A DNA stretch of 64,000 bases from Fibrobacter sp. (GCA_024399065.1 JAKSIB010000004.1:62001-126000), one strand, 5' to 3'. Shown: positions 1 through 64,000, counted from the stretch's first letter. Numbers and translations are program-made. Notes: generated from the letters alone by a model not told the origin.

Positions 1-222
1 AGAAATTAGGCTTGTCCAATCTATGCTCATTGAAACCTTGGGAACTTGCAAGAGCAAATGTTCCAGTTCTGTCTCTTTTCTATGACGAATGGATGGGACT
101 AGTTCCGTGAGAATCAAATCATTTACACAGACTTTTCCTGAATCAATTAGTGAGTCTAAATGCGTGGAATTGATTCCGTTGTGAAAATAATCTATCCATA
201 CAGAAGTATCGACAAGAACCAT
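1..222 (-). CDS. vapC: VapC-like PIN-domain toxin, 3' end cut by window edge
   Basis: This is the first 74 codons of a PIN-domain ribonuclease, the toxin half of a VapBC type II toxin-antitoxin pair; such enzymes cleave tRNA or rRNA when released from their antitoxin. I translated the minus strand by hand. The protein opens MVLVDTSVWIDYF, which carries the first catalytic aspartate (D5), and the second acidic residue is seen in NDLILTELVPS (E40). The distal acidic residues lie outside the window. Its ATG shares one base with the stop of the upstream antitoxin gene (TAATG), so translation is probably coupled. The family assignment is solid from motif and context; the RNA target cannot be read from the sequence. 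Confidence 0.85.
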   Translation of the reverse strand, partial: MVLVDTSVWIDYFHNGINSTHLDSLIDSGKVCVNDLILTELVPSIRHRKETELEHLLLQVPKVSMSIDWTSLIS

Positions 223-416
223 TAAATTCGTCCTCGCATAGAATCCATATCAATGTCGAGGTCGACTTTCCCTTTAAACTTTTTTAATCCTGCGATGGAT
301 TTTGTTTTCAGCAGATTTTCCAAAGCGAAAACAACCACATCATCTTTTGATGTGATTTTGGTAACGACCATAGCTTCTTCAAGAAGTCTCTCGGGAATTT
401 CTAGAGTGGCAACCAT
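222..416 (-). CDS. vapB: VapB-like antitoxin
   Basis: A 64-residue protein starting MVATLEIPERLLEEAM, with the short beta strand plus two helices of a ribbon-helix-helix DNA-binding N-terminus typical of antitoxins paired with PIN toxins. Its C-terminal half (GKVDLDIDMDSMRGR) is the part expected to block the toxin active site. The longer upstream reading frame to 533 runs into a terminator hairpin and has no ribosome binding site, so I start at the ATG at 416. The gene directly precedes and overlaps the toxin gene by one base, and the pair probably represses its own promoter through this protein. Confidence 0.8.
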   Translation of the reverse strand: MVATLEIPERLLEEAMVVTKITSKDDVVVFALENLLKTKSIAGLKKFKGKVDLDIDMDSMRGRI

Positions 417-500
417 AAGTACCTCGCTTTCTTTCGCTTTAATATACATATATAGAACACAAAAGTCAAATGATGAAGGTTTGGCTTTCACGAACAAATA

Positions 501-531
501 AAAAAGGCAGGCTCTTTCGAGTCTGCCTTTC
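501..531. terminator. Bidirectional terminator of thrS tail copy 1
   Basis: A GC hairpin (arms GGCAGGCTC and GAGTCTGCC, loop TTTC) with A-run on the left and T-run on the right. The same hairpin follows the intact thrS at 4742-4778, which supports 501-580 being a displaced thrS 3' end with its own terminator. Confidence 0.8.
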
Positions 532-577
532 AAGCTGTCATTGCGAGGGGCGAATGCCCCGCGGCAATCAAAGCGTT

Positions 578-785
578 TTAACGAACAACCTTGCGGTCTT
601 CTGCAGTCATTTCCAGGAACTGAGCGACGGTCATAGAACCCTTGTCACCTTCCTTACGCTTGTTCACAGAGACGACGCCTTCGTTCATTTCCTTTTGGAG
701 TGCTACGCACTCCCAACCGTGGCGGCTCGGCAATGCCCACGCAAGCGTGGTCGCTGCTCTCGCCTTGGACGGTTGTCACCAACGA
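578..785 (-). pseudogene. Displaced thrS 3' end, copy 1
   Basis: The minus strand from about 696 to the stop at 578 encodes a threonyl-tRNA synthetase C-terminus (KEMNEGVVSVNKRKEGD and later MTAEDRKVVR) matching the end of intact ThrRS at 4834, but with its own amino-acid changes: GSMTVAQFLEM where intact ThrRS has GQMTVAEFLAM. Homology is interrupted at 697 by an 80-bp palindromic insertion, resumes only for about 9 bases (777-785), and is then cut off by the terminator of the next copy. It has no start or catalytic core and cannot function. It is best read as an old thrS tail displaced by later insertions downstream of the active gene. Confidence 0.8.
697..776. repeat. 80-bp palindromic element El1 inserted in thrS tail 1
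   Basis: A short hairpin (GGAGTGC, loop TAC, GCACTCC) followed by an outer stem CAACCGT/ACGGTTG enclosing an inner hairpin CCACG-CAAG-CGTGG. The conserved core reads GCTCGG, ATGCC, CAAG loop, CTCGCC. The insertion splits thrS homology between CCTTTT and CACCAACG. It has the same size and layout as elements at 1530-1608 and 49215-49299, with different but still complementary stems. Confidence 0.75.
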
Positions 786-815
786 AAAACGCAGGCTTTT
801 CCAGCCTGCGTTTTG
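785..815. terminator. Terminator of thrS tail copy 2
   Basis: Hairpin with arms AACGCAGGC and GCCTGCGTT around TTTTCCA, flanked by A and T runs, located just after the stop of thrS tail copy 2 on the minus strand. Its sequence differs from the terminator of the intact gene. Confidence 0.8.
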
Positions 816-834
816 TAATTGGGTCACGTCATGA

Positions 835-1648
835 TTAACGAACGACTTGTCTGTCTGCTTCTGTCATCTTGAGGAAGTCGGCGACAGACATTTGTCCCTT
901 GTCACCTTCTTTTCTCTTGTTCACAGAGACAAGTCCTTCGTTCATTTCCTTTTCACCTACAATAATCTTATAGGGGATTTTCTGGAGTTCGCACTGACGG
1001 AACTTGTAGCCCAGCTTTTCGTTGGATTCGTCGATGTCGCAGCGGACGCCGGCGTTCACCAGTTCGCGTTCCACCTTGTGGGCGTATTCAGCGAACTTTT
1101 CGGAGATGGGGAGGACGCGTGCCTGGACCGGAGCCAACCACAGCGGGAAATCGCCCATGAATTCTTCAATAAGAATACCGAGGAAGCGTTCGATGGAACC
1201 CACGGCTGCGCGGTGCAGCATAACGGGGATGTGCTTCTGGTTGTCCTTACCCACATATTCAGCACCAAGGCGCTGGGGCAGGTTGAAGTCCACCTGGATG
1301 GTACCGCACTGCCAATCACGGCCGAGGGAATCCTTCAGGGTGAATTCAAGCTTCGGGCCGTAGAAGGCGCCTTCGCCCGGGTTCAAGATGTAGTCGAGGC
1401 CTGCAAGCTTGGTGGCTTCTTCGAGAGCTGCTTCAGCCTTGTCCCAAAGTTCGTCGGAGCCTACGCGGCGTTCCGGACGGGTAGAGAACTTCACCACGAT
1501 GGAATCGAAACCGAAGTCGTGGTAGATTTGACGCCTTCGGCGTCCGTGGCTGCGCTCGGTCATGCCAGTCTGCAAGCAGCCTGTCGCGACACTCGCTTGC
1601 ACACTTTTCCTTCACGAGAGCGCAGAAGTCTGCCACTTCGCTGGCGAT
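835..1648 (-). pseudogene. Displaced thrS 3' half, copy 2, interrupted by element El2
   Basis: The minus strand encodes the C-terminal half of ThrRS, from IASEVADFCALVKE at the 5' end through the last part of the catalytic core and the anticodon-binding domain, ending MTEADRQVVR. About 550 bases (979-1529) are almost identical to the intact gene, while the final 145 bases differ at many positions, giving KIPYKIIVGEKEMNEGLVS against KVPYKIIVGEKEMAEGKVS. A 79-bp palindromic insertion at 1530-1608 breaks the frame, and homology ends at 1648 next to another repeat. An open frame runs 835-1602, but its first ~27 residues come from the insertion. The mosaic identity suggests recombination or gene conversion with the intact copy. 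Confidence 0.85.
1530..1608. repeat. 79-bp palindromic element El2 inserted in thrS tail 2
   Basis: Begins with hairpin GACGCC-TTC-GGCGTC, then the core GCTCGG, ATGCC, inner hairpin CTG-CAAG-CAG and CTCGC. The intact thrS reads straight across the site (GTAGATTTCCTTCACG at about 5521-5536), so the length of the insertion is fixed at 79 bp. Confidence 0.8.
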
Positions 1649-1656
1649 TATTTTGA

Positions 1657-1784
1657 GCGTTCCCCACTTCGTGGGTCGGGCTATATTCTGGGGGTGATCG
1701 GCTGCGCTTACGCTTGCCACTCACCTCCCAGAACCAAGCCTCGCTCCGCGAGTCTTGTCCCCAAGGGGTCACTATCCCTAACGC
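1657..1784. repeat. Roughly 128-bp hairpin-rich repeat El3 with GCGTT/AACGC ends
   Basis: The segment starts GCGTTCCCC and ends CCCTAACGC, which are inverted ends. Inside are several short hairpins with 2-4 base loops: CCCAC-TTC-GTGGG, CTCGC-TCC-GCGAG and CCCCAAGGGG. It abuts the truncated 5' edge of thrS tail 2. No coding frame with family resemblance is present. It shares the style but not the core sequence of El1 and El2. Confidence 0.6.
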
Positions 1785-1808
1785 AGATGCCGAAATATTT
1801 TTCTGAAT

Positions 1809-2372
1809 TTACAATTCTTCAACATAACAGAGAATATAGTATCGCTCTTTTTCTGTAAGCGGACCGTTTTTCTTCTTTACTTCTTTTATTATTGCGTTTT
1901 TGAATTTGTTGTTGAATTGTTTTAATAAGTATTCTTTGGCCTTTTTTGCCTTTTCATTACTATGAGGAATCCATATGTCTGCAATAATGACTGCATGTTT
2001 GGAATATCCTTTGGTTTCCTCATCAATATTAATATTCTTCCAGTTGTTTCTTATTCTTTTCAAATCAGATTCAACGGAATCAATTTTGTTTTTGCTGTTT
2101 ATTCTTTTCGCTTCAACTAGATAAAGTTTTTTCGCTTTTCTACTTATAATTAGAGAATCAAAGTGTTCTTTCTTATTGGACTTACTATTTTCTATCGGAA
2201 CTTCTTGCCATATAACTAAATCTTTTTCAGCGGCTATATTGTAGAAACAGCTGCAAAAATTAAAAGTTAGATTTCGTTCTGTAAACCCGGTAGAACCAAA
2301 CGATGGATAGTAGTTATCCAATATTTTTTCATATCGTTCTACAGTCTTGTTTATTACTTTGTCTAAATTCAT
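1809..2372 (-). CDS. PD-(D/E)XK nuclease-like protein of unknown role
   Basis: A 187-residue soluble protein with Lys/Asn-rich, AT-rich coding unlike the housekeeping genes around it. Residues 72-95 contain FDSLIISRK followed by LYLVEAKR, the spacing and chemistry of a PD-(D/E)XK nuclease core (D, then E-x-K with the preceding hydrophobic strand). The N-terminal half is helical. Such folds occur in restriction enzymes, DNA repair nucleases and many defence proteins, but I recognise no specific family. No methyltransferase or other defence partner is adjacent. It sits in the island between displaced and intact thrS ends, which fits horizontally acquired cargo. The start follows TAAGGAGTAAATA, a good ribosome binding site. 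Confidence 0.55.
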   Translation of the reverse strand: MNLDKVINKTVERYEKILDNYYPSFGSTGFTERNLTFNFCSCFYNIAAEKDLVIWQEVPIENSKSNKKEHFDSLIISRKAKKLYLVEAKRINSKNKIDSVESDLKRIRNNWKNINIDEETKGYSKHAVIIADIWIPHSNEKAKKAKEYLLKQFNNKFKNAIIKEVKKKNGPLTEKERYYILCYVEEL

Positions 2373-2395
2373 TATTTACTCCTTGATAATTACCA

Positions 2396-3703
2396 TTAAT
2401 AGCCTTCTGTGCAGTCAATTTTTTCTGTTCCGACCCGACCATCAGTACACTTGAAATATCCGACAAGCTCTCCCTTGCGGAATTTTCCTGATCCGGCTAA
2501 CTTTCCATTCTCGAAATAGACCTTGGAAACTCCGTCCATTACGCCATCTTTGTAAGTGTTTGTTCTATACAGTTTTCCTGATGAGTAATAACCTTTTTGT
2601 ATTCCGCTAACCTTACCGTACTTAAAAGGCGTTTCCCAATTAAGGACTCCGTTTTCATAGTATTGCTTTTTAATGCCCTCCTGCATATCATTTTTATAAG
2701 GCGTTTCAAAAAGCAATGAGCCACGTTGATAGAACTGTTTACCAAGACCGTCCCTTTTCCCTTTTATGAGCGGTAATGTATATTTAAGTTCCCCGGAGTC
2801 GTAAAATCCCTTTTCCACGCCAACTTCCACAGCATTCGTTCCATATTTATGTGTATATGGCGTAATTGCTTTTAGGTTTCCAGATTCATAGAACCAATTT
2901 TCTTGTAAGGAACTGTCACTTGTAGGCGATGGATAAATCATCCGAGAACGAACTGATCCGTCGTCGTAAAATCTCTTGAGGGAATCCAATTCCCATGCAA
3001 TCCTTCTCTGTACATTTATTTCACGGGTCTCGGTTTTTCCGCCTACTTGTCTGCGAACCTGCACGGTGGCGACAGAACCGATTTCGCCCATCAGCAACCT
3101 ATAAACCTCACTAAAGGTCCCCTGCGCCTTCTTTCCGTCTATGGACAGAAGTATGTCGTCATAACATAGTTTGTCTGCTTCATGTTTACATTCTTCTGGA
3201 TGTATAAACCACTTGTCGTTCCATCCGCTTAACGCTCCGTCTGCATTCTCTAAAGATTTTACTTTCCAAAAGTTTCCGTCTTTTTCGATATCGCTGGCCA
3301 AAAGGCCGTAGTTACGCGCAGAACGGTACTCATAGCGGGGAATCACGTAATTACAATTTTTAAAGACCCGTGAATACTCTACGTCGGCTCGATAATAAGA
3401 AACTCGCTGATAAGTGCATTTGTCAGAACTGGGGGGATTTTCTTGTCTTACAATTCCGTTTAGTTCCTCGTTGGAGCATTCTGCCACGATGGCAAGATGT
3501 TCTCCCCAATAAACTTTCAAATATTTAGCATCTTCGGGAATATTCGTTTCCTCGTCAGAAACTGTGATTTTATCGCAAACATAGACTCCATCGGTTTCTT
3601 TTTGAACATTTTGGCATATCGTGCCAAATACAGCTCCAGACATTCCAAAAATCAACAAAGTAATTTTCGAAATGGATTTATTTAGAAAGCAACTCACAAT
3701 CAT
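2396..3703 (-). CDS. Exported PDZ plus MORN-repeat protein
   Basis: A 435-residue protein with an N-terminal membrane/signal segment (KITLLIFGMSGAVFG) and four parts. Residues 30-140 are a Cys-containing domain of unknown type. About 165-235 looks like a PDZ domain (YDDILLSIDGKKAQGTFSEV). From about 250 to 425 there are repeated MORN_2/YwqK-type units such as GSLLFETPYKNDMQEGIKK, GVLNWETPFKYGK and GKLYRTNTYKDGVMDG. MORN_2 repeats often occur in secreted or surface proteins of this phylum with no proven function. It overlaps the upstream gene (3678-4139) by 26 bases and the two are probably one operon. The short start at 3703 lies inside that overlap; the exact start is uncertain. Confidence 0.6.
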   Translation of the reverse strand: MIVSCFLNKSISKITLLIFGMSGAVFGTICQNVQKETDGVYVCDKITVSDEETNIPEDAKYLKVYWGEHLAIVAECSNEELNGIVRQENPPSSDKCTYQRVSYYRADVEYSRVFKNCNYVIPRYEYRSARNYGLLASDIEKDGNFWKVKSLENADGALSGWNDKWFIHPEECKHEADKLCYDDILLSIDGKKAQGTFSEVYRLLMGEIGSVATVQVRRQVGGKTETREINVQRRIAWELDSLKRFYDDGSVRSRMIYPSPTSDSSLQENWFYESGNLKAITPYTHKYGTNAVEVGVEKGFYDSGELKYTLPLIKGKRDGLGKQFYQRGSLLFETPYKNDMQEGIKKQYYENGVLNWETPFKYGKVSGIQKGYYSSGKLYRTNTYKDGVMDGVSKVYFENGKLAGSGKFRKGELVGYFKCTDGRVGTEKIDCTEGY

Positions 3704-4139
3704 CTCCTTTTATGGTTGAAAAACTTCCGATATTGAACGTGTTGCATTTTATTTTAACCTTTTCACTCTTTTGTAAAGAACGTAATTTGTCTGTATTATC
3801 AAGAGAAAATGCCCCCTCGACATAACAGCTAAACGGTTTTGAATCAGAGCTACGAAGAGTCACCAATAAATGATGACTTTGACTAGTCCAAAAATTAGAT
3901 TCAACTTCTTCGACAGATTTTAGTTCTCCAAGTACAATCATTTTCTGACCTGATATTTTTTCTTTTAAGGCTAATTCATTGTTGTCAAGTTCATCGCATA
4001 AGGTCTCTACCGAATATTTTAAAATTTGTTCAGGTTCTATACTTTGATGAACCCACTGATATAGTTCATCTTGAATGGAATCCGCAGAGGATATTCCAAA
4101 CAGAAGAAAAAGCGTCATTTTTAATGCTCTAAAGCCCAT
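3678..4139 (-). CDS. Exported OB-fold-like protein (tRNA_anti-like)
   Basis: A 153-residue protein with signal peptide MTLFLLFGISSADS (preferred start M8, near 4118; the first ATG at 4139 is also possible). The mature part, about residues 45-150, has the pattern of the tRNA_anti-like OB fold found in small secreted proteins: KISGQKMIVLGELKSV, a long polar loop, FSCYVEGAF, SEKVKIKCNTF and a final cysteine strand (GDDCELLSK). These domains are thought to bind ligands or nucleic acid, but no function is known for this type. It precedes the PDZ/MORN gene. The structured RNA at 4218-4362 lies about 80 bases upstream on the same strand and may control it. Confidence 0.55.
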   Translation of the reverse strand: MGFRALKMTLFLLFGISSADSIQDELYQWVHQSIEPEQILKYSVETLCDELDNNELALKEKISGQKMIVLGELKSVEEVESNFWTSQSHHLLVTLRSSDSKPFSCYVEGAFSLDNTDKLRSLQKSEKVKIKCNTFNIGSFSTIKGDDCELLSK

Positions 4140-4217
4140 TTGCGTGTTAGCCTTTTTTTGAAAATTTTTAGTCCTTTAGGGCAACCTCAAGCGGACTTGC
4201 GGCGACAATCAGCGCAT

Positions 4218-4362
4218 AAAAAAAGGCGTGGTGTCGTTGGATCCGAAGCAGAGGCCCTAGACAAAGCCTGTTCATGAATCTACAAACGACCCACGCCCCA
4301 GTGGGGGCGTGAGCATCTGCATCTTATTCTCATGAACTAAAAGAAATTGTCTAGGTTTCTGC
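4218..4362 (-). ncRNA. Structured RNA or leader ending in an intrinsic terminator
   Basis: Read on the minus strand, GGCGTGGGTCGTT (4297-4285) pairs with AACGACACCACGCC (4238-4225) and is followed by seven T (4224-4218), a classical intrinsic terminator. Nested stems also pair: GCAGA/TCTGC (4362/4248), CCTAGACAA/TTGTCTAGG (4256-4264 with 4347-4355) and TCATGAAC/GTTCATGA (4270-4277 with 4330-4337). A hairpin CACGCCCC/GGGGCGTG (4292-4311) shares bases with the terminator arm, so the two cannot form together. That is the layout of an attenuator or riboswitch, or of a stable small RNA. No ligand class is recognisable. Confidence 0.5.
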
Positions 4363-4560
4363 GTCAAGAACAAGAGCGTTGCTCTACTAAAATGTTATTT
4401 CGTTTTCTATGTGCTTATAAAAACTCCATTTATTATGTTTTCAAATATATATAAAATCGTAATGATAACGTTCTTTCGTTGGGAGCGAACCATTCTTATC
4501 TTGCCTGTTCTGTTGAAAATGGCCGAAATTGTATAACTAGAAGGTGCTTTTTTATTGAAA

Positions 4561-4740
4561 AAGCTCTGCTAGGCGTAAACGTGCGCTTAGCAAATAAGTT
4601 GTAATTTGTAAGCCCGTTGGCCTACTGTATTATTACTGCACAAATGTAACTTATAACCTGCCCTGTCGGTTCGTTTCACAAGCATTTTTACAGTAATTTC
4701 GCAGCTTAGGCGCCACGCAAACACTTATCCAGCAGAGCTT
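4561..4740 (+). ncRNA. 6S-RNA-like structured RNA candidate
   Basis: A 180-base segment closed by a perfect 10-bp stem, AAGCTCTGCT (4561-4570) with AGCAGAGCTT (4731-4740). Further complementary tracts lie inside: ACAAATGTAACTTAT with ATAAGTTGTAATTTGT, and CAGTAAT with ATTACTG. Length and rod-like closure fit 6S RNA. There is no tRNA-like end, so tmRNA is excluded, and no RNase P or SRP motif is seen. On the plus strand it would end at the bidirectional hairpin at 4750-4778 and has a TATAAC box at 4532; the minus strand is also possible, where it would end in TTTTT. Strand and identity are uncertain. Confidence 0.4.
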
Positions 4741-4741
4741 C

Positions 4742-4780
4742 AAAAAAAAGCAGGCTCTTTCGAGTCTGCCTTTTTTAGCT
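4742..4780. terminator. thrS terminator, probably bidirectional
   Basis: Hairpin GCAGGCTC-TTTC-GAGTCTGC with eight A on the left and six T on the right. It lies 54 bases after the thrS stop on the minus strand and also directly after the 6S-like RNA on the plus strand. Confidence 0.85.
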
Positions 4781-4785
4781 GTCAT

Positions 4786-4822
4786 TGGATCCTATCGGAC
4801 GCGAAGCGTCCTCCAGGATGAC
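4786..4822. repeat. REP-like palindrome downstream of thrS
   Basis: GGATCCTATCG, then an inner hairpin GGACGC-GAA-GCGTCC, then CTCCAGGATGAC. This is the reverse complement of the GTCATCCTGGAG...CGATAGGATCC repeat found at 55561, 56272 and 58155, with a different inner arm. Confidence 0.7.
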
Positions 4823-4833
4823 GTGCGGTTCTA

Positions 4834-6771
4834 TTAGCGAACAACCTTGCGGTCGTCTTCGGTCATAGCGAGGAATTCTGCGACGGTCATCTGACCCTTG
4901 TCACCTTCCTTACGCTTGTTGACGGAAACCTTGCCTTCGGCCATTTCCTTCTCGCCAACGATGATCTTGTACGGAACCTTCTGGAGTTCGCACTGACGGA
5001 ACTTGTAGCCAAGCTTTTCGTTGGATTCGTCGATGTCGCAGCGGACGCCGGCGTTCACCAGTTCGCGTTCCACCTTGTGGGCGTATTCAGCGAACTTTTC
5101 GGAGATGGGGAGGACGCGTGCCTGGACCGGAGCCAACCACAGCGGGAAATCGCCCATGAATTCTTCAATAAGAATACCGAGGAAGCGTTCGATGGAACCC
5201 ACGGCTGCGCGGTGCAGCATAACGGGGATGTGCTTCTGGTTGTCCTTACCCACATATTCAGCACCAAGGCGCTGGGGCAGGTTGAAGTCCACCTGGATGG
5301 TACCGCACTGCCAATCACGGCCGAGGGAATCCTTCAGGGTGAATTCAAGCTTCGGGCCGTAGAAGGCGCCTTCGCCCGGGTTCAAGATGTAGTCGAGGCC
5401 TGCAAGCTTGGTGGCTTCTTCGAGAGCTGCTTCAGCCTTGTCCCAAAGTTCGTCGGAGCCTACGCGGCGTTCCGGACGGGTAGAGAACTTCACCACGATG
5501 GAATCGAAACCGAAGTCGTGGTAGATTTCCTTCACGAGGGCGCAGAAGTCAGCCACTTCGGAAGCGATCTGTTCTTCGGTACAGAAGATATGAGCGTCAT
5601 CCTGCACGAAGCCGCGGACACGCATCAAACCGTGCATGGTACCGGCAGGTTCGTAACGGTGGCACTTACCGAATTCAGCAAGACGCATCGGAAGATCACG
5701 CCAGCTACGGAGGCCGGTGTTGAAGATCTGAATGTGGCAGGGGCAGTTCATGGGCTTCACAGCCATTTCAACGTCGCCAGCCATGGTCTTGAACATGTTT
5801 TCGTTGTACTTGTCGGCGTGACCGGACTTGATCCACAAAGTCTTGTTCACGATTTCCGGAGTAATCACTTCCAGGTAGCCACGACGGTCGATCTTACCAC
5901 GGATGTAGTCCTTGAGGGCGTTCACCATCTTGGTGCCGTTGGGGTGCCAGAACACCATGCCAGGAGAATGGTCTTCGATGTGGTACAGATCCATTTCCTT
6001 ACCGATGCGGCGGTGGTCGCGCTTTTCAGCTTCTTCAAGGAACTTCAAATAGGTTTCCAGGCCTTCCTTGTCGGCAAAGCAGGTGCCGTACACGCGGGTC
6101 AGCTGGTCGCTGTTCTGGTCGCCGTGCCAGTATGCACCTGCGAGGGAGAGCAGCTTGAAGGACTTCAGCTTGCCAGTGCTGGGAACGTGGGGGCCTGCAC
6201 AGAGGTCTTCCCAGTTCTTGCCCGGTTCGCCGTTTGCATAGAAACTCAGGGTGCCGTCGGCGCCTTCGCGAGCCAGAGCGCGTTCAGCGTTGTCGGTCTT
6301 GTACTTGTCGCCAGCGGTGCGCTTCAGGCCTTCTTCACCGGAAACAACCACGCGAGTGAAGGGGCGGTCTTCCTTGATGATTTCCTTCATGCGCTTTTCG
6401 ATCTTTTCGAAATCGGACTGCTGAAGCGGGGTCGGTGTCATCAAATCGTAGTAGAAACCCTTTTCAACTGCGGGACCGTAAGCCAGCTTGGTGCCCGGGA
6501 AGAGGTCGCAGATAGCTTCTGCCATCACGTGGCTGCAGGAGTGGCGGAGCAGCATCAAGCAATCCGGATCGTCATTGTTCGGAGTGATGATCTTGAAAGC
6601 GCCATCTTCAGTAAGGGGGCGGGAGAGGTCCAGGACCTTGTCGCCCAGCTTCACGCCGAGAGCCTTGCGTGCGAGGCCTTCAGAAATGCTCTTTGCTACT
6701 TCGAGGCCGGTGGTGCCAGATTCAACGGTACGTACGCTGCCATCGGGCATGGTGAGGTTGATTTGAGACAT
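4834..6771 (-). CDS. thrS: Threonyl-tRNA synthetase
   Basis: ThrRS charges tRNA-Thr with threonine in the cytoplasm. The 645-residue protein has the full family layout: N-terminal TGS domain (INLTMPDGSVRTVESG), the editing (N2) domain with the HxxxH-type motif RHSCSHVMAEAIC and the later CAGPHVPSTG, the class II catalytic core (motif 2-type GMVFWHPNGTKM and RVRGFVQDDAHIFC, zinc ligand region MNCPCHIQIF), and the anticodon-binding domain ending DDRKVVR. I start at MSQINL, preceded by AAGGAAATTATT; a longer frame to 6954 would overlap the divergent promoter. The 3' end is duplicated twice downstream at 578-1648. Family identity is certain. Confidence 0.98.
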   Translation of the reverse strand: MSQINLTMPDGSVRTVESGTTGLEVAKSISEGLARKALGVKLGDKVLDLSRPLTEDGAFKIITPNNDDPDCLMLLRHSCSHVMAEAICDLFPGTKLAYGPAVEKGFYYDLMTPTPLQQSDFEKIEKRMKEIIKEDRPFTRVVVSGEEGLKRTAGDKYKTDNAERALAREGADGTLSFYANGEPGKNWEDLCAGPHVPSTGKLKSFKLLSLAGAYWHGDQNSDQLTRVYGTCFADKEGLETYLKFLEEAEKRDHRRIGKEMDLYHIEDHSPGMVFWHPNGTKMVNALKDYIRGKIDRRGYLEVITPEIVNKTLWIKSGHADKYNENMFKTMAGDVEMAVKPMNCPCHIQIFNTGLRSWRDLPMRLAEFGKCHRYEPAGTMHGLMRVRGFVQDDAHIFCTEEQIASEVADFCALVKEIYHDFGFDSIVVKFSTRPERRVGSDELWDKAEAALEEATKLAGLDYILNPGEGAFYGPKLEFTLKDSLGRDWQCGTIQVDFNLPQRLGAEYVGKDNQKHIPVMLHRAAVGSIERFLGILIEEFMGDFPLWLAPVQARVLPISEKFAEYAHKVERELVNAGVRCDIDESNEKLGYKFRQCELQKVPYKIIVGEKEMAEGKVSVNKRKEGDKGQMTVAEFLAMTEDDRKVVR

Positions 6772-6842
6772 AATAATTTCCTTTTTTGGGCAGTTCTTGC
6801 CCGAGTTCCTCTGGAAATACGACATCCAGCGGTGGCGCAAAT

Positions 6843-6867
6843 TTAACAAATAATGTATAATAAGGTT
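6843..6867 (+). promoter_or_regulatory. -10 box 6 nt before ATG of the 6868 gene
   Basis: TATAAT at 6856-6861 is followed by six bases (AAGGTT) and then ATG at 6868, so the predicted transcription start coincides with the start codon. AAGG within this gap could also act as a weak ribosome binding site for a slightly longer transcript. Confidence 0.5.
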
Positions 6868-8937
6868 ATGGCTAGAAGGGTTGTCAAAGGTTTTCTGGTG
6901 CTGTTGGTGGTGGTTTTGGGCATCGCAGCATTCTATGGGGCGCATATTTATCACGCCGTATCGCTAGATAAACATGAAATTGGCGATGGTTATTTTGACC
7001 ACGAAGCAAAATTCGCGTTGGATGAGTTCGAGCGCTCTTTGAATAAGCATGTAGGGCTTTCTTGTGGCCCTAAGCCAGCCACCCTTGATGTGAATCTGAG
7101 TCAACCCTATTTGGATACGAATTCCTCGGTGCATGTGCTAAGAGGCTACGACCAAGACCACACATTTGAAGAACGTTACGAAAAATATCCGGTTTTCTCT
7201 GGTAACTGGGGCCAGGGAATAGAGGACGCTTCCTATCGTAAAGAAAACGGAGTCTGGTTTAATGACTTAAAAACAGTCTACTTTGATCACGGGGACTCAA
7301 CCATTGCTTTGGAGCTGGATGAATCCTTTGAAAATAAATCCCGCATTTACAGGGGGACTCGTAAGAACGGCTATATAACGGAGTGCGTTGATTGTACCTT
7401 GAAGAATGGTGCTTGCGGCGATACAATCGGCTTTCACCATGAAGACATTGATTCCATTTCGGGAAAGATAAAGAAAAGCTATTCGAAGTCTCTTGAATAT
7501 TATACCGGATGCGAACGGATCTTAAAGGACATGCTTTTTAAAGATGCTAGTTTCTCTTATGATGAGTATGACTATGACGGCTTGGGCCGCCTCGTAGAAT
7601 TAAGACGAAATAACAAGATATTCCGTTTTGCCCACAACACAAAAGATACCACAAATTTGGATGTGGTAATTTATGGAAGTACTGGCGTAAAATTAGGCTT
7701 TTATAAACGTAGCCGTAATAAGAACAAGGAAGTGGTTCGTTACGGTACGAGGCGCTTTGAAATTGAAGAAATCAAGTATTTCAAAGATGGAAAACTAGCC
7801 AAAAGAGAAAAAGAAGAAAATGAATTTTATGACCACTATTCTTATACAATGGGAAAGTATGATGGCCAAGGTAATGTGGTAAGGGATTCTTCTTTTGAAG
7901 AAGAAACCTTGTTGCCGGGATTCCGTGATGGGTCTGGATCAAACGTTACGATTTCGTCGTACCAAAATGGAAAAATCAAGTCTCGAGAATCCCTTGGTTA
8001 TGACAATAATCGATTGTTGCCCTTTGTTCTATTTCCTTTGAAAAACGATAAAAATCCTTTTGTCAGCGAAAGTTACGAGTATGTGTATGATTCCCAGGGA
8101 CGAGAGGTTTCCGAGGTTCATCATAGGTATGGTCAGTCTTATGCATCACAAAAAATATTCAGCTATGATCTTGCGGGAAAACTTCCTTCTGTAGATTATA
8201 CCACATGCTGGGTGTCGGCTGGTGAACTTGAAAGTTTGGAGTGGAAGGAAGTTTCTGATTTACGTTCTGAATCTGCCGATGGAAAATACCGCAAGGAATT
8301 AGAATGTTCTGTTGTTGAAGATGTCTTGACTTGTGAAAAGGTGGTGTACAAGAAATTCTCTTTTGACTATTTGGATTCTGATGCTGAAGTCACCTGGGAT
8401 AAGTGCATTGATAAAGATTCTATAAACGATACTTTGCTTTCCGTTACCTTGTCGAAGGATAGCTTGGTTTATTTGAATGAATCTATGTTGGAATCAAATA
8501 TCAATTTGAAGTCCATTCTCTGCGAAGGATGCAAGATTCGTGAAGTTCAAGATTCAATAAGAGATGAAAAAGGAAAGTTGGTTCCGATTGAACACGTCCA
8601 TGATTCTTTCCGCTGCAAGATTGGTAAGGAACTATATGAGTTCTCTAATTGGATTTCTGGAGCAAGACCTTTGTCTAACGTAGCAGTTTCCTTCGGAGAT
8701 ACAACAGGTGTTCCCGATTGCCTGGTAGGATTTAAACCCACCAATGGAATCGCTCTTGGCATGACAATGAAGGAAGTGGATTCCTTGGGACTTGCATTCA
8801 AGAAAGGCAAAAAAGAATGGGAGTATTCTACTGAATACCCCCTGGATGATCAGTTTACTGACTCTAGAATGATTTTGTTGAACTTCCGTAAAGGCAAAGT
8901 CAATAAATTCATTTTTTCTAGAACCATTATGAATTAA
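6868..8937 (+). CDS. Membrane-anchored exported protein of unknown function
   Basis: About 689 residues. The N-terminus MARRVVKGFLVLLVVVLGI is a signal anchor with positive charges before a hydrophobic stretch. The rest is rich in Tyr, Asp, Glu and Lys, and contains repeated short beta units such as DGLGRLVELRRNNKIF, DGKLAKREKEENEFYD and DSQGREVSEVHHRYGQ. These resemble RHS/YD-type or MORN_2-like strands without the strict YD consensus. Scattered Cys pairs (CVDCTLKNGAC, CEGCKI) suggest disulfides outside the cytoplasm. The C-terminal 60 residues (GFKPTNGIALGMTMKEVDSLG) may form a small separate domain. I recognise no family. I start at M6 of the longest frame because of the TATAAT box. It ends convergently, overlapping the 8934 gene by 3 bases. 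Confidence 0.6.
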   Translation: MARRVVKGFLVLLVVVLGIAAFYGAHIYHAVSLDKHEIGDGYFDHEAKFALDEFERSLNKHVGLSCGPKPATLDVNLSQPYLDTNSSVHVLRGYDQDHTFEERYEKYPVFSGNWGQGIEDASYRKENGVWFNDLKTVYFDHGDSTIALELDESFENKSRIYRGTRKNGYITECVDCTLKNGACGDTIGFHHEDIDSISGKIKKSYSKSLEYYTGCERILKDMLFKDASFSYDEYDYDGLGRLVELRRNNKIFRFAHNTKDTTNLDVVIYGSTGVKLGFYKRSRNKNKEVVRYGTRRFEIEEIKYFKDGKLAKREKEENEFYDHYSYTMGKYDGQGNVVRDSSFEEETLLPGFRDGSGSNVTISSYQNGKIKSRESLGYDNNRLLPFVLFPLKNDKNPFVSESYEYVYDSQGREVSEVHHRYGQSYASQKIFSYDLAGKLPSVDYTTCWVSAGELESLEWKEVSDLRSESADGKYRKELECSVVEDVLTCEKVVYKKFSFDYLDSDAEVTWDKCIDKDSINDTLLSVTLSKDSLVYLNESMLESNINLKSILCEGCKIREVQDSIRDEKGKLVPIEHVHDSFRCKIGKELYEFSNWISGARPLSNVAVSFGDTTGVPDCLVGFKPTNGIALGMTMKEVDSLGLAFKKGKKEWEYSTEYPLDDQFTDSRMILLNFRKGKVNKFIFSRTIMN

Positions 8938-11714
8938 TTTTCCGGAAACTTATCCTTGTTGGCCACCAGCAGGGAATCGATATGCTTGGCCACCTTGACT
9001 GCTCCCTTCAAGCCTAAATGGTCATCGTTGGAAAAGTCTTCTTCCTGGAAATCATTTTCGCCGTTCTTGTATTCATCAAAAATGATGAAGTTGTCATATT
9101 CCTTAGTCAACTCGTTGACAGCGCTTTCAATTTTTGCGGCGTCCTTAAGAGTGAGCCCGTAGCGGCCCCAGGCTGAATGCGTCTTAACGTAATAGGGGGA
9201 CTGGGGGAATATGGCTCCGATGACAAGGATACCTGCGGCCTTGGCGGAATCCAGAATGTTTTTCACCTTGCTTAAATTGTACTTGTAGGCACTTTGCTTA
9301 GAGTCAAACCAATGTAGATCATTGTCTATACTGGGGCTTTCTCCTGAGATGCCTTCTGTTGTGGAATGGTACAATCCGTTATGGTAAGCATATACGCTGT
9401 ATTCTTCCTCGTTGGGGTTCAAAGCGTTTTGTGTCAGCTCGTACATTCTCTTGGGAACACCGTCTTTCCAGAAGGAATGATGTTCATCGTACTTGTAACC
9501 GGGGATATTTCCGAACCAGTCCTTCCAGTTTTTATCGGTGACATACCATCGGTCGTAATCAAGCGTGATAATGATTGCCTTAAGCTTTGGCATCAACTTC
9601 AGGAAGTAATTCTGGACAAAATAGTCGGTGGATGCCATGTCCTGTGCGGCGTAGGCTAAATTGACGGTGAAATAGGATTCAATTTCAGTGGGGTCAACAC
9701 CACTAAATGAACGGGAGGAACCAATGATGGCGACTTCGGCAGATTCCCTGTATTTCCAGAAGTAATCCATCTTGACTTTCATGATTCGTGTGGTAATGTC
9801 GGAGGACGTTGTCATGTAGGCGCCCAAACTGTCCAGGTCCAGAGAGGATTCTTCTTTAGTAAGGTCAATGCTTTGTACCCATAGGGCAGGATACATCAAG
9901 TCATCTCCTTCGACCAATTCTGTGACACTGCTATCCTTGACGTTGACTGCGACAATTAACGGATGGGTTGCGTTGATGCCGTCTGTTAATGCTGCAACGA
10001 TAAGATTCTTATTGCCGGCCCATTCTGTATAGTCGAAAGTATATCCTTCGGGAGCGCCGATACTTTGGATAAGTTCTCCGGTGCTATCGGCAATCAGGAT
10101 TCTTTCGTGGATTTGGTAATTGGACCCCACGAATTTGGTTCCTGTTTTACCCTTGAAATCCAGGAACAATGTTCGGTTTGTTCCGTCTTGTGATAGGGAT
10201 GCGTTACATGCTTGTTCTCCGTTATACCAAACGGAGTCTATTGCAGCGTCGTCAAAAACCGTTTCTGCAGAATCGCTGGCGTAGCGGACCTTTAATCTGG
10301 ATGCTCCGGAAACGGCTAAACGCTGATCCGGGCTGATTCCTCCGTGGTATGCACCATCGAAAAGCTTAACCGGGGTACCAAAGGCTCCGTTAGAGAAGGG
10401 TACCTGCCAGGTGCTTGTATTGGTCAAGAAAGAACTGCTGTTGTTGTCTTTTGCTGTGGAAACATAGACGATGACGGTGTCGCCTTCGGGGGTGACTCTA
10501 AATCTGGGGATTGCCGCTGCTTCCGCGTCCAACTTGACAAGGTCAGTTCCCAGACGATTCAACCTACGAACATAAAGGCTTGAATTTGAAGGAATGCCTT
10601 CGCGGACGGTGCAGAAAGCAACCCATTCGCCGTCGGGGGAAATGTCGGGGTGGAATGCAGGCATTTCGTCCTGGATTTCATGGAAAGAGAAAAGCCCGTC
10701 GTTGTAGTTCATGTAGACGAGATTGTCGGTCATCCCGTTAGTGAACGCAATTTTTGCCCTGGTTGTTCCAAGCAATTTCTTTACTGTAGAAAGAGATGTC
10801 TTGGCTTTTATGGTGGAAGATGATGCTAGTCCGTTTCCGTCCATCCATGTGGGTTCTTTTATTGCGCCGATCACCAATCTTGCGCCGATATAGTCTTTTC
10901 TTGAATTGGAAATAATGGTGTAGACGTCGCCTCTTGTATATAGATGCATGCTGGCAGGAATATTTTGGAAACTGCCGCCCTTGATGACTCGCTCTGCTTG
11001 GGAGCCGCCATCGGGAGCACCTACAAAGTTGGTAATGGTGGTGTCCTGGAATTTTCCTGCCCAGTCGTTAACCCATTCGGCAACGTTGCCTGCAAGGTCG
11101 CAGAACAATTCGTCGTCTTTCTCGGCGGTGCAGACATCGTGGGCTTCGTAATCAGAATTTTGGTTGTTCCAGGAGTTTTCCGGCTTCCAGTTTCGTGCGG
11201 CTACGAAAATCCATTCCGCTTCGGTGGGCAATCTATAGCCTAGACGCTGGGGATGAAAACTGAAATTCTCCAAGGAGGAAACGTGGTTGTTCTCGTCGTA
11301 GATGACGTCCGAATATTCATAAACGGTGTCCAGGTCATCTTTTTTCGATTTTGCATTTGCGTAGAGAACGATGTCGCCAAAAGTAATGTCTGCGATGGGC
11401 TTTTTCTTGCAGCCATCGCAAGGCTTTCCGTCCATAAGGCTGTAATATTCTTCCTGAGTGATTTCATGGGAGGCCATGCTGAAATCGTACTCAAATTCAA
11501 CGCGCATGGCGGGGCCTTCCTTGGGGCCGACCTTGCCATTATTCGTTCCTACAGTGGTGTAATGTCCGGAGGATTTTACACGGATAAAATCCTTGTACTT
11601 TGAATCTTTCTCGACAACGATTTTAGATGAGTCGTAGTCGGAGCTTGACTGGGTTGGAGAATCAGTGCAAGCGATGAAAAATGCAGATAGAATAGCAGGA
11701 AGAATATAACGCAT
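8934..11714 (-). CDS. Fibrobacter paralogous lipoprotein (TIGR02171-like): FGE-type, beta-propeller and SGNH-type domains
   Basis: About 926 residues. MRYILPAILSAFFIACTD is a lipoprotein signal with lipobox FIAC. Residues about 45-285 resemble the formylglycine-generating-enzyme/sulfatase-modifying fold (GYRLPTEAEWIFVAARNW, CDLAGNVAEWVNDW, VIKGGSFQN). About 300-600 contains TolB-like beta-propeller motifs (FHPDISPDGEWVAFCT, GGISPDQRLAVSG). About 645-925 looks like an SGNH hydrolase: a block I serine in AIIGSSRSFSGVDP and a terminal NDDHLGLKGA. This matches the Fibrobacter family TIGR02171, function unknown. A paralog lies at 51717-54536. I reject the upstream TTG start because TATATT sits exactly 6 nt before the ATG at 11714. 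Confidence 0.8.
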   Translation of the reverse strand: MRYILPAILSAFFIACTDSPTQSSSDYDSSKIVVEKDSKYKDFIRVKSSGHYTTVGTNNGKVGPKEGPAMRVEFEYDFSMASHEITQEEYYSLMDGKPCDGCKKKPIADITFGDIVLYANAKSKKDDLDTVYEYSDVIYDENNHVSSLENFSFHPQRLGYRLPTEAEWIFVAARNWKPENSWNNQNSDYEAHDVCTAEKDDELFCDLAGNVAEWVNDWAGKFQDTTITNFVGAPDGGSQAERVIKGGSFQNIPASMHLYTRGDVYTIISNSRKDYIGARLVIGAIKEPTWMDGNGLASSSTIKAKTSLSTVKKLLGTTRAKIAFTNGMTDNLVYMNYNDGLFSFHEIQDEMPAFHPDISPDGEWVAFCTVREGIPSNSSLYVRRLNRLGTDLVKLDAEAAAIPRFRVTPEGDTVIVYVSTAKDNNSSSFLTNTSTWQVPFSNGAFGTPVKLFDGAYHGGISPDQRLAVSGASRLKVRYASDSAETVFDDAAIDSVWYNGEQACNASLSQDGTNRTLFLDFKGKTGTKFVGSNYQIHERILIADSTGELIQSIGAPEGYTFDYTEWAGNKNLIVAALTDGINATHPLIVAVNVKDSSVTELVEGDDLMYPALWVQSIDLTKEESSLDLDSLGAYMTTSSDITTRIMKVKMDYFWKYRESAEVAIIGSSRSFSGVDPTEIESYFTVNLAYAAQDMASTDYFVQNYFLKLMPKLKAIIITLDYDRWYVTDKNWKDWFGNIPGYKYDEHHSFWKDGVPKRMYELTQNALNPNEEEYSVYAYHNGLYHSTTEGISGESPSIDNDLHWFDSKQSAYKYNLSKVKNILDSAKAAGILVIGAIFPQSPYYVKTHSAWGRYGLTLKDAAKIESAVNELTKEYDNFIIFDEYKNGENDFQEEDFSNDDHLGLKGAVKVAKHIDSLLVANKDKFPEN

Positions 11715-11727
11715 GGACGGAATATAC

Positions 11728-11761
11728 AAAAAAACGGCATTTCAAAAAAAATGAAATGCCG
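11728..11761 (-). terminator. Terminator of the nitroreductase gene
   Basis: Arms CGGCATTTCA and TGAAATGCCG pair on the minus strand, followed by a T run at 11734-11728. The T run directly precedes the TATATT box of the next gene, so termination and initiation are only about 10 bases apart. Confidence 0.8.
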
Positions 11762-11769
11762 GAAAATTT

Positions 11770-12318
11770 TTAGCGGATGTAATACACGTAGTTTTCTTTG
11801 CGGGCAAGAGCCTTGGGGACTTCGGTTTGGCGGTAACCAAGAGCAACGTGACCAATGCCTTCGTAGTTGCCCTGGATGCCGAGACGTTCCAGAATCTTCT
11901 TGCCGAATTCGCTCTCGAATTCCTGGCGGGCGCGGTGGATCCAGACGCTGCCAATGCCCAGGCTTGCGGCGGCGTTCATCAGGTTGCCCATCACAAGGCT
12001 GCCGTCATTGATGTAGGTGCCGCTGGCATTGTTGGCGTCCTTGTCGGCGATGACAATCAGAATGACCGGGGCGCCGTAGAATGGGTCGAAACCTTCGGGC
12101 CAGCCACCGATCTTACGGTTTTCTTCTGCAATCTGGTCGCGGAGTTCCTTGTTGGTGACCGCGATGATGATGGAAGACTGCTGATTCTTTCCGGAGGGAG
12201 CGAAAGTTCCTGCGCGGATAATGGCTTCCAGTTCTTCGTCGCTAACCATGTCCGGCTTAAATTTGCGGCAGCTACGGCGGGTTTCCAAAGTCTTCAAAGT
12301 TTCATTCATGATGGTCAT
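11770..12318 (-). CDS. Nitroreductase family NAD(P)H-FMN oxidoreductase
   Basis: A 182-residue flavoenzyme of the nitroreductase fold, which uses FMN and NAD(P)H to reduce nitro compounds, quinones or other acceptors in the cytoplasm. The family signatures are the N-terminal TRRSCRKFK with following AGTFAPSGKNQQ (FMN phosphate and isoalloxazine contacts), the central GSLVMGNLMNAAASLGIGSVW, and the C-terminal GHVALGY. The start at MTIMNET is preceded by GAGGTAAAT; MNETL 9 bases later is an alternative. It stands alone, with a terminator after its stop and a repeat-filled gap upstream. The natural substrate cannot be deduced. Confidence 0.9.
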   Translation of the reverse strand: MTIMNETLKTLETRRSCRKFKPDMVSDEELEAIIRAGTFAPSGKNQQSSIIIAVTNKELRDQIAEENRKIGGWPEGFDPFYGAPVILIVIADKDANNASGTYINDGSLVMGNLMNAAASLGIGSVWIHRARQEFESEFGKKILERLGIQGNYEGIGHVALGYRQTEVPKALARKENYVYYIR

Positions 12319-12406
12319 ATTTACCTCTTTTGGGATGGAATATATGAAATGATTTACTTAAATGGGATCTCGCGGCGGTTTGTGTGCCGGATTTTGATCG
12401 AAATTA

Positions 12407-12613
12407 GGGTACTAAATTGCCTTCTTGGGGTTGTTTAGTATCCCGTTTGTTACTTTGTTTGTGGCGAGATGACCGGAAAATGAGAAAAAATATCTTTTTA
12501 TCGGGTACTAAATGTCCTGTTTTATTGAATTGGTTCCCCTTTTTCTCAATAAAAAGGATACTTTGTTCTAAATATGGGGTACTAAACATTGTACTTTCTT
12601 CTGTTTAGTACCC
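12407..12613. repeat. Five copies of a 10-bp box GGGTACTAAA, two as paired stem-loops
   Basis: The 340-base gap between the nitroreductase and the GH16 gene holds no gene. It contains GGGTACTAAA at 12407, 12503 and 12578 and its inverse TTTAGTA(T)CCC at 12434 and 12604. The pairs 12407/12434 and 12578/12604 each form a stem of about 10 bp with a loop of 16-17 bases. Confidence 0.75.
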
Positions 12614-12659
12614 TGTTTTGCTAAAAAGGCTCTTGTTTGCGCCCACCCACCGATTAAAT

Positions 12660-13691
12660 CTATTTATAAACTCGAATGTAGTCCACCAGCATCTCGTTGG
12701 GGAACTGGGAATCGTCAATTTCAAAGCCGGGCCAGTTTCCACCTACGGCAACATTCAAAATGAAGAAGAAAGGCTTGTGGAATGTGCCCATGTCGCTGCT
12801 GGCATCAGTGATTGCAATTTCCTGGTACTTGAAATCGTCTACGTACATGGTAATGGCGTTTTTGTCCCAGGTCATTTTGTAGTCGTGGAATTTTGTGATG
12901 TCCAGGTCATAGGAGGTGCCGTAATAATCCTTGGTGCTGTTGCCGTATTGAGCATGCTGACCTTCGTGATCCCAGTGGTGTGTGCCGTACACGACGCTTT
13001 CGTTGTTGACGGCTTCGATGATGTCGATTTCTCCGCAGGCGGGCCAGCCCACGGTTTCGGAGTTGGCGCCTAGCATCCAGAAGGCGGGCCAGATTCCCTT
13101 GCCCACGGGAAGAGCGATTCGCGCCTTGATGGTTCCGTAGGCGAAGTCAAATTTCCCTCTGGTGATAATTCGCGCGGAGGTGTATTTCTTTCCGCCGAAA
13201 TTGTTTGCGATGGCGGCTGCGTCGGTTTCCAATGTAGCGCGGATGTGAAGGTAGCCGTCTTTCACGTAAGCGTTTTCGGTACGGTCGGTGTAGTATTGCC
13301 ATTCGCCATTGCCCCAGCCGTTTTCTCCTGTGCCGATTTCGTAGGTCCATTTCGTAATGTCTAGAGTGTCGCCCTGGAATTCGTCGGACCAGAAGGCGGT
13401 GGGATCCGCGGGAGTGTCGCTCGGGGTGTCGTCGGGGGCGGCAATAGAACTGCTGGAAGACTCTGCGACGGTTGCGCTACTTGTTGGTGTTGCGTCGGAA
13501 CTGCCGGGGATGACATTGGAAGAGGAACTTTCAAGATTCTCGGCAAATGAACTAGAACTGGATTCTTGCGGAACACCTACAGGCCCAGCGCTATTCGAGT
13601 CGGAGGAACAGGCTGACAAAATGGCTCCTGCAAATAAGGCGGAACATGCCGCTGCGACTGTAACAAATGGTATTCCGAATTTCTTGAACAT
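12660..13691 (-). CDS. GH16 beta-glucanase lipoprotein (laminarinase/lichenase type)
   Basis: A 343-residue secreted lipoprotein: signal peptide with lipobox LSAC (C28), a Ser-rich linker to about residue 98 (ESSSSSF, ESSSSSIA), then a single GH16 domain. The catalytic motif EIDIIE is at 221-226 (nucleophile E221, acid/base E226), in the short-loop form with the extra residue typical of beta-1,3-glucanases. Other supports are WSDEFQGDTLDITKW at the start and LNVAVGGNWPG near the end. It should cleave mixed-linkage or beta-1,3 glucan outside the cell; the exact specificity is an inference. TATATT lies 6 nt before its ATG and the gene is divergent from the MATE gene across 29 bases. Confidence 0.95.
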   Translation of the reverse strand: MFKKFGIPFVTVAAACSALFAGAILSACSSDSNSAGPVGVPQESSSSSFAENLESSSSNVIPGSSDATPTSSATVAESSSSSIAAPDDTPSDTPADPTAFWSDEFQGDTLDITKWTYEIGTGENGWGNGEWQYYTDRTENAYVKDGYLHIRATLETDAAAIANNFGGKKYTSARIITRGKFDFAYGTIKARIALPVGKGIWPAFWMLGANSETVGWPACGEIDIIEAVNNESVVYGTHHWDHEGQHAQYGNSTKDYYGTSYDLDITKFHDYKMTWDKNAITMYVDDFKYQEIAITDASSDMGTFHKPFFFILNVAVGGNWPGFEIDDSQFPNEMLVDYIRVYK

Positions 13692-13720
13692 GTCCTGAAT
13701 ATAAACTATATTTGGCCTCC
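13692..13720. promoter_or_regulatory. Divergent promoter with -10 boxes 6 and 8 nt from the start codons
   Basis: On the minus strand TATATT (13703-13698) lies 6 nt before the GH16 ATG. On the plus strand TATATT (13707-13712) lies 8 nt before the ATG at 13721. Neither gene has a clear ribosome binding site, so leaderless transcripts are likely. Confidence 0.55.
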
Positions 13721-15052
13721 ATGCAAATCCAGCTGTCAGATCACTTTGATTATTCTAGGCTTTTGCGCTTTACGCTGCCATCCATTGCCATGATGGTGTT
13801 TACTTCCATCTACAGCGTGGTGGATGGTTACTTTGTGTCAAATTACGCAGGCAAGCAGGCCTTGGCTGCCGTGAATATGGCTTGGCCCGTCGTTATGATG
13901 CTGGCTTCCTTGGGAATGATGTTTGGTACGGGAGGAAGCGCTCTCATTGCCGCCGCTCAAGGTCGTGGCCGCAAGCAACGTGCCAACGAGTACTTCTCCC
14001 TCATTGTCTATGTGGTTGTTGTCTTGGGCTTTGTTCTTGCCGGGGTAACCTGGTTCCTGATGGAGCCCATCATGAAGTTGCTTGGCGCCGAAGGCGGTCT
14101 TCTTGCGGATAGCGTTTTCTACGGGAAGATTTGCCTGGTAGGTCTCCCTGCCTTTATGATGCAAATGCTTTTTCAGTCCCTGTTCATTACCGCAGAAAAA
14201 CCGCAGTTGGGCTTTTACGTAACTGTGGGCGCTGGCGTTGCCAATATGGTTCTGGACTGGGTGCTCATTGGCCTGCTGGGAATGGGCTTGTTCGGTGCCG
14301 CCCTCGCTACGGATATCGGATTTCTTGTGGGTAGTGTTATTCCACTGTTCTATTTCGCCCGTAAAAATTCCAGCACCTTGCGCCTTGGAAGAGCTTGCTG
14401 GAAACCCCACGCCCTTTTGAAGGCGTCCTTCAACGGTTGTTCCGAAATGCTTTCGGGCATTGCCTCCTCTGTAGTGACCCTGCTGTACAATTACCAATTG
14501 CTGCGATTTGTTGGTGAAAACGGTGTGGCCGCCTTCAGCGTCATTATGTATGTGAACTTTATCTTCTTTGCGCTTTTGATTGGCTATTGCAACGGGGTGG
14601 CTCCCGTGATTTCTTACCACTTTGGCGCCCGTAACCAAGGCGAATTGAAGAACCTTTTCAAACGTTGCATGGTCATTATGGGCGTGTCCGGTGTTGGCTT
14701 GCTTATGCTTGCCCAACTCTTGGCGGTTCCCCTTTCTAAAATTTTCGTGGGCTACGACGAGGCGCTTTGCGATATGACAGTGAAGGCTTTCCGCATTGTT
14801 TGCTTCTGCTTTGTACTTTCGGGAATCAACATTTTTGCGTCGTCTCTATTTACTGCGTTGAACAACGGTTTAGTGTCTGCAGTAATTTCCACTTGTCGCT
14901 CCATTGTTTTCGAGGCGGCTTGCGTACTTCTGCTTCCCCTGCTGTTCGGCATTAACGGCATCTGGTTTGCCATTTGGGGTACAGAAATGGCGACCATCGT
15001 CATGGCTGTGATTTTTATCGCACACAAACGCAAATTTTACGGCTATTTATAA
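13721..15052 (+). CDS. MATE family efflux transporter
   Basis: A 443-residue inner-membrane protein with about 12 hydrophobic segments in two homologous halves. MATE proteins export drugs or metabolites in exchange for Na+ or H+. Typical features are the N-terminal helix LPSIAMMVFTSIYSVVDGYFV, GTGGSALIAAAQGRG in the first half, and GVAPVISYHFGARNQGELK in the second. I start at ATG 13721, since the longer frame begins with TTG and lies inside the -10 region. Substrate unknown. It is divergent from the GH16 gene and probably monocistronic. Confidence 0.93.
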   Translation: MQIQLSDHFDYSRLLRFTLPSIAMMVFTSIYSVVDGYFVSNYAGKQALAAVNMAWPVVMMLASLGMMFGTGGSALIAAAQGRGRKQRANEYFSLIVYVVVVLGFVLAGVTWFLMEPIMKLLGAEGGLLADSVFYGKICLVGLPAFMMQMLFQSLFITAEKPQLGFYVTVGAGVANMVLDWVLIGLLGMGLFGAALATDIGFLVGSVIPLFYFARKNSSTLRLGRACWKPHALLKASFNGCSEMLSGIASSVVTLLYNYQLLRFVGENGVAAFSVIMYVNFIFFALLIGYCNGVAPVISYHFGARNQGELKNLFKRCMVIMGVSGVGLLMLAQLLAVPLSKIFVGYDEALCDMTVKAFRIVCFCFVLSGINIFASSLFTALNNGLVSAVISTCRSIVFEAACVLLLPLLFGINGIWFAIWGTEMATIVMAVIFIAHKRKFYGYL

Positions 15053-15162
15053 AAAAGGGGCTTTAAGCGTCCGTCTTGTTCCAAGTTGGAGTAATTGAAA
15101 CAAAAGTGTTTCCTCCTAAGTTTTTCAATTGTTTTTAACTTGTATAAAAAAAGGATGTGTAT

Positions 15163-16194
15163 ATGAAGACAATTTTCAAATTCGGTATGGCTGCAGTGTG
15201 CGCGCTGGCCACAAGTTCCCTCGCCCAGGATTTCTGCAGCACTGCTGCCCATAGCGGTAAATCCATAGAAATTTCCTCAAATACGGTAGGCTCCTTCGAT
15301 AACGGTATCGGTTACGAACTCTGGAATGAAGGTGGTAACGGTGGCTCCGTTATCTTCTACGATGATGGCTCCTTCAAATGCACCATGACCGGTGCTAAGG
15401 ACTATTTGTGCCGTTCTGGCCTTTCCTTTAATAGCGACAAGACCCACGAAGAATTGGGACATATGCTGGCCGACTTTAAACTGGTGAAGACGGGTCTTAC
15501 TGGTATTGACTATTCCTACATCGGCATTTACGGTTGGACCCGCGAACCTCTGGTAGAATGGTATATCGTTGACAATACCGGTAGCCAGTGGATGCCGGGT
15601 GATTGGGTTGCCCAGGGCGCTTCTGCAAAGAACCATGGCAAGTTCACCATTGATGGAGCCGAGTACACCGTCTATGAAGGTGACCGAACCTCTTATTCTA
15701 TCGATGGCGACAACACGTATTTCAAACAATATTTCAGTGTCCGTACCAAGGCCCGTGACTGCGGTACCATCGACATTACTGCTCACTTCAAGAAGTGGGA
15801 AGAACTTGGCATGAAGATGGGTAAGATGCACGAAGCAAAGATCCTTGGCGAAGCCGGTAGCACTAGCGGCGCAAACGCCAAGGGCGAATACGACTTCCCC
15901 TATGCCAAGGTCTATATCGAAGGCGCTGCTGCATCCAGTAGTTCCGAAGCAGCATCCAGCAGCTCCGAAACTCTCGTCCCTGGTTCCAGTTCTTCGACCG
16001 ACGCAATTCACGGCGTTCGCCTGATGACTACCGGCAATCGTGCAATGTACGTGTTCGATGCCCAGGGCAAGTTCCTCAGTTCCTTTGAAACCGAGAACAT
16101 GGCTGCCTTGAACAATATTCTCAAGTCCAGATTCAATGCTGGCGTCTACCTGGTAAAGCAGGGCGGCACCATCAAGAGCGTTACTGTGAAGTAA
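15163..16194 (+). CDS. GH11 endo-1,4-beta-xylanase with C-terminal sorting-like domain
   Basis: A 343-residue secreted enzyme that should hydrolyse internal bonds of xylan. Signal peptide about 1-21 (cut after SLA). The GH11 jelly roll spans about 25-255, with nucleophile E132 in PLVEWYIVDN and probable acid/base E230 in ILGEAGSTSG; YGWTREP is a typical active-site strand. Next come Ser-rich linkers (255-282) and a roughly 60-residue C-terminal beta domain with MYVFDAQGKFLSSF and NAGVYLVKQGG, like type IX secretion sorting domains; similar C-terminal modules are common in Fibrobacter secreted enzymes. The start is ATG 15163 after AAGGATGTGT; a GTG 6 bases upstream is less likely. Confidence 0.93.
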   Translation: MKTIFKFGMAAVCALATSSLAQDFCSTAAHSGKSIEISSNTVGSFDNGIGYELWNEGGNGGSVIFYDDGSFKCTMTGAKDYLCRSGLSFNSDKTHEELGHMLADFKLVKTGLTGIDYSYIGIYGWTREPLVEWYIVDNTGSQWMPGDWVAQGASAKNHGKFTIDGAEYTVYEGDRTSYSIDGDNTYFKQYFSVRTKARDCGTIDITAHFKKWEELGMKMGKMHEAKILGEAGSTSGANAKGEYDFPYAKVYIEGAAASSSSEAASSSSETLVPGSSSSTDAIHGVRLMTTGNRAMYVFDAQGKFLSSFETENMAALNNILKSRFNAGVYLVKQGGTIKSVTVK

Positions 16195-16213
16195 TCTCTG
16201 AGATTTCGCAAAA

Positions 16214-16246
16214 ACAAAGCCTCTCCTTCGGGAGAGGCTTTTTTGT
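16214..16246. terminator. Bidirectional terminator between xylanase and ybaK
   Basis: AAAGCCTCTCC-TTCG-GGAGAGGCTTTTTT hairpin, located 20 bases after the xylanase stop and just before the convergent ybaK stop at 16254. Confidence 0.9.
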
Positions 16247-16253
16247 TTTGAAA

Positions 16254-16757
16254 TTAGTCTTGCGGGGCTTCCGGCGGAACTCGGGCGATGGAGCCTACGG
16301 TGGCGCGGCACGCCTTAATCAAGTCTGCAGGTGCGATCTTCAGCTGGAGACCGCGTTCCCCTGCGCTTACGTAAATGTAGGGGAAGTTGTTGCAAGTCTC
16401 GTGCATGAAGATGGGGAAGTTCTTCTTAAGGCCAAGGGGGCTGCAACCGCCACGGATGTAGCCGGTGAGCGGCGTCAGGTCCTTCAACGGAACGGTTTCG
16501 ATTTTCTTGTTTCCGCTGACCTTGGCGGCACCCTTCAGGTCCACTTCGAGGTTGCCCGGCACCACGCACATGAGGTAGCCAATCTTGTCGCCATGAACGA
16601 GAATGGTCTTGAAAACCTGATTGATGTCTTCGCCCAGGGAATCTGCCACATGCTGCGCGCCCAGATCGTTTTCATCAACTACATAAGGGATCAATTCGTA
16701 GGAAATCTTCTGCTTGTCAAGAATTCGTGCGACGTTAGTCTTTTTAATCTCTGCCAT
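16254..16757 (-). CDS. ybaK: Cys-tRNA(Pro) deacylase YbaK/EbsC-type
   Basis: A 167-residue protein of the YbaK family, a free-standing editing domain that hydrolyses mischarged Cys-tRNA(Pro). Recognised from the N-terminus KTNVARILDKQKISYELIPY, the central LGEDINQVFKTILVHGD, the catalytic-loop lysine region (FKT), the binding strand VSGNKKIETV and the family signature GYIRGGCSPLGLKK. SD-like GAGGATAT precedes the ATG. It starts 6 bases after the stop of the DUF3820-like gene, and both are likely one transcript. Confidence 0.93.
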   Translation of the reverse strand: MAEIKKTNVARILDKQKISYELIPYVVDENDLGAQHVADSLGEDINQVFKTILVHGDKIGYLMCVVPGNLEVDLKGAAKVSGNKKIETVPLKDLTPLTGYIRGGCSPLGLKKNFPIFMHETCNNFPYIYVSAGERGLQLKIAPADLIKACRATVGSIARVPPEAPQD

Positions 16758-16763
16758 ATATCC

Positions 16764-16973
16764 TCACTTCTTGAGAGGTTCCAATAAATATTCCAATCCG
16801 TTTACCTTTATTTCGTAAAGGGTTCCTAGAAGTTCGCCCAGGTGACCTTTGGGGAATCCCTTAGTGTGGTACCAGACCACGTAAGGCTCAGGCAAGTCGC
16901 ACAGGCGCACTCCTTGATAGCGCCCGTAGGGCATGGTTGTGTTGGCGAGTTCAATAAGGATTTCCGGATTCAC
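16764..16973 (-). CDS. DUF3820-like small protein
   Basis: A 69-residue protein with the DUF3820 signature: MPYGRYQGVRLCDLPEPYVVWYHTKGFPKG, here split as MPYGRYQGVRL and YHTKGFPKG-LGELL. The family (also named after a quorum-regulated virulence factor) has no established biochemical role and is often found beside unrelated housekeeping genes. The start codon is GTG at 16973; no ATG lies upstream in frame. It is upstream of and nearly touching ybaK. Confidence 0.75.
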   Translation of the reverse strand: MNPEILIELANTTMPYGRYQGVRLCDLPEPYVVWYHTKGFPKGHLGELLGTLYEIKVNGLEYLLEPLKK

Positions 16974-17038
16974 GATGAAAAAATACGATTTTATGGCCGC
17001 GGCATTTTATTAAAAACAACAAAGTTGTTAAAATTGGG

Positions 17039-17914
17039 ATGGTTATGAAAGAGTACAGTGCCATTTTGATTGGAAACGGAACCATGGGCAAGCGCCATTG
17101 TAGTCGCTTTGAAGCCTGCGGTGTTCGTTTCTTGAAGGTGCTGGATTTAGATGCGGAACAATGGCTGCACGAAAATGAAACGTGCTTTTTAAACGGTTCG
17201 CTGAAAATTGACTTTGCGGTGATTGCTTCTCCGGCAACGACCCATTACGATTTTTCCAAGTTCTTTTTGACAAAGTCCATTCCTGTTTTTGTGGAAAAGC
17301 CTTTGGCCGTTACAGCAGAACAGTCCTATGAATTACAGAAACTCGCCGAGCAAAACAACACGACTTTGTTTGTTGCCCAGTCGGAATGTTTCAATCCCAT
17401 TTTCTTGAATTTCCGCAAGCACTTTTTTGCGGAATTGGCCTTGTGCAGAAAAGCGGGGCGTACTCGTATGGAGTTCCGCAGGGAACACGGTTATACGGAA
17501 CGTTGCCGTGATGTTGATGTCTCCCTGGATATCCTGGTCCATGACTTGAGCATGTTCTTGACCATGTTTGACTTTGACGACATTCAAGTGGTTGATAATA
17601 AACATGTTTCGACGGATCGATCCACCATGACATTGAAGGTTTGCAGGGGACCTTTTGCTGGCTTGACTGCAGACTTTATCGCGGATAGAAATAGCGCGAA
17701 CGATGTCCGTACCATCTCTGTAGATTTTGATAGCTCTGAATATTCTGTCAGCTTGGCCCGCTATTTACCCAGCGGCGATATCGCCCATATTCCCGATTCC
17801 CTGGATAACGAGCACAAGTTCTTCTTGAAGCTTTTGGCTGGAGCCTGTGGCGAATGGGGCCGTAGGGCAGCCCGCATTGCTGCCCAGGTGGTGGAACTTG
17901 CCACACTGCCGTAA
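17039..17914 (+). CDS. Gfo/Idh/MocA-like oxidoreductase
   Basis: A 291-residue NAD(P)-dependent dehydrogenase of the Gfo/Idh/MocA superfamily, which oxidises or reduces sugars and related polyols. The N-terminal Rossmann fold is shown by AILIGNGTMGKRHCSRF and DFAVIASPATTHYD. The conserved lysine of the family is in FVEKPLAV, followed by the substrate-binding alpha/beta domain including DVSLDILVHDLSMFL, where His and Asp are likely catalytic. It is shorter than most members (330-380). Start is ATG 17039 or the ATG 6 bases later. Substrate unknown; no pathway neighbour. Confidence 0.85.
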   Translation: MVMKEYSAILIGNGTMGKRHCSRFEACGVRFLKVLDLDAEQWLHENETCFLNGSLKIDFAVIASPATTHYDFSKFFLTKSIPVFVEKPLAVTAEQSYELQKLAEQNNTTLFVAQSECFNPIFLNFRKHFFAELALCRKAGRTRMEFRREHGYTERCRDVDVSLDILVHDLSMFLTMFDFDDIQVVDNKHVSTDRSTMTLKVCRGPFAGLTADFIADRNSANDVRTISVDFDSSEYSVSLARYLPSGDIAHIPDSLDNEHKFFLKLLAGACGEWGRRAARIAAQVVELATLP

Positions 17915-17960
17915 GTCGTAAATTCGCTTGGCTTTTGCTTGTTAAAAAAAACGGCATAAT

Positions 17961-17993
17961 AAAAAGTCCCACGGCATAACCGCGGGACTTTTT
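17961..17993. terminator. Bidirectional terminator between 17914 and glgP
   Basis: AAAAAGTCCC-ACGGCATAACCGC-GGGACTTTTT: symmetric hairpin with A and T runs on both sides, serving the two convergent genes. Confidence 0.9.
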
Positions 17994-18080
17994 ATTAGTG
18001 AGCAGAGAGTAATGAGTTTCGAGCTTAAGTTAGGCGCCTATGGCGCGACTATCCAGCTCAAGCCTCGAACCTCGAACCTA

Positions 18081-20552
18081 CTACAGCTTGATGCTGCAGC
18101 CCTTAACGTTCCAGATTTCCTTAGCGTACTGGTCGATAGTACGGTCGGAGCTGAACTTGCCCATGCGAGCGACGTTGAGGATTGCCTTTTCTGCCCAGTG
18201 CTTCTTGTCCTGGTAAGCTTCTGCAACCTTAGCCTGCATGTCGACGTAGCTACGGAAGTCTGCGCAGAGCATGTACGGGTCGTGGGTGAGGAGCTTGTCA
18301 GCAATGTGCTTGAACAGGTCCGGACGATCCGGGCTGAAGAAGCCAGAACCGATGAGGTCGATCACGCGACGGAGATCGTCGTCGGATTCGTAGAAGTCGC
18401 GGGGACGGTAGCCCTTGGCCAGGAGTTCGGTAACTTCTTCAACGGTGAGACCGAAGATGAAGATGTTTTCGTCACCGACTTCTTCCTTCATTTCCACGTT
18501 AGCGCCATCGAGAGTACCGATGGTAAGTGCGCCGTTGAGGGCGAACTTCATGTTGCCGGTACCAGAAGCTTCGGTACCTGCAGTGGAAATCTGTTCGGAA
18601 AGGTCTGCTGCCGGGATGATCTTTTCTGCGAAGGAAACGCGGTAGTTTTCGAGGAAGACCATCTTGAGCTTGCCCTTGCAAACCGGATCAGCATCGATGA
18701 TTGCGGCCACGGCGTTTGCAAGACGGATAATCTGCTTAGCCATCCAGTAACCCGGAGCGGACTTACCACCGATCATGATGGTACGCGGCATGATTTCCTT
18801 GCCATCCTTGAGCTGGATGTAAAGGTGGATTGCGTGGAGGATGTTCAACAGCTGACGCTTGTATTCGTGGATACGCTTGACCTGTACGTCGAAGAACATG
18901 TTGGTGTCGAGGTCGACGTTCTGGGTTTCCTTGAGGTACTTGGCCAGACGTTCCTTGTTCTGCTTCTTGACGTCCATGAATGCCTTCTGGAACTTGGCAT
19001 CCTTGGCGAACTTTTCGAGCTGACGGAGATCATCGAGGTCCTTGACCCAGCTTTCGCCGATCTTGGAGGTGATGAGGTCGGACATAGCCGGGTTAGCCTT
19101 GCGGACCCAACGACGAGGAGTAACACCGTTGGTCTTGTTGTTGAACTTTTCAGGCCACAGTTCGTAGAAGTCCTTGAACAAGGTGGTCTTGAGAAGGTCG
19201 GAGTGCAGAGCAGCCACACCGTTCACAGCGTAGGAACCTACGATGGAGAGGTATGCCATGCGGATCATCTTGCAGCCACCTTCTTCGATGAGGCTCATGC
19301 GAGCGAGGCGATCGTTGTCGCCCGGCCACTTCATGCTGACCATGCGGAGGAAGCGAGCGTTGATTTCGTAGATGATCTGGAGATGACGGGGGAGGAGCTT
19401 TTCGAAGAGGCTAACAGGCCACTTTTCCAGAGCTTCCGGCATCAAGGTGTGGTTGGTGTATGCGAAAGTCTTGGTGACGATTTCCCATGCTTCGTCCCAT
19501 TCCAGGTTTTCTTCGTCGAGGAGGATGCGCATCATTTCGGCGATGGAGATTGCCGGATGGGTGTCGTTGAGCTGGATAGCAACCTTGTCGGAGAAGACCT
19601 TCCAATCGTTGTTGTGGGTCTTCTTGAAGCGGTTGATGATGTCCTGCAAGGAAGCGGAGCAGAGGAAGTACTGCTGCTTCAGGCGGAGTTCCTTACCGTT
19701 CATGGAGGAGTCATTCGGGTAGAGAACCTTGGAAATGGTTTCGGAAAGTTCCATGTCCTGCACAGCGGCGATGTAGTCACCGTTGTTGAAGTAGGAGAGG
19801 CCGAAGTCGTCGGTGGACTTGGCGCTCCAGAGGCGCAGGTTGTTCACGGTGTTGTTCTTGTAACCCGGAATCGGAGTGTCGTACGGGAGGGCGAGAACGT
19901 AGTCCTTGGTTTCCCAACGGTTGCGGAGCTTGCCGTTTTCGTCCATCCAGCTAACAACGTAGCCGTAGAACGGAACCTTGATGGAGTTTGCCGGGCGAGC
20001 GATTTCCCACGGGTTGGGGAGACGCAGCCAGTTATCCGGCTGTTCTTCCTGTTCGCCGTTCACGATCTTCTGGCTGAACATACCGTATTCGTAGCGGATA
20101 CCCATACCCATTGCCGGGAGTTCGAGGGTAGCCATGGAGTCGAGGAAGCAAGCGGCGAGACGGCCGAGACCACCGTTACCGAGACCTGCATCCACTTCCT
20201 GTTCGCGGAGTTCGTCGAGGGTCATGCCCACTTCGTCGAGAGCTTCCTGAACTGCGGATTCAACGTCCAGGTTCAGCACAGAGTTGCCGAGGGTACGGCC
20301 GATCAAAAATTCCAAAGACAGGTAGTAGACGCGCTTAACGTCCTTTTCGTAGTAGGTTTCCTGGGTCTTGATCCAACGATCCACCAGACGGTCGCGAACT
20401 GCGTATGCAACGGCCAGGAACTTTTCGTGGTCGGTCACAGTGTCCATGCTGCGGGCGAGAGTGTGGTTGATGTGGTCGGTAAATGCCTTGCGGAATGCTT
20501 CCGCATCGGTACCGAGCACCGGAGCTGCTGTCTTCTTTGTAGTCTTTGCCAT
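18081..20552 (-). CDS. glgP: Glycogen/starch phosphorylase
   Basis: An 823-residue cytoplasmic PLP enzyme that releases glucose 1-phosphate from alpha-1,4-glucan. Full-length for the family. The N-terminal domain has VYYLSLEFLIGRTLGNSV, GLGNGGLGRLAACFLDS and GIRYEYGMFSQKI. The C-terminal domain has the PLP site EASGTGNMKFALNGALTIG with its lysine, followed by GTLDGANVEM. NDTHPAISIAEMMR and NGVTPRRWV are also typical. A ribosome binding site (AGGACATCTT) precedes the ATG. Fibrobacter is known to store glycogen, which fits. Transcribed alone and convergent with the 17039 gene. Confidence 0.98.
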   Translation of the reverse strand: MAKTTKKTAAPVLGTDAEAFRKAFTDHINHTLARSMDTVTDHEKFLAVAYAVRDRLVDRWIKTQETYYEKDVKRVYYLSLEFLIGRTLGNSVLNLDVESAVQEALDEVGMTLDELREQEVDAGLGNGGLGRLAACFLDSMATLELPAMGMGIRYEYGMFSQKIVNGEQEEQPDNWLRLPNPWEIARPANSIKVPFYGYVVSWMDENGKLRNRWETKDYVLALPYDTPIPGYKNNTVNNLRLWSAKSTDDFGLSYFNNGDYIAAVQDMELSETISKVLYPNDSSMNGKELRLKQQYFLCSASLQDIINRFKKTHNNDWKVFSDKVAIQLNDTHPAISIAEMMRILLDEENLEWDEAWEIVTKTFAYTNHTLMPEALEKWPVSLFEKLLPRHLQIIYEINARFLRMVSMKWPGDNDRLARMSLIEEGGCKMIRMAYLSIVGSYAVNGVAALHSDLLKTTLFKDFYELWPEKFNNKTNGVTPRRWVRKANPAMSDLITSKIGESWVKDLDDLRQLEKFAKDAKFQKAFMDVKKQNKERLAKYLKETQNVDLDTNMFFDVQVKRIHEYKRQLLNILHAIHLYIQLKDGKEIMPRTIMIGGKSAPGYWMAKQIIRLANAVAAIIDADPVCKGKLKMVFLENYRVSFAEKIIPAADLSEQISTAGTEASGTGNMKFALNGALTIGTLDGANVEMKEEVGDENIFIFGLTVEEVTELLAKGYRPRDFYESDDDLRRVIDLIGSGFFSPDRPDLFKHIADKLLTHDPYMLCADFRSYVDMQAKVAEAYQDKKHWAEKAILNVARMGKFSSDRTIDQYAKEIWNVKGCSIKL

Positions 20553-20740
20553 AAGATGTCCTATGGGTTAGGTGGTTGATATTTTTCACTTATAAGTTTA
20601 GAAAAATTTACGGTAATTTCAATATTGTATGGCGTTTGTTGTGCAATATTATGATGTAATTCACACAACTGGGGTTGAGATTTACGTGAGCCGTAAAAGA
20701 AAAAGTTAGATTAGGAAGAAATTGAAAAAAGGAGTATGGA

Positions 20741-21769
20741 ATGGCCAAGCCTTTTAGCTTTGTTAAGTCTGTTTTTGCCGGTGCTGTAACTTTGTCGGCA
20801 ATGAGTTTGTTTGTAGCCTGCGGTGGTGAAGAAAAGAATCCCGCAGCGCCTATCGATCCGGTGGTGTCTTCTTCTAGTGTTGCTGGCGGTGATATTGGCC
20901 AGGGCACTAGCAGCCAGGCTTTGCAGGATCCTGCCAGTTCCAGTGCAGCTTTGCCGGTTGTTGAGTCCAGCTCCTCTGCAGGTGCAGTTGTTCCTCCGGT
21001 TTCTGACAATCCGCTGGTCTATTCCATTGACCCGACTCTGGCTGTAACCCCCGATGCCGATGGCTTCTACTACATCGCCGACATTTACAAGGCTCTGCCG
21101 GCAACTAGCAAGGTTGTTTTCGTGATTCGTCACTCCGAACGTGAAAAGAGCGAAGGCCAGGAATCCCTCCTGACTGCAAACGGCGAGCAGATGGCTATAA
21201 AGCTGGGTGCCGACATGGGCGGCGATGAACCGTTCTACTATGCTTCCACCGACTTTATCCGTACTCGCGAAACCTGCAAGAAGATCGCCGAAGGCCGCGG
21301 CGAAACTGCAGAAGTTGTCACCTGGGATGCCATTAACGGCAGCTACTTCCTGAAGATTTCCTCCGACTCTTTCGACAACTTGGTGGGCAAGCGCGGTGGT
21401 TCCTGGAAGAATATGTCCCAGTGGGCCTACGGTGCTGAAATTTCTGCAGCCTACGTTGCACGTGCCGTTGCAACGGATACTGTGTTCTACGATCTGTTTG
21501 AACGTGGTCACCAGTTCGTGAACGAAGTTGTCTTGGCAAATCTTCCGAGCTGGAAACGTGTGAACTTCCTTGCCAGCCATGATGTGCTTTTGGAACCCCT
21601 TACCATCTATGCTACCAACAGGGCTATCGACCTGAAGTTCTACGATAGCGGCAAGTGGATCAACTACATTGCAGGTGTTGCGATCGTCGTGAACGAAGCT
21701 GGCGCAGTCAGCTTGTTCCCGGTTCGCGGTGCAGACCAGGGTTGGATGTATTACGTTAAGATGGAGTAA
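20741..21769 (+). CDS. Histidine phosphatase superfamily lipoprotein
   Basis: A 342-residue exported lipoprotein (lipobox FVAC, C27) with Ser/Ala-rich linker to about residue 90, then a histidine-phosphatase domain. The catalytic motif VVFVIRHSEREKS holds R130 and H131, the second active-site arginine is in DFIRTRETCKK, and the second histidine is in FLASHDVLLEP. Members remove phosphate from sugars, phytate, proteins or small molecules; the substrate here is unknown, and the location is the periplasm or outer membrane. SD GGAG precedes the ATG. The next gene starts 3 bases after the stop, so the two are co-transcribed. Confidence 0.85.
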   Translation: MAKPFSFVKSVFAGAVTLSAMSLFVACGGEEKNPAAPIDPVVSSSSVAGGDIGQGTSSQALQDPASSSAALPVVESSSSAGAVVPPVSDNPLVYSIDPTLAVTPDADGFYYIADIYKALPATSKVVFVIRHSEREKSEGQESLLTANGEQMAIKLGADMGGDEPFYYASTDFIRTRETCKKIAEGRGETAEVVTWDAINGSYFLKISSDSFDNLVGKRGGSWKNMSQWAYGAEISAAYVARAVATDTVFYDLFERGHQFVNEVVLANLPSWKRVNFLASHDVLLEPLTIYATNRAIDLKFYDSGKWINYIAGVAIVVNEAGAVSLFPVRGADQGWMYYVKME

Positions 21770-21772
21770 CCG

Positions 21773-22555
21773 ATGAAGGTTGCTGTTCTTGGTTCTACGG
21801 GCCTGGTTGGCAAGAATGTTGTGAAACTTTTGGCCCGGCTGGACCAGGTTGTACGTGTCTACTGCCCGGTTCGTACGGTTCCCGGTGAAAACGGTTCCCT
21901 CGGTGGAAGGCCGGATGGTGCGGCGCCGGACTTGGCTGCACTTGGTATTCTGCAGGGCACATCAAAGCTTGATTTTGATGCCGTTGACTTTTCTGAAATA
22001 GGCAATGCCGAAAGCGATAGTGCTTCTAGGATCCGCGCAGGATTCCTGGGTTGCGACGCCGTTATCTGTTGCTTGGGCACCACCATCAAGCAGGCGGGAA
22101 GCAAGGCCGAGCAGGAACGGGTGGATACCCGACTGCCGCTGAGTCTCGCCGCTATTGCAAAGAGGGTGGGCGTGAAGAATTTTTTGTGCGTCAGTGCCCA
22201 AGGAGCAGATACGCACTCCCCGTTCTTCTATAACCGCTTGAAAGGCATGCTGGAAGACGGGCTTACCATGATGAACTTTGAAACGCTGACCTTGGTAAGG
22301 CCGTCGCTGCTTCTTGGAAAGCACAAGGACAAACGCTTCGGTGAAGAACTGATGCAGAAGTTCTTTGGTGGTCCGCGAGCCATGCTGGTGCCCAGCTTCT
22401 TCAGGCCTGTCCATGCAGAAACGGTGGCCGCACACCTGGTGGCATCGTTGCTTCGCCCGCCTAAGGATCACGTGTGCGCAAGCGATGGCGTGAAGGGCAA
22501 GCGCATTATCTACAACCGTGTGCTAGCAAAGACGAAAGTCGATGAACTGTTCTAG
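21773..22555 (+). CDS. NAD(P)-binding oxidoreductase, TIP30-like
   Basis: A 260-residue Rossmann protein of the short, atypical SDR type. The nucleotide-binding motif is VAVLGSTGLVGKNVVKLL at the start; DAVICCLGTTIKQAG and FLCVSAQGAD mark later strands, and FFYNRLKGMLEDGL contains the YxxxK-like motif (Y-N-R-L-K). Such proteins resemble HTATIP2/TIP30 and NAD(P)H-binding family members and may act in redox or quinone-related reactions; no substrate is evident. Its start is coupled to the upstream phosphatase gene. It ends before a terminator at 22579. Confidence 0.8.
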   Translation: MKVAVLGSTGLVGKNVVKLLARLDQVVRVYCPVRTVPGENGSLGGRPDGAAPDLAALGILQGTSKLDFDAVDFSEIGNAESDSASRIRAGFLGCDAVICCLGTTIKQAGSKAEQERVDTRLPLSLAAIAKRVGVKNFLCVSAQGADTHSPFFYNRLKGMLEDGLTMMNFETLTLVRPSLLLGKHKDKRFGEELMQKFFGGPRAMLVPSFFRPVHAETVAAHLVASLLRPPKDHVCASDGVKGKRIIYNRVLAKTKVDELF

Positions 22556-22578
22556 ACCCGCAGAAAAAAATGAATTTC

Positions 22579-22613
22579 AAAAAAAAGTCCGCCGAGGTGG
22601 CGGGCTTTTTTTA
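22579..22613. terminator. Terminator after the TIP30-like gene
   Basis: AAAAAAAAGTCCGCC-GAGGT-GGCGGGCTTTTTTT hairpin between convergent genes. Confidence 0.9.
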
Positions 22614-22632
22614 ATGATTCTTGAAATAAAAA

Positions 22633-23397
22633 CTATTCTCCGCAGACTGCGTTTCCGTAGAGCTGTTTGCATTTTTCCTTTTCGTCATCCCAGGCTTTCT
22701 TTAGACGATCATGTTCTTCCTTGGTGCAAGTTTTGCCGGTACATGAAGTAAATGCTTCTTTTGCTGCTTGGACAGCGCTTTGGGCTGCTTGTTGCTTCTG
22801 TGCCTCTTCCTTAGTATCTTCCTTCTTTTCTACCGTCGGCTTTTCGGTCTTGTCAATGATAGGAGTTTCCACGGTGTTGTTGGATTCAGGCTTCGGGACC
22901 AGTCCTGCGTTTTCGCAGTTGCCGGTCAATGTGGTGCCTTCCTTCCAGTTGGTGGTCAGGGCCATGCACGGGGCGTAGCTGATGTTCTGGGCGTAGTTGA
23001 TTCCGTTGTCTCCCTTTGCTGTCATTTCGACGGACCACCATGCTCCTGCGCCGCATTCGTTCATGGATACGAGACTCTTGGCGCCCCAGCCGATGATGCC
23101 GGAGGCAAGTTCGTCGGTGGTTGCGGTGTCGTTGGAGAGAACACCTTCGCTATAGCAGAAGTTTGTGGTTGCCCCGTTACCCGGTGCGACGTAGCCGATG
23201 TTCTTCCAGTTGCCGGCTGTAGACTTTTCTGCATAGAATGCGTCCTGCAGCTTGGCGTAGGTACCTGCCGCAACAGGCACTTCGCTTGCCTTGGCCTTGG
23301 CGATAGAACCGAAAAGTTTTGGCGAGCCAACCGCGGCAAGAATGCCTAGGATGACGATGACGACTAGAACTTCTACTAGGGTGAAACCTTTTTTCAT
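22633..23397 (-). CDS. Type IV pilin-like protein
   Basis: A 254-residue prepilin. MKKGFTLVEVLVVIVILGIL is the class III signal: cleavage after G4, methylated F, E at +5, then the hydrophobic helix, which also drives assembly. The rest is a variable globular domain with several Cys (about residues 79-162) and a charged Glu/Lys/Gln-rich tail to about 230, ending in CTGKTC and CKQLYGNAVC. The same first 40 residues occur in the broken gene at 23504-24103. Probably secreted pili or pseudopili used for adhesion to fibre; this is inference. Confidence 0.85.
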   Translation of the reverse strand: MKKGFTLVEVLVVIVILGILAAVGSPKLFGSIAKAKASEVPVAAGTYAKLQDAFYAEKSTAGNWKNIGYVAPGNGATTNFCYSEGVLSNDTATTDELASGIIGWGAKSLVSMNECGAGAWWSVEMTAKGDNGINYAQNISYAPCMALTTNWKEGTTLTGNCENAGLVPKPESNNTVETPIIDKTEKPTVEKKEDTKEEAQKQQAAQSAVQAAKEAFTSCTGKTCTKEEHDRLKKAWDDEKEKCKQLYGNAVCGE

Positions 23398-23462
23398 TGG
23401 ATAATACCGATTTATGATGATAAAATAAATTTCAGCAGTACAGATAAATTAGAAAAAAAGAA

Positions 23463-23490
23463 AATAGTCACCTGTTTGGGTGACTATAAA
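23463..23490 (-). terminator. Terminator of the broken pilin gene
   Basis: TAGTCACC-TGTTTG-GGTGACTA hairpin followed on the minus strand by a T-rich run; placed directly after the stop of the pilin pseudogene at 23504. Confidence 0.75.
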
Positions 23491-23503
23491 AAACAAAAAT
23501 GGT

Positions 23504-24103
23504 TAATTTGCGTCGGTTTTCCAGGTTTTGCAGTTGTTGCTGGTTCCATGGAATTCAAGGCAATCTGATTTGGGTCTCCACTTGGTGCAAATGTTGTGCA
23601 CGCCGTTGCCTTCTATGCAAATGTCTTCTTCTGGGTCAAAAACCTCTTCTTGCTGGGGTGTTCCAGTAGAGCCCGTTCCTGTAGATTGTTTCTTCCTTGT
23701 TGGAGTCCTTGCCTTCGTTCGGAGTCTCGTTTTTGGGGGCAGTTGCGCAATCGCCAGTTTAGACGTTGCCCAAGTGCCAGCCGAAAGTCAGCGCGCCACA
23801 GTTCAAGGATGAGACTACCTGGCTATAGGCAGGCTTGCCATTGGCTCCAGGGGACATGGTGTAGGAGAAATTTTGGGAGCTTGGGGCTCCGTAACCAATT
23901 TCCTTCCAGCTACCGAGTGCGATACCTTCGCTAATGTAGGCGTCTTGCAGGCTGATATAGGTGCCTGCTGCAACAGGAACTTCTGCTGCCTTGGCCTTGG
24001 CGATGGCGCCAAATAATTTGGGAACACCTACGGCGGAAAGGATGCCGAGGATAACCACGACGACCATGATTTCGATTAGTGTGAAACCTTTTTCATAGAA
24101 CAC
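23504..24103 (-). pseudogene. Type IV pilin gene with three frame lesions
   Basis: Reading the minus strand, the N-terminal pilin helix (GFTLIEIMVVVVILGIL) is clear. The ATG at 24096 is out of frame by one base: it has five A where the intact paralog has six. The frame then runs to a TAA at 23759 (LGNV then stop), continues past it as TGDCATAPKNETPNEGKDSN, and needs one more shift near 23665 to reach the coherent C-terminus FDPEEDICIEGNGVHN... ending KTWKTDAN at 23504. The parts together make a plausible pilin with a conserved Cys-rich end. The lesions could be real decay or errors in homopolymers. Confidence 0.7.
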
Positions 24104-24208
24104 TACAAATGATCAAACAACCAAATACATAATTGATATAGTTTATTTTGAAACAAAAAGTTCCACGCAGATGTATGCGTGGAACCAAATGTGTTGATTG
24201 TCAACAAA

Positions 24209-25435
24209 TTAGCCCTTGAATTTGGCGAACTTGTAGAGGTACTTGGCGGTTTGCACCGGGGTCTTGAGGAAGGCTCGCTTCTTGCAACCGCTGAGGGCGA
24301 ATCCCTGAAGGACCTTGTAGAGGCCGACTTGGGTGGGCTTGTCGATGGCCAGCAGGAACTTGCGGAACTTGCCTTCAAAGTCGTGGGTGCGTCCGAAGAG
24401 TTTGTAGACGCGGTCCTCGTAGGTCTTGAGGTAGTTCTTGCTGAGGGTTGCGTCACCAGAGCCTGCGAGGCCCTCGTGGACCGTCTGTGCACACAGACGG
24501 CCGGCGCGCATGGCGGCCGCGATGCCGCCACCGGTAAGGGGGTTCGTATGATGGGCGGCATCGCCCACGAGGGCGAGACGGTCCAAAGTGTAATCCTTCA
24601 TGGTGCTGGAAACGGGAATCACGCCGCCCACCACCTTGTTGATCTTTGCGCCCGGGAAAAGCTTGTTCAGCCATTCCATGGTAACGTCGTAAATGCTGGC
24701 GTCGTCCTTATGGTTAATCAGGAAACCCGCGCCGAATTTCGTAACATTGCTCTTCTGCTTCGGGAAGCTCCAGATGTAACCGTCGTTAATAAAGTCATGA
24801 CCCTGCCAGAAGGTAAGGTAGTCGGGGCGGGTGAGCATGCCATCCACCTGGATGTCGATGCCGGTGCAGGTGCCTGCCGGCTTCTGCAAACTGCCGAGGC
24901 CGACCATGCGGCCGATGCGGCTTTCAACGCCGTCGGCAGCGATCACCATCTTGGCGGTAATTTCCTGCACACCGGTTTCGGTAACGGAACCGTCGCCGTT
25001 GCCCTGTCCAAGGACCACGCGGACCTTGCGGAATCCATCAACGCCGCTTCCTTCCACGTCGCTCACGAAGTCGGCGCGGGCGCAGGTCACGACTTCTGCA
25101 CCATCGTCGGCAGCCAGCTTTGCAAGCCACGGGTCGAACTTTTCGCGGTCCAGCATAATGCCCATGCCGGGCTGGGGGAGCTCGATGTTCACGCCATCGG
25201 GTCCGTAAATGTAAAGGCCGTTGATAATGCTTTCGATGCAGCTTTCGTCGATAGGGCCGTAAGTCTGCAAATCGGAAAGGTTGGTGCTGGCTTCGCCGCA
25301 GCGAACGGGGTAGCCAATCTTCTCGCGCTTTTCAAGAAGGAGAACCTTGTGGCCATCGCGGGCCAGGTTTCGTGCCGCCACAGATCCGCCAGGACCTGCG
25401 CCAATGACAACCACGTCGTAATGATTATCAAGCAT
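24209..25435 (-). CDS. Geranylgeranyl reductase family FAD protein
   Basis: A 408-residue flavoprotein of the geranylgeranyl-reductase family, whose members saturate isoprenoid chains of lipids, quinones or chlorophyll. The FAD motif is VVVIGAGPGGSVAARNLA at the N-terminus; the family motif is PVRCGEA near residue 40, and the second FAD contact is LALVGDAAHHTNPLTGGGI near residue 280. The C-terminal helices end RAFLKTPVQTAKYLYKFAK. Start ATG at 25435 overlaps the ferredoxin gene by 8 bases, so the ferredoxin is the likely electron donor. In this lineage the substrate may be menaquinone side chains; that is an inference. Confidence 0.85.
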   Translation of the reverse strand: MLDNHYDVVVIGAGPGGSVAARNLARDGHKVLLLEKREKIGYPVRCGEASTNLSDLQTYGPIDESCIESIINGLYIYGPDGVNIELPQPGMGIMLDREKFDPWLAKLAADDGAEVVTCARADFVSDVEGSGVDGFRKVRVVLGQGNGDGSVTETGVQEITAKMVIAADGVESRIGRMVGLGSLQKPAGTCTGIDIQVDGMLTRPDYLTFWQGHDFINDGYIWSFPKQKSNVTKFGAGFLINHKDDASIYDVTMEWLNKLFPGAKINKVVGGVIPVSSTMKDYTLDRLALVGDAAHHTNPLTGGGIAAAMRAGRLCAQTVHEGLAGSGDATLSKNYLKTYEDRVYKLFGRTHDFEGKFRKFLLAIDKPTQVGLYKVLQGFALSGCKKRAFLKTPVQTAKYLYKFAKFKG

Positions 25436-25619
25436 TGTCTACCTCCTGGAGGGAGAGGGCGTGGACGGGGCAGGCGTGGGTGCAGAGACCGCAACGAACG
25501 CACTTTTCGTAGTCGATCTGCAAATCCAGACCGTACATGTCCAGGGCCATCTTGGAGCAAACGCCGACGCATCCGGCGCATCTCAGGCACTTCTTCTTGT
25601 CGTGAACGAGCTTCTTCAT
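25428..25619 (-). CDS. Small 2[4Fe-4S] ferredoxin
   Basis: A 63-residue ferredoxin with two CxxCxxCxxxC clusters: CLRCAGCVGVC at about residues 14-24 and CVRCGLCTHACP at about 40-51. The second ends in CP as in the classical type; the first lacks the proline. It overlaps the reductase gene by 8 bases and starts with a good ATG context, so it should pass electrons to that flavoprotein. Confidence 0.92.
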   Translation of the reverse strand: MKKLVHDKKKCLRCAGCVGVCSKMALDMYGLDLQIDYEKCVRCGLCTHACPVHALSLQEVDNA

Positions 25620-25694
25620 ATTTGCCGCAATATAAAAAACCGCAGTGGCTGAAAAAGGACTGGGCCTTCAATTAGCGCCTTTGTAGAGGCTTCC

Positions 25695-25782
25695 GGAGAT
25701 AATTTTGCAAAAAGCCTTAAATTTACGGGAAAACAGTGGTGTAAAACGCCTGTTTTCACGTAAAATCGCATTAGCTTGTCTG
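25695..25782. repeat. Palindromic intergenic element, copy A1
   Basis: Starts GGAGATAATTT, contains ATTTACGGGAAAAC and the inverted TTTTCACGTAAA with about 20 bases between, and ends TTAGCTTGTCTG. Homologous to 49641-49729 (same opening, same palindrome) and inversely to 25914-25990. Non-coding. Part of the 450-base gap 25620-26073 in which I see no gene. Confidence 0.75.
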
Positions 25783-25913
25783 TAAACGCCGGCAAAAACC
25801 TGAATTGTTCAGGTTTTACGTCTCTAAAACGGCTGATTTTCCTGAAAAAAATCAAATTTTCCAGCATTTTTTGTGGCTGGAGCGTGCACAAATCGCAAAA
25901 AAAGACTTTTTAC

Positions 25914-25990
25914 TATTAGTTTGTCTGGGAAATTACGGGAAAAAAGCGATAAAAAAACAGTTTTTTCCCGTAAAATCGACCCTTTTCCCA
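25914..25990. repeat. Palindromic intergenic element, copy A2, inverted
   Basis: ATTAGTTTGTCTGGG, then AATTACGGGAAAA, spacer, TTTTTTCCCGTAAAATCG. It is inverted with respect to copy A1. Downstream, 26001-26060 carries repeats of TTTTTTTCGCGATTCCTTGC and GATTCCTTGC. Confidence 0.75.
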
Positions 25991-26073
25991 AAATTTGCGT
26001 TTTTTTTCGCGATTCCTTGCTTTTTTTTCGCGATTCCTTGCGATTCCTTGCGATTTCGCGTTGCTTAGCTTTT

Positions 26074-27729
26074 CTAGTAGGCGACAGCACCAGTCAGGCG
26101 GCTTTCGAAGTCGTCGTGCTTCAGCGGCTTGTCAAAGAGGAAGCCTTGTACGGAATGGCAGTTGATCTCGGAGAGGAAGTTTGCCTGGACTTCGCTTTCC
26201 ACGCCTTCGGCGATGACTTCCTTGTTCATTTCCTGGGCGAGGTTCACCACGTTCTTCACCACGACTTCGTCGAAGGATTCCTTGTTGCCGATGTTGTCCA
26301 GCAGGGACTTGTCCAGCTTGATGACGCTGACGTCGAAGTTCTTGAGAACGTTCAGGGTGGAGTAGCCTGTACCGAAGTCGTCGATGGAAACGGAAATATC
26401 GTTGCTGCGCATTTCGGTGACGAAGCGGCGCATGGCTTCGCAGTCATCGTAGTCGGAAACTTCGGTGAGCTCGATTTCGATGTACTTGCTTTCCACGTTG
26501 TACTTGCGCATGATGTCAAGGATTCGGTGGGCGAGGCCTTCATCGCGGAGGTGGAGCTTGGAGAAGTTGACGGAAATACGGACCGGTTCGATATTGTTTT
26601 CCAGCCAGGATTGGATGTCGCGGCAGACGGTTTCGAAAACGAAGAAGTCCAGGGCGCAGATGGAACCTTCCTTCTCGAGGATAGGAACGAAATCCACGGG
26701 CGGGACCACGGTCTTGTGGCGGATCCAGCGGACCAGGGCTTCGGCGCCGCAAAGCTGCTTCTTGGAGAGGTTCACCTTGGGCTGGTAGTAAACTGCGAAT
26801 TCGTTGTTGGAAAGGGACTTCCTGAATTCGCTGGAAATTTCGCGCTGGTGCATGGCGTTGATCAGCATTTCCTTGGTGAACCTGACCACGTCGGTGGTCC
26901 TGATGTTTCGTGCCACGCTCAGGGCGATGGCGGAATTGTTCATCAAGTCGCTGATGGAGTCCTTCTCGGAGGCGAAGAACACGCCCATGCGGCTCTGGAT
27001 GGTAAAGGATACGGGCTTGGGACCCATGCTCAGGGACACGGGCAGGTTGGTGAACTTGCTGACGAAGGCGTCCACGTTGTCCTTCTTGAGGATCACCACG
27101 AAGTTGTCGCCACCCATGCGGGCAATCATTTCGTCGGCGGCAAGGAACACCTTGGCGGAGGATACGTAAACCTTGAGGCCCAGGTCGCCGGCCTGGCTGC
27201 CAATGGACTTGTTCACGTACTTGAAGTTCTTCAGGTTGATGAAGATGCTTGCGTATTCCTTGATGCGGCCCTGGGCGGTAATCTTGCCGATGAAGCGGGT
27301 GAGGCCTGCCTGGTTTTCTGCGTCGGTCAGGCTGTCGGTGACGCTGGCCTTTTGCAGGAGGGCTTCAAGGCGTGCCGTGCCTGCCAGCATGAAAATGTCC
27401 CAGAGGAGCATCTTGATGCCCTGGATTTCATCGACGGAAAAATTGGGCTTACCCTTCGGGGTGACCTTGAAACTGGCGATGCCGCCGTCGGAGGTGTTGA
27501 AGGATTCAACGAAGGGGCAGCTCTGTTCGCTGCATTCTTCGGAGAACAGGGAAACCACCCCGTTTGTGCCGGTGGCGGAGGGGGCGTGGATGGAGTATTC
27601 AATATGTCCGATGCAGAGGGCGTCGGCCAGGGGTTTGATCAATTGGGATAGCCCTGCAGCGGAATTCTCGTTTACGAGACTGATTCCCAGGAGTTTTTCC
27701 CTAAATTCCCTATATATGTTGAAGTCCAT
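26074..27729 (-). CDS. GGDEF-EAL protein, probable c-di-GMP phosphodiesterase
   Basis: A 551-residue cytoplasmic signalling protein. Residues about 1-125 form an unassigned, GAF-like sensor. About 130-285 is a GGDEF-fold domain with degenerate active site (RMGGDNF instead of GGDEF), so it probably does not make c-di-GMP but may bind GTP. About 300-545 is a complete EAL domain: GAEALVRW, the Asn in VSVNFSKLHL, IELTEVS, IDDFGTGYS, IKLDKS, IAEGVES and QGFLFDKP, all metal and catalytic residues present. It should degrade c-di-GMP. GAGGATGT precedes the ATG. It is monocistronic. Confidence 0.9.
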   Translation of the reverse strand: MDFNIYREFREKLLGISLVNENSAAGLSQLIKPLADALCIGHIEYSIHAPSATGTNGVVSLFSEECSEQSCPFVESFNTSDGGIASFKVTPKGKPNFSVDEIQGIKMLLWDIFMLAGTARLEALLQKASVTDSLTDAENQAGLTRFIGKITAQGRIKEYASIFINLKNFKYVNKSIGSQAGDLGLKVYVSSAKVFLAADEMIARMGGDNFVVILKKDNVDAFVSKFTNLPVSLSMGPKPVSFTIQSRMGVFFASEKDSISDLMNNSAIALSVARNIRTTDVVRFTKEMLINAMHQREISSEFRKSLSNNEFAVYYQPKVNLSKKQLCGAEALVRWIRHKTVVPPVDFVPILEKEGSICALDFFVFETVCRDIQSWLENNIEPVRISVNFSKLHLRDEGLAHRILDIMRKYNVESKYIEIELTEVSDYDDCEAMRRFVTEMRSNDISVSIDDFGTGYSTLNVLKNFDVSVIKLDKSLLDNIGNKESFDEVVVKNVVNLAQEMNKEVIAEGVESEVQANFLSEINCHSVQGFLFDKPLKHDDFESRLTGAVAY

Positions 27730-28137
27730 ACATCCTCAAAATCCAAAACCGCGCCAAATTTAGTAAAAGGCGAGAGCTGCGGGAAAATTTTTCCCATAGT
27801 CGAGCCGAACTAAATGCTAGCGTAGCTAGCAAATGTAAAAATCAGGAAATGTTCTTTCAAGTTTTATTTTTATTATACATAAATATAAGTGTTGTGACGC
27901 TCTAAATGGTACAAAAATTAAATCGTTCGTACAGAAAAGTGTGTAAATCGTTGGCAAAGAACAAGTTAAGCGCGGCGTCACTTCCGGAATCCTGTAAATA
28001 GTTAGTTTACGCTAATTTTTCGATGTAAAGTCCGGCCCCGAAAGCCTCCTGTTTTTTACAGGGTTTGTCGGCTTCTCCCGTTTGCCCATTTTCCCAAAAT
28101 TCTATCTTTCGCCTCGGTTTTTAATGAGGTAACCCCT
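27730..28137 (+). promoter_or_regulatory. Upstream region of the nuo operon
   Basis: This 408-base gap has no gene and in particular no nuoA. It contains a palindrome GCTAGC-GTA-GCTAGC at about 27819-27833, an AT-rich tract with TATACATAAATATAAG near 27876 that could hold a promoter, and an approximately 110-base segment before nuoB with AGGT 8 bases before the ATG. I cannot place a single transcription start with confidence. Confidence 0.4.
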
Positions 28138-28773
28138 ATGAAAAATGAGGCAGAAAAGCCTAATTTCATTACGAGCTCTCTTGACTTTATCGTCAACTGG
28201 GGTCGTACGAACTCTCTGTGGCCGTTCCCCTATGGTACGGCATGTTGTGCTATCGAATTCATGAGTACCGAAGTTGGTCGTTATGACCTTTCCCGTATCG
28301 GCTCTGAATACGTCCGTTTTACCCCGCGTCAGTCCGACGTCCTGCTGGTGTCAGGTACCATTACCTACAAGCAGGCTCCGATCCTTCAGCGCATGTACGA
28401 GCAGATGGCTGAACCCAAGTGGGTCATCGCCATGGGCGCCTGTGCAAGCTCTGGTGGTTTCTACGACTGCTACTGCACCGTCCCGGGTATCGACCATATC
28501 ATTCCGGTCGACGTCTATATCGGTGGTTGCCCCAGCCGTCCGGAAGCATTCTTCGATGCAATGTTCGACCTGCAGAAGAAGATCAAGGACGAATCCTACA
28601 TGAAGATGCGTACTCAGCGCGTCAAGGAACAGTGGGAACTTATCAAGGCCAAGACTGCTGAAGCCAAGGCCGCCGCAAAGGAAGCCGCTCAGTCCAAGAT
28701 CACTGAAGTGAAGGACTTCGTTGTGGAAAAAGAACAGAAACTCATCAAGACAGCCCAGTTCTGGAAGGATTAA
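28138..28773 (+). CDS. nuoB: NADH-quinone oxidoreductase subunit B with C-terminal extension
   Basis: NuoB carries cluster N2, the last iron-sulfur centre before quinone, in the peripheral arm of complex I. Cluster ligands are seen at C36-C37 (GTACCAIEF), C102 (MGACASSGG) and C131 (IGGCPSRPEAF). The core ends near residue 160, but the protein continues to 211 with an Ala/Lys/Glu-rich helical tail (AEAKAAAKEAAQSK) that is not usual for NuoB. First gene of the operon; nuoA is not upstream. Confidence 0.97.
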   Translation: MKNEAEKPNFITSSLDFIVNWGRTNSLWPFPYGTACCAIEFMSTEVGRYDLSRIGSEYVRFTPRQSDVLLVSGTITYKQAPILQRMYEQMAEPKWVIAMGACASSGGFYDCYCTVPGIDHIIPVDVYIGGCPSRPEAFFDAMFDLQKKIKDESYMKMRTQRVKEQWELIKAKTAEAKAAAKEAAQSKITEVKDFVVEKEQKLIKTAQFWKD

Positions 28774-28776
28774 CAG

Positions 28777-29382
28777 ATGGAAAACGTTGAAAACATCGTC
28801 TCCCTCCTGGAAGAGAAGTTCGGCGCTCAGCGCGATGCTTCCGCCAAGTGGGATGCCTGCGTTGTCGTCGCAAAGGAAAACCTCCACGCTGTAGTGGAAT
28901 TCCTGAAGAACGACTGCGCTGTGAAGTTTGACATGCTGCTTGACGCAGCTGGTATCGACTACCTGACCTACCCGAATCACGAAGGACCGCGCTTCGCAGT
29001 CTCCTATGCTTTCAAGAGCATGGAAACCGCAGGTGCCCGCATCCGACTGAAGGTGCTGGTCAGCGAAGCCGACCTCAAGGTGCCGTCCGTTGCCGACCTC
29101 TATGCAAGTGCTAACTGGCTCGAACGCGAAGTGTACGACCAGTTCGGTATTTTGTTCGAAGGCCACCCGGATCTCCGCCGTATCTTGAACCACGTTGAAT
29201 TCGTTGGCCATCCGCTGCGCAAGGACTATCCGGCCCACAAGCGCCAGTGGCTCTCCACCAGCGACTACCTGGTCCCGGAACTGGAAAAGGTCTTGGAATC
29301 CAAGGGCTACAAGGTGATCGAACGTTCTGAAGAAGTCGATCCTGTGGATGAAGAATTTCTTGAAGGGAGTATCAAGGCATGA
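28777..29382 (+). CDS. nuoC: NADH-quinone oxidoreductase subunit C
   Basis: A 201-residue 30-kDa-type subunit of the peripheral arm, stabilising the connection between NuoB/D and NuoG. The family signature near residues 115-145 is LEREVYDQFGILFEGHPDLR followed by RRILNH and GHPLRKDYP. No cofactor. It is separate from NuoD, unlike the fused NuoCD of enterobacteria. It starts 3 bases after nuoB and overlaps nuoD by 4 bases (ATGA). Confidence 0.96.
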   Translation: MENVENIVSLLEEKFGAQRDASAKWDACVVVAKENLHAVVEFLKNDCAVKFDMLLDAAGIDYLTYPNHEGPRFAVSYAFKSMETAGARIRLKVLVSEADLKVPSVADLYASANWLEREVYDQFGILFEGHPDLRRILNHVEFVGHPLRKDYPAHKRQWLSTSDYLVPELEKVLESKGYKVIERSEEVDPVDEEFLEGSIKA

Positions 29383-30572
29383 TCGTATTAGATCCTAATG
29401 GCGAAAAGCTGAACCTGATGGCTCTGAACGTGGGTCCGACCCATCCGGCAACCCACCACTGCGTGCGCTTGCTCGCAGCTCTCGACGGCGAAACCATCGT
29501 GGCTGGTGTTCACGAAATCGGTTTCATGCACCGTGGCTTTGAAAAGATGGTTGAACGCGGTACCTGGCAGCAGGCTCTCCCGTACACCGACCGTCTCAAC
29601 TACTGCTCTGCAATGATGAACAACATTGCATTTGTTCGCACTGTAGAAAAGATGTTCGATATCGAGATCCCGGAACGCGCAAAGGTGCTCCGCGTTATCG
29701 TTAACGAACTTTCCCGTATCAACGACCATTTCATCTGCGTCGCTGCTGCATTCCAGGACTTGGGCGGTACCACTCCGTTCATGTACGCTTTCAACCCCCG
29801 TGAAGAAATCATGCTCATTTGGGAAAAGCTCACTGGCGCACGTTTGACCAACAGCTACGCACGTATCGGCGGTATGTACCGCGATACCTACAATGGTTTC
29901 GAAGAAGACGTTCTCGCTGCTTGCACTTCCGTGGAAAAGGCTCTCAAGGACCTCCACGCTTGCTTGGACCGTAACCGTATCTTCCTGGATCGTACCGTTG
30001 GTATCGGCAAGATCTCCAAGGAACGCGCAATCAGCTACGGCTGGACCGGCCCCGTGCTCCGTGCAACCGGCGTCGCAAGCGACCTCCGCAAGGATGAACC
30101 GTACTACGATTATGAAACCTACGACTTCGAAGTTGTCGTAGGCACCCAGGGCGACGCAAACGACCGTCTCCAGGTTCGTCTCGCTGAAATCGAAGAATCT
30201 GTGAAGATCGTCCGTCAGGCTCTCAAGCGCTTGGCTCCGGGCCCCATCGACATCGTCGATCCGCGCATCCGCGTGCCGAACCACAAGCTTGCTTACCAGG
30301 ATATGGAAGGCCTTATCGGTCGCTTCAAGAGCGTTTACGAAGGCATCCGCGTACCGGAAGGCGAATTCTACTGCGGTACCGAATGTGCCAACGGTGAACT
30401 CGGCTTCACCATCGTTTCTGATGGTTCCGGTCATCCGTACCGTATCAAGGCTCGTTCCCCCAGCTTCGCACACGTTTCCGCATTTGCAGAACTGGTGGAA
30501 GGTCTCACCATGGCTGACTCCATGGCAATCCTTCCGGGCCTCAACATGATTGCAGGAGAACTTGACCGATGA
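29379..30572 (+). CDS. nuoD: NADH-quinone oxidoreductase subunit D
   Basis: A 397-residue 49-kDa-type subunit that forms the quinone-binding cavity with NuoB. Key parts are NVGPTHPATHHCVRLL near the start (the His-x-x-x-His region), the quinone-site tyrosine region LPYTDRLNYC, and PTGE-type C-terminal elements represented by GEFYCGTECANGELGF. Its C-terminal end (MAILPGLNMIAGELDR) is typical. It overlaps nuoC and nuoE by 4 bases on each side. Confidence 0.97.
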   Translation: MIVLDPNGEKLNLMALNVGPTHPATHHCVRLLAALDGETIVAGVHEIGFMHRGFEKMVERGTWQQALPYTDRLNYCSAMMNNIAFVRTVEKMFDIEIPERAKVLRVIVNELSRINDHFICVAAAFQDLGGTTPFMYAFNPREEIMLIWEKLTGARLTNSYARIGGMYRDTYNGFEEDVLAACTSVEKALKDLHACLDRNRIFLDRTVGIGKISKERAISYGWTGPVLRATGVASDLRKDEPYYDYETYDFEVVVGTQGDANDRLQVRLAEIEESVKIVRQALKRLAPGPIDIVDPRIRVPNHKLAYQDMEGLIGRFKSVYEGIRVPEGEFYCGTECANGELGFTIVSDGSGHPYRIKARSPSFAHVSAFAELVEGLTMADSMAILPGLNMIAGELDR

Positions 30573-31630
30573 GAGAACATATTCAAGGCGCAGTTCACTT
30601 TGTCGCCAACAATAACTTGAAGTTCGATCGTCCGGCAGAACCGATCCCGGCTCTCCCGGATCCGGCCGAAACTTTTGGCCATGTCCATAAGGCTCAGCCG
30701 CAGCCGTCCCCGAAGGAAGTGCTGGACAAGCTCTCCACTCCCGAAATCAAGGAACGTTGCGCAGACCTCCTGAGCCGCTACCCGGAAGGCCAGGGCGCAC
30801 TTCTCGAAGTGCTTTGGCTCGTGCAGGGCGTGTTCGGCTGGGTTCCGACTGAAGGTATCCGCTGGGCTGCTAACGTCTGCGGTTGCGCTCCGGCTCACGC
30901 AATGGGCGTCGCTACTTTCTACACCATGTACAATCACGCTCCCAAGGGCAAGTTCATGTTGCAGTTCTGCCGCAACATCAGCTGCGCCATCAAGGGTGCT
31001 CAGCCCCTCATCAAGTATGTGGAAAACAAGCTCGGTATCAAGTCCGGCGAAACCACTGCTGATGGCATGTTCACCATCCTTCAGGTCGAATGCCTCGGTT
31101 CCTGCGGCAACGGCCCCATGATGCTGGTGAACGACGATTTCGCAACTGACGTTGTTGATGGTCAGCTCAAGATGAAGCGTGGCACTACTCTTACCGAAGC
31201 TTCCATCGATCGCATTGTCGATTGGTGCAAGGCCCACGCAAACAACGTTCCCAAGCACGACGTGCTGGGCGGCACTGTTAAGGGCCACTGCGGTCATCCG
31301 GGCGCTCCGGGTGCAACTGCAAAGCCGCAGGTTGCTGACTACGCTCCTCCTTCTCCGGTTCTCGCCGTGAAGGCTGAAGCTGATGAAACTGGCGCAACCC
31401 TCACTTGGAAGGGCGCTCCGGAATTCACCAAGATCGTTGTTGAAAAGAAGAACGGTTCTGAATGGGTCGCCGTTGGCGAACCCGGCGTTAAGGACAAGGC
31501 TTTCGTCGACGCAGCCGGTAAGGTTGGTGACGAATACCGCATGATCGCCACCTCTGGCGAACGCGTGGCTAAGCCCTCCAATGTCGCTGTTACCACTCAA
31601 AAGCCGGTTCCGGAAGAAAAGGCGGTTTAA
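30569..31630 (+). CDS. nuoE: NADH-quinone oxidoreductase subunit E fused to a fibronectin-III-like domain
   Basis: NuoE carries the [2Fe-2S] cluster N1a of the NADH-oxidising module. The thioredoxin-like domain lies at about residues 50-225 with ligands C134, C139 (FCRNISCAIKG), C175 and C179 (ECLGSCGNGPMM). After a Gly/His/Pro-rich linker (237-258) there is a roughly 85-residue C-terminal domain (260-343) with the fibronectin type III pattern: PPSPVLAVKAEADETGATLTW at its start, then EFTKIVVEKKNG, and DEYRMIATSGERVAKPSN. Ordinary NuoE proteins end near 160-240 residues. The role of this addition is unknown. Confidence 0.93.
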   Translation: MREHIQGAVHFVANNNLKFDRPAEPIPALPDPAETFGHVHKAQPQPSPKEVLDKLSTPEIKERCADLLSRYPEGQGALLEVLWLVQGVFGWVPTEGIRWAANVCGCAPAHAMGVATFYTMYNHAPKGKFMLQFCRNISCAIKGAQPLIKYVENKLGIKSGETTADGMFTILQVECLGSCGNGPMMLVNDDFATDVVDGQLKMKRGTTLTEASIDRIVDWCKAHANNVPKHDVLGGTVKGHCGHPGAPGATAKPQVADYAPPSPVLAVKAEADETGATLTWKGAPEFTKIVVEKKNGSEWVAVGEPGVKDKAFVDAAGKVGDEYRMIATSGERVAKPSNVAVTTQKPVPEEKAV

Positions 31631-31632
31631 TC

Positions 31633-32940
31633 ATGGCAGAATGCGTAAAAGTTTGTACAGAAAACTTTGGCAAGGGCGCCCAGGACATCGAAGTCTACAA
31701 GAAGCTGGGTGGCTACGCTAACATTTCTGAACGCTTGTTCAATATGAGCCAGTTCGAACTCATCGACTACGTGCAGCGCTCCAATCTGCGTGGCCGTGGC
31801 GGTGCAGGCTTCCCCACTGGCATGAAGTGGAGCTTCGTTCCCCGCGGTACCGGCAAGCCGGTGTACATCGTGGTGAACGCTGACGAAGGCGAAGGCGGTA
31901 CCTTCAAGGACCACTTCCTCATGCTGGAAGATCCTCATCGCTTGATCGAAGGTTTGATCATTGCCGCTTGGGCTCTCGGTTCCCGCGCAGCTTACATCTA
32001 CTGCCGTGGCGAATTCCTGCCCTGCATCGAAAGCCTCAACAAGGCTTTGAACCAGGCTTATGCCGCTGGCTACCTTGGCGAAAATATCTGCGGAACCAAG
32101 TTCTGCTTCGATATCTTCGTACACCGTGGCGCTGGCGCCTACATTTGCGGTGAAGAAACCGCACTCATTAACTCTCTCGAAGGCCAGAAGGGTCAGCCCC
32201 GCTTGAAGCCGCCTTTCCCGGCTGTTAGCGGTGCCTGGAAGAGCCCCACCTGCGTGAACAACGTAGAAACCATCATGGCTCTCCCCTGGATCCTGCAGCA
32301 CGATCCTAGCGAATACGCTAAGATGGGTACTCCCCGTGCAGGCGGTACCAAGGTGTTCTGCATTTCTGGTGACGTAAAGAATCCGGGCGTTTATGAAGCT
32401 CCTCTCGGAACTCCCATGATGACCATGATCAACGAATACGCCGGTGGCGTCGTCGGTGGCAAGCTGAAGGCTGTGCTCCCGGGCGGTTCCTCCTGCGCTC
32501 CGCTGACTGCAGAAGAAGCTGCTGTGGCCACCATGGATTACGAATGCTTGGCCTCCATGAAGACCATGTTCGGTTCCGGTGCTATGATTGTCATCAACGA
32601 CACTCATAACATGGTTGATCTCCTCAACGTTCTCGGTAACTTCTATAGCCACGAATCCTGCGGCCAGTGCACTCCCTGCCGCGAAGGTACCGGTCTTCTG
32701 CACCGTATCCTCAACCTCATCGTCGATGGCAAGGGCCACGATGGCGACGTTGAACTCATGCAGAGCCTTACTGGTGGTTTTGGCGGCGTGACCATCTGTC
32801 CGCTGTCCGTTTCCCTGGGCGGTCCTGTAGCTTCCTACAGCACCAAGTTCCGTGCAGACTTTGACGAATACATCGCAAAGAACCCGGATCACGCAAAGCC
32901 CCGTGTACAAGAAACTTATCGTCCTGGAATCTTCTGGTAA
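31633..32940 (+). CDS. nuoF: NADH-quinone oxidoreductase subunit F
   Basis: A 435-residue 51-kDa-type subunit, the NADH entry point of complex I. It binds FMN and NADH (RGRGGAGFPTGMKW near residue 55, then NADEGEGGTFKDHFLM) and holds cluster N3 with ESCGQCTPCREGT near residue 340 plus a downstream cysteine in GVTICPLS. Starts 2 bases after nuoE; nuoG starts 6 bases after its stop. Its presence with nuoE and nuoG shows this enzyme uses NADH directly. Confidence 0.97.
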   Translation: MAECVKVCTENFGKGAQDIEVYKKLGGYANISERLFNMSQFELIDYVQRSNLRGRGGAGFPTGMKWSFVPRGTGKPVYIVVNADEGEGGTFKDHFLMLEDPHRLIEGLIIAAWALGSRAAYIYCRGEFLPCIESLNKALNQAYAAGYLGENICGTKFCFDIFVHRGAGAYICGEETALINSLEGQKGQPRLKPPFPAVSGAWKSPTCVNNVETIMALPWILQHDPSEYAKMGTPRAGGTKVFCISGDVKNPGVYEAPLGTPMMTMINEYAGGVVGGKLKAVLPGGSSCAPLTAEEAAVATMDYECLASMKTMFGSGAMIVINDTHNMVDLLNVLGNFYSHESCGQCTPCREGTGLLHRILNLIVDGKGHDGDVELMQSLTGGFGGVTICPLSVSLGGPVASYSTKFRADFDEYIAKNPDHAKPRVQETYRPGIFW

Positions 32941-32946
32941 TAAATT

Positions 32947-34551
32947 ATGAGTAACTTCTATAACATGCCGAAACTCCCGACCGAAAACAGCCCGAAGGTG
33001 GAAATCTTCGTGGATGACAAGGCCGTGATGGTTCCTGGCGACACAAACCTCCTCGAAGCCCTCAAGGCTGTCGGGATCGAAACTCCTCACGTCTGTTACC
33101 ATCCGTATCTTCCGGTTTCCGGTAACTGCCGTCAGTGCCTCGTTGAACAGGAAGGCCCCCGCGGTCGTATGCTGGTCATTGCCTGCTACACTCCTGTTGC
33201 CCCGGGCATGAAGATCTACACTCCTGCATCCTCCGCACGCGTCAAGAACGCCCGTAAGGCAACTCAGGAATTCATGCTGGTGAACCACCCGCTGGATTGC
33301 CCGATTTGCGACAAGGCTGGCGAATGCACCCTGCAGGAAAACTACATGGAAGCTGGCCAGAACGAAGGCCGCATGCGTCCGGAATATGGTAAGAACTACC
33401 ACGGTAATCCGGCTCACCAGTTCATTGACTCCAAGGGTCAGGTCCGCGGTGGTAAGCATGTGGACATCGGCCCCCGCATTCTTCTCGACGAAGAACGCTG
33501 CGTTCAGTGCGACCGTTGCGTACGTTTCATGCGCACCATCGCCAAGGACGAACAGCTGCAGCTCGCTGGCCGCGCCGACCATACCTACATCTCTACTTTC
33601 CCTGGCGAAAAGCTGGACCACGAATATGACCTCTGCGTCACCGACGTGTGCCCCACTGGCGCCATGACTGCAAAGTACTTCCGTTTCCAGAAGCGCGTAT
33701 GGCTCCTGAGCCACACTCCGACCATCTCCATGGACGACTCCCTGGGTGCAAACATCTGGTTGGACCACGCCGACGGCCGCATCTACCGTATGATGCCCCG
33801 CTGCAACCCGGAAGTGAACCGCAGCTGGATCTCTAACACCACCCGTCTCGCATTCCAGACCTTCAGCGAAAACCGCTTGCCGGCTATGGGCCTCAAGGTG
33901 ATCAAGGAAGAAATGGGCGAGGGCAAGGTCGCAATCGTCGCTGGTGGCGCCTGCACCATCGAAGACTTGGCAGCTATCAAGCTCCTCAAGGATACTCTTG
34001 GTGACAAGGCTGAAGTCTTCGGCGGCACCTTCAAGAAGGTTGGCTCTCCGGACGGCATCGCTATGAGCGGTGACCCCATGGCAAACCGCGCAGGCTTCAA
34101 GCTCATGGGCATTGCCGACGACAACCTGGCTGACCTCGTCAAGCGCGCTGGTGAATTCAACGTTCTCCTCACCGTCAACGCCGACCTCTTCGGTGAAGAC
34201 GCTGCCGCTGCCAAGGGCCTGGAAAAGATCGCAACTCGCATTGCTCTTTCCGCCTTTGACGACGAAACCGCCAAGAAGTCCACTCTCGCCTTCGGTATCA
34301 AGCACTGGAGCGAAGTCCAGGGTACCATGGTCAACTGCAACAACCTCCTCCAGAAGTTGAATGCAGCCCCGACCTGCCCGGATGCAGATCTCCGCCCGGC
34401 TTACGAAGTGATTTCTGAACTTGCTGGCAAGCCTTTCACAAGCGCATTCGAAGCCTTCAAGAAGGCAGGCGAATACGCATCTGTTCTCGCTGGTCTCGCA
34501 TACGATTCCATCAAGAGCACTGGCAAGCTCCTCGAAGGAGGTAACGCATAA
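32947..34551 (+). CDS. nuoG: NADH-quinone oxidoreductase subunit G, short form
   Basis: A 534-residue 75-kDa-type subunit with several iron-sulfur clusters. [2Fe-2S] N1b: CYHPYLPVSGNCRQC plus the cysteine in VIACYTPV. N5: H-rich segment HPLDCPICDKAGECTLQ. N4: ERCVQCDRCVRFMRT with CVTDVCPTGAM. After this, the molybdopterin-like domain is shortened compared with the 800-900 residue forms and is probably inactive, as in other short NuoG. Its stop overlaps the nuoH start (TAATG). Confidence 0.95.
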   Translation: MSNFYNMPKLPTENSPKVEIFVDDKAVMVPGDTNLLEALKAVGIETPHVCYHPYLPVSGNCRQCLVEQEGPRGRMLVIACYTPVAPGMKIYTPASSARVKNARKATQEFMLVNHPLDCPICDKAGECTLQENYMEAGQNEGRMRPEYGKNYHGNPAHQFIDSKGQVRGGKHVDIGPRILLDEERCVQCDRCVRFMRTIAKDEQLQLAGRADHTYISTFPGEKLDHEYDLCVTDVCPTGAMTAKYFRFQKRVWLLSHTPTISMDDSLGANIWLDHADGRIYRMMPRCNPEVNRSWISNTTRLAFQTFSENRLPAMGLKVIKEEMGEGKVAIVAGGACTIEDLAAIKLLKDTLGDKAEVFGGTFKKVGSPDGIAMSGDPMANRAGFKLMGIADDNLADLVKRAGEFNVLLTVNADLFGEDAAAAKGLEKIATRIALSAFDDETAKKSTLAFGIKHWSEVQGTMVNCNNLLQKLNAAPTCPDADLRPAYEVISELAGKPFTSAFEAFKKAGEYASVLAGLAYDSIKSTGKLLEGGNA

Positions 34552-35903
34552 TGGATATCATCGAATCCAAATCCTGGGTTGAATGGCTGATCACGATTGC
34601 GAAGTTCGCCTTCTGCTTCGTGCCGGTCCTTTACATCCTTCTTTTGATCCCTATGGAACGTCGTGGCGCCGGCTTCATGCAAGACCGTCAGGGCCCGAAC
34701 CGCTCCTACATCAAGATCCCGTACTTCGGTAAGATCCGTTTGTTCGGTTACGTACAGAACATGTGCGACGGCGCCAAGCTGTTCTTCAAGGAAATGTTCG
34801 CTCCCAAGGGTGCAAACAAGATCCTTTACTACGCAGCTCCGGCAATTCCGTTTGCCATCGTCTTCCTCTCTCCCTGCGTCATTCCTTGGTTTGGTCCCAT
34901 GGTTTTCGACTGGGCTGGCGAAGTTGTGCGTATCCCGGGCTCCATCGTTGATTCCGACGTCGGCGTCCTCCTCCTCTTCGGTCTTTCCTCTCTGTCCGCA
35001 TACGGTGCAGTCCTGGCTGGCTGGGCTTCCAAGTCCAAGTACAGCTACCTCGGTTCTCTCCGTACTACCGCAATGACCGTCAGCTACGAAGTCTGCCTGG
35101 GCCTCTCCCTCATGGGCGTGCTCCTCTTGGCAGGTTCCTTCAACCTGACCGACATCGTTAGCTGGCAGGAACACCACGTTTGGGGTATCGTTGCACAGCC
35201 CATCGCCTTCATCTGCTTCCTCATCGCTAGCATCGCCGAAACCGGCCGTGCTCCCTTCGACGTTGCAGAAGGTGAACCGGAACTGGTTGCAGGTTACCAC
35301 ACCGAATATGGTGCTATGCACTTCGGTCTTTTCTACATGGGCGAATACTCCCACATCTGCATCAACAGCTTCCTTATCGCAACGCTGTTCCTCGGTGGCT
35401 ACTCCATCCCGTTCGTGACTACTGAAACCATTCAGGCTCACATGGGTGGCTCTCTCGCTATCCTCTGCTGGGTGTTGGCATTCCTCGCTCTCGCATTCCT
35501 CCACATGGTACATCGCTACTCCAAGAAGCTGGCTGCCACCAAGCAGACCCACCGCTTCGAAGTTCTCCGCGAATACCGTCTGTACAACATTGTTGGCTGG
35601 CTCGCAGTTATCGTTCTCATCGCCGCTGGTGCTTGCTCCTGGATGTTCTTCACTCCGGAAGTTGCCCACACCGCTGCTGGTGTTAACACCCTCGGTACCG
35701 CTCTCGGTACTGCTGCTATCCACCTCTTGGTTCTCGTGGTCAAGAGCATCATGTTCTGCTGGGTCTGGATCTGGGTCCGTTGGACTCTCCCGCGCTTCCG
35801 TTATGACCATGTCATGAACCTGGGCTGGAAGGTTATCCTGAACATCGCTCTCGTTAACCTTGTTGTCACCGCTATTGCTGCAAAGCTCTTGGGAGGTAAC
35901 TAA
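34551..35903 (+). CDS. nuoH: NADH-quinone oxidoreductase subunit H, long form
   Basis: A 450-residue membrane subunit that forms the heel of the membrane arm next to the quinone site. Family sequences are MERRGAGFMQDRQGPNRSY near residue 38, PFDVAEGEPELVAGYHTEY with the conserved acidic loop, and GEYSHICINSF. The usual length is about 320-350; here the C-terminal third (Lys/Arg-rich loop YSKKLAATKQTHRFEV followed by three hydrophobic helices) is extra. Start and stop both overlap the neighbours by one base. Confidence 0.95.
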   Translation: MDIIESKSWVEWLITIAKFAFCFVPVLYILLLIPMERRGAGFMQDRQGPNRSYIKIPYFGKIRLFGYVQNMCDGAKLFFKEMFAPKGANKILYYAAPAIPFAIVFLSPCVIPWFGPMVFDWAGEVVRIPGSIVDSDVGVLLLFGLSSLSAYGAVLAGWASKSKYSYLGSLRTTAMTVSYEVCLGLSLMGVLLLAGSFNLTDIVSWQEHHVWGIVAQPIAFICFLIASIAETGRAPFDVAEGEPELVAGYHTEYGAMHFGLFYMGEYSHICINSFLIATLFLGGYSIPFVTTETIQAHMGGSLAILCWVLAFLALAFLHMVHRYSKKLAATKQTHRFEVLREYRLYNIVGWLAVIVLIAAGACSWMFFTPEVAHTAAGVNTLGTALGTAAIHLLVLVVKSIMFCWVWIWVRWTLPRFRYDHVMNLGWKVILNIALVNLVVTAIAAKLLGGN

Positions 35904-36472
35904 TGGCTCGCGTTATTAAACAGAAACCCATGAACTGGGTTGAACGCCTTTACGTTTACGAATGTCTCCGTGGCTTGTTCACCACGTTGAAGCATGCCGC
36001 TCGCGGTTTCTTCCGTTACGAACAGCTGCCGACCATTTCCTATCCGGAAGGCCAGCCGGACATTCCCAGCAACTACCGCGCTAAGCACCGCTTGATGCTC
36101 CGCGCCGACGGTACTCCCCGTTGCGTTGCCTGCGGCATGTGCGCTGCAGCTTGCCCTGCTCACTGCATTTTCATCGAAGCAACCAAGAGCGACGATCCGC
36201 GTATCGAAAAGCGCGTGATGCGTTTCGACATCGACCACCTGGTCTGCGTATTCTGCGGCCTCTGCGTCGAAGCTTGCCCGGTTGATGCACTCCGCATGGA
36301 CACCAAGCAAATCGTATTTGAACACCGTACCCGCGAAGAATTCGTGGCTCATCTCGAAGACCTCACCAACTGGGATCCGAAGGATTACCCCGAAGATGCA
36401 CAGAGCCAGATGGCTCCGGGCGGTACCAAGAATGCCGAGGCCCGCAAGGTCTGGGGCATGGAGGTTAAATAA
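35903..36472 (+). CDS. nuoI: NADH-quinone oxidoreductase subunit I
   Basis: A 189-residue 2[4Fe-4S] subunit that carries clusters N6a and N6b and passes electrons towards N2 in NuoB. The ligands are CVACGMCAAACPAHC (about residues 72-86) and CVFCGLCVEACPVDA (about 115-129). The N-terminal part with WVERLYVYECLRGL lies along the membrane. One-base overlaps with nuoH and nuoJ point to translational coupling. Confidence 0.97.
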   Translation: MARVIKQKPMNWVERLYVYECLRGLFTTLKHAARGFFRYEQLPTISYPEGQPDIPSNYRAKHRLMLRADGTPRCVACGMCAAACPAHCIFIEATKSDDPRIEKRVMRFDIDHLVCVFCGLCVEACPVDALRMDTKQIVFEHRTREEFVAHLEDLTNWDPKDYPEDAQSQMAPGGTKNAEARKVWGMEVK

Positions 36473-37002
36473 TGCTCGCATTGATTTACTTCATTATCCT
36501 GGCAGTCGTCGCAGTTGGCTCCGCTATCTGCGTGCTCCTCTCCAAGCACCCCCTCTACGGTGCACTTTCCCTCGTCGTGTCCATGCTTTCTCTCGCTGGC
36601 ATCTACGGTCTTCTGGGCAGCCCCTTCATCGGTGTTGTCCAGGTGATGGTCTACGCAGGCGCAATCATGATGCTCCTGACCTTCGTGATCATGGTGCTTA
36701 ACGCCGCCAAGGACAGCAAGACTCCCATGTTCGACAAGGTTTCCCTCTTCGTGATTCCCGCAGCCCTGGTGCTGGCTGGTCTCGTCGGTTTCGTGCTGGT
36801 TCGCTCCGGCATCGCTTTCGACGCCACCACCCTCCGCGGCTCCGTGAAGTTCACTTCCGAAACCCTTTTCAACCTCTCTCAGACTGGTCCGGGTTACTTC
36901 GTCCTGTTCGAAGTCATCGGCCTTCTGCTCCTCTCCGCTATGGGTGCTGCTGTTCTCATGGCTAAGAAGCGTCTGGGTACCGACAACGAGGAGGAAAAAT
37001 AA
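36472..37002 (+). CDS. nuoJ: NADH-quinone oxidoreductase subunit J
   Basis: A 176-residue membrane subunit with five hydrophobic helices, including the third helix VVQVMVYAGAIMMLLTFVIM, whose pi-bulge is thought to link quinone chemistry to proton movement. Typical length. One-base overlaps on both sides. Confidence 0.95.
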   Translation: MLALIYFIILAVVAVGSAICVLLSKHPLYGALSLVVSMLSLAGIYGLLGSPFIGVVQVMVYAGAIMMLLTFVIMVLNAAKDSKTPMFDKVSLFVIPAALVLAGLVGFVLVRSGIAFDATTLRGSVKFTSETLFNLSQTGPGYFVLFEVIGLLLLSAMGAAVLMAKKRLGTDNEEEK

Positions 37003-37316
37003 TGGAACTCCAAGCTATGTACGTTCAGATTCTGGCCCTGGTGATTTTCGCCATCGGCCTCATCGTGGCCATTTCCCGCCGCAACGTGTTCTTCGTGCTC
37101 ATGGGTGTTGAACTCGCCCTGAATGCAGTGAACCTCTCCTTCGTCGGTTTCGCAAAGACCTTGCCCGCCGACCTGAGCGCTGCTGGTCAGATCGTGCCGC
37201 TGTTCACCATCGCCGTCGCTGCTGCCGAAGCTTGCGTTGGCCTTGCCATGGTGATCATGATTTTCCGTAACCGCGAAAGTGTCGATGCTGACACCTTCAC
37301 AAACTTGAAGGGGTAA
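37002..37316 (+). CDS. nuoK: NADH-quinone oxidoreductase subunit K
   Basis: A 104-residue membrane subunit with three helices and the two conserved glutamates in VLMGVELALNAVNLSFVGF and AVAAAEACVGLAMVI. These acids are part of the central proton path. Overlaps nuoJ by one base. Confidence 0.96.
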   Translation: MELQAMYVQILALVIFAIGLIVAISRRNVFFVLMGVELALNAVNLSFVGFAKTLPADLSAAGQIVPLFTIAVAAAEACVGLAMVIMIFRNRESVDADTFTNLKG

Positions 37317-37322
37317 TAATCA

Positions 37323-39266
37323 ATGACTAATTTACCGCTTTGGTTTATTCCGCTCTTCCCGCTTATCGGCTGCATCGTTCTCGGCGCTATCGCCGTGATC
37401 TCCTCCGGTGAAAAGAAGGGCCCGTCCGAAGGCTTCGTCGGCGCACTCTCCGTGCTGTTCCCGGCTCTCGCTTTCGTAAGCGTTGTGCTGCTTTCCTTCA
37501 ACATGCCCGAAGACGGCATCCGCAGCACCCTCTGCAACTGGATCGACATCCCCATGCTCAAGGTGGATATCGGCTTCCTGTTCGATGGTCTGTCCCGCAT
37601 CATGCTGTTGTTCGTCACGGGCATCGGCACCTTGATCGCGCTCTACTCCAACGGTTACATGCACGGCGACCGCGGTTTCGCTCGCTTCTTCGCCTACATC
37701 AACCTGTTCTTGTTCAGCATGATCGTGCTCGTGCTCTCCGACAGCCTCCTGCTCACGTTCCTCGGTTGGGAAGGTGTGGGTCTCTGCTCCTACCTCCTCA
37801 TCGGTTTCTGGAACCACGACGTCAACAACTGCAAGGCTGCTAACAAGGCATTCATCGTGAACCGCGTGGGCGATATCGGCTTCCTCCTGGGTATGCTGGT
37901 TCTCTGCACCATCGGTGGATCCAACATCCTCAACTACGATGCACTCAATGCTTTCATCGGCATGATCATGGGTTCTGGCAACCTTGAAATCGTCATTCCG
38001 ATCCTCTCCATCGCAGGTCTCTGCTTCTTCATCGGTTGCACCGGTAAGTCCGCTCAGATTCCGCTCCTCACTTGGTTGCCCGATGCAATGGCTGGTCCGA
38101 CCCCGGTTTCCGCCCTTATCCATGCTGCAACCATGGTGACCTCCGGTGTCTACCTGCTTGCTCGTCTTTCCACCATGTTCGTCCAGATTCCGTTTGTTCT
38201 GGATGTCATCACCTGGATCGGTCTCCTCACCGCCTTCTGGGCTGCTGTGGCTGGCCTCTTCCAGAACGATATTAAGAAGGTCCTTGCTTACTCCACCATC
38301 TCCCAGCTTGGCTACATGTTCATGGCTGCAGGTGTTGCCGCATTCGACGCTTCCATCTTCCATGTGTTCACCCACGCCTTCTTCAAGGCAGCTCTCTTCC
38401 TCGGTGCCGGTGCTGTGATTCACTCTCTCGCTGGCGAACAGGATATGCGCAAGATGGGTGGTCTTCTCAAGAAGACTCCGGTTACCGCATGCGTGATGAT
38501 CTTTGCATTCCTCGCCATTATCGGTTTCCCGGGATTCGCTGGTTTCTGGTCCAAGGACTTGATTCTTGAACGTCTCTACATGAGTGGTCCTATGGGTCCG
38601 TTCTTCTATGCAGCCGGCCTCCTCACTGCAGTGATCACCGCCGTCTACATGGGCCGTCTCATTGTTCTCACCTTCTTCGGTTCCTACCGTGGTTCCAAGG
38701 AAAGCGAAGAACACATCCACGAAGCTCCGGCTTGCATGTTGTTCCCCATGGTGGTTCTCGCTTTCGGTGCAATCTTCGCTGGTTACTTCTGGGCCGACTC
38801 CATGGGCATCAAGTTCTTCGAAGAATCTCTCGCACCGGTCGTTGGTGCTGCCCAGCAGGTTCTCCATCATAGCGAAGCTCACATCAACCCCATGGTCTTT
38901 GCTGGCCTCGGCACTCTCGCTGCCCTTCTCGGTATGGGCATCGCCTGGGCAAAGTACGGCAAGGCTCGTATCCCGGCTGCCAAGGGTTCCTCTGCTCCTC
39001 AGGGCAAGATGGCTACCTGGACATTCTTCTGGGATTACGTTCACGGTGTTGTGATTACCGTTGTCAATGCCATCGCATGGGTGGTTGACAACTGCGTCGA
39101 CAAGCTGGTTCAGTTTGCTCAGTGGTTGGTTGGTGGCGTTGCCGAAATCCTCGGCGATGGTGCCGCTTCCTTCCAGGTCCGCAAGGTTCGCCTCCAGATC
39201 GCTCTTAGCATCGCTGGTGTGGCTGCCCTTGTGATTGTTGTTCTTTTGACTGGAGGTTTGATCTAA
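37323..39266 (+). CDS. nuoL: NADH-quinone oxidoreductase subunit L
   Basis: A 647-residue antiporter-like proton-pumping subunit at the far end of the membrane arm. Marked by FLGWEGVGLCSYLLIGFW (conserved Glu of the channel), NRVGDIGFLLG, GKSAQIPLLTWLPDAMAGPT and the following SALIHAATMVTSGVYLL, plus TISQLGYMF and HAFFKAALFLGAG. The C-terminal lateral helix region begins near residue 520. The stop overlaps nuoM by one base. Confidence 0.97.
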   Translation: MTNLPLWFIPLFPLIGCIVLGAIAVISSGEKKGPSEGFVGALSVLFPALAFVSVVLLSFNMPEDGIRSTLCNWIDIPMLKVDIGFLFDGLSRIMLLFVTGIGTLIALYSNGYMHGDRGFARFFAYINLFLFSMIVLVLSDSLLLTFLGWEGVGLCSYLLIGFWNHDVNNCKAANKAFIVNRVGDIGFLLGMLVLCTIGGSNILNYDALNAFIGMIMGSGNLEIVIPILSIAGLCFFIGCTGKSAQIPLLTWLPDAMAGPTPVSALIHAATMVTSGVYLLARLSTMFVQIPFVLDVITWIGLLTAFWAAVAGLFQNDIKKVLAYSTISQLGYMFMAAGVAAFDASIFHVFTHAFFKAALFLGAGAVIHSLAGEQDMRKMGGLLKKTPVTACVMIFAFLAIIGFPGFAGFWSKDLILERLYMSGPMGPFFYAAGLLTAVITAVYMGRLIVLTFFGSYRGSKESEEHIHEAPACMLFPMVVLAFGAIFAGYFWADSMGIKFFEESLAPVVGAAQQVLHHSEAHINPMVFAGLGTLAALLGMGIAWAKYGKARIPAAKGSSAPQGKMATWTFFWDYVHGVVITVVNAIAWVVDNCVDKLVQFAQWLVGGVAEILGDGAASFQVRKVRLQIALSIAGVAALVIVVLLTGGLI

Positions 39267-40981
39267 TGCTGTTGCATCTCCTCGTCTTAGCACCGTTCGT
39301 TGCCGCTATCCTCATGGTGGCAACCTCCAAGGAAGATCCCAAGTCCTCTTCTCGACTGGCCTTCCTCTTCGCCCTGGCATTCTTCGGTATGTCCATCGCT
39401 AACATCGCTGCTGGCAACCAGGCAACCGAAGCCTACGAATGGTTCCGCATTCCTGGCGCAAAGGGCCCGGTCTACTACTACCTCTATAGCCATGGTCTTG
39501 GTGCTTGGATGGTTCTCCTCTCTACCGGTCTTTCCCTGGTAGCCTTGATTACCGCCCGTAACACCACCTGCAAGAACTACCGCAACTTCGCTATCGGCAT
39601 CTTCGCCTTGATGGGCGCCATGAACGGCACCTTCCTCGCAGCCGATGCAGTTCTGTTCTTCTTCTTCTTCGAAGCCATGGTTATCCCGGCTGCAGTCCTC
39701 ATCGCTGGTTTCGGCGGCAAGGATCGCGCAAAGGCTGCAATGACCTTCGCCATCTACACCCTCGTGGGCTCCGCTCCCATGATGGTCGCTCTGTGGTACC
39801 TGATTTCCCAGGCTGACAGCTCCCTGCTCCTCTCCCTGGCAATCGCCCTGCAGAACATGCCCGAAGGCGCTCAGACCGCAATCCTCGTAAGCTTCCTTCT
39901 CGCCTTCATGGTGAAGACTCCGATCTTCCCGTTCCACGGCTGGCAGGCAATTTCCTACTCCGAAGCCCCGGCTCCTCTTTCTGCAATCCTCACTGGTGCA
40001 ATGAGTAAGGCTGGCGTGTTCGGCTTCATCGCTTGGATCCTCCCGATCTTCCCGATGAACATGTCCGTTGTTACTGTTATGATGTGGCTCGGCCTCGTGA
40101 CCGCCGTCTACGGCGCTCTCATGGCTCTCCGTGCTACCGACGCCAAGAAGCTCCTTGCCTTCAGCTCCATGGGCCATCTCGGTCTCGCTGTGGCAGGCGT
40201 GTTCAGCCTCTCCGAAGCAATGCTCCCCGCAGTGCTCGTTCTCCTGGTTGCTCACGGTATCTCCGCTGGCGCCCAGTTCCTCTTGATGGGTATTGCAGAA
40301 CGCATGACCGGTACTCGCGAACTGGATAAGCTGGGCGGTCTCGCCCGCGTTACTCCGGTGTTCGGCACCTTGTTCGGCTTCGTTGCAATCCTCGCTCTCG
40401 CAATTCCTGGTACTGCAGGCTTCGTCGGCGAATTCACCGTTCTCATGTCTCTCTGGGATATGGGTCCGATGCCCGCTCTCGTCGCTGGCCTTTGCATCAT
40501 CCTCTCTGCCGCCTACATGCTCCGCTTTGTTCAGAAGGTCATCTTCGGTGAACAGAAGTGCGAAGTTGCCGGTACCCGCATGACTGCCCTGGAAGGTTCT
40601 TCCATCGGTATCATGGGCGTGCTGCTCCTCGTGTTCGGTATGCACCCGGCATTCATCACCAACGCTCTCCACCTCTTCGACGAACAGGCCATCGAAACCA
40701 TGGCCAAGCTGGCTGGCGAAAAGCCGGCTGCCGCTGCCGAAGACGAAGAAGTTGCTCCCCAGAGCATCCCGGGCGTCGATGCTGAAGTTGATGAAAACGT
40801 GGCTGAAGTCGCAGTCCCCATGACTGAAGAAGATTTCCGTCAGTTGGACTCCAACCTCGCTGCCAACGGCTTTAGCGCAGAAGAACGCGCTAACCTGATT
40901 GCCCAGCTCAAGGAAATGAATGCCGAAGAATCTGCCGAAGCCGCTGCAGAACCTGCCGCTGCTGAAGGAGGTAACAAGTAA
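39266..40981 (+). CDS. nuoM: NADH-quinone oxidoreductase subunit M with acidic C-terminal tail
   Basis: A 571-residue antiporter-like subunit. The channel features are FFFFEAMVIPAAVLIAGFG (conserved Glu), FMVKTPIFPFHGW with key Lys and SSMGHLGLAVAG. The membrane part ends near residue 478. The remaining about 90 residues are soluble and acidic (AAEDEEVAPQSIPGVDAEVD, then FSAEERANLIAQLKEMNAEE and AAAEPAAAEGGNK) and are not part of ordinary NuoM. One-base overlaps with both neighbours. Confidence 0.96.
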   Translation: MLLHLLVLAPFVAAILMVATSKEDPKSSSRLAFLFALAFFGMSIANIAAGNQATEAYEWFRIPGAKGPVYYYLYSHGLGAWMVLLSTGLSLVALITARNTTCKNYRNFAIGIFALMGAMNGTFLAADAVLFFFFFEAMVIPAAVLIAGFGGKDRAKAAMTFAIYTLVGSAPMMVALWYLISQADSSLLLSLAIALQNMPEGAQTAILVSFLLAFMVKTPIFPFHGWQAISYSEAPAPLSAILTGAMSKAGVFGFIAWILPIFPMNMSVVTVMMWLGLVTAVYGALMALRATDAKKLLAFSSMGHLGLAVAGVFSLSEAMLPAVLVLLVAHGISAGAQFLLMGIAERMTGTRELDKLGGLARVTPVFGTLFGFVAILALAIPGTAGFVGEFTVLMSLWDMGPMPALVAGLCIILSAAYMLRFVQKVIFGEQKCEVAGTRMTALEGSSIGIMGVLLLVFGMHPAFITNALHLFDEQAIETMAKLAGEKPAAAAEDEEVAPQSIPGVDAEVDENVAEVAVPMTEEDFRQLDSNLAANGFSAEERANLIAQLKEMNAEESAEAAAEPAAAEGGNK

Positions 40982-42456
40982 TGAATAGCATTATCAATCT
41001 CTTGCCGGTTATCCTGGTCGCTGTTGGCGCCCTCATTACCTTGGCTGCAGAACCGTTCGTCAAGGACGACAACAAGCACAAGGTGCTTCCCTGGGTTGCA
41101 ACCCTCTTCGTTGCTCTCGGTGCAGGCGCTTTCGCTCTCGTCCAGAACGACACTTTCTTTAACCTCTACGCAATGGATCCTGTCCGCCGCCTGCTGGGTG
41201 TGGCTATCTTCCTTTGCGCATTCCTCGGCATTGCCGGCCTCCAGTGGACTCTCGGTCACGAAAAGTTCAAGGGTGGTGAAGCCTACGGTCTGTTGCTCCT
41301 CGCTACCTGCGGTGCAACCCTCATGACCCAGGCTATCGACTACTTGGCCCTCTTCCTGGGCATGGAACTGGCTAGCTTCCCGATCTACGCTCTCGTAGGC
41401 CTCCGTCGTAAGGACGTGAACGCTAACGAAGGTGCTTTCAAGTACTTCGTTTCCGGTTCCGTCTTCAGCGCCATCTTCCTCTACGGTGTGGCTCTCATGT
41501 ACGGTGCAACTGGTACCACTCACTTCTTCGGTGCAGTGATCCCGGGCCGCGAAGCTATCTACGGAATGGGTATCCTCTTTGCCATCGTCGGCCTCCTCTT
41601 CAAGGCTGGCGCTGCTCCGGTTCACTTCTGGGTCGCTGACGTCTACACCGGCGCATCCGTTGCTGTGACCGCTTTCATGGCCGCAGTGGTCAAGGTCGGC
41701 GCTCTCGCTGCCCTCGCTTCTGTATGGCTGGGCATCCTCGTTACCCGCGCTGGCATTCAGGCTAACGTATGGAACCTCTCTGAACAGGTGACTATCGCCG
41801 GTCAGTCCAAGGCTCTCTTCTACGTCGTGCTTATCGTTGCCGTGCTCTCCATTGTGTTCGGTGCATTCGGCGGTCTCGCTCAGAAGTCCGTCCGTCGCAT
41901 CTTGGCTTACTCCGCTGTGATGAACGCTGGTTTCATCGTGCTCGGCCTCCTTTTGCCGAACTACCTTGAAAACGGCACCGTCCAGATGGGCGCTATGTTC
42001 TACTTCCTCGTGACCTACGCCATCGGTTCTGCAGGTGCCCTCACCGGTATCGCATACCTCTCTGGCCGCGAAGACCGTCACGAAAACCTCTGCGATCTCC
42101 AGGGTCGCGGTCGCAAGCGTCCGTTCGTGGCTCTCGGCGTAACCGTGTGCTTGGCAAGCCTTGCCGGCCTTCCGCCTGTTGCCGGCTTCCTCGCAAAGTT
42201 CACCTTGTTCACCGAAGCATGGGCTGGTGGCATGGGCTGGGTTGCAGCTCTCGCATTTGCCCTCTCCCTGGTGGCCGCTGTGTACTACCTCCGCATTGCC
42301 TTCGTTCTCTTCATGCCGGCTAAGGCTGAATGTGAATGCAAGTGCTGCTGCGAAAAGAGCGCACCCTATAGCTACCTTCTCAAGTTCGGCGTTACCATCG
42401 CAGCTCTCGCTCTGTTGGTGATCGGCGTCCTTCCGAAGCTCGCTCTCCTCGCTTAA
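40981..42456 (+). CDS. nuoN: NADH-quinone oxidoreductase subunit N with a cysteine cluster
   Basis: A 491-residue antiporter-like subunit, last of the operon. Channel motifs: FLGMELASFPIYALVGLRR (Glu), GLLFKAGAAPVHFWVADVYTG and LAYSAVMNAGFIVLG. Between the last two helices, in a loop near residues 450-460, it has AECECKCCCEKS with five cysteines in seven residues, which is unusual for NuoN. Followed by a tandem repeat and a terminator. Confidence 0.95.
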   Translation: MNSIINLLPVILVAVGALITLAAEPFVKDDNKHKVLPWVATLFVALGAGAFALVQNDTFFNLYAMDPVRRLLGVAIFLCAFLGIAGLQWTLGHEKFKGGEAYGLLLLATCGATLMTQAIDYLALFLGMELASFPIYALVGLRRKDVNANEGAFKYFVSGSVFSAIFLYGVALMYGATGTTHFFGAVIPGREAIYGMGILFAIVGLLFKAGAAPVHFWVADVYTGASVAVTAFMAAVVKVGALAALASVWLGILVTRAGIQANVWNLSEQVTIAGQSKALFYVVLIVAVLSIVFGAFGGLAQKSVRRILAYSAVMNAGFIVLGLLLPNYLENGTVQMGAMFYFLVTYAIGSAGALTGIAYLSGREDRHENLCDLQGRGRKRPFVALGVTVCLASLAGLPPVAGFLAKFTLFTEAWAGGMGWVAALAFALSLVAAVYYLRIAFVLFMPAKAECECKCCCEKSAPYSYLLKFGVTIAALALLVIGVLPKLALLA

Positions 42457-42465
42457 TAGCGAACG

Positions 42466-42540
42466 CGCGCAATAAAGCGCCGCGCAATTAAGCGCCGCGC
42501 AATAAAGCGCCGCGCAATTAAGCACCGCGCGACAATGCGC
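42466..42540. repeat. Five-unit 15-bp tandem repeat after nuoN
   Basis: Units CGCGCAATAAAGCGC and CGCGCAATTAAGCGC alternate from 42466, with a changed fourth unit (end GCAC) and a partial fifth (CGCGCGACAATGCGC). Each unit is itself partly palindromic (GCGC ends). It lies between the nuoN stop and the terminator. Confidence 0.85.
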
Positions 42541-42542
42541 AA

Positions 42543-42574
42543 AACCCCGTAGGCTAAAACCTACGGGGCTTTTT
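42543..42574 (+). terminator. Terminator of the nuo operon
   Basis: CCCCGTAGG-CTAAAA-CCTACGGGG followed by CTTTTTG. It is the only clear terminator of the 14-kb operon. Confidence 0.9.
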
Positions 42575-42620
42575 GTTTAATGGGTCGTTTAATAAGCTTG
42601 TCGTTTGATAAGCTTGTCGT

Positions 42621-44183
42621 TTATTCCCCGGTCTTTGTGCTGATGTCCTTCACGAACAGGAACAGGCTCTGGTTTACGTCGCTGTAGTCGTCGGCGGGGA
42701 GCATCTCCATCATGGTGGGGCGGAATACGTTTTCGTAGCGGCGGCGGTAGAAGATTTCGATGGAACTTGCGCCGCCCATAAAGTGCCTGCGCAGGAATTC
42801 CAGGTTGGTGCTGCCAAGGTAGCTTTCCAGGTCGTCGGGATGCACCAGGCCCGAAGTGCCGAAGCCGTGAAGCCATTCGGAAATCTTCTCGGAGAAACCC
42901 TGCGCACTGTTCTTTTCAGACAAGTTCATCTGGATGATGCTGAACGTATCGTAGGTGAGGTTCACCTTCAGGATCTTCGTGTAGGACCTGCAGATCGCGC
43001 CGTACGCTTCCCGCTGGCCGCGCCTGTCCACGCCTCGGGTCTTGTAGTAGTTTTCCTTGTCGCGGTACATCATCTTGTCCGCCGCGTTCTTCATCTCGGT
43101 CAAGTCGGCGTACGGGTTACGGCGCTGCTCCGCGAACCCCACCGACAAGAAAAGCTCCTTCGCCAGCTTGCCCGACCACTGTTCCGTTTCCTCCAGGATC
43201 CTCTCCTTGAAAACGGCGCCCTCCACGTCGGAAAAAAGCTGCACCATGAACTCGTCGCCACCCACGCGGTAAACCTTGCCGCTGCCCGCGAAAGCCTTCA
43301 GAATACATTCGCTGGCACCCTTGATCAGTTCGTCGCCCGCGTTGTGCCCCAGGGTGTCGTTCACCTCCTTCAGGCCGTTGATGTCGATGGAGAAGAAAAT
43401 CATGTTGTCCGGAATGGGGGAGCCCTTCATCTGGCGGTAGTTCTGTTCGTAGGCGTTGCGGTTGTACACGCCGGTCAGGGAATCCACCTCGGCCTCAACC
43501 ACCAGGCGCTCGTTGCGCTCCTGCGCCACCACGAAAATATGCACGATGATGCAGCCGATGAACGTGCCTACGGAATAGAACGGAGCGTCGGGATACAGCA
43601 GCTGGAACACCCCCGTAAGCAGCGGCGCCATCACGAACATGAGCACCGCGGAGTACTTTTTGCGCTTGTCGCTTGAACTACGAAAAAGGGCGAAGGTGGT
43701 CAAAATACCCGTGACCACGTAGAACGCGTACTGGTTCAAGAAGGCCACTTCCCTGAACAGCTCGGTCTTGTACTGGTGATCGGCGGTAATGGTGAACACC
43801 GTAGGTGTAAAGCAGTTGCGCACCACGAGGCACACCTGGAATGCCAGAACCAGGAAACCCAGTCCCTGGATAATCTGCGGCCTCTTCACTTCGCCCTGCA
43901 GGTAAGTCAGCACGAAGTACAGCCAGAAGTTGGCGGTGACTGCCGACGAAATATGGAACACCGAGGAACTGATGAACAAGGCGGTGTCGCTCTTGACATA
44001 GGGCATGGCGGCCAGCCCCCAGGCCGTGTCCTGCAGGCAGAAGAAAACGCACCAGAGAAGCAGCCTGCGGTAGGCCCTGTCCACCGGGGAGCTGTTGTCG
44101 CGGAACACGTAGGCATGGCGGAAAATAATCGTAAGGACGATTGCATAGGAAAGCGCCAAAATCCAGTAAAGCGAATGAACCAC
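42621..44183 (-). CDS. Membrane-bound diguanylate cyclase with PAS-like C-terminus
   Basis: A 520-residue inner-membrane signalling enzyme. About seven hydrophobic helices in residues 1-225 form the sensor/anchor. The GGDEF domain (about 230-390) is intact: DSLTGVYNRNAYEQ, SIDINGLKEVNDTLGHNAGD and RVGGDEFMV, so it should make c-di-GMP. The residues after 395 (YGAICRSYTKILKVNLTYDT, HPDDLESYLG and LFLFVKDIS) resemble a PAS-like or response domain found after GGDEF in related gut bacteria. The start is GTG at 44183 after GAGGTTCC. It pairs functionally with the EAL protein at 26074. Confidence 0.88.
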   Translation of the reverse strand: MVHSLYWILALSYAIVLTIIFRHAYVFRDNSSPVDRAYRRLLLWCVFFCLQDTAWGLAAMPYVKSDTALFISSSVFHISSAVTANFWLYFVLTYLQGEVKRPQIIQGLGFLVLAFQVCLVVRNCFTPTVFTITADHQYKTELFREVAFLNQYAFYVVTGILTTFALFRSSSDKRKKYSAVLMFVMAPLLTGVFQLLYPDAPFYSVGTFIGCIIVHIFVVAQERNERLVVEAEVDSLTGVYNRNAYEQNYRQMKGSPIPDNMIFFSIDINGLKEVNDTLGHNAGDELIKGASECILKAFAGSGKVYRVGGDEFMVQLFSDVEGAVFKERILEETEQWSGKLAKELFLSVGFAEQRRNPYADLTEMKNAADKMMYRDKENYYKTRGVDRRGQREAYGAICRSYTKILKVNLTYDTFSIIQMNLSEKNSAQGFSEKISEWLHGFGTSGLVHPDDLESYLGSTNLEFLRRHFMGGASSIEIFYRRRYENVFRPTMMEMLPADDYSDVNQSLFLFVKDISTKTGE

Positions 44184-44242
44184 AGGAACCTCGAAAAATC
44201 TGTAAGTAATTTAACATAAAATTCCCGCTGCTCTCGCCCCAC

Positions 44243-44340
44243 ATGTCATCGCGAGGGCCGAAGGCCCGTGGCGATCCAAAGCATCCCGTCCCCGATGTTA
44301 TGTCATCGCGAGGAACGTAGTGACGTGGCGATCCAAGCAT
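44243..44340. repeat. Two REP-like palindromes in the 335-base gap 44184-44518
   Basis: TGTCATCGCGAGGGCCGAAGGCCCGTGGCGATCC-type units, here TCATCGCGAGG with inner arms GGGCC-GAA-GGCCC and, second, ACGTAGTGACGT, each closing with GTGGCGATCCAA. The rest of the gap holds a TATATT box near 44392 for the next gene, with a roughly 120-base leader. A variant unit occurs at 540-570 and 58128. Confidence 0.75.
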
Positions 44341-44518
44341 TACATTTAATGCAAATGGAATGATAAAAATTATTTACAATTTCTTCAAATGCTTATATTT
44401 CGCTTACATTAATACGTTATCTGTAATATTAATCACAAACTCATTTGCCAAAATCTTGTCTTTTTAGCTCAAAAAGCTAAATTTCGCGCCGTAAAAATTT
44501 TTCAACGGGACCCCTAAA

Positions 44519-46357
44519 ATGAAAAAATTCCTTTTCACAACCCTCGCTGTCGGTGCCTTGGCTGTAAGTGCTAATGCGGCCTTGACTGTGAATTCTAAAG
44601 GCTGCTACCAGATTAGTTCTGCCAGTGAACTTTCTGAATTCGCTTCTGTTGTAAATAATGGCGAAAAGACTGCTTGTGCTGCTGTTACAAAAAGCATCAC
44701 ACTTACTGGAACATGGACCCCGATTATGGGATTCAAGGGTGTATTTGACGGCGGTTACGATAGAAATGATGACGCTCCAATTACGATTAGTGGCTTGAAG
44801 TTTGACAATTCTTCTTCCGAAGTAGGATTGTTTGGTAGCGCTGAAGGCGGAGCTCTCATTCGTAATGTTTCCATTGTCAATGGAAGTGTTGGCGCTGATA
44901 AATATGTCGGTGGTATCGTTGGAAACGTTGTTGCTGCTAGTGAAAATGTGAGCGATTTGAAAAGCGTTGTAATTGATAACTGCAATTATAGCGGATCCGT
45001 TAAAGGTAATGAAAATGCCGGAGGCCTTGTAGGTAATATTTCCTCCAACACCAGTGTAACAATTACAAACAGCTATAGTACCGCTACTATTGAAAAATAC
45101 ACATCCAGCAAGAGTGACCAGGGTGGCTTAGTTGGTTATGTTGGCGCAAATGCGACCCTTAAACTGGTTAACTGCTATAGCACTGGTTCTGCTACAACAA
45201 ATCCTCTTGTAGGAAATTCTAGGGGTACGATTACTGGTGATAACGTAGGCTGTAAAAAAACTGGCACTTTGTTTGACAAGTGCGATGATGTTGTAAAGAG
45301 TGGTGTTTATTCAAATTCCAACTCTGCAAATGTTGTTGCCAACTACGAAAGCAATTTGAATAACGAAGATTACCAAATTGCCAATGTTCGTTCCACTTAT
45401 GATGCTTCCGCTATCGAAACTATGCTTGCTCCGGATCTTAGCGGCATTAGCTTCAAGGACACCACATGGACGGAAGGTTCTCTTTGGAGAAAGAAAACCT
45501 ACGCAATTACATCTTCTACTTTGAATGATACTGAACCGGTGGTCCTTCCTCAGAGTTTGACCATTGACAGTGTTGTTCTTGATCGTGAATTCCAGCCGAA
45601 AGTGAATTCCACGGTTATGTTACCTTTTAGCATTGCTGCAAATGCTGTTGAAGGTGGTAAGTTCTTCAACATTACTGCAATGGGTGAAACAGATGGTGTT
45701 TGGAATGTCACTGGTGATCAGGAAGTTACGACCATTAAGGCTCATACCCCTTATCTTGTCAAGCCGACTGCAAATCGCTTGATTTTCCGCGGAAAGGTAA
45801 CTCTTGAGGCTACTGATGGCAGCATGAACGAAGTTGCCATTGATGGTGCAGACAACTGGTCCTTCCGCGGTGTGTATGCTACAAAGCTCTGGGAAGAAAA
45901 TGATCCTGAAATAGGAACAGCAGGCCAGGCATATGGCTATTCTTCTAAGGCCGATGCTGATCGTGGCATTACTGAAGGTTCTTTTGTCAGAGTCGGAAAG
46001 AATGTCCGTTTGAAGCCTATGCGTGGTTACCTGTACTATGCAGTTCCGCGTTGCTCTGGCCTTTGCAAGTCGGCTGCAATTTCTCTCGATGACCTTCCGT
46101 CCACAATCGTTGTAAATCTTATTGAGAAGGATTTGCCGCCTTATATTCCAGAAGTTGAAGAAGTGGTAGAAACCATCAATCCTATTGTTGGCGAAGAAAC
46201 AGAAGAACAGGAAGATGCTCCGCTGTCTATTGTAAAGCCCATGATCGCTCCGGAAGCTGTGAAGGCAAATCGCTGGTTTGATCTCAATGGTCGTTTCCTC
46301 AATAAGAAGCCCACCAACCATGGCTCTTTCTACAACAAGCCGGTCATCATCAAGTAA
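44519..46357 (+). CDS. Secreted GLUG-repeat protein with sorting-like C-terminus
   Basis: A 612-residue exported protein. Signal peptide about 1-20 (AVSANAAL). Residues about 60-260 hold GLUG-type repeats: GGIVGNVVAASENVSD, AGGLVGNISSNTSV and QGGLVGYVGANATLK, with NCYSTGSATTN-type units between them. GLUG motifs build a right-handed beta structure in surface adhesins and IgA-protease-like proteins. Residues 350-560 form a beta-rich second part with the CSGLCKS disulfide region. The end WFDLNGRFLNKKP...YNKPVIIK resembles a type IX sorting domain. The leader-like peptide gene lies 13 bases downstream in the same transcript. Confidence 0.75.
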   Translation: MKKFLFTTLAVGALAVSANAALTVNSKGCYQISSASELSEFASVVNNGEKTACAAVTKSITLTGTWTPIMGFKGVFDGGYDRNDDAPITISGLKFDNSSSEVGLFGSAEGGALIRNVSIVNGSVGADKYVGGIVGNVVAASENVSDLKSVVIDNCNYSGSVKGNENAGGLVGNISSNTSVTITNSYSTATIEKYTSSKSDQGGLVGYVGANATLKLVNCYSTGSATTNPLVGNSRGTITGDNVGCKKTGTLFDKCDDVVKSGVYSNSNSANVVANYESNLNNEDYQIANVRSTYDASAIETMLAPDLSGISFKDTTWTEGSLWRKKTYAITSSTLNDTEPVVLPQSLTIDSVVLDREFQPKVNSTVMLPFSIAANAVEGGKFFNITAMGETDGVWNVTGDQEVTTIKAHTPYLVKPTANRLIFRGKVTLEATDGSMNEVAIDGADNWSFRGVYATKLWEENDPEIGTAGQAYGYSSKADADRGITEGSFVRVGKNVRLKPMRGYLYYAVPRCSGLCKSAAISLDDLPSTIVVNLIEKDLPPYIPEVEEVVETINPIVGEETEEQEDAPLSIVKPMIAPEAVKANRWFDLNGRFLNKKPTNHGSFYNKPVIIK

Positions 46358-46370
46358 GGAGGGAGTACAA

Positions 46371-46520
46371 ATGAACATGGAAATTGAAAAGAAAGAATAT
46401 GTCGCTCCTGCAATGACTATCGTTGATATGAAGATGGAAGCCCCTTTGCTTGGTGGCAGTGAATGTCTCATTGGCTGTGCAGCGTCTGAAGATCCTGATG
46501 ATCCGTGGGATCTTGAATAA
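46371..46520 (+). CDS. 49-residue leader-peptide-like protein (GG motif)
   Basis: A small gene with a strong ribosome binding site (AAGGAGGGAGTACAA) 13 bases after the GLUG protein. The sequence MNMEIEKKEYVAPAMTIVDM then KMEAPLLGGSECLIGCAAS and an acidic end DPDDPWDLE looks like a precursor: the YxxPxMxIVxMxxxxxLLGGS segment is of the kind seen as N-terminal leader in many short Bacteroidetes-type ORFs, with cut expected after GG. The remaining SECLIGCAASEDPDDPWDLE would hold two cysteines. No transporter or modifying enzyme is next to it. Function unknown. Confidence 0.6.
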   Translation: MNMEIEKKEYVAPAMTIVDMKMEAPLLGGSECLIGCAASEDPDDPWDLE

Positions 46521-46579
46521 TCTTCCCTCACACTCTTTTTTAGAATCTCACAGAAGCTTCCCCGCGTTCAATAACCTTA

Positions 46580-46614
46580 AAAAATCCCCTACGCCTTAAG
46601 CGCCGGGGATTTTT
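46580..46614. terminator. Bidirectional terminator
   Basis: AAAAATCCCC-TACGCCTTAAGCGCC-GGGGATTTTT between the small peptide gene and the convergent esterase gene. Confidence 0.9.
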
Positions 46615-46622
46615 GGTTCTAT

Positions 46623-48167
46623 TTAGAACTGTTCAAAGAATTTGTGCACGGCTTCCGGAACCCAGGTGCTTTCCCAGTTCCAACCGACGCCCATATTACC
46701 GGTGTCGTGTGCGGTCCACTGATGATCTCCGGGCCAGCTGCACCACTTCACAGGGAAGCGGGGGTCCACGGTCTTGAAGTCGTAGCAGACATGTCCTGTA
46801 TTGCCGCTGATTTCTTCGGGCTTTTCGGCGCTGGCATCAGTAAACTGGCTGTCGCCATCAGAAGCCTTACCGTTGTTCTTGAGGATACGGGGCAGAGCAC
46901 TGTCTCTTGCACGCTTGTAATCGCAACGGCCATCATTAACACCATGGACGTTCATCCATGCGATAGGCAACTTCTTGTTGGAACCATTTTCCTGAGGGAG
47001 CCAAATGTTATAGTCTGCGACAGCGTAGGTTGCCACGGCGCGGATGCGGTCCTGGTAATCCTGGGCGAGGGAGTTGGAATACATTGCCCCGAAGCTGAAG
47101 CCGGTAACGAACACGCGGCTAGTATCGATGCAGTAATTTTCTTCCATGGTGGTCAGCATCTTTCCGAAGAAGTCGTGGTCATCCTGGCCCTTGTTCCAGA
47201 GGCCGCCCACAGCCTGTGCAGAAACGAAGATGTAGTCGCCGTTCTTGTCCAGAACCTGCTGGCCATAGTACGGGGTAGGATGGTCGTAGTCCGGAGTATG
47301 GTGCACGAAGTCTTCGGCGGAACTGCCGTAGCAGTGCATGGCGAACATAATCTTGTAGGGCTTGGTGTTGTCGTAGTTCTTGGGCAAGGTGATGAAATAT
47401 TCGCGGTTGGTGCCGTTCACGTTCACCACGTGGTGCTCACCGTTTTCCACACGCTTGTCGGTGCGCAAGGTAGACTCCTTGCCGCAACCCTTACTGGGGG
47501 TAGGTGCGTTCTTAAGTGCGTAACCGAACTTGTATTTCTTTTCGGCCTGGGTAAGTTCCAAGGCCAGTGTGGTATCAAGCTTGCTCAGCGCCACGGTCAA
47601 GGTATCGTAACCGTCGGCGATAACCTGAAGGTCGTCTGTAGCAGAGAACTTGAGAAGGGCGCGGGACTCTCCGCCCAAAGATGCGCTTTCCGAAGATCCG
47701 CTGAAGCCGCTTGCGCTTCCGTCGGCGTTGAACTTCACGCTTTGCATTGCAGAGCCGACGCGGACTCGTGCGAAGTAGGTACCCTTGGCGCTAATGCCCT
47801 GACGCAGATCGTAGGAACCGGAGCCGTAGAGGGTCTTGCTGGAAACAAGGTTGCCCACCATGTCGAAAACCTTCACCTGTACCGGGCTGCCGCTCTGTGC
47901 GTAGTTGAGAACGCCCTGGTTCACATTGATGAAACCTGCTCTTTGTTGCGGGGCAATTCCAAGTTTTTCGTCCACTTCCAGCGAGAACTTGCCGCTGGCA
48001 TCGGTCTTGGTGGACTTTTCGTTCTTGAGAAGGCTAACGGATGCGTCGGCAACAGCCTTGCCGTCGGCCTTGTTGGTGACTGTTCCCTGCACGGTGTAGG
48101 CGTAAGCCGATGTGCACAAGGTTGCTGCAAGCGCGATGGGTAACGCGCGGATAACGGAATTCTTCAT
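46623..48167 (-). CDS. CE1-type feruloyl/acetyl xylan esterase with N-terminal beta domains
   Basis: A 514-residue secreted esterase. Signal peptide 1-23. Residues about 25-70 are a carboxypeptidase-regulatory-like domain (GTVTNKADGKAVADASVSL). About 95-150 resembles a type IX sorting-like fold (VQVKVFDMVGNLVSS, KGTYFARVRVG) placed inside the chain rather than at the end. The esterase domain is about 225-514: oxyanion region MFAMHCYGSSAEDFV, nucleophile S358 in VTGFSFGAM, Asp probably in NDGRCD, and His in GDHQWTAH. It should release ferulate or acetate from xylan; a PHB-depolymerase-like role is less likely. SD GGAG precedes the start. Confidence 0.85.
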   Translation of the reverse strand: MKNSVIRALPIALAATLCTSAYAYTVQGTVTNKADGKAVADASVSLLKNEKSTKTDASGKFSLEVDEKLGIAPQQRAGFINVNQGVLNYAQSGSPVQVKVFDMVGNLVSSKTLYGSGSYDLRQGISAKGTYFARVRVGSAMQSVKFNADGSASGFSGSSESASLGGESRALLKFSATDDLQVIADGYDTLTVALSKLDTTLALELTQAEKKYKFGYALKNAPTPSKGCGKESTLRTDKRVENGEHHVVNVNGTNREYFITLPKNYDNTKPYKIMFAMHCYGSSAEDFVHHTPDYDHPTPYYGQQVLDKNGDYIFVSAQAVGGLWNKGQDDHDFFGKMLTTMEENYCIDTSRVFVTGFSFGAMYSNSLAQDYQDRIRAVATYAVADYNIWLPQENGSNKKLPIAWMNVHGVNDGRCDYKRARDSALPRILKNNGKASDGDSQFTDASAEKPEEISGNTGHVCYDFKTVDPRFPVKWCSWPGDHQWTAHDTGNMGVGWNWESTWVPEAVHKFFEQF

Positions 48168-48349
48168 TCAACACTCCTTTTTTTTCCCGTATTAAATCCC
48201 GAAATTAATCTACCCTGAAATTCGGGGGATAGCCCTTGCGCGAGACGACTTGCCGTGGACAAAAAGTCAACAACGATAAGTTTACAATTTCTTATATTTT
48301 GGAACGTTGTGCGGCTTTGCTCAACCTGATTTGCCTAAAGAGGTTTCAT

Positions 48350-48835
48350 ATGGATAAGATTTATCGTTCTGGCATTGGTTTCGACGTTCACAAGCTGGTA
48401 GAAGGCCGTAAGTGCATTATCGGCGGCGTGGACATTCCTTACGAAAAGGGCCTGCTGGGCCATAGCGATGCCGACGTGCTTCTCCATGCAATCAGCGACG
48501 CCCTGCTGGGTGCCGCAGGCCTGGGCGACATCGGCACCTACTTCCCGGACACCGATCCAGCCTTCAAGGGCGCCGACAGTCTGGAACTCCTCCGCAAGGT
48601 AGGGGAGGAAGTGGCCAAGGAAGGCTACGACATCATCAACATCGACGCTATTGTCATGTGCGAACGCCCCAAGGTGAACCCCCACAAGGACCAGATGAAG
48701 GCTAACATCGCCCGTGTGCTGGGCCTGGATGTAAAGCAGATCGGCATCAAGGGCACCACCACCGAAAAGCTGGGCTTCACCGGCCGCGGCGAAGGCATCG
48801 CCAGCCAGGCTGTGGCCATGGTCCGCAGCAAGTAA
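48350..48835 (+). CDS. ispF: 2-C-methyl-D-erythritol 2,4-cyclodiphosphate synthase
   Basis: A 161-residue MEP-pathway enzyme that cyclises CDP-methylerythritol 2-phosphate in isoprenoid synthesis. The zinc ligands are D12 and H14 (GFDVHKL) with a later His in the signature [32 protein letters not shown] and [14 protein letters not shown] complete the family. AGAGGTTTC precedes the ATG; the longer upstream frame to 48236 has no support. TATATT at 48293 gives a likely promoter. The last codons are part of a 22-bp duplication. Confidence 0.98.
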
Positions 48836-48858
48836 AGCCATGGTCCGCAGCAAGTAAA
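48815..48858 (+). repeat. 22-bp tandem duplication covering the ispF stop
   Basis: GCCATGGTCCGCAGCAAGTAAA occurs twice in a row, at 48815-48836 and 48837-48858. The first copy contains the final codons and TAA of ispF, so the protein is unaffected. Confidence 0.95.
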
Positions 48859-48899
48859 GCGCCTTGTCATCCCGGCCTCCGAGCCGGGATCTAAAAAAT

Positions 48900-48928
48900 T
48901 AAAGCCTCGGCCGAAGCCGGGGCTTTTG
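48900..48928 (+). terminator. ispF terminator
   Basis: AAAGCCTCGGCC-GAA-GCCGGGGCTTTT hairpin; just before it, 48864-48893 holds a GTCATCCCGGCCTCCGAGCCGGGATCT palindrome of the REP type. Confidence 0.8.
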
Positions 48929-48951
48929 TGTTTTCTGCCGTAGCAGCAAAG

Positions 48952-49134
48952 TTAAGGTTTGTAATCGCTCTTGGGTTCCTTCAGGATTCCCCGCTGCTCG
49001 CGAATCTTGTCCATCACGTTCTCGATGGTGCAACCATGCAGCCAGAAAACCTTGCCTTCCTTTTCCGCTCGCTTGAATTCGTCACCGAAGTCGTGATTCT
49101 CGTAGTAATCAACATCAATGCCTTCTACTTTCAT
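48952..49134 (-). CDS. Small acidic protein after a DUF4258-like gene
   Basis: A 60-residue soluble protein (MKVEGIDVDYYENHDFGDEF...) rich in Asp, Glu and Lys with one Cys (WLHGCTIENV). It overlaps the end of the interrupted DUF4258-like gene by 20 bases, with GGAGATCGAATACT before the ATG. The arrangement looks like a two-gene toxin-antitoxin or similar accessory pair, with this one as the partner. I recognise no family and cannot assign a function. Confidence 0.5.
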   Translation of the reverse strand: MKVEGIDVDYYENHDFGDEFKRAEKEGKVFWLHGCTIENVMDKIREQRGILKEPKSDYKP

Positions 49135-49442
49135 AGTATTCGATCTCCTTTTTGTGTGACCTTCGGACCGTAATCAAGATGTCGCTTTGTTTGTTGATTA
49201 CTAAGGTCCAGAATTTATCATTTAATAACTTCGTTATTTTTGATAACCGGCTCGGAAATGTCCAAGCAAGCTTGGCCGCTTCACTCGCCTTAGTTATCAA
49301 TTATTTTATTGATTAGCAAGACTGCGTTTTCGTCCGTCTCGCTGTCTTTGTTACAGAAGTCGCCTGAGATAAACTTATTGAGCATCTCAAACGTGAAACC
49401 GCGTTCCAGCATTCGCCGGAGCGCATGACCGCTTATGTTCAT
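49115..49442 (-). pseudogene. DUF4258-like gene broken by a 79-bp palindromic insertion
   Basis: The N-terminal part, MNISGHALRRMLERGFTFEML, has the H-A-x-x-R-M-x-x-R-G opening of DUF4258-type proteins. The open frame stops at 49290 inside an inserted element. Removing 79 bp between two TTATCA repeats (49215 and 49294) joins NAVLLINKIID directly to KFWTLVINKQSDILITVRRS in frame, giving a normal-looking DUF4258 protein that ends EIEYYESRRH. So the gene was intact before insertion. DUF4258 proteins are often small toxins or nuclease-like partners; here the gene should be inactive unless the insertion is bypassed. Confidence 0.7.
49215..49299. repeat. 79-bp palindromic element El4 with TTATCA target duplication
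   Basis: Hairpin AATAAC-TTC-GTTATT, then outer stem GATAAC/GTTATC enclosing CGGCTCGG, ATGTCC, inner hairpin CCAAG-CAAG-CTTGG and CTCGCCTT. Flanked by TTATCA at 49215-49220 and 49294-49299. Same core and layout as El1 (697-776) and El2 (1530-1608). Confidence 0.8.
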
Positions 49443-49640
49443 GAGGTTTTGTTCTGGGGCCTTGAACCCCAAGCTCTACGCAGATCGACGGGAAGCTTTA
49501 CCCTTCCCTAAGTTCTTGCTTGTCGCAGCCTGCTGGCCGACGCTTGCGAAGTCTGGCAGAGAGTTGATGCGCCTGCCCGTGAAGGACTGCAGTCGGCAGG
49601 ATTACGTCTCTATGTTTCAAATATACATTTTTTCCCTTAG

Positions 49641-49729
49641 GGGAGATAATTTCCGAAAAACCCTTGATTTTACGGGAAAATCGAGCGTTTTGGTGCCGGT
49701 TTTCCCGTAATTTTTTATACAAACTAATT
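49641..49729. repeat. Palindromic intergenic element, copy B1
   Basis: GGGAGATAATTTCCG, then TTTTACGGGAAAA, about 25 bases, TTTTCCCGTAA and ATACAAACTAATT. Homolog of 25695-25782. It lies in the 530-base gap 49473-50002, in which I see no gene. Confidence 0.75.
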
Positions 49730-49855
49730 GAAAATACCCGTTTCCCATGGAAAATACACCCAAAACGCAGGTGTCGGGGCCGAAAATGGCCCCTTTTTTG
49801 CGCCATGGTTGTAAAATTTGGCGGCACCCCACCCGATTGACCCGATTTTGTTGCG

Positions 49856-49914
49856 GACAAACTAGCGATTTACGGGAAAACCCCCGCTTATTAATTCTGT
49901 TTTCCCGTAATTTC
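49856..49914. repeat. Palindromic intergenic element, copy B2, inverted
   Basis: GACAAACTAGCGATTTACGGGAAAA, spacer, TTTTCCCGTAATTTC. Inverted relative to B1, just as A2 is inverted relative to A1. A TATATT box follows at about 49963 for the phosphate transporter gene. Confidence 0.7.
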
Positions 49915-50002
49915 ATCCACTTTTCAAAAATTATCCCCCCGGGGCGACCCGGAGGATTTTTTCTATATTTACCCCCAGTTTATTGGATAAAGGAAAAATA
50001 CT

Positions 50003-51724
50003 ATGCCCGCTGTGGACATGAAACTGGCTGTACTCACTCTTCTCGGTTGTCTTGCACTTTTGATGTACGGTATGAAGACCATGTCCGAAGGTCTTCAAAA
50101 GCTCACCGGTAACACTCTGCGCACCATGCTGGGTACCATGACTAAACACCGCGTAATGGGTGTGGCTACTGGTACCGCCGTGACTGCGACTATCCAGTCT
50201 TCTACCGCTACCACCGTACTTACTGTAAGTTTCGTTAATGCTGGTCTGCTCACATTGAAGCAGGCCATTTCTATTATCATGGGCGCCAACATCGGTACCA
50301 CCATCTCCGGATGGATCATGGTGCTGGGCTTCAAGTTCGACATGCTCTACTTGGTGTACCCCTGCTTCGTGCTGGGCATCATCACCAGCTACTTCAAGAA
50401 GAACAGCTCCAAGAGCTTCAGCGAATTCCTGTTCGGTCTCGCCTTCATGCTGTTTGCCATCACTACCCTCCGCAACACCGGCGCCTCCATGCACCTGGGC
50501 GAAATCCCCGCCGTGCAGAACTTTGTGGCTGCCTGCGGTAACTGGGGCTTTGCAAGCACCCTGCTGTTCCTTTTGATCGGTAGCGTCCTCACCATGTGTG
50601 TGCAGTCCTCTGCTGCGGTCATGGCGATCACCCTCATCCTCTGCTCCAGCGGCGCCCTCGAAATCTACCAGGGTATCGCTCTCGTGATGGGTGAAAACAT
50701 CGGTACTACAGTGACTTCCAACGTGGTGGCTTTGAGCGCTTCTACCCAGGCTCGCCGCGCAGCCCTTGCCCACATGCTCTTCAACCTCTTCGGCGTGGTG
50801 TGGGTCCTCTGCGTGTTCCATCCTTTCATCAACATGGTCTGCGGCATCGTGGGCTTCGACCCCAATGTCAAGCCCACCACTCCCGAAGAAGTCAAGGCTG
50901 CCCAGGATGGCGTCACCTTCGCCGTGGCCGGCTTCCACACCATGTTCAACGTGGTGAACGTGCTGATCCTCATCTGGTTCATCAAGCCCATGGAAACCGT
51001 CATCTGCAAGATCATCAAGGACAAGCCCGAAGACGATGAATTCCGCCTCAAGTTCATTTCCGGCGGCATCCTCAGCACTGCAGAACTTTCCATCTTTGAA
51101 GCCCGCAAGGAAATTGTGCTCTTCGGCGAACGTTGCAAGAAGATGTTCAACATGGTGCCGGACCTGCTGACTACTAAGGATGAAAACGAGTTCACCAAGA
51201 TCTTCAGCCGCATCGAGAAGTACGAAGGCATCAGCGACAGCATGGAAGTAGAAATCGCCAAGTACCTGAACGAAGTCAGCGAAGGCCGCCTCTCTCCCGA
51301 AAGTAAGGGCACCATCCGTTCCATGCTCCGTGAAATTTCTGAAATGGAAAGTATCGGCGACGCCTGCTACAACATGGCCCGCGCCATTAACCACAAGTTC
51401 CGCAGCAAGGACGACTTCACCGACGAACAGTACGCCCACATCAACCACATGGTGGAACTCTGCAATACTGCACTGGACTACATGATCGAAGTTGAAGAAG
51501 GCAAGCCCGGTGCAGACTACAACCGTTCCCGCAACGTGGAAAACGAAATCAACAACTACCGCAAGAGCCTGAAGGAACGTAACGTTGTCGACATCAACGA
51601 CAAGAAGTACGACTACCAGATGTCTGTGCACTACATGGACGTGATCAACGCTTGCGAACACCTGGGCGACTACGTGATCAACGTGGTGGAAGCCCGCACC
51701 AACAGCAAGAAGCGCATTGTCTAA
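50003..51724 (+). CDS. Na+/phosphate cotransporter (NptA/PNaS family) with PhoU-like domain
   Basis: A 573-residue membrane protein that imports phosphate with Na+. The two inverted repeats each hold a QSS motif: TATIQSSTATTVLTVSFVNAG near residue 60 and TMCVQSSAAVMAITLILC near 200, with GANIGTT and GENIGTT. The helices end near residue 345, and the cytoplasmic part from about 370 to 573 is PhoU-like helical (ERCKKMFNMVPDLL, CNTALDYMIEVEEG). The ATG follows AAAGGAAAAATACT. Its last 8 bases overlap the next gene. Confidence 0.93.
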   Translation: MPAVDMKLAVLTLLGCLALLMYGMKTMSEGLQKLTGNTLRTMLGTMTKHRVMGVATGTAVTATIQSSTATTVLTVSFVNAGLLTLKQAISIIMGANIGTTISGWIMVLGFKFDMLYLVYPCFVLGIITSYFKKNSSKSFSEFLFGLAFMLFAITTLRNTGASMHLGEIPAVQNFVAACGNWGFASTLLFLLIGSVLTMCVQSSAAVMAITLILCSSGALEIYQGIALVMGENIGTTVTSNVVALSASTQARRAALAHMLFNLFGVVWVLCVFHPFINMVCGIVGFDPNVKPTTPEEVKAAQDGVTFAVAGFHTMFNVVNVLILIWFIKPMETVICKIIKDKPEDDEFRLKFISGGILSTAELSIFEARKEIVLFGERCKKMFNMVPDLLTTKDENEFTKIFSRIEKYEGISDSMEVEIAKYLNEVSEGRLSPESKGTIRSMLREISEMESIGDACYNMARAINHKFRSKDDFTDEQYAHINHMVELCNTALDYMIEVEEGKPGADYNRSRNVENEINNYRKSLKERNVVDINDKKYDYQMSVHYMDVINACEHLGDYVINVVEARTNSKKRIV

Positions 51725-54536
51725 ACAGCCTACAATCGCGACGCTTGGGAAATTGATTCTCCCGATGCTCGCGGTTGCCGCGGCGGTTTCTCTTGTTGCT
51801 TGCGACACAAATAAATCCAACGGTCCGGACCTTAGCCGTTATCCCCTGGAAAAATTGGACGGATTTATTTTCGTCCAGTCGTCCGGCGATTCCACGGTCC
51901 TTGGCACCAACGATTCCCTGGCGAAGCCTAGTGAACGCCCCCTGATGAAGGTGGCGTTCGATTACGATTTCTGGCTTGGCGAACATGAGGTGACCTGCGG
52001 CGAGTATGCCGAACTTATGGACGTTTCCTGCGAAGAGAAGGACCTGCCCGTAGTTGACGTTACGTACTTTGACGCTGTCTACTTTGCAAATGCCAAGAGC
52101 CGTAAGGCGGGGCTGGATACGGCCTATTTCTACAACAAGGCGACTTTCGATGGAGACGGCCACTGCACGAATCTGGAAGGGCTTTCCCTGATTACCCAGG
52201 CGAAGGGATTCCGTTTGCCCACAGAAGCGGAATGGGTGTATGCGGCGTCCAAGTCCTGGAACCCGAAGGATTCCTGGAACAGCGAGAATTCTGACTACAA
52301 GGCCCACGAAGTTTGCAGTAAGCGATCCAAGTCCGAGGGGTTCTGCGACCTTGCGGGAAACGTTCTTGAATGGACAAACGACCTGCTGGGCTTTTACAAG
52401 GATACGACCATCATGAACTATGCCGGGGCGCCTGACGTGGGCTTCCGCGGGGAGCGGGTGGTGAAGGGCGGAAGCTTCAGGAATGCGCCCGAGGCGATTA
52501 CGCTTGTGAGCCGCGGTGACGTGTACGCGGTTGTCTCCGGGACCAGGACGGCGTACGTGGGCTTCCGCCTGGCCTATGGCGCCATTTCCGAGGCTACGTG
52601 GTTTTCGCAGGACGGCAGCGCAAACGAGTCCCGCGCCATTGTACTTGCCACCACCCAGAAGATGCGGAACAAGACAGGCACCTACAGGAACAAGCTTGTA
52701 TTCCGCAACGACATGACGGGGAACTTGGCCTACGTAGACTTTAGCTTTGGCGGGCAGTTGACCGCGGTGGAAATCGCGGATACCATTGACGCCTACCATC
52801 CGGATATTTCTCCCGACGGCTCCAAGGTCGCCTTCTGCACTGGCCGCGAAGGCCTCTCGCAAAAATCCAGCTTGTACGTTCGCAATCTGGACGCCTCGGG
52901 CAGCGGCCTTGTGAAGCTTGACGTGGAAAGCGCGGCGATTCCCCGCTGGCGCGTCACCGACGCCGGCGACACCGTAATCGTGTACGTCACCAACGCCGGC
53001 GACAACTCCGACGCCGCCTCGTTCCTCTCACAAAGCACCTGGCAAGTGTCTTTCGCAGGAGGCAAGTTCGGGGCGACTCAGAAACTTTTCGATGGCGCCT
53101 ACCACGGCGGCGTCAGCGCAGACAACAGCCTCGCCGTGACAGGCTCCACCAGACTCCGCGCCCGCATTTCCCGCGACGCAACTCCGAAATCCGGTGCGTC
53201 CGTCTTGGATACTGTCTGGTACAACGGCGAACAGGCCTGCAACGTCTCCCTCGTCAAGGACGGTTCCAAGCGCTCCCTGTTCCTGGATTTCGCATCCGCC
53301 TCGGGCCGCGAGTTCGTAGGCTCCAAGTACCGCGTGCACGAACGCGTCTTCGTCGCAGATTCCAATGGCAAACTCCTGCAGTCCATGGCGGCCCCCGAAG
53401 GCTATTCCTTCGACCACACCGAATGGGCCCTGGGCGGCGCATCATCTTTAGCAGCATCCCTGGGCGGCGCATCATCTTTAGCGGCGTCCTCAATGGCGGT
53501 TGCCGCCCTTGCCAACGGCAGCGGGGCCCACGCCAAAATCGTCCTGCTGGACTTCGCCGACAGCAGCGTCACGGAACTCACCATGGGGGAGGAACTGTGG
53601 CATCCTTGCCTTTGGTCCGCCGCACCCTTCCTCCAGAGCGCAGATGAAACCCTGGACCTGGACAGCGCCGGCGTCTACCTCTCTGAAAATCACGACGAGT
53701 ACAAGGCCGTGTTCCGCATCCGAATGGAAACCTACTGGAAGCACCTCGACGACACCAAGGTGCTCGTTACCGGAAGTTCCCGCGCGAAGGCGGGTGTCGA
53801 TCCGGACATGTTCCCTGAATGGAAAATGCTGAACATCGCCGTTACAGGCGTAGACGCCAACCGCGACCTGTCCATTCTCGAAAACTACGTGATGAACCAT
53901 GCCGACTCCCTGGACGCAATCGTTCTATCCATCGATCTCGACGGCTGGCGAGGTGAACCCGATTTCTGGACCATGATCAAGAACGGCGCTCCCGGCTACA
54001 TCTACGACGAAAACCATGGGTTCTGGGCTGACTCCATACCGGCGAACTTCCTGAGGGCGGTCAGCGAATCTTTCCCCGCCGAAGCCTACGTGTCCAACCA
54101 GTTCACGGAACGCGGCGGAAGCTCCATGCCCGCGAGAAGCTGGGACTCCGAAGGCGTCCAGTTCTATTTCGACTCCACCTTCACCGATGCCGAAAACAAG
54201 TCCCTGGATTCCTACCTAGGCCGCCTTGTGGCCCTTGCAGACCAGGCCGCAGAAAAGAAAATCTACCTTATCGGAATTCTGTTCCCCCAGTCCCCGCGGT
54301 ACAAGAACACCGGAAGCCTCGGCATCTGCGGAATGCAGCGTAGCGAGGCTGCAGAAAAAATCGCCTGGCTGGATTCTGTAGCCCAGGAAAAACCTTACTT
54401 TGTATTTGTTGATGAAAACAAGATGGGTGACCACGACTACACCGACGAAATGGCCTACAACATGGACCACCTATCTCCCGCCGGGGCCGCGCAGCTTACC
54501 ACCCGCCTGGACTCCCTGCTGAAAACCTTGAAATAG
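51717..54536 (+). CDS. Second Fibrobacter paralogous lipoprotein (TIGR02171-like)
   Basis: A 939-residue paralog of the protein at 8934. Lipobox LVAC follows AVAAAVSLV. Residues 45-280 are the FGE-sulfatase-like domain (FRLPTEAEWVYAASKSW, CDLAGNVLEWTNDL, VVKGGSFRNAPEA). The beta-propeller part has DISPDGSKVAFCTGREG and GGVSADNSLAVTGS. The SGNH-like end has VLVTGSSRAKAGVDPD and NMDHLSPAGA. A 10-residue segment LGGASSLAAS is duplicated in tandem in the middle. The start is TTG at 51717, overlapping the transporter gene; ATG at 51765 is an alternative with a shorter signal. Function unknown. Confidence 0.78.
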   Translation: MSKQPTIATLGKLILPMLAVAAAVSLVACDTNKSNGPDLSRYPLEKLDGFIFVQSSGDSTVLGTNDSLAKPSERPLMKVAFDYDFWLGEHEVTCGEYAELMDVSCEEKDLPVVDVTYFDAVYFANAKSRKAGLDTAYFYNKATFDGDGHCTNLEGLSLITQAKGFRLPTEAEWVYAASKSWNPKDSWNSENSDYKAHEVCSKRSKSEGFCDLAGNVLEWTNDLLGFYKDTTIMNYAGAPDVGFRGERVVKGGSFRNAPEAITLVSRGDVYAVVSGTRTAYVGFRLAYGAISEATWFSQDGSANESRAIVLATTQKMRNKTGTYRNKLVFRNDMTGNLAYVDFSFGGQLTAVEIADTIDAYHPDISPDGSKVAFCTGREGLSQKSSLYVRNLDASGSGLVKLDVESAAIPRWRVTDAGDTVIVYVTNAGDNSDAASFLSQSTWQVSFAGGKFGATQKLFDGAYHGGVSADNSLAVTGSTRLRARISRDATPKSGASVLDTVWYNGEQACNVSLVKDGSKRSLFLDFASASGREFVGSKYRVHERVFVADSNGKLLQSMAAPEGYSFDHTEWALGGASSLAASLGGASSLAASSMAVAALANGSGAHAKIVLLDFADSSVTELTMGEELWHPCLWSAAPFLQSADETLDLDSAGVYLSENHDEYKAVFRIRMETYWKHLDDTKVLVTGSSRAKAGVDPDMFPEWKMLNIAVTGVDANRDLSILENYVMNHADSLDAIVLSIDLDGWRGEPDFWTMIKNGAPGYIYDENHGFWADSIPANFLRAVSESFPAEAYVSNQFTERGGSSMPARSWDSEGVQFYFDSTFTDAENKSLDSYLGRLVALADQAAEKKIYLIGILFPQSPRYKNTGSLGICGMQRSEAAEKIAWLDSVAQEKPYFVFVDENKMGDHDYTDEMAYNMDHLSPAGAAQLTTRLDSLLKTLK

Positions 54537-54716
54537 GGCCCTTCTGCGCGAATATCTCAAATCAAAAAAAAGTTTAACATTTCTTTGTCTGCAAAAAAAT
54601 CTTGTAATAGGCTATATTTTCCCCTGGCCCGAAAAGGGCCGGTTGTTCCTGGCTAGGTCACGGTGTATTGGATGGATTTATAGGCCGCAAGCGGGAACGG
54701 AATCTAGGAGTATAAT

Positions 54717-55547
54717 ATGAGAAAGCTTAACTTTGGCGAACAGGCTCTCGTTAGCAAGCTGATCGCAAATTCCGCAGACGCTACTGCAAACTTCCCCATC
54801 AAGGCACTGGAATCCGCTTTCCAGGATAACAAGGTCACCTTCCATAACGACGAAGTACCTTATTTCAATTTCTATGTGAACGAAGGCAAGGAAGAAACCG
54901 TCAAGGAAAACTCCAAGCGCTTCATCAACAAGATCCTTGAAGCCATCTCCCTGGTGGACACCCTCAAGGCCGAAGGCCTCGTTGTCGAACTGGTTTCCGA
55001 CAAGGAAAAGGGCATTACCTTCGGCGACGACGTCGCCTACGTTTCCGCCGGCCTTGTGGAAGTGCGCGTGTTCATCGAAGCTGGCCTCATCGCTGAAAAG
55101 CTGGTCGCCTTCGTGAACAACTCCGTGTACGTTACCGAAAGCCTCAAGGAACTCCAGGCTAACGAATTCAAGACCTTCGAAGACAACATGCTGGAAGAAG
55201 CCAAGAAGCAGACCAAGAAGACCGGCAAGGCCGTTCTCCTCGCATTCTTCGCTGTAGTCATCGCCATCGCAGGCGTGGTCCTTTCCTCCGGCGTTCTCGG
55301 CGGCAAGAAGTCCGACGCCGGCGACTGCCCCATGAAGCAGTCCATGGAAGCAATCCAGACCTCTATCGAAGGCAAGATCCTCCCGGCAATTACCGAAGTC
55401 AAGACCGAAGTCACTGGCGTCAAGGATGCAGTCAACAACCTGGATGCAGAACCGGTGAACCTGTCTGAACTTCAGAAGGATTCCGAAGAAGCCGCCCCCA
55501 AGAAGGACGATTCCAAGAAGAAGTCCAAGAAGCGCAAGCGCAAGTAG
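54717..55547 (+). CDS. Single-pass membrane protein of unknown function
   Basis: A 276-residue protein with an N-terminal soluble domain (about 1-165, alpha/beta, FGEQALVSKLIANSADAT), one transmembrane helix at about 175-195 (AVLLAFFAVVIAIAGVVL), a short external part with CPMKQSMEA, and a Lys-rich tail ending KKKSKKRKRK. No signal peptide, so the first domain is probably cytoplasmic. GGAG lies 8 bases before the ATG, and TATATT near 54614 with a GGCCC-GAAAA-GGGCC hairpin forms a leader. I recognise no family. Confidence 0.55.
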   Translation: MRKLNFGEQALVSKLIANSADATANFPIKALESAFQDNKVTFHNDEVPYFNFYVNEGKEETVKENSKRFINKILEAISLVDTLKAEGLVVELVSDKEKGITFGDDVAYVSAGLVEVRVFIEAGLIAEKLVAFVNNSVYVTESLKELQANEFKTFEDNMLEEAKKQTKKTGKAVLLAFFAVVIAIAGVVLSSGVLGGKKSDAGDCPMKQSMEAIQTSIEGKILPAITEVKTEVTGVKDAVNNLDAEPVNLSELQKDSEEAAPKKDDSKKKSKKRKRK

Positions 55548-55557
55548 TCCGCTCCCT

Positions 55558-55632
55558 CGGTCATCCTGGAGCGAAGCGATAGGATCCAAAGCATAAAAGA
55601 AACCCGACGTCCAAGCGGCCGCCGGGATTTTT
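55558..55632 (+). repeat. REP plus terminator unit 1
   Basis: GTCATCCTGGAGCGAAGCG then ATAGGATCCAAAGCATAAAAG, followed by the hairpin CCCGACGTCCAAGCGGCCGCCGGG and TTTTTAT. The whole unit recurs at 56272 and 58155. Confidence 0.75.
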
Positions 55633-55673
55633 ATATATATTTCAAACAAAATCTCACCTGGTTAGGAGTTTAT

Positions 55674-56201
55674 ATGAGCATTCTGAAAAATCACTGGCGC
55701 AAGCTTGTCGTAGCAGCCTTTGCCACTCTCTGGACATCCTGTAACGACGATTCCCCCTCCAAACCCGTTGTCAACGATCCCGATTCCGATACCCAGGTGA
55801 CCAGCTCCAGCAGCGAACCTGAATCCAGCAGTTCCGAGGAAGACACCGACACAATTCCGAAATATGACGACTCGTGGGAACGGTGGGAAACCCTCTACGG
55901 CATTCCCGATCCGACATCTTCCAGCGCCGCCAATGAAGGTGTAATCCCCGAATGCGTAGCCACCGTGCGAGAGAAACATGAGTATCCCGCCTGCGACGGT
56001 GAATTCTGCCCTGAATACGGCGCCATGATCGTGGAAGAAAGAGTCTGCGAATGTGACGACGGCAATACGTACACCTATACCGAATACATGGAAAAGTTCG
56101 GTGTATCCGCCATGTACGTGGCGAACCATTGCGTCGCCAACAAAACGACTGACAAAGACCCCGCCGACGACAAGCCCGTCGTAGAACCCGCCGAAGAATA
56201 A
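55674..56201 (+). CDS. Lipoprotein with Ser-rich linker, unknown function
   Basis: A 175-residue exported lipoprotein with signal and lipobox WTSC (C23). A Ser/Glu linker (SSSSEPESSSSEED) separates it from a small globular domain (about 65-160) with six cysteines including PECVATVREKHEYPACDGEFC and RVCECDD. These probably form disulfides outside the cell. The C-terminal 15 residues are acidic. I see no family. TTAGGAG precedes the ATG. Confidence 0.6.
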   Translation: MSILKNHWRKLVVAAFATLWTSCNDDSPSKPVVNDPDSDTQVTSSSSEPESSSSEEDTDTIPKYDDSWERWETLYGIPDPTSSSAANEGVIPECVATVREKHEYPACDGEFCPEYGAMIVEERVCECDDGNTYTYTEYMEKFGVSAMYVANHCVANKTTDKDPADDKPVVEPAEE

Positions 56202-56209
56202 ACCTACTT

Positions 56210-56348
56210 CGTCATCCTGGATTCTATCGTTCGCGATGCTCACTCCAGAATGACATCATTAACGCGACATTGTCATCCTGGAGCGAAGCGATAGGATCCA
56301 AAGCATTAAAGAAATCCCGACGGCCAAGCGGCCGCCGGGAAATTTTTT
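56210..56348 (+). repeat. Two REP palindromes plus terminator unit 2
   Basis: 56213-56252 is a GTCATCCTGGATTCTATCG...CTCCAGAATGAC unit; 56272-56346 repeats the REP plus hairpin unit, ending in CCGCCGGGAAATTTTTTTT. The remaining gap to 56669 holds the next gene's promoter and leader. Confidence 0.75.
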
Positions 56349-56467
56349 TTGCGCAGTTTTTTCGTGCGAATTTTGGGCTGTATGACAAACGCATACGTTT
56401 GTATATCAAGTGTTGCAACAGAGTGTTTTACTTCAAAAACTTTCTAAAAAAGATTGAATACAAACTC

Positions 56468-56669
56468 TTGGATTGCCAAAAGACAAGGGCTATATTTGCG
56501 CACGGGGAAAAATTAGCTGGGGGTAGGGGCTGCTAGGAGGCTTCCATTCACATGCTGGTTTAAAAGTCCTTGTGTTACAAGAGACATCCTTGCGTACTGC
56601 GAGTGCAGTGCGGCTTTCAAGTTATACCCTTTTCACCTTTATGAAAAGGCTTGTGGAGAAGAAAAGAAC
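56468..56669 (+). promoter_or_regulatory. Promoter and long leader of the 56670 gene
   Basis: TTGGAT (56468-56473) and TATATT (56491-56496) are 17 bases apart, a good sigma-70-type promoter. The predicted start near 56503 leaves a leader of about 165 bases with a hairpin ACTGC-GAGT-GCAGT near 56596 and another in CTTTTCACCTTTATGAAAAG near 56628. A regulatory role is possible but no known riboswitch is recognised. Confidence 0.5.
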
Positions 56670-58118
56670 ATGAAGAAAATCCTATTGCTTGCACTTATGG
56701 TACTTGCGTCCATGGGCTTTGCTGCAGATAAGTTCCAGGTTGTTGGCCGCAACTATTTTGGTAGCACATTTGAACCTAGATTCTATATAAAGAATGTCAG
56801 CGGACGCACTGTTAATGGTTTCAAAATTTATGCATATTACGCTGCTCTTGATTACTCCGTTGAACCGGAACTTGATGGAAGCTACGAGATTAAAGACGAT
56901 CCTGCCAAAAAAGATTATAAACATGACTTGGAAGGTCGCGTTCACAAGGTTCGCTTAATTTTCGATAATACGGTTCTCAAGAATGGGGAAGAGTATCATC
57001 CCAATACAGATAATAGATTCTTTGTCATTAGAACAAAGGCTGGTCAAAAAAAGACGACCACGTGGCATGAATTTCCTGAAAGCCGTACGAGCATGAAAAA
57101 TATTGTGATTGAAGATTTGAATGGAAACATCCTGTATGGTGAACATCCCGATATGAATAAAAAGCGAGTTGCTATGCTTAATAGCTTGATCAGCTGCCCT
57201 AGTGGAAATGCTTATGATGGAGTTATTCATATTGATGCTGAAAATACGCGCAGCGATTCAAAGTTTGATAAAGGTGATAAGCATCCGATTGGTGTAGTCG
57301 TCAATAATGGCGACGTCAATTTTTATTACTGCGCAGAATCTTATTCGAAACTTCCCGGTGCAAAATTCAATTATGCTGTGATTAGCCTTGATGATGCTTG
57401 CCCGGTAAATAGCTATCGTGTCAAGCGTCACCACGATGCCGATGATTCCAAGCCGAATAACTATACAAATGGTATTGACTGGGCTAATAGCTTTGGCAAG
57501 GATGTTGATCTTTACTTCTGCTTTGTTCCTGCAGCATCTAACGCTCAAGTAGATTACCCTGTGGACAAGAAGTATGGCCTTTTTGCCAATTATGAATCTG
57601 ACAACATTATCTTTAGCCGACTCAAGGTTGATGATGAAGACTGGAGTAACGGAAATTCCTGGTGGTATTCAACTGCGGCTGAAAAGTATAAGAGCGATAT
57701 CAAGAAAATTATGGATGGCAGCGACAACACCTACTACCGCCTTGTAAAATGGGAAAATGCATCTGCAGCAAAGGCTGTTGCAAAGAACGTCGTTGTTTCT
57801 GCAGAACAGTCTAGCAATGTGAACGTCCCGGCTGCAGCAAAGCCTGTTGCAACCGCCGCTGCAAAGCCTGTTGCAATCGCCGCTGCAATCAAGGGCCTTA
57901 CCCGCGAAGCATTGAGTGTTGAACTGAAGACCGCTGGCGACGTTGAAGTCTCCCTCGTGGGCATCAACGGCAAAGTGTTTGCAAAGTTCTCCGCACAGAA
58001 CCTCCAGCGCGGTATCAACAATATCAACTGGAATTCCACAAACGTTCCCGCAGGCCACTACATCGTTAGCGTCAAGCACAACGGCATGATCTCCGGCAAG
58101 AACGTTCTGCTGAAGTAA
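56670..58118 (+). CDS. Secreted beta-rich protein with sorting-like C-terminus
   Basis: A 482-residue exported protein with signal MKKILLLALMVLASMGFA. The N-terminal part (about 20-120) has FGSTFEPRFYIKNVSGRTV followed by FKIYAYYAAL, which loosely resembles family 3 carbohydrate-binding modules. The middle (150-370) has several Cys and a Trp/Tyr-rich stretch (SNGNSWWYST). An Ala/Pro/Lys linker with repeats AAAKPVA follows. The last 70 residues (VEVSLVGINGKVFAKFS, PAGHYIVSVKHNG) resemble a type IX sorting domain. The role may be adhesion to plant fibre; that is an inference. Confidence 0.65.
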   Translation: MKKILLLALMVLASMGFAADKFQVVGRNYFGSTFEPRFYIKNVSGRTVNGFKIYAYYAALDYSVEPELDGSYEIKDDPAKKDYKHDLEGRVHKVRLIFDNTVLKNGEEYHPNTDNRFFVIRTKAGQKKTTTWHEFPESRTSMKNIVIEDLNGNILYGEHPDMNKKRVAMLNSLISCPSGNAYDGVIHIDAENTRSDSKFDKGDKHPIGVVVNNGDVNFYYCAESYSKLPGAKFNYAVISLDDACPVNSYRVKRHHDADDSKPNNYTNGIDWANSFGKDVDLYFCFVPAASNAQVDYPVDKKYGLFANYESDNIIFSRLKVDDEDWSNGNSWWYSTAAEKYKSDIKKIMDGSDNTYYRLVKWENASAAKAVAKNVVVSAEQSSNVNVPAAAKPVATAAAKPVAIAAAIKGLTREALSVELKTAGDVEVSLVGINGKVFAKFSAQNLQRGINNINWNSTNVPAGHYIVSVKHNGMISGKNVLLK

Positions 58119-58127
58119 CGTAACTTG

Positions 58128-58228
58128 TCATCGCGAGGGGCGCAGCCCTACTTCGTCATCCTGGAGCGAAGCGATAGGATCCAAAGCATAAAAGAAATCC
58201 CGACGGCCAAGCGGCCGCCGGGATTGTT
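58128..58228. repeat. REP pair plus terminator unit 3
   Basis: TCATCGCGAGGGGCGCAGCCC, then TCATCCTGGAGCGAAGCG and ATAGGATCCAAAGCA, then the hairpin CCCGACGGCCAAGCGGCCGCCGGG. Lies between convergent genes. Confidence 0.75.
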
Positions 58229-58254
58229 ACTATAAGGAAGAATCAAAAAACGAC

Positions 58255-58758
58255 TTAGACCTTGAGGCTCTTGAGCTGTGCGGCAACGAACTTGTCACCA
58301 ACCTTGGTAACGACGGCTGCAGTCAGCTTGGAGGTGGTAACGATCTTGTTCTTGTTGGCGTAGGCGAGCAATTCAGTGTTGAACTTGACTGCGAAAGCTG
58401 AGTCTTCCAAGAGGCTGATTTCTGCAAGAATCTTCTGGTTGTTGGCGATAACAGTCTTGTTCTTTGTTCTGAAGGTATTCATTTTGCTGTCGAAAGTCTC
58501 CATGAAATCGCGGAGGACGGGGATGCCTGCGGTTTCGTTGGGGAAATTCTTGCCGAGAACTACGATTTCTTCGAAATGCTTCTTGAGTTCAGCGAGGGTA
58601 ACGTCGCCTGCGGTGGAACCCGGACGGATGAGTTTCTTTCTCAGGACAGCAATGCGCTTGTCGCGGTAGCTGAGAAACAAGGATGTTGCGCGCTTCTGCA
58701 TTGCAGGGGAAAATTCCTTCTTTTCTGCGAGAAGCTTAATGGAAGTATTTGTAGCCAT
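58255..58758 (-). CDS. Helical Cys-free protein downstream of a radical SAM gene
   Basis: A 167-residue soluble protein of mostly helical, Lys-rich composition with no cysteine, no signal and no transmembrane helix. It opens MATNTSIKLLAEKKEFSPAM and ends FVAAQLKSLKV. Its ATG lies 15 bases after the radical SAM stop, with GGAG in GGAGATAAATCC before it, so the two are one operon. It could be the substrate or a chaperone of that enzyme, or an unrelated structural protein. I recognise no family. Confidence 0.6.
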   Translation of the reverse strand: MATNTSIKLLAEKKEFSPAMQKRATSLFLSYRDKRIAVLRKKLIRPGSTAGDVTLAELKKHFEEIVVLGKNFPNETAGIPVLRDFMETFDSKMNTFRTKNKTVIANNQKILAEISLLEDSAFAVKFNTELLAYANKNKIVTTSKLTAAVVTKVGDKFVAAQLKSLKV

Positions 58759-58773
58759 TGGATTTATCTCCTT

Positions 58774-59883
58774 TTATTTGTTGTTGGATTGAGAAATTTT
58801 AGCCAAGGTGTCGTCGCAGATGGCGGCGAGAATCCTTTCGTGATTGCATACCTCGGGTGAAATGCCTTCGATGGAGCCCGTGGTGTAGAATGCGGTGCAG
58901 GCGCATTCGTGGGCTACGCAACGGTGTCGAATGGCGCATCCCTTACATTGGGGCTTGTCCTTTTTCAGGTAGCTGTATATATGCTTCGACATGGTGTCGT
59001 TGAAAAGGTTGGGCTTTTGATTCAGCACATTCCCCAGAATGTATTTTGCATCGCTCTTGCTCGAGATAAAGCGGGTGCAGGGGAAAATGTTTCCGTTGGT
59101 GGACACGCTCATGCCACCCTTCACGATGTTACAGGTCAGTTCTCGCTTGCGGAATCCAAGGGACTCCAGCAGTATCTTGTCGTAAATGGTGCCCAGGTAG
59201 AAATTCTTACCCTGCCTGAAGTTCTTTAGCCAGAACAAGGCCATTTTTTGGTATTCCAGGGCAAGGCTGTCGAATGCCTCGGTTGTCCAGTTCCCATCGA
59301 AATCCGGGGCTGTAGTCATTTGCGTAAAACCCTGTTTGAAAACCCATTCTACCGACTTGGCGAGCCCCTTTACGTGAGCAGGTGTCACTACGGAAAGGAC
59401 CGTTGCATCCAAATCTACAAGCTGTTGGATGTGGGGCTGGATCAGCTTGAAACTTCCCTTGCCATTGACCTGCTTTCGTGCGATGTTGTGGAAACGTTCC
59501 GGGCCATCTAGCGAAATGTACACTTGGAATTTTTCGCGCTTCAGGAATGCGACGATGTCATCGTTGAGCAAAGTCCCGTTGGTATTTAAGGCAAATTGCA
59601 GCCTGAAATCTTTCGGCAGTTCCTTGCGCCGGGCCTTTACCAACTCCTTTGCAATCTTTACGCCCTTTCGCATGGATCCTAGGCGTAGCAAGGGCTCGCC
59701 GCCGAAGAAGGTGATGTTAAAAAAGTTCTGTTCAAGTTCAACGGTGCGGTTGAAAGCAAGCTTGATCGCACTTTCGAGAACCTCGTCGGACATGACTAAT
59801 TCTCTTTCTTCATGACTGACTTTATAGTAGCAGTAGGTGCAGCGGAGATTGCATTGCTCTGTAAGACTGAGTACTAAATTCAT
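58774..59883 (-). CDS. Radical SAM/SPASM enzyme
   Basis: About 369 residues. It belongs to the radical SAM enzymes with a SPASM C-terminal domain, which modify peptides or proteins or activate sulfatases. The SAM cluster motif CNLRCTYC lies 12 residues from the chosen start, followed by FFGGEPLLR and FALNTNGTLL. The C-terminal part has CNIVKGGMSVSTNGNIFPC, CKGCAIRHRC and ECACTAFY, giving enough cysteines for two auxiliary [4Fe-4S] clusters. The long frame starts at 59982, but the family normally begins just before the CxxxCxxC; MRKSLFF at 59907 is another option. The substrate is not known; the 167-residue partner follows at once. Confidence 0.85.
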   Translation of the reverse strand: MNLVLSLTEQCNLRCTYCYYKVSHEERELVMSDEVLESAIKLAFNRTVELEQNFFNITFFGGEPLLRLGSMRKGVKIAKELVKARRKELPKDFRLQFALNTNGTLLNDDIVAFLKREKFQVYISLDGPERFHNIARKQVNGKGSFKLIQPHIQQLVDLDATVLSVVTPAHVKGLAKSVEWVFKQGFTQMTTAPDFDGNWTTEAFDSLALEYQKMALFWLKNFRQGKNFYLGTIYDKILLESLGFRKRELTCNIVKGGMSVSTNGNIFPCTRFISSKSDAKYILGNVLNQKPNLFNDTMSKHIYSYLKKDKPQCKGCAIRHRCVAHECACTAFYTTGSIEGISPEVCNHERILAAICDDTLAKISQSNNK

Positions 59884-59970
59884 AACAAAAAACAAAGATT
59901 TTCGCATAAAATAACATTGATTTTTGCCGTGTACAGAGCAGTTTCGAGTAAATAAAATCTTTACAGACAA

Positions 59971-60120
59971 ATTGTCATACACTGTAATACAGATGTATTA
60001 CAATGCAATGTTTGCGCAGTACAATTGCGCTTTTTTACGATGATTTTTTACAAACAACAGCTTGCAAAGAAATAATCTTCAATTTTTTTTGTATGACGTG
60101 TAATGCAATTGTATGACAAT
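59971..60120. promoter_or_regulatory. Divergent control region with palindromes
   Basis: The 400-base AT-rich gap between the radical SAM gene and the 60292 gene holds a perfect 9-bp palindrome TGTAATACA-GA-TGTATTACA (59983-60002). It also has the decamer ATTGTCATAC (59971) with its inverse GTATGACAAT (60111) and near copy GTATGACGTG (60091). These look like operator sites shared by two divergent promoters. A weak hairpin GCGCAGTACAATTGCGC with six T follows at 60015-60037. Confidence 0.55.
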
Positions 60121-60291
60121 TAAATACAATGTTTGTACGTACAATTACGTTGTTTATACTCTGTTAATTTGTAAAAAAAAAGGTTCATTCCTTTGCTGAT
60201 TTACTTCGTAAAAATAAGATACATTTGGCTTACTTTTGGATTAGCTAATACAAAGAAAGACAAATAAAGTAATAAAAAAGGAAAGAACAAA

Positions 60292-61971
60292 ATGAGTGAA
60301 ACAACTGAAAACGTTGGTGGTCAGCAGGAAAATCCGGTTGATGTGAATAAGGACAGTGTCAATGATATTCTTGGTCAAGATACTTTGATGCAATCTGTTT
60401 TGGGAAAACTCTATGGCATCCTTACCACGGGTGATGAAGTTGCTCCTCCGAGTGAAGATAATTTCTTTGCATGGACAACGCCGGGTTATCCCATTGTTCC
60501 TGAAGATTACGAGTTTGCAGCCCTTGGCGTAAGCGGTGAAACCATTGACAAGGAAGAACTGAAGCGCCGCGTTACGGAACGTATTGCCGAACATGAAAAG
60601 AATCGCTTGGCATCCGGAAATGAATCTATCGAGGCTCTCGATACTAATGCTGTTGTTGCAGAAATTAAGGATGAAATGCAGAAAGAAAGTCAGCAGCGTA
60701 GAGTGAGTTCTGCATGTGACTTTGCTTCTTTGGTTGACTTTATTCCCGATGTTTCTGGAAACAGCCAGTCTAATTTGAAGACCATGTATGGCGAAGGTTC
60801 TCTTTCCGACGTGTACGAAAGCATCTTGACCATGAGTCAGGTGAAGAAGGCTGAATTGACTGAAGCCGAAAAGGCCATGTGCGAAAAGAATCGCGAACTT
60901 TTGGGCGAAAAGGTTGAAGAAGTGGTTGACATTCTTGGCGAAAAGACCACTAAGATTACCCCGAGCCCCTTGATGGATGCATACAACAGATACCAGGATG
61001 CCTACGAAGAAGCTGTTAGCACTTACCATGCTCAGATGATTGAAGGTACTCTCGGTGATTTGAAGGCTAGACAGCTTTGGACAATGAATGGCCCGACATT
61101 GAGAAAGCGTGTTAATACTGCTAGCACCAACTGGACAGTTTCCGGTTATAAGAACCAGGTTGAAAAGCTGTCTGCCCAGTTGGCTCAGATTGAATCTCGA
61201 GACTTCAGCATTCTTAAGGAAGGCTACAAGCAGCTCCTTGAACACTACAAGATGTCCAATGCAAACCAGGAATTCCTTTATACCACATTCTCTCCGTCTA
61301 ACTTCGTGAAGTCTAATGGTTGGACCAAGTTTGTATTTGAATCTAAGGAAGTTGGCACACAGAGCCATGCGGACATGAAGAGCCATAGCCGTTCCATTAC
61401 AACCAAATCAGGCAGTATTTTCCATAGCCATTCTACTACAAACACAGAAGCATCCTCTTCTCACAACATGTCTAGTTCCTTGAATGCATTGGACTTTACG
61501 CTCTCCTTTGAATTCTGTCAGGTGAAGATCGTAAGACCTTGGTTTAAGGAATCTTTCTTGACCAGCAGATACTGGCGTTTTGATCCTAAGATGGAACGTG
61601 CTGGTCAGGTGTTGAGCGATGGCGGCAATCCTCCTAAGGGCATCATGGCTGCTTACCCCACATCTATGCTTGTTGTCCGTAATCTGACTCTCAAGTTCAA
61701 GACTACAGAAATGGCAAGTGCTTTTAGCGATAGCTTTAAGTCTAAGAGTGCTGAATATAAGGGTGGCGTAAACATTGGTTGCTTCAACATCAGTGCTGGT
61801 GCAGGTTACTCCAATTCTGATTCTAGTGGTAATGCTGATTCAAATAGCCACTTCAAGCAGTCTGGTCAGGAAATTACCATCGAAGGCATGCAGGTGATTG
61901 GTTTCAACTGCCATGTTCTCGGCCAGTCTCCGAATCCGAATCCCGAAATCGGCGATGAGGAATGGATCTAA
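60292..61971 (+). CDS. Large protein of an unrecognised family, paralog of the next gene
   Basis: A 559-residue protein without signal peptide, so probably cytoplasmic or exported by another route. Residues 1-130 are polar and acidic. About 165-330 is helical, coiled-coil-like (VKKAELTEAEKAMCEKN, NTASTNWTVSGYKNQVEKL). About 360-410 is a Ser/His-rich stretch (HADMKSHSRSITTKSGS). About 415-550 is beta-rich with VKIVRPWFKESFLTSRYWRF, PTSMLVVRNLTLKFK and the end NCHVLGQSPNPNPEIGD. The same order of segments occurs in the 62051 protein. AAGGAAAGAACAAA precedes the ATG. A terminator follows. I recognise no family. Confidence 0.65.
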   Translation: MSETTENVGGQQENPVDVNKDSVNDILGQDTLMQSVLGKLYGILTTGDEVAPPSEDNFFAWTTPGYPIVPEDYEFAALGVSGETIDKEELKRRVTERIAEHEKNRLASGNESIEALDTNAVVAEIKDEMQKESQQRRVSSACDFASLVDFIPDVSGNSQSNLKTMYGEGSLSDVYESILTMSQVKKAELTEAEKAMCEKNRELLGEKVEEVVDILGEKTTKITPSPLMDAYNRYQDAYEEAVSTYHAQMIEGTLGDLKARQLWTMNGPTLRKRVNTASTNWTVSGYKNQVEKLSAQLAQIESRDFSILKEGYKQLLEHYKMSNANQEFLYTTFSPSNFVKSNGWTKFVFESKEVGTQSHADMKSHSRSITTKSGSIFHSHSTTNTEASSSHNMSSSLNALDFTLSFEFCQVKIVRPWFKESFLTSRYWRFDPKMERAGQVLSDGGNPPKGIMAAYPTSMLVVRNLTLKFKTTEMASAFSDSFKSKSAEYKGGVNIGCFNISAGAGYSNSDSSGNADSNSHFKQSGQEITIEGMQVIGFNCHVLGQSPNPNPEIGDEEWI

Positions 61972-61995
61972 TCCAATCTAATCATAAATAAAAAA

Positions 61996-62037
61996 AAGCA
62001 CGGCCCCTTCGATTGGGGGAGGGGCTGTGTTCTTTTT
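61996..62037 (+). terminator. Terminator after the 60292 gene
   Basis: AGCACGGCCCC-TTCGATTGGGGG-AGGGGCTGTGT followed by CTTTTTTTT. Its end is only 13 bases before the next start, so it may allow partial read-through. Confidence 0.8.
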
Positions 62038-62050
62038 TTTGAGGGTTATC

Positions 62051-64000
62051 ATGAATTCAAAAGTACTTGTAGCATTTCACCAAAAATTGAAAAGCATTTA
62101 TGAAGAAGGCGATGCTAAAAAGAATGACCGCTTTCTTTGCCTACCAAAAGAGTCTACTGCCTATTTTTCAGATGAAATTGAATTGTTGACAAATCCCAAG
62201 CTGGATAATCTGGAAACTTACAATAGAGATCTGAACACTATCTTTGAATTTTCCCATAAGATGAATGTCCCTATTAAGGGAAATGTGGCTCTTGAGGTGG
62301 ATTCTGAAGATAATCTTTGGACTGTTTATCATGATGCTATTTCCAAGTCTGTCATGGCTGCTGGCGTAAATGATTCTGTACTGAATGAGAATTACAAGAA
62401 AGCCCGAGAACTCTTGTATGATGACTCTGGCGATTACGGCGTGGTAAAGCCCATATACGAGGAATACAATAAGTACCGCGATATGTATTTCACGCAGGAA
62501 GACTCCTGCAATATGATTAACAATTCCTTGAATTTGGCAGAAAGCAAGGAAGAACGCGAAGCTATTCTTGCTGAATTGGAAAGAGCACGACAGAATTTGC
62601 AGACCATTAATCAAGATTGGTTGACAAATGGTCACAAGCTGGAAGTAGAAACTGCAATAAAAAATATTGAACTTTATGCTGCCTCGCAGCCGGAAGTTTA
62701 TCGAAAAAATCTGACAGATTCCTTTGATACGGAAATCGATACAAAGACCAATGGCGAAAAGGGAACCTTCGCAACGACTTATTTGTATCCGTCTGGATTT
62801 GAAAAAGAGGAGTGGGACTGCTTATACCTTTCTGGTGAAGAAGTTAAGGAACTCTATGAAAATGCTCCTGATAATATCAAGGCACTTTGCGATGACAATG
62901 TCAACTTGGACAAAATTTCCGAAGTTTCTATTGAATATCGTTCTGTGAGGGTTGAACGCCCTTGGCTTAACACCAAGTTCCTTGAATCAAGAAACTGGTA
63001 TTTCCCGAAAACATCTGAGTTTAACCAGATTTCCTATGCAGATGAACTATCCTTGGGTAGGTTCCCGGCATTTATTTCTGCTGTGCTGATGTACCGTAAC
63101 CTGGATATTGTCAACAAGGAAGATTCTGAGGTTAAGACAAGTGATGCTTCAAACTCTGTTGTAGAACAGAAGACTCGTCGAAGGGTTTTGGCTGGTAAAC
63201 GAGTTCTGATGATGCGCTCTCGTAAATTACGTAGCTTTGCTCCGATTACGAAAAACGTTGCAGTTGAATCGCCTGTTACTGCAGAAGCTAAGGCTCCAAC
63301 GCCGGCAGTGGAAGAAGCTAAGGCTCCGGCAAACGAAGACGTAAAAAATGAATTCAAGCCCATAGCGATTCTTTCTTATATCTGCAAAAAATTGCCGGAT
63401 TGTCCGAATCCTAATCCCAGTGAGAACTGGGGTGATACCTTTGAAATGTCGCTGGTATCTGTTTCTCAGGTCCACGGCGGTACCTTGAGGGCTTATGTAG
63501 GCAGCAACCAAATTTTGAGTTCTTATTTGCCTCGTGGAACAGCTCTGAAGTTTGTTGCAACACCAGATATTGAAAACGGCTACGTCATTAAGTATTGGCG
63601 CGTGAATGGGGAAAATATTCAGTGCGCATCAAAGGTGTACGAGACAACTCTTGGTGAAGAAGATCTCCAGGTTGAAGTCGTATGGGATAAGGGCGTAGAA
63701 GTTGTCGCATCTTACAAATTGAGTAAGGACAAAAAGAAACTTTCTTCTTGGAACGGCCCCGATCCTATCGTTTTCATGGATAGCGTGCCTAGCTTGGCTA
63801 GCGTTGATACTATTACCAAGGATGCCTTCCGTGGAAACAGTAGCCTTCAGCGAATCAGTATCGGTTCTTCTGTCAAGTGCATTGAAAGTCAAGCTTTTGC
63901 AAATTGTGATAAGCTTGAAATGGTTGATATTCCGGAAGAAACGACGATTATTGATCAAACAGCATTTTTGAATTCAAGAAAACTAGAGAAGTACCCGAAT
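62051..64000 (+). CDS. Paralog of the 60292 protein with C-terminal BspA-type leucine-rich repeats, 3' end outside the window
   Basis: I translated 650 codons without a stop, from ATG 62051 to the window edge. Residues 1-260 are helical (LWTVYHDAISKSVMAAGVND, KPIYEEYNKYRDMYF). About 295-355 matches the paralog (VRVERPWLNTKFLESRNWYF, FPAFISAVLMYRNLDIV). An Ala/Pro/Lys/Glu linker lies near 410-430, then the shared end ILSYICKKLPDCPNPNPSENWGD near 440-465. From about 470 there is a beta domain (TFEMSLVSVSQVHGGTLRAY), and from about 595 LRR_5/BspA-like repeats (AFRGNSSLQRISIGSS, AFANCDKLEMVDIPEET). GAGGG is 5 bases before the ATG. No family recognised for the first 590 residues. Confidence 0.65.
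   Translation, partial: MNSKVLVAFHQKLKSIYEEGDAKKNDRFLCLPKESTAYFSDEIELLTNPKLDNLETYNRDLNTIFEFSHKMNVPIKGNVALEVDSEDNLWTVYHDAISKSVMAAGVNDSVLNENYKKARELLYDDSGDYGVVKPIYEEYNKYRDMYFTQEDSCNMINNSLNLAESKEEREAILAELERARQNLQTINQDWLTNGHKLEVETAIKNIELYAASQPEVYRKNLTDSFDTEIDTKTNGEKGTFATTYLYPSGFEKEEWDCLYLSGEEVKELYENAPDNIKALCDDNVNLDKISEVSIEYRSVRVERPWLNTKFLESRNWYFPKTSEFNQISYADELSLGRFPAFISAVLMYRNLDIVNKEDSEVKTSDASNSVVEQKTRRRVLAGKRVLMMRSRKLRSFAPITKNVAVESPVTAEAKAPTPAVEEAKAPANEDVKNEFKPIAILSYICKKLPDCPNPNPSENWGDTFEMSLVSVSQVHGGTLRAYVGSNQILSSYLPRGTALKFVATPDIENGYVIKYWRVNGENIQCASKVYETTLGEEDLQVEVVWDKGVEVVASYKLSKDKKKLSSWNGPDPIVFMDSVPSLASVDTITKDAFRGNSSLQRISIGSSVKCIESQAFANCDKLEMVDIPEETTIIDQTAFLNSRKLEKYPN

What the first reader, a model, noticed from the sequence alone, without database searches (positions are those of the whole stretch)
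60292..64000. Undescribed pair of large paralogs, one with a BspA-type repeat domain, divergent from the radical SAM operon
The two proteins share an order of helical region, a (V/I)xRPWx(3-4)FLxSRxW segment and a CPNPNP/SPNPNP end, yet match no family I know. The second adds a beta domain and leucine-rich repeats. They lack signal peptides. With the neighbouring radical SAM operon and shared operator-like palindromes, this may be one functional system.
Basis: partly seen in the sequence, partly recalled or inferred. Interest (0 to 1): 0.75.

Follow-up and report, generated by a model that had tools for sequence, protein, structure and literature searches.

The report
Undescribed co-inherited protein pair, possible pore-formers
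Two adjacent genes in a Fibrobacter-like genome belong to an unnamed protein family that travels as a fixed pair through many bacteria and an archaeon, often next to proteases or cell-wall-cutting enzymes, so it may be an unrecognised membrane-piercing (cell-lysis or attack) system rather than part of the neighbouring radical SAM genes.

Summary
P1 (window 60292-61971) and P2 (62051 to beyond the window; 961 aa) are true paralogs (profile-profile E=2e-49) of a family with no Pfam, NCBIfam, PHROG, PADLOC, PDB-sequence or Foldseek assignment. Motif, profile and plasmid searches found it sporadically in Bacteroidota, Fibrobacterota, Actinomycetota, Pseudomonadota, Acidobacteriota, Desulfuromonas and a methanogen, nearly always as a co-directional tandem pair. 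First and second genes form mirrored clades (mirror-tree r=0.84, 0/5000 permutations), so the pair is old and co-inherited. P1-type proteins carry two Gly/Ser-rich amphipathic hairpins between predicted sheet strands; P2-type proteins lack them and carry variable tails (LRR, zinc ribbon and TM anchor here; LysM elsewhere). Neighbours are often cytoplasmic hydrolases: caspase, trypsin-like, papain, AvrRpt2-like C70, muramidase, CHAP/NlpC. Bacterial gasdermins keep the same company. Best explanation (confidence 0.4): a two-component membrane-perforation/lysis module, gasdermin- or holin/endolysin-like in logic but not detectably homologous. The radical SAM link is local: that enzyme occurs with its own small ORF in 54 genomes, beside the pair in three. 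Function is inferred, not shown.

The parts
60292..61971 (+). P1: first gene of the pair, 559 aa; N-terminal helical half (res. 29-318), C-terminal beta domain with two hairpins; no signal peptide seen
   Evidence: ORF; AF2 pLDDT 69, pTM 0.64; family by iterative HMM
61345..61494 (+). P1 hairpin 1 (res. 352-401), Ser/Gly/Thr-rich, between predicted strands 345-350 and 402-414
   Evidence: A5 alignment composition 31% G+S, alternation z 1.6; pLDDT <50
61522..61575 (+). P1 signature VKIVRPWFKESFLTSRYW
   Evidence: R415, W417, W428 invariant in 19 P1-type proteins
61744..61872 (+). P1 hairpin 2 (res. 485-527), G-x-G-P-F-like tip in relatives, between strands 454-469 and 527-542
61927..61944 (+). 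P1 SPNPNP end motif (PNPDP-like in relatives)
62051..64000 (+). P2: second gene of the pair, 961 aa, continues to 936 bases past the window end; lacks the two hairpins
   Evidence: AF2 of the core pLDDT 72, pTM 0.60
62945..62998 (+). P2 signature VRVERPWLNTKFLESRNW
63401..63418 (+). P2 CPNPNP end of the core
63518..63688 (+). P2 InlB-like beta domain (sub-threshold)
   Evidence: PF18998 15.1 bits, also found in Bacteroidales L123
63797..63991 (+). P2 BspA-type LRR segment; beyond the window follow a zinc ribbon (P0002 res. ~680-701) and a C-terminal TM (res. ~936-957)
   Evidence: PF13306 E 3e-12; TM by hydropathy; same architecture end to end in L123
59884..60291 (.). Divergent intergenic region with TGTATNACA palindromes (59970-60005, 60110-60121)
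58774..59883 (-). Radical SAM/SPASM protein, PapB-like; neighbour, not judged part of the pair's system
   Evidence: PF04055 58 bits; NF047865 212 bits, below its cutoff of 340
58255..58758 (-). Small Lys-rich ORF downstream of rSAM, candidate rSAM substrate; not part of the pair's system
   Evidence: similarly placed small ORFs in other genomes of the genus

Best explanation
P1/P2 is a two-component membrane-perforation module made in the cytoplasm. P1-type proteins are soluble until triggered, then insert two amphipathic hairpins per subunit and oligomerise into a pore. P2-type proteins are the paralogous partner that lacks the hairpins and anchors or regulates the assembly (tail-anchored in the window). 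The neighbouring hydrolase is either the activating protease (caspase, trypsin-like, papain, C70) or an endolysin-like enzyme released through the pore to cut peptidoglycan (in the window an NlpC/P60-like protein with an SH3 domain and a second SH3 protein; elsewhere muramidase and CHAP amidase). Outcome: self-lysis, for defence or for release of cell contents. Shown: the family, the pair, co-inheritance, domain layout, neighbours. Inferred: insertion, pore, activation, lysis.
For: Obligate pair: 25 of 25 complete pairs tested are co-directional with gaps of -20 to 106 bp, mirror-tree r=0.84, 0/5000 permutations; 17 second genes form one clade at 97% SH-aLRT, mirrored by their partners. P1 topology: four main C-terminal strands with two G/S-rich alternating segments, both largely below pLDDT 50, inserted after strands 1 and 3; P2 keeps the strands and lacks these segments. 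Neighbours without TM or evident signal peptide: C14 caspase + trypsin-like + pair + PF11860 muramidase (L105), trypsin (L111), C70 79 bits (Pedobacter/Chitinophagaceae), C1 45 bits (archaeon), muramidase 216 bits + TIGR02594 (L104), CHAP (L107, L115). Matching protein motifs in 9/40 immediate neighbours vs 2/195 distant genes. Bacterial gasdermins are reported beside caspase-like and trypsin proteases and sometimes lysozymes/amidases, with a holin-endolysin analogy (PMC9612521); two-component, protease-activated pores exist in Bacteroidota (CDCLs; PMC11952106).
Against: No sequence or Foldseek match to any pore-former; the models are of middling confidence exactly at the hairpins, and strand order in 3D was not inspected. 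About two thirds of loci have no recognisable hydrolase next door. The motif enrichment used regexes written after seeing the neighbours, so its p-value is biased; it is backed by Pfam/NCBIfam hits in individual loci. In the window itself the NlpC/P60 call is below Pfam's cutoff (14-15 vs 23 bits) and the second enzyme has only SH3 domains at significance. The window P1 hairpins are more polar than those of Bacteroidota. S. meliloti and another alphaproteobacterial-set relative (L066, L112) look exported.
Confidence: 0.4

Rival explanations
1. Exported antagonism complex: P1/P2 carry or aim a hydrolase effector (peptidoglycan hydrolase or protease) at other bacteria, through a secretion or contractile-injection route; P2 tails (LRR, LysM) give binding.
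For: Interchangeable hydrolases with a constant pair; LysM at a P2 C-terminus; cell-wall enzymes aimed at peptidoglycan; signal peptides in S. meliloti and L112 relatives; a Hint-like protein in one Fibrobacter operon.
Against: Most members have no signal peptide; the window and L123 P2 have a zinc ribbon and a C-terminal TM tail, which suit a cytoplasmic anchored protein; no recurrent secretion genes or immunity gene recognised.
Confidence: 0.25
2. A non-lytic membrane or protein-handling module: a scaffold or adaptor pair that presents hydrolases to substrates (envelope remodelling, stress proteolysis).
For: Wide range of enzyme neighbours including a phosphoesterase and C92-like protein; many loci without any enzyme.
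Against: Sporadic distribution (7/345, 3/296, 2/349 genomes, centres included) is unlike housekeeping; several loci sit beside restriction or TIR genes.
Confidence: 0.2
3. One reading: the pair and the radical SAM operon are one system (the pair as substrate, transporter or immunity of a modified peptide).
For: Adjacent and divergent in the window with shared palindromes; adjacent again in G014/G088 with a different subfamily of the pair; an rSAM gene directly upstream of three family genes in S. meliloti.
Against: rSAM cassettes usually lack the pair (54 genomes with rSAM); most pair loci lack rSAM.
Confidence: 0.08

Closest known systems
Bacterial gasdermins (bGSDM)
   Same: Predicted sheet with two insertion hairpins; genes next to caspase-like, trypsin-like and other proteases and sometimes lysozymes/amidases (PMC9612521)
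   Different: No sequence or Foldseek match (best gasdermin E=0.85, prob 0.10); a large helical N-terminal half; two paralogous genes; 440-840 aa rather than a short single-domain protein
CDC-like two-component toxins (CDCL long/short) and MACPF/CDC
   Same: Two paralogous components in Bacteroidota, one with an extra domain; two membrane hairpins per pore-forming subunit; protease involvement (PMC11952106)
   Different: MACPF/CDC core signature absent (1 stray match in 76 proteins); no Pfam match; most members lack a signal peptide; the partner lacks hairpins rather than adding a domain 4
Holin-endolysin lysis cassettes
   Same: Membrane component next to muramidase/amidase without signal peptide
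   Different: Not in phages, no PHROG match, far larger than holins
BspA-type LRR surface proteins
   Same: P2 carries a BspA LRR segment
   Different: No signal peptide; C-terminal TM anchor and zinc ribbon; the LRR is absent from most P2-type relatives
PapB-like radical SAM RiPP maturase loci
   Same: Neighbour in the window
   Different: Pair absent from most such loci; not part of the family's usual company

Membership tests
Bacterial gasdermin | Recognisable gasdermin sequence profile | tested here: not met
   No relevant Pfam match in 19 P1-type proteins; none in PADLOC for P1/P2; no PDB sequence match
Bacterial gasdermin | Gasdermin fold | tested here: not met
   Foldseek: 7n52 at E 0.85, prob 0.10, TM 0.10/0.20; the model is only pLDDT 69
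Bacterial gasdermin | Two membrane hairpins inserted in one sheet | tested here: inconclusive
   Composition, alternation and DSSP fit; hairpins at pLDDT <50, strand order not checked
Bacterial gasdermin | Adjacent protease gene | tested here: inconclusive
   Present in several lineages (C14, S1, C1, C70) but absent from most loci
Bacterial gasdermin | Pore formation and death after cleavage | not testable with these tools
   Needs biochemistry
MACPF/CDC/CDCL | Core signature [YFW]G..[FYW]x6GG | tested here: not met
   1 of 76 proteins, at an aberrant site
MACPF/CDC/CDCL | Paralogous two-component pair | tested here: met
MACPF/CDC/CDCL | Secretion signal | tested here: not met
   Window P1/P2 and most relatives start without one; S. 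meliloti and L112 are exceptions (by eye and hydropathy)
Holin-endolysin cassette | Phage gene or PHROG family | tested here: not met
rSAM/RiPP biosynthetic system | Constant association with the rSAM gene | tested here: not met
BspA-like surface LRR protein | Exported, repeat-dominated protein | tested here: not met
   LRR is about 65 of 961 residues; no signal peptide; C-terminal TM

The most novel reading that the evidence does not exclude
P1/P2 founds a new family of two-component pore-forming proteins in bacteria and archaea, not homologous to gasdermins or MACPF/CDC, which carries out protease-triggered or endolysin-coupled cell lysis (defence or altruistic release).
Probability: 0.33. 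Interest if true: 0.85.

Novelty: new variant of a known kind. Interest (0 to 1): 0.62.

Why it matters
A paralog pair that has stayed together across several phyla and an archaeon, with a family-wide signature and no entry in the family, phage, defence or structure resources searched, is a real gap in annotation. If it is a membrane-perforating module, it adds a second lineage with gasdermin-like logic (variable proteases and endolysins beside a constant pore) and makes a testable prediction about bacterial cell-death or antagonism systems. The members named here give small laboratory-friendly versions (e.g. Pedobacter, about 480 + 510 aa plus a 170-aa protease).

Tried and rejected
Pfam, NCBIfam, PHROGs, PADLOC and PDB sequence searches for P1/P2: nothing beyond the LRR. 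Weak hits DUF3349, Glyco_transf_61, RecT and PDB hits with E>0.1: chance, not shared by relatives. Phage origin: no match in 50,697 phage records; three IMG/VR motif matches are chance (phage genes unlike the family). Four of 28 genome motif hits (L070, L075, L087, L094) are chance. MACPF signature: absent. Literature: six RefSeq accessions of members have no mention; LypABC (PMC13236601) uses trypsin-like and NLR parts with no gasdermin, and its description does not resemble this family. A GH24-lysozyme reading of the fourth gene (ITIGFGH) was not supported by Pfam or PDB and is not claimed. My own expectation of a constant hydrolase partner failed: most loci lack one.

Full report
What is there. 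P1 (60292-61971) and P2 (62051 onward) are intact, co-directional ORFs 79 bp apart. The held genome (G000, contig C4) completes P2 at 961 aa and shows two further co-directional genes after gaps of 11 and 10 bp: a 388-aa NlpC/P60-like protein with a bacterial SH3-like domain and a 496-aa protein with two SH3_3 domains. The NlpC/P60 call is below Pfam's cutoff but carries the expected Cys (IDCSGFV), PGD and His (NFHVRVV) order; the last protein's enzyme class is not established. P2 is core, CPNPNP, InlB-like beta domain, BspA LRR, zinc ribbon, and a C-terminal TM segment.

The family. P1 hits other proteins only weakly at first, but bridging through a relative in another family of the same phylum (G102) led to rhizobial and Acuticoccus plasmids. 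A degenerate DNA pattern for [VI]x[VI]xRPWx4[LF][LF]xSRxW scanned over GTDB gave 28 hits, 24 in family-like frames. An iterated HMM then found 62 family ORFs in the loci held. Hosts include Pedobacter, Hymenobacter, Flavihumibacter, Chitinophagaceae, Flavobacteriaceae, Bacteroidales, Nonomuraea, Phytoactinopolyspora, Rhodobacteraceae, Rhizobium, Acidobacteriota, Desulfuromonas and the archaeon Methanomethylovorans; the Nitrosocosmicus hit is a fragment on a 3-kb MAG contig and could be misbinned. Distribution is sporadic: 7/345 genomes of the Bacteroidota set, 3/296 Actinomycetota, 2/349 Pseudomonadota, 2/247 Bacteroidales, centres included.

The pair. Members come as two tandem genes almost everywhere. 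P1-type and P2-type profiles align with E=2.4e-49. In a tree without the longest branches, 17 second genes form one clade (SH-aLRT 97%) and their 17 partners another, with mirrored sub-branches; a Rhizobium/Acidobacteriota group and the long Fibrobacter pairs (G014, G008, G018, G064, G083) have their own first/second split. Distances among first genes track those among second genes (r=0.84, 25 pairs, 0/5000 permutations). Shared host phylogeny adds to r, but the tree joins distant hosts (window with a Bacteroidales bacterium; archaeon with Desulfuromonas; Nonomuraea with a Rhodobacteraceae bacterium), which points to joint horizontal transfer. The window P2 and the Bacteroidales P2 (L123) share the whole architecture to the TM tail.

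Structure. AF2 with 19 (P1) and 12 (P2) family sequences gave mean pLDDT 69 and 72. P1 has a helical N-terminal half, then strands 345-350, 402-414, 454-469 and 527-542; the segments after the first and third (352-401, 485-527) are 31-33% Gly+Ser, alternate hydrophobic/polar more than shuffles (mean z 1.6 and 1.9 over related sequences) and are mostly below pLDDT 50. P2 keeps four strands but replaces the first segment by a short helical one and the second by a disordered linker. This is the order expected of proteins that insert two hairpins from one sheet, but strand packing was not inspected and Foldseek finds no significant match in PDB or viral models.

Neighbours. Immediate co-directional neighbours include AvrRpt2-like C70 protease, papain C1, trypsin-like, C14 caspase, PF11860 muramidase with PG-binding domain, TIGR02594/CHAP amidase, a C92/NlpC-like protein and a calcineurin-like phosphoesterase; none shows a signal peptide or TM by hydropathy or eye. 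One Bacteroidota locus (L105) has caspase, trypsin-like protease, the pair and a muramidase on one strand. Motif matches: 9/40 first neighbours against 2/195 other genes; the regexes were written after seeing the neighbours, so that contrast is biased. Roughly two thirds of loci have no such neighbour. Several loci lie beside restriction-modification, TIR or DUF4062-like genes, so a defence role is possible but untested.

Comparison. Bacterial gasdermins are described as lying beside caspase-like and trypsin proteases and sometimes lysozymes and amidases, with a holin-endolysin analogy (PMC9612521); CDCLs are protease-activated two-component pores in Bacteroidota (PMC11952106). The present family resembles these on contextual and topological grounds only; membership was tested by sequence, signature and fold and not met.

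The radical SAM operon. It is a PapB-like rSAM/SPASM gene with a downstream Cys-free Lys-rich ORF, of a kind found in 54 genomes of the genus, usually without the pair. Linkage to the pair in G000 and G014/G088 exceeds naive chance (2-4 rSAM genes per ~3.5 Mb), yet involves two different subfamilies of the pair and may reflect shared insertion sites. The palindromes in the divergent region are real, so co-regulation in this genome remains possible.

Verdict. A real, widespread, unnamed two-gene family; mechanism proposed at 0.4; link to radical SAM not supported as a rule.

Noticed in passing
window 58255-59883 and loci L033-L062: A Fibrobacter-wide rSAM/SPASM cassette (54 genomes, often 2-4 copies) with highly variable small co-directional ORFs, some Lys-rich and Cys-free, some Ser-rich and lipoprotein-like: possibly an uncharacterised RiPP-like or protein-modifying family.
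   Followed up: partly
L066 1742-14174 (Sinorhizobium meliloti T073 plasmid accessoryA): A TIGR04463-like rSAM gene directly upstream of three family genes, two with evident signal peptides, followed further on by several TIR-domain genes.
   Followed up: no
L007 17772-19996 and L008 1-2149 (G014): Several adjacent proteins share an N-terminal region that looks by eye like the DUF4157 leader of contractile-injection effectors, about 4.5 kb downstream of a pair; large ORFs that look baseplate-like follow.
   Followed up: no
L028 4011-6416 (G083): An 801-aa protein with a Hint-like C-terminal domain (sub-threshold) beside a long Fibrobacter pair, amid three copies of a small ORF.
   Followed up: no
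L031 5945-7295 (G088): The pair is decayed by stop codons while two flanking rSAM cassettes remain intact.
   Followed up: no
L119 10173-13582 (Pelagimonas): Three large, apparently paralogous unknown genes lie directly upstream of the pair on the same strand.
   Followed up: no
L064 7960-8688 and L122 10794-11522: A 242-aa unknown protein sits directly upstream of the pair in two Rhizobium genomes; no Pfam or NCBIfam match.
   Followed up: partly
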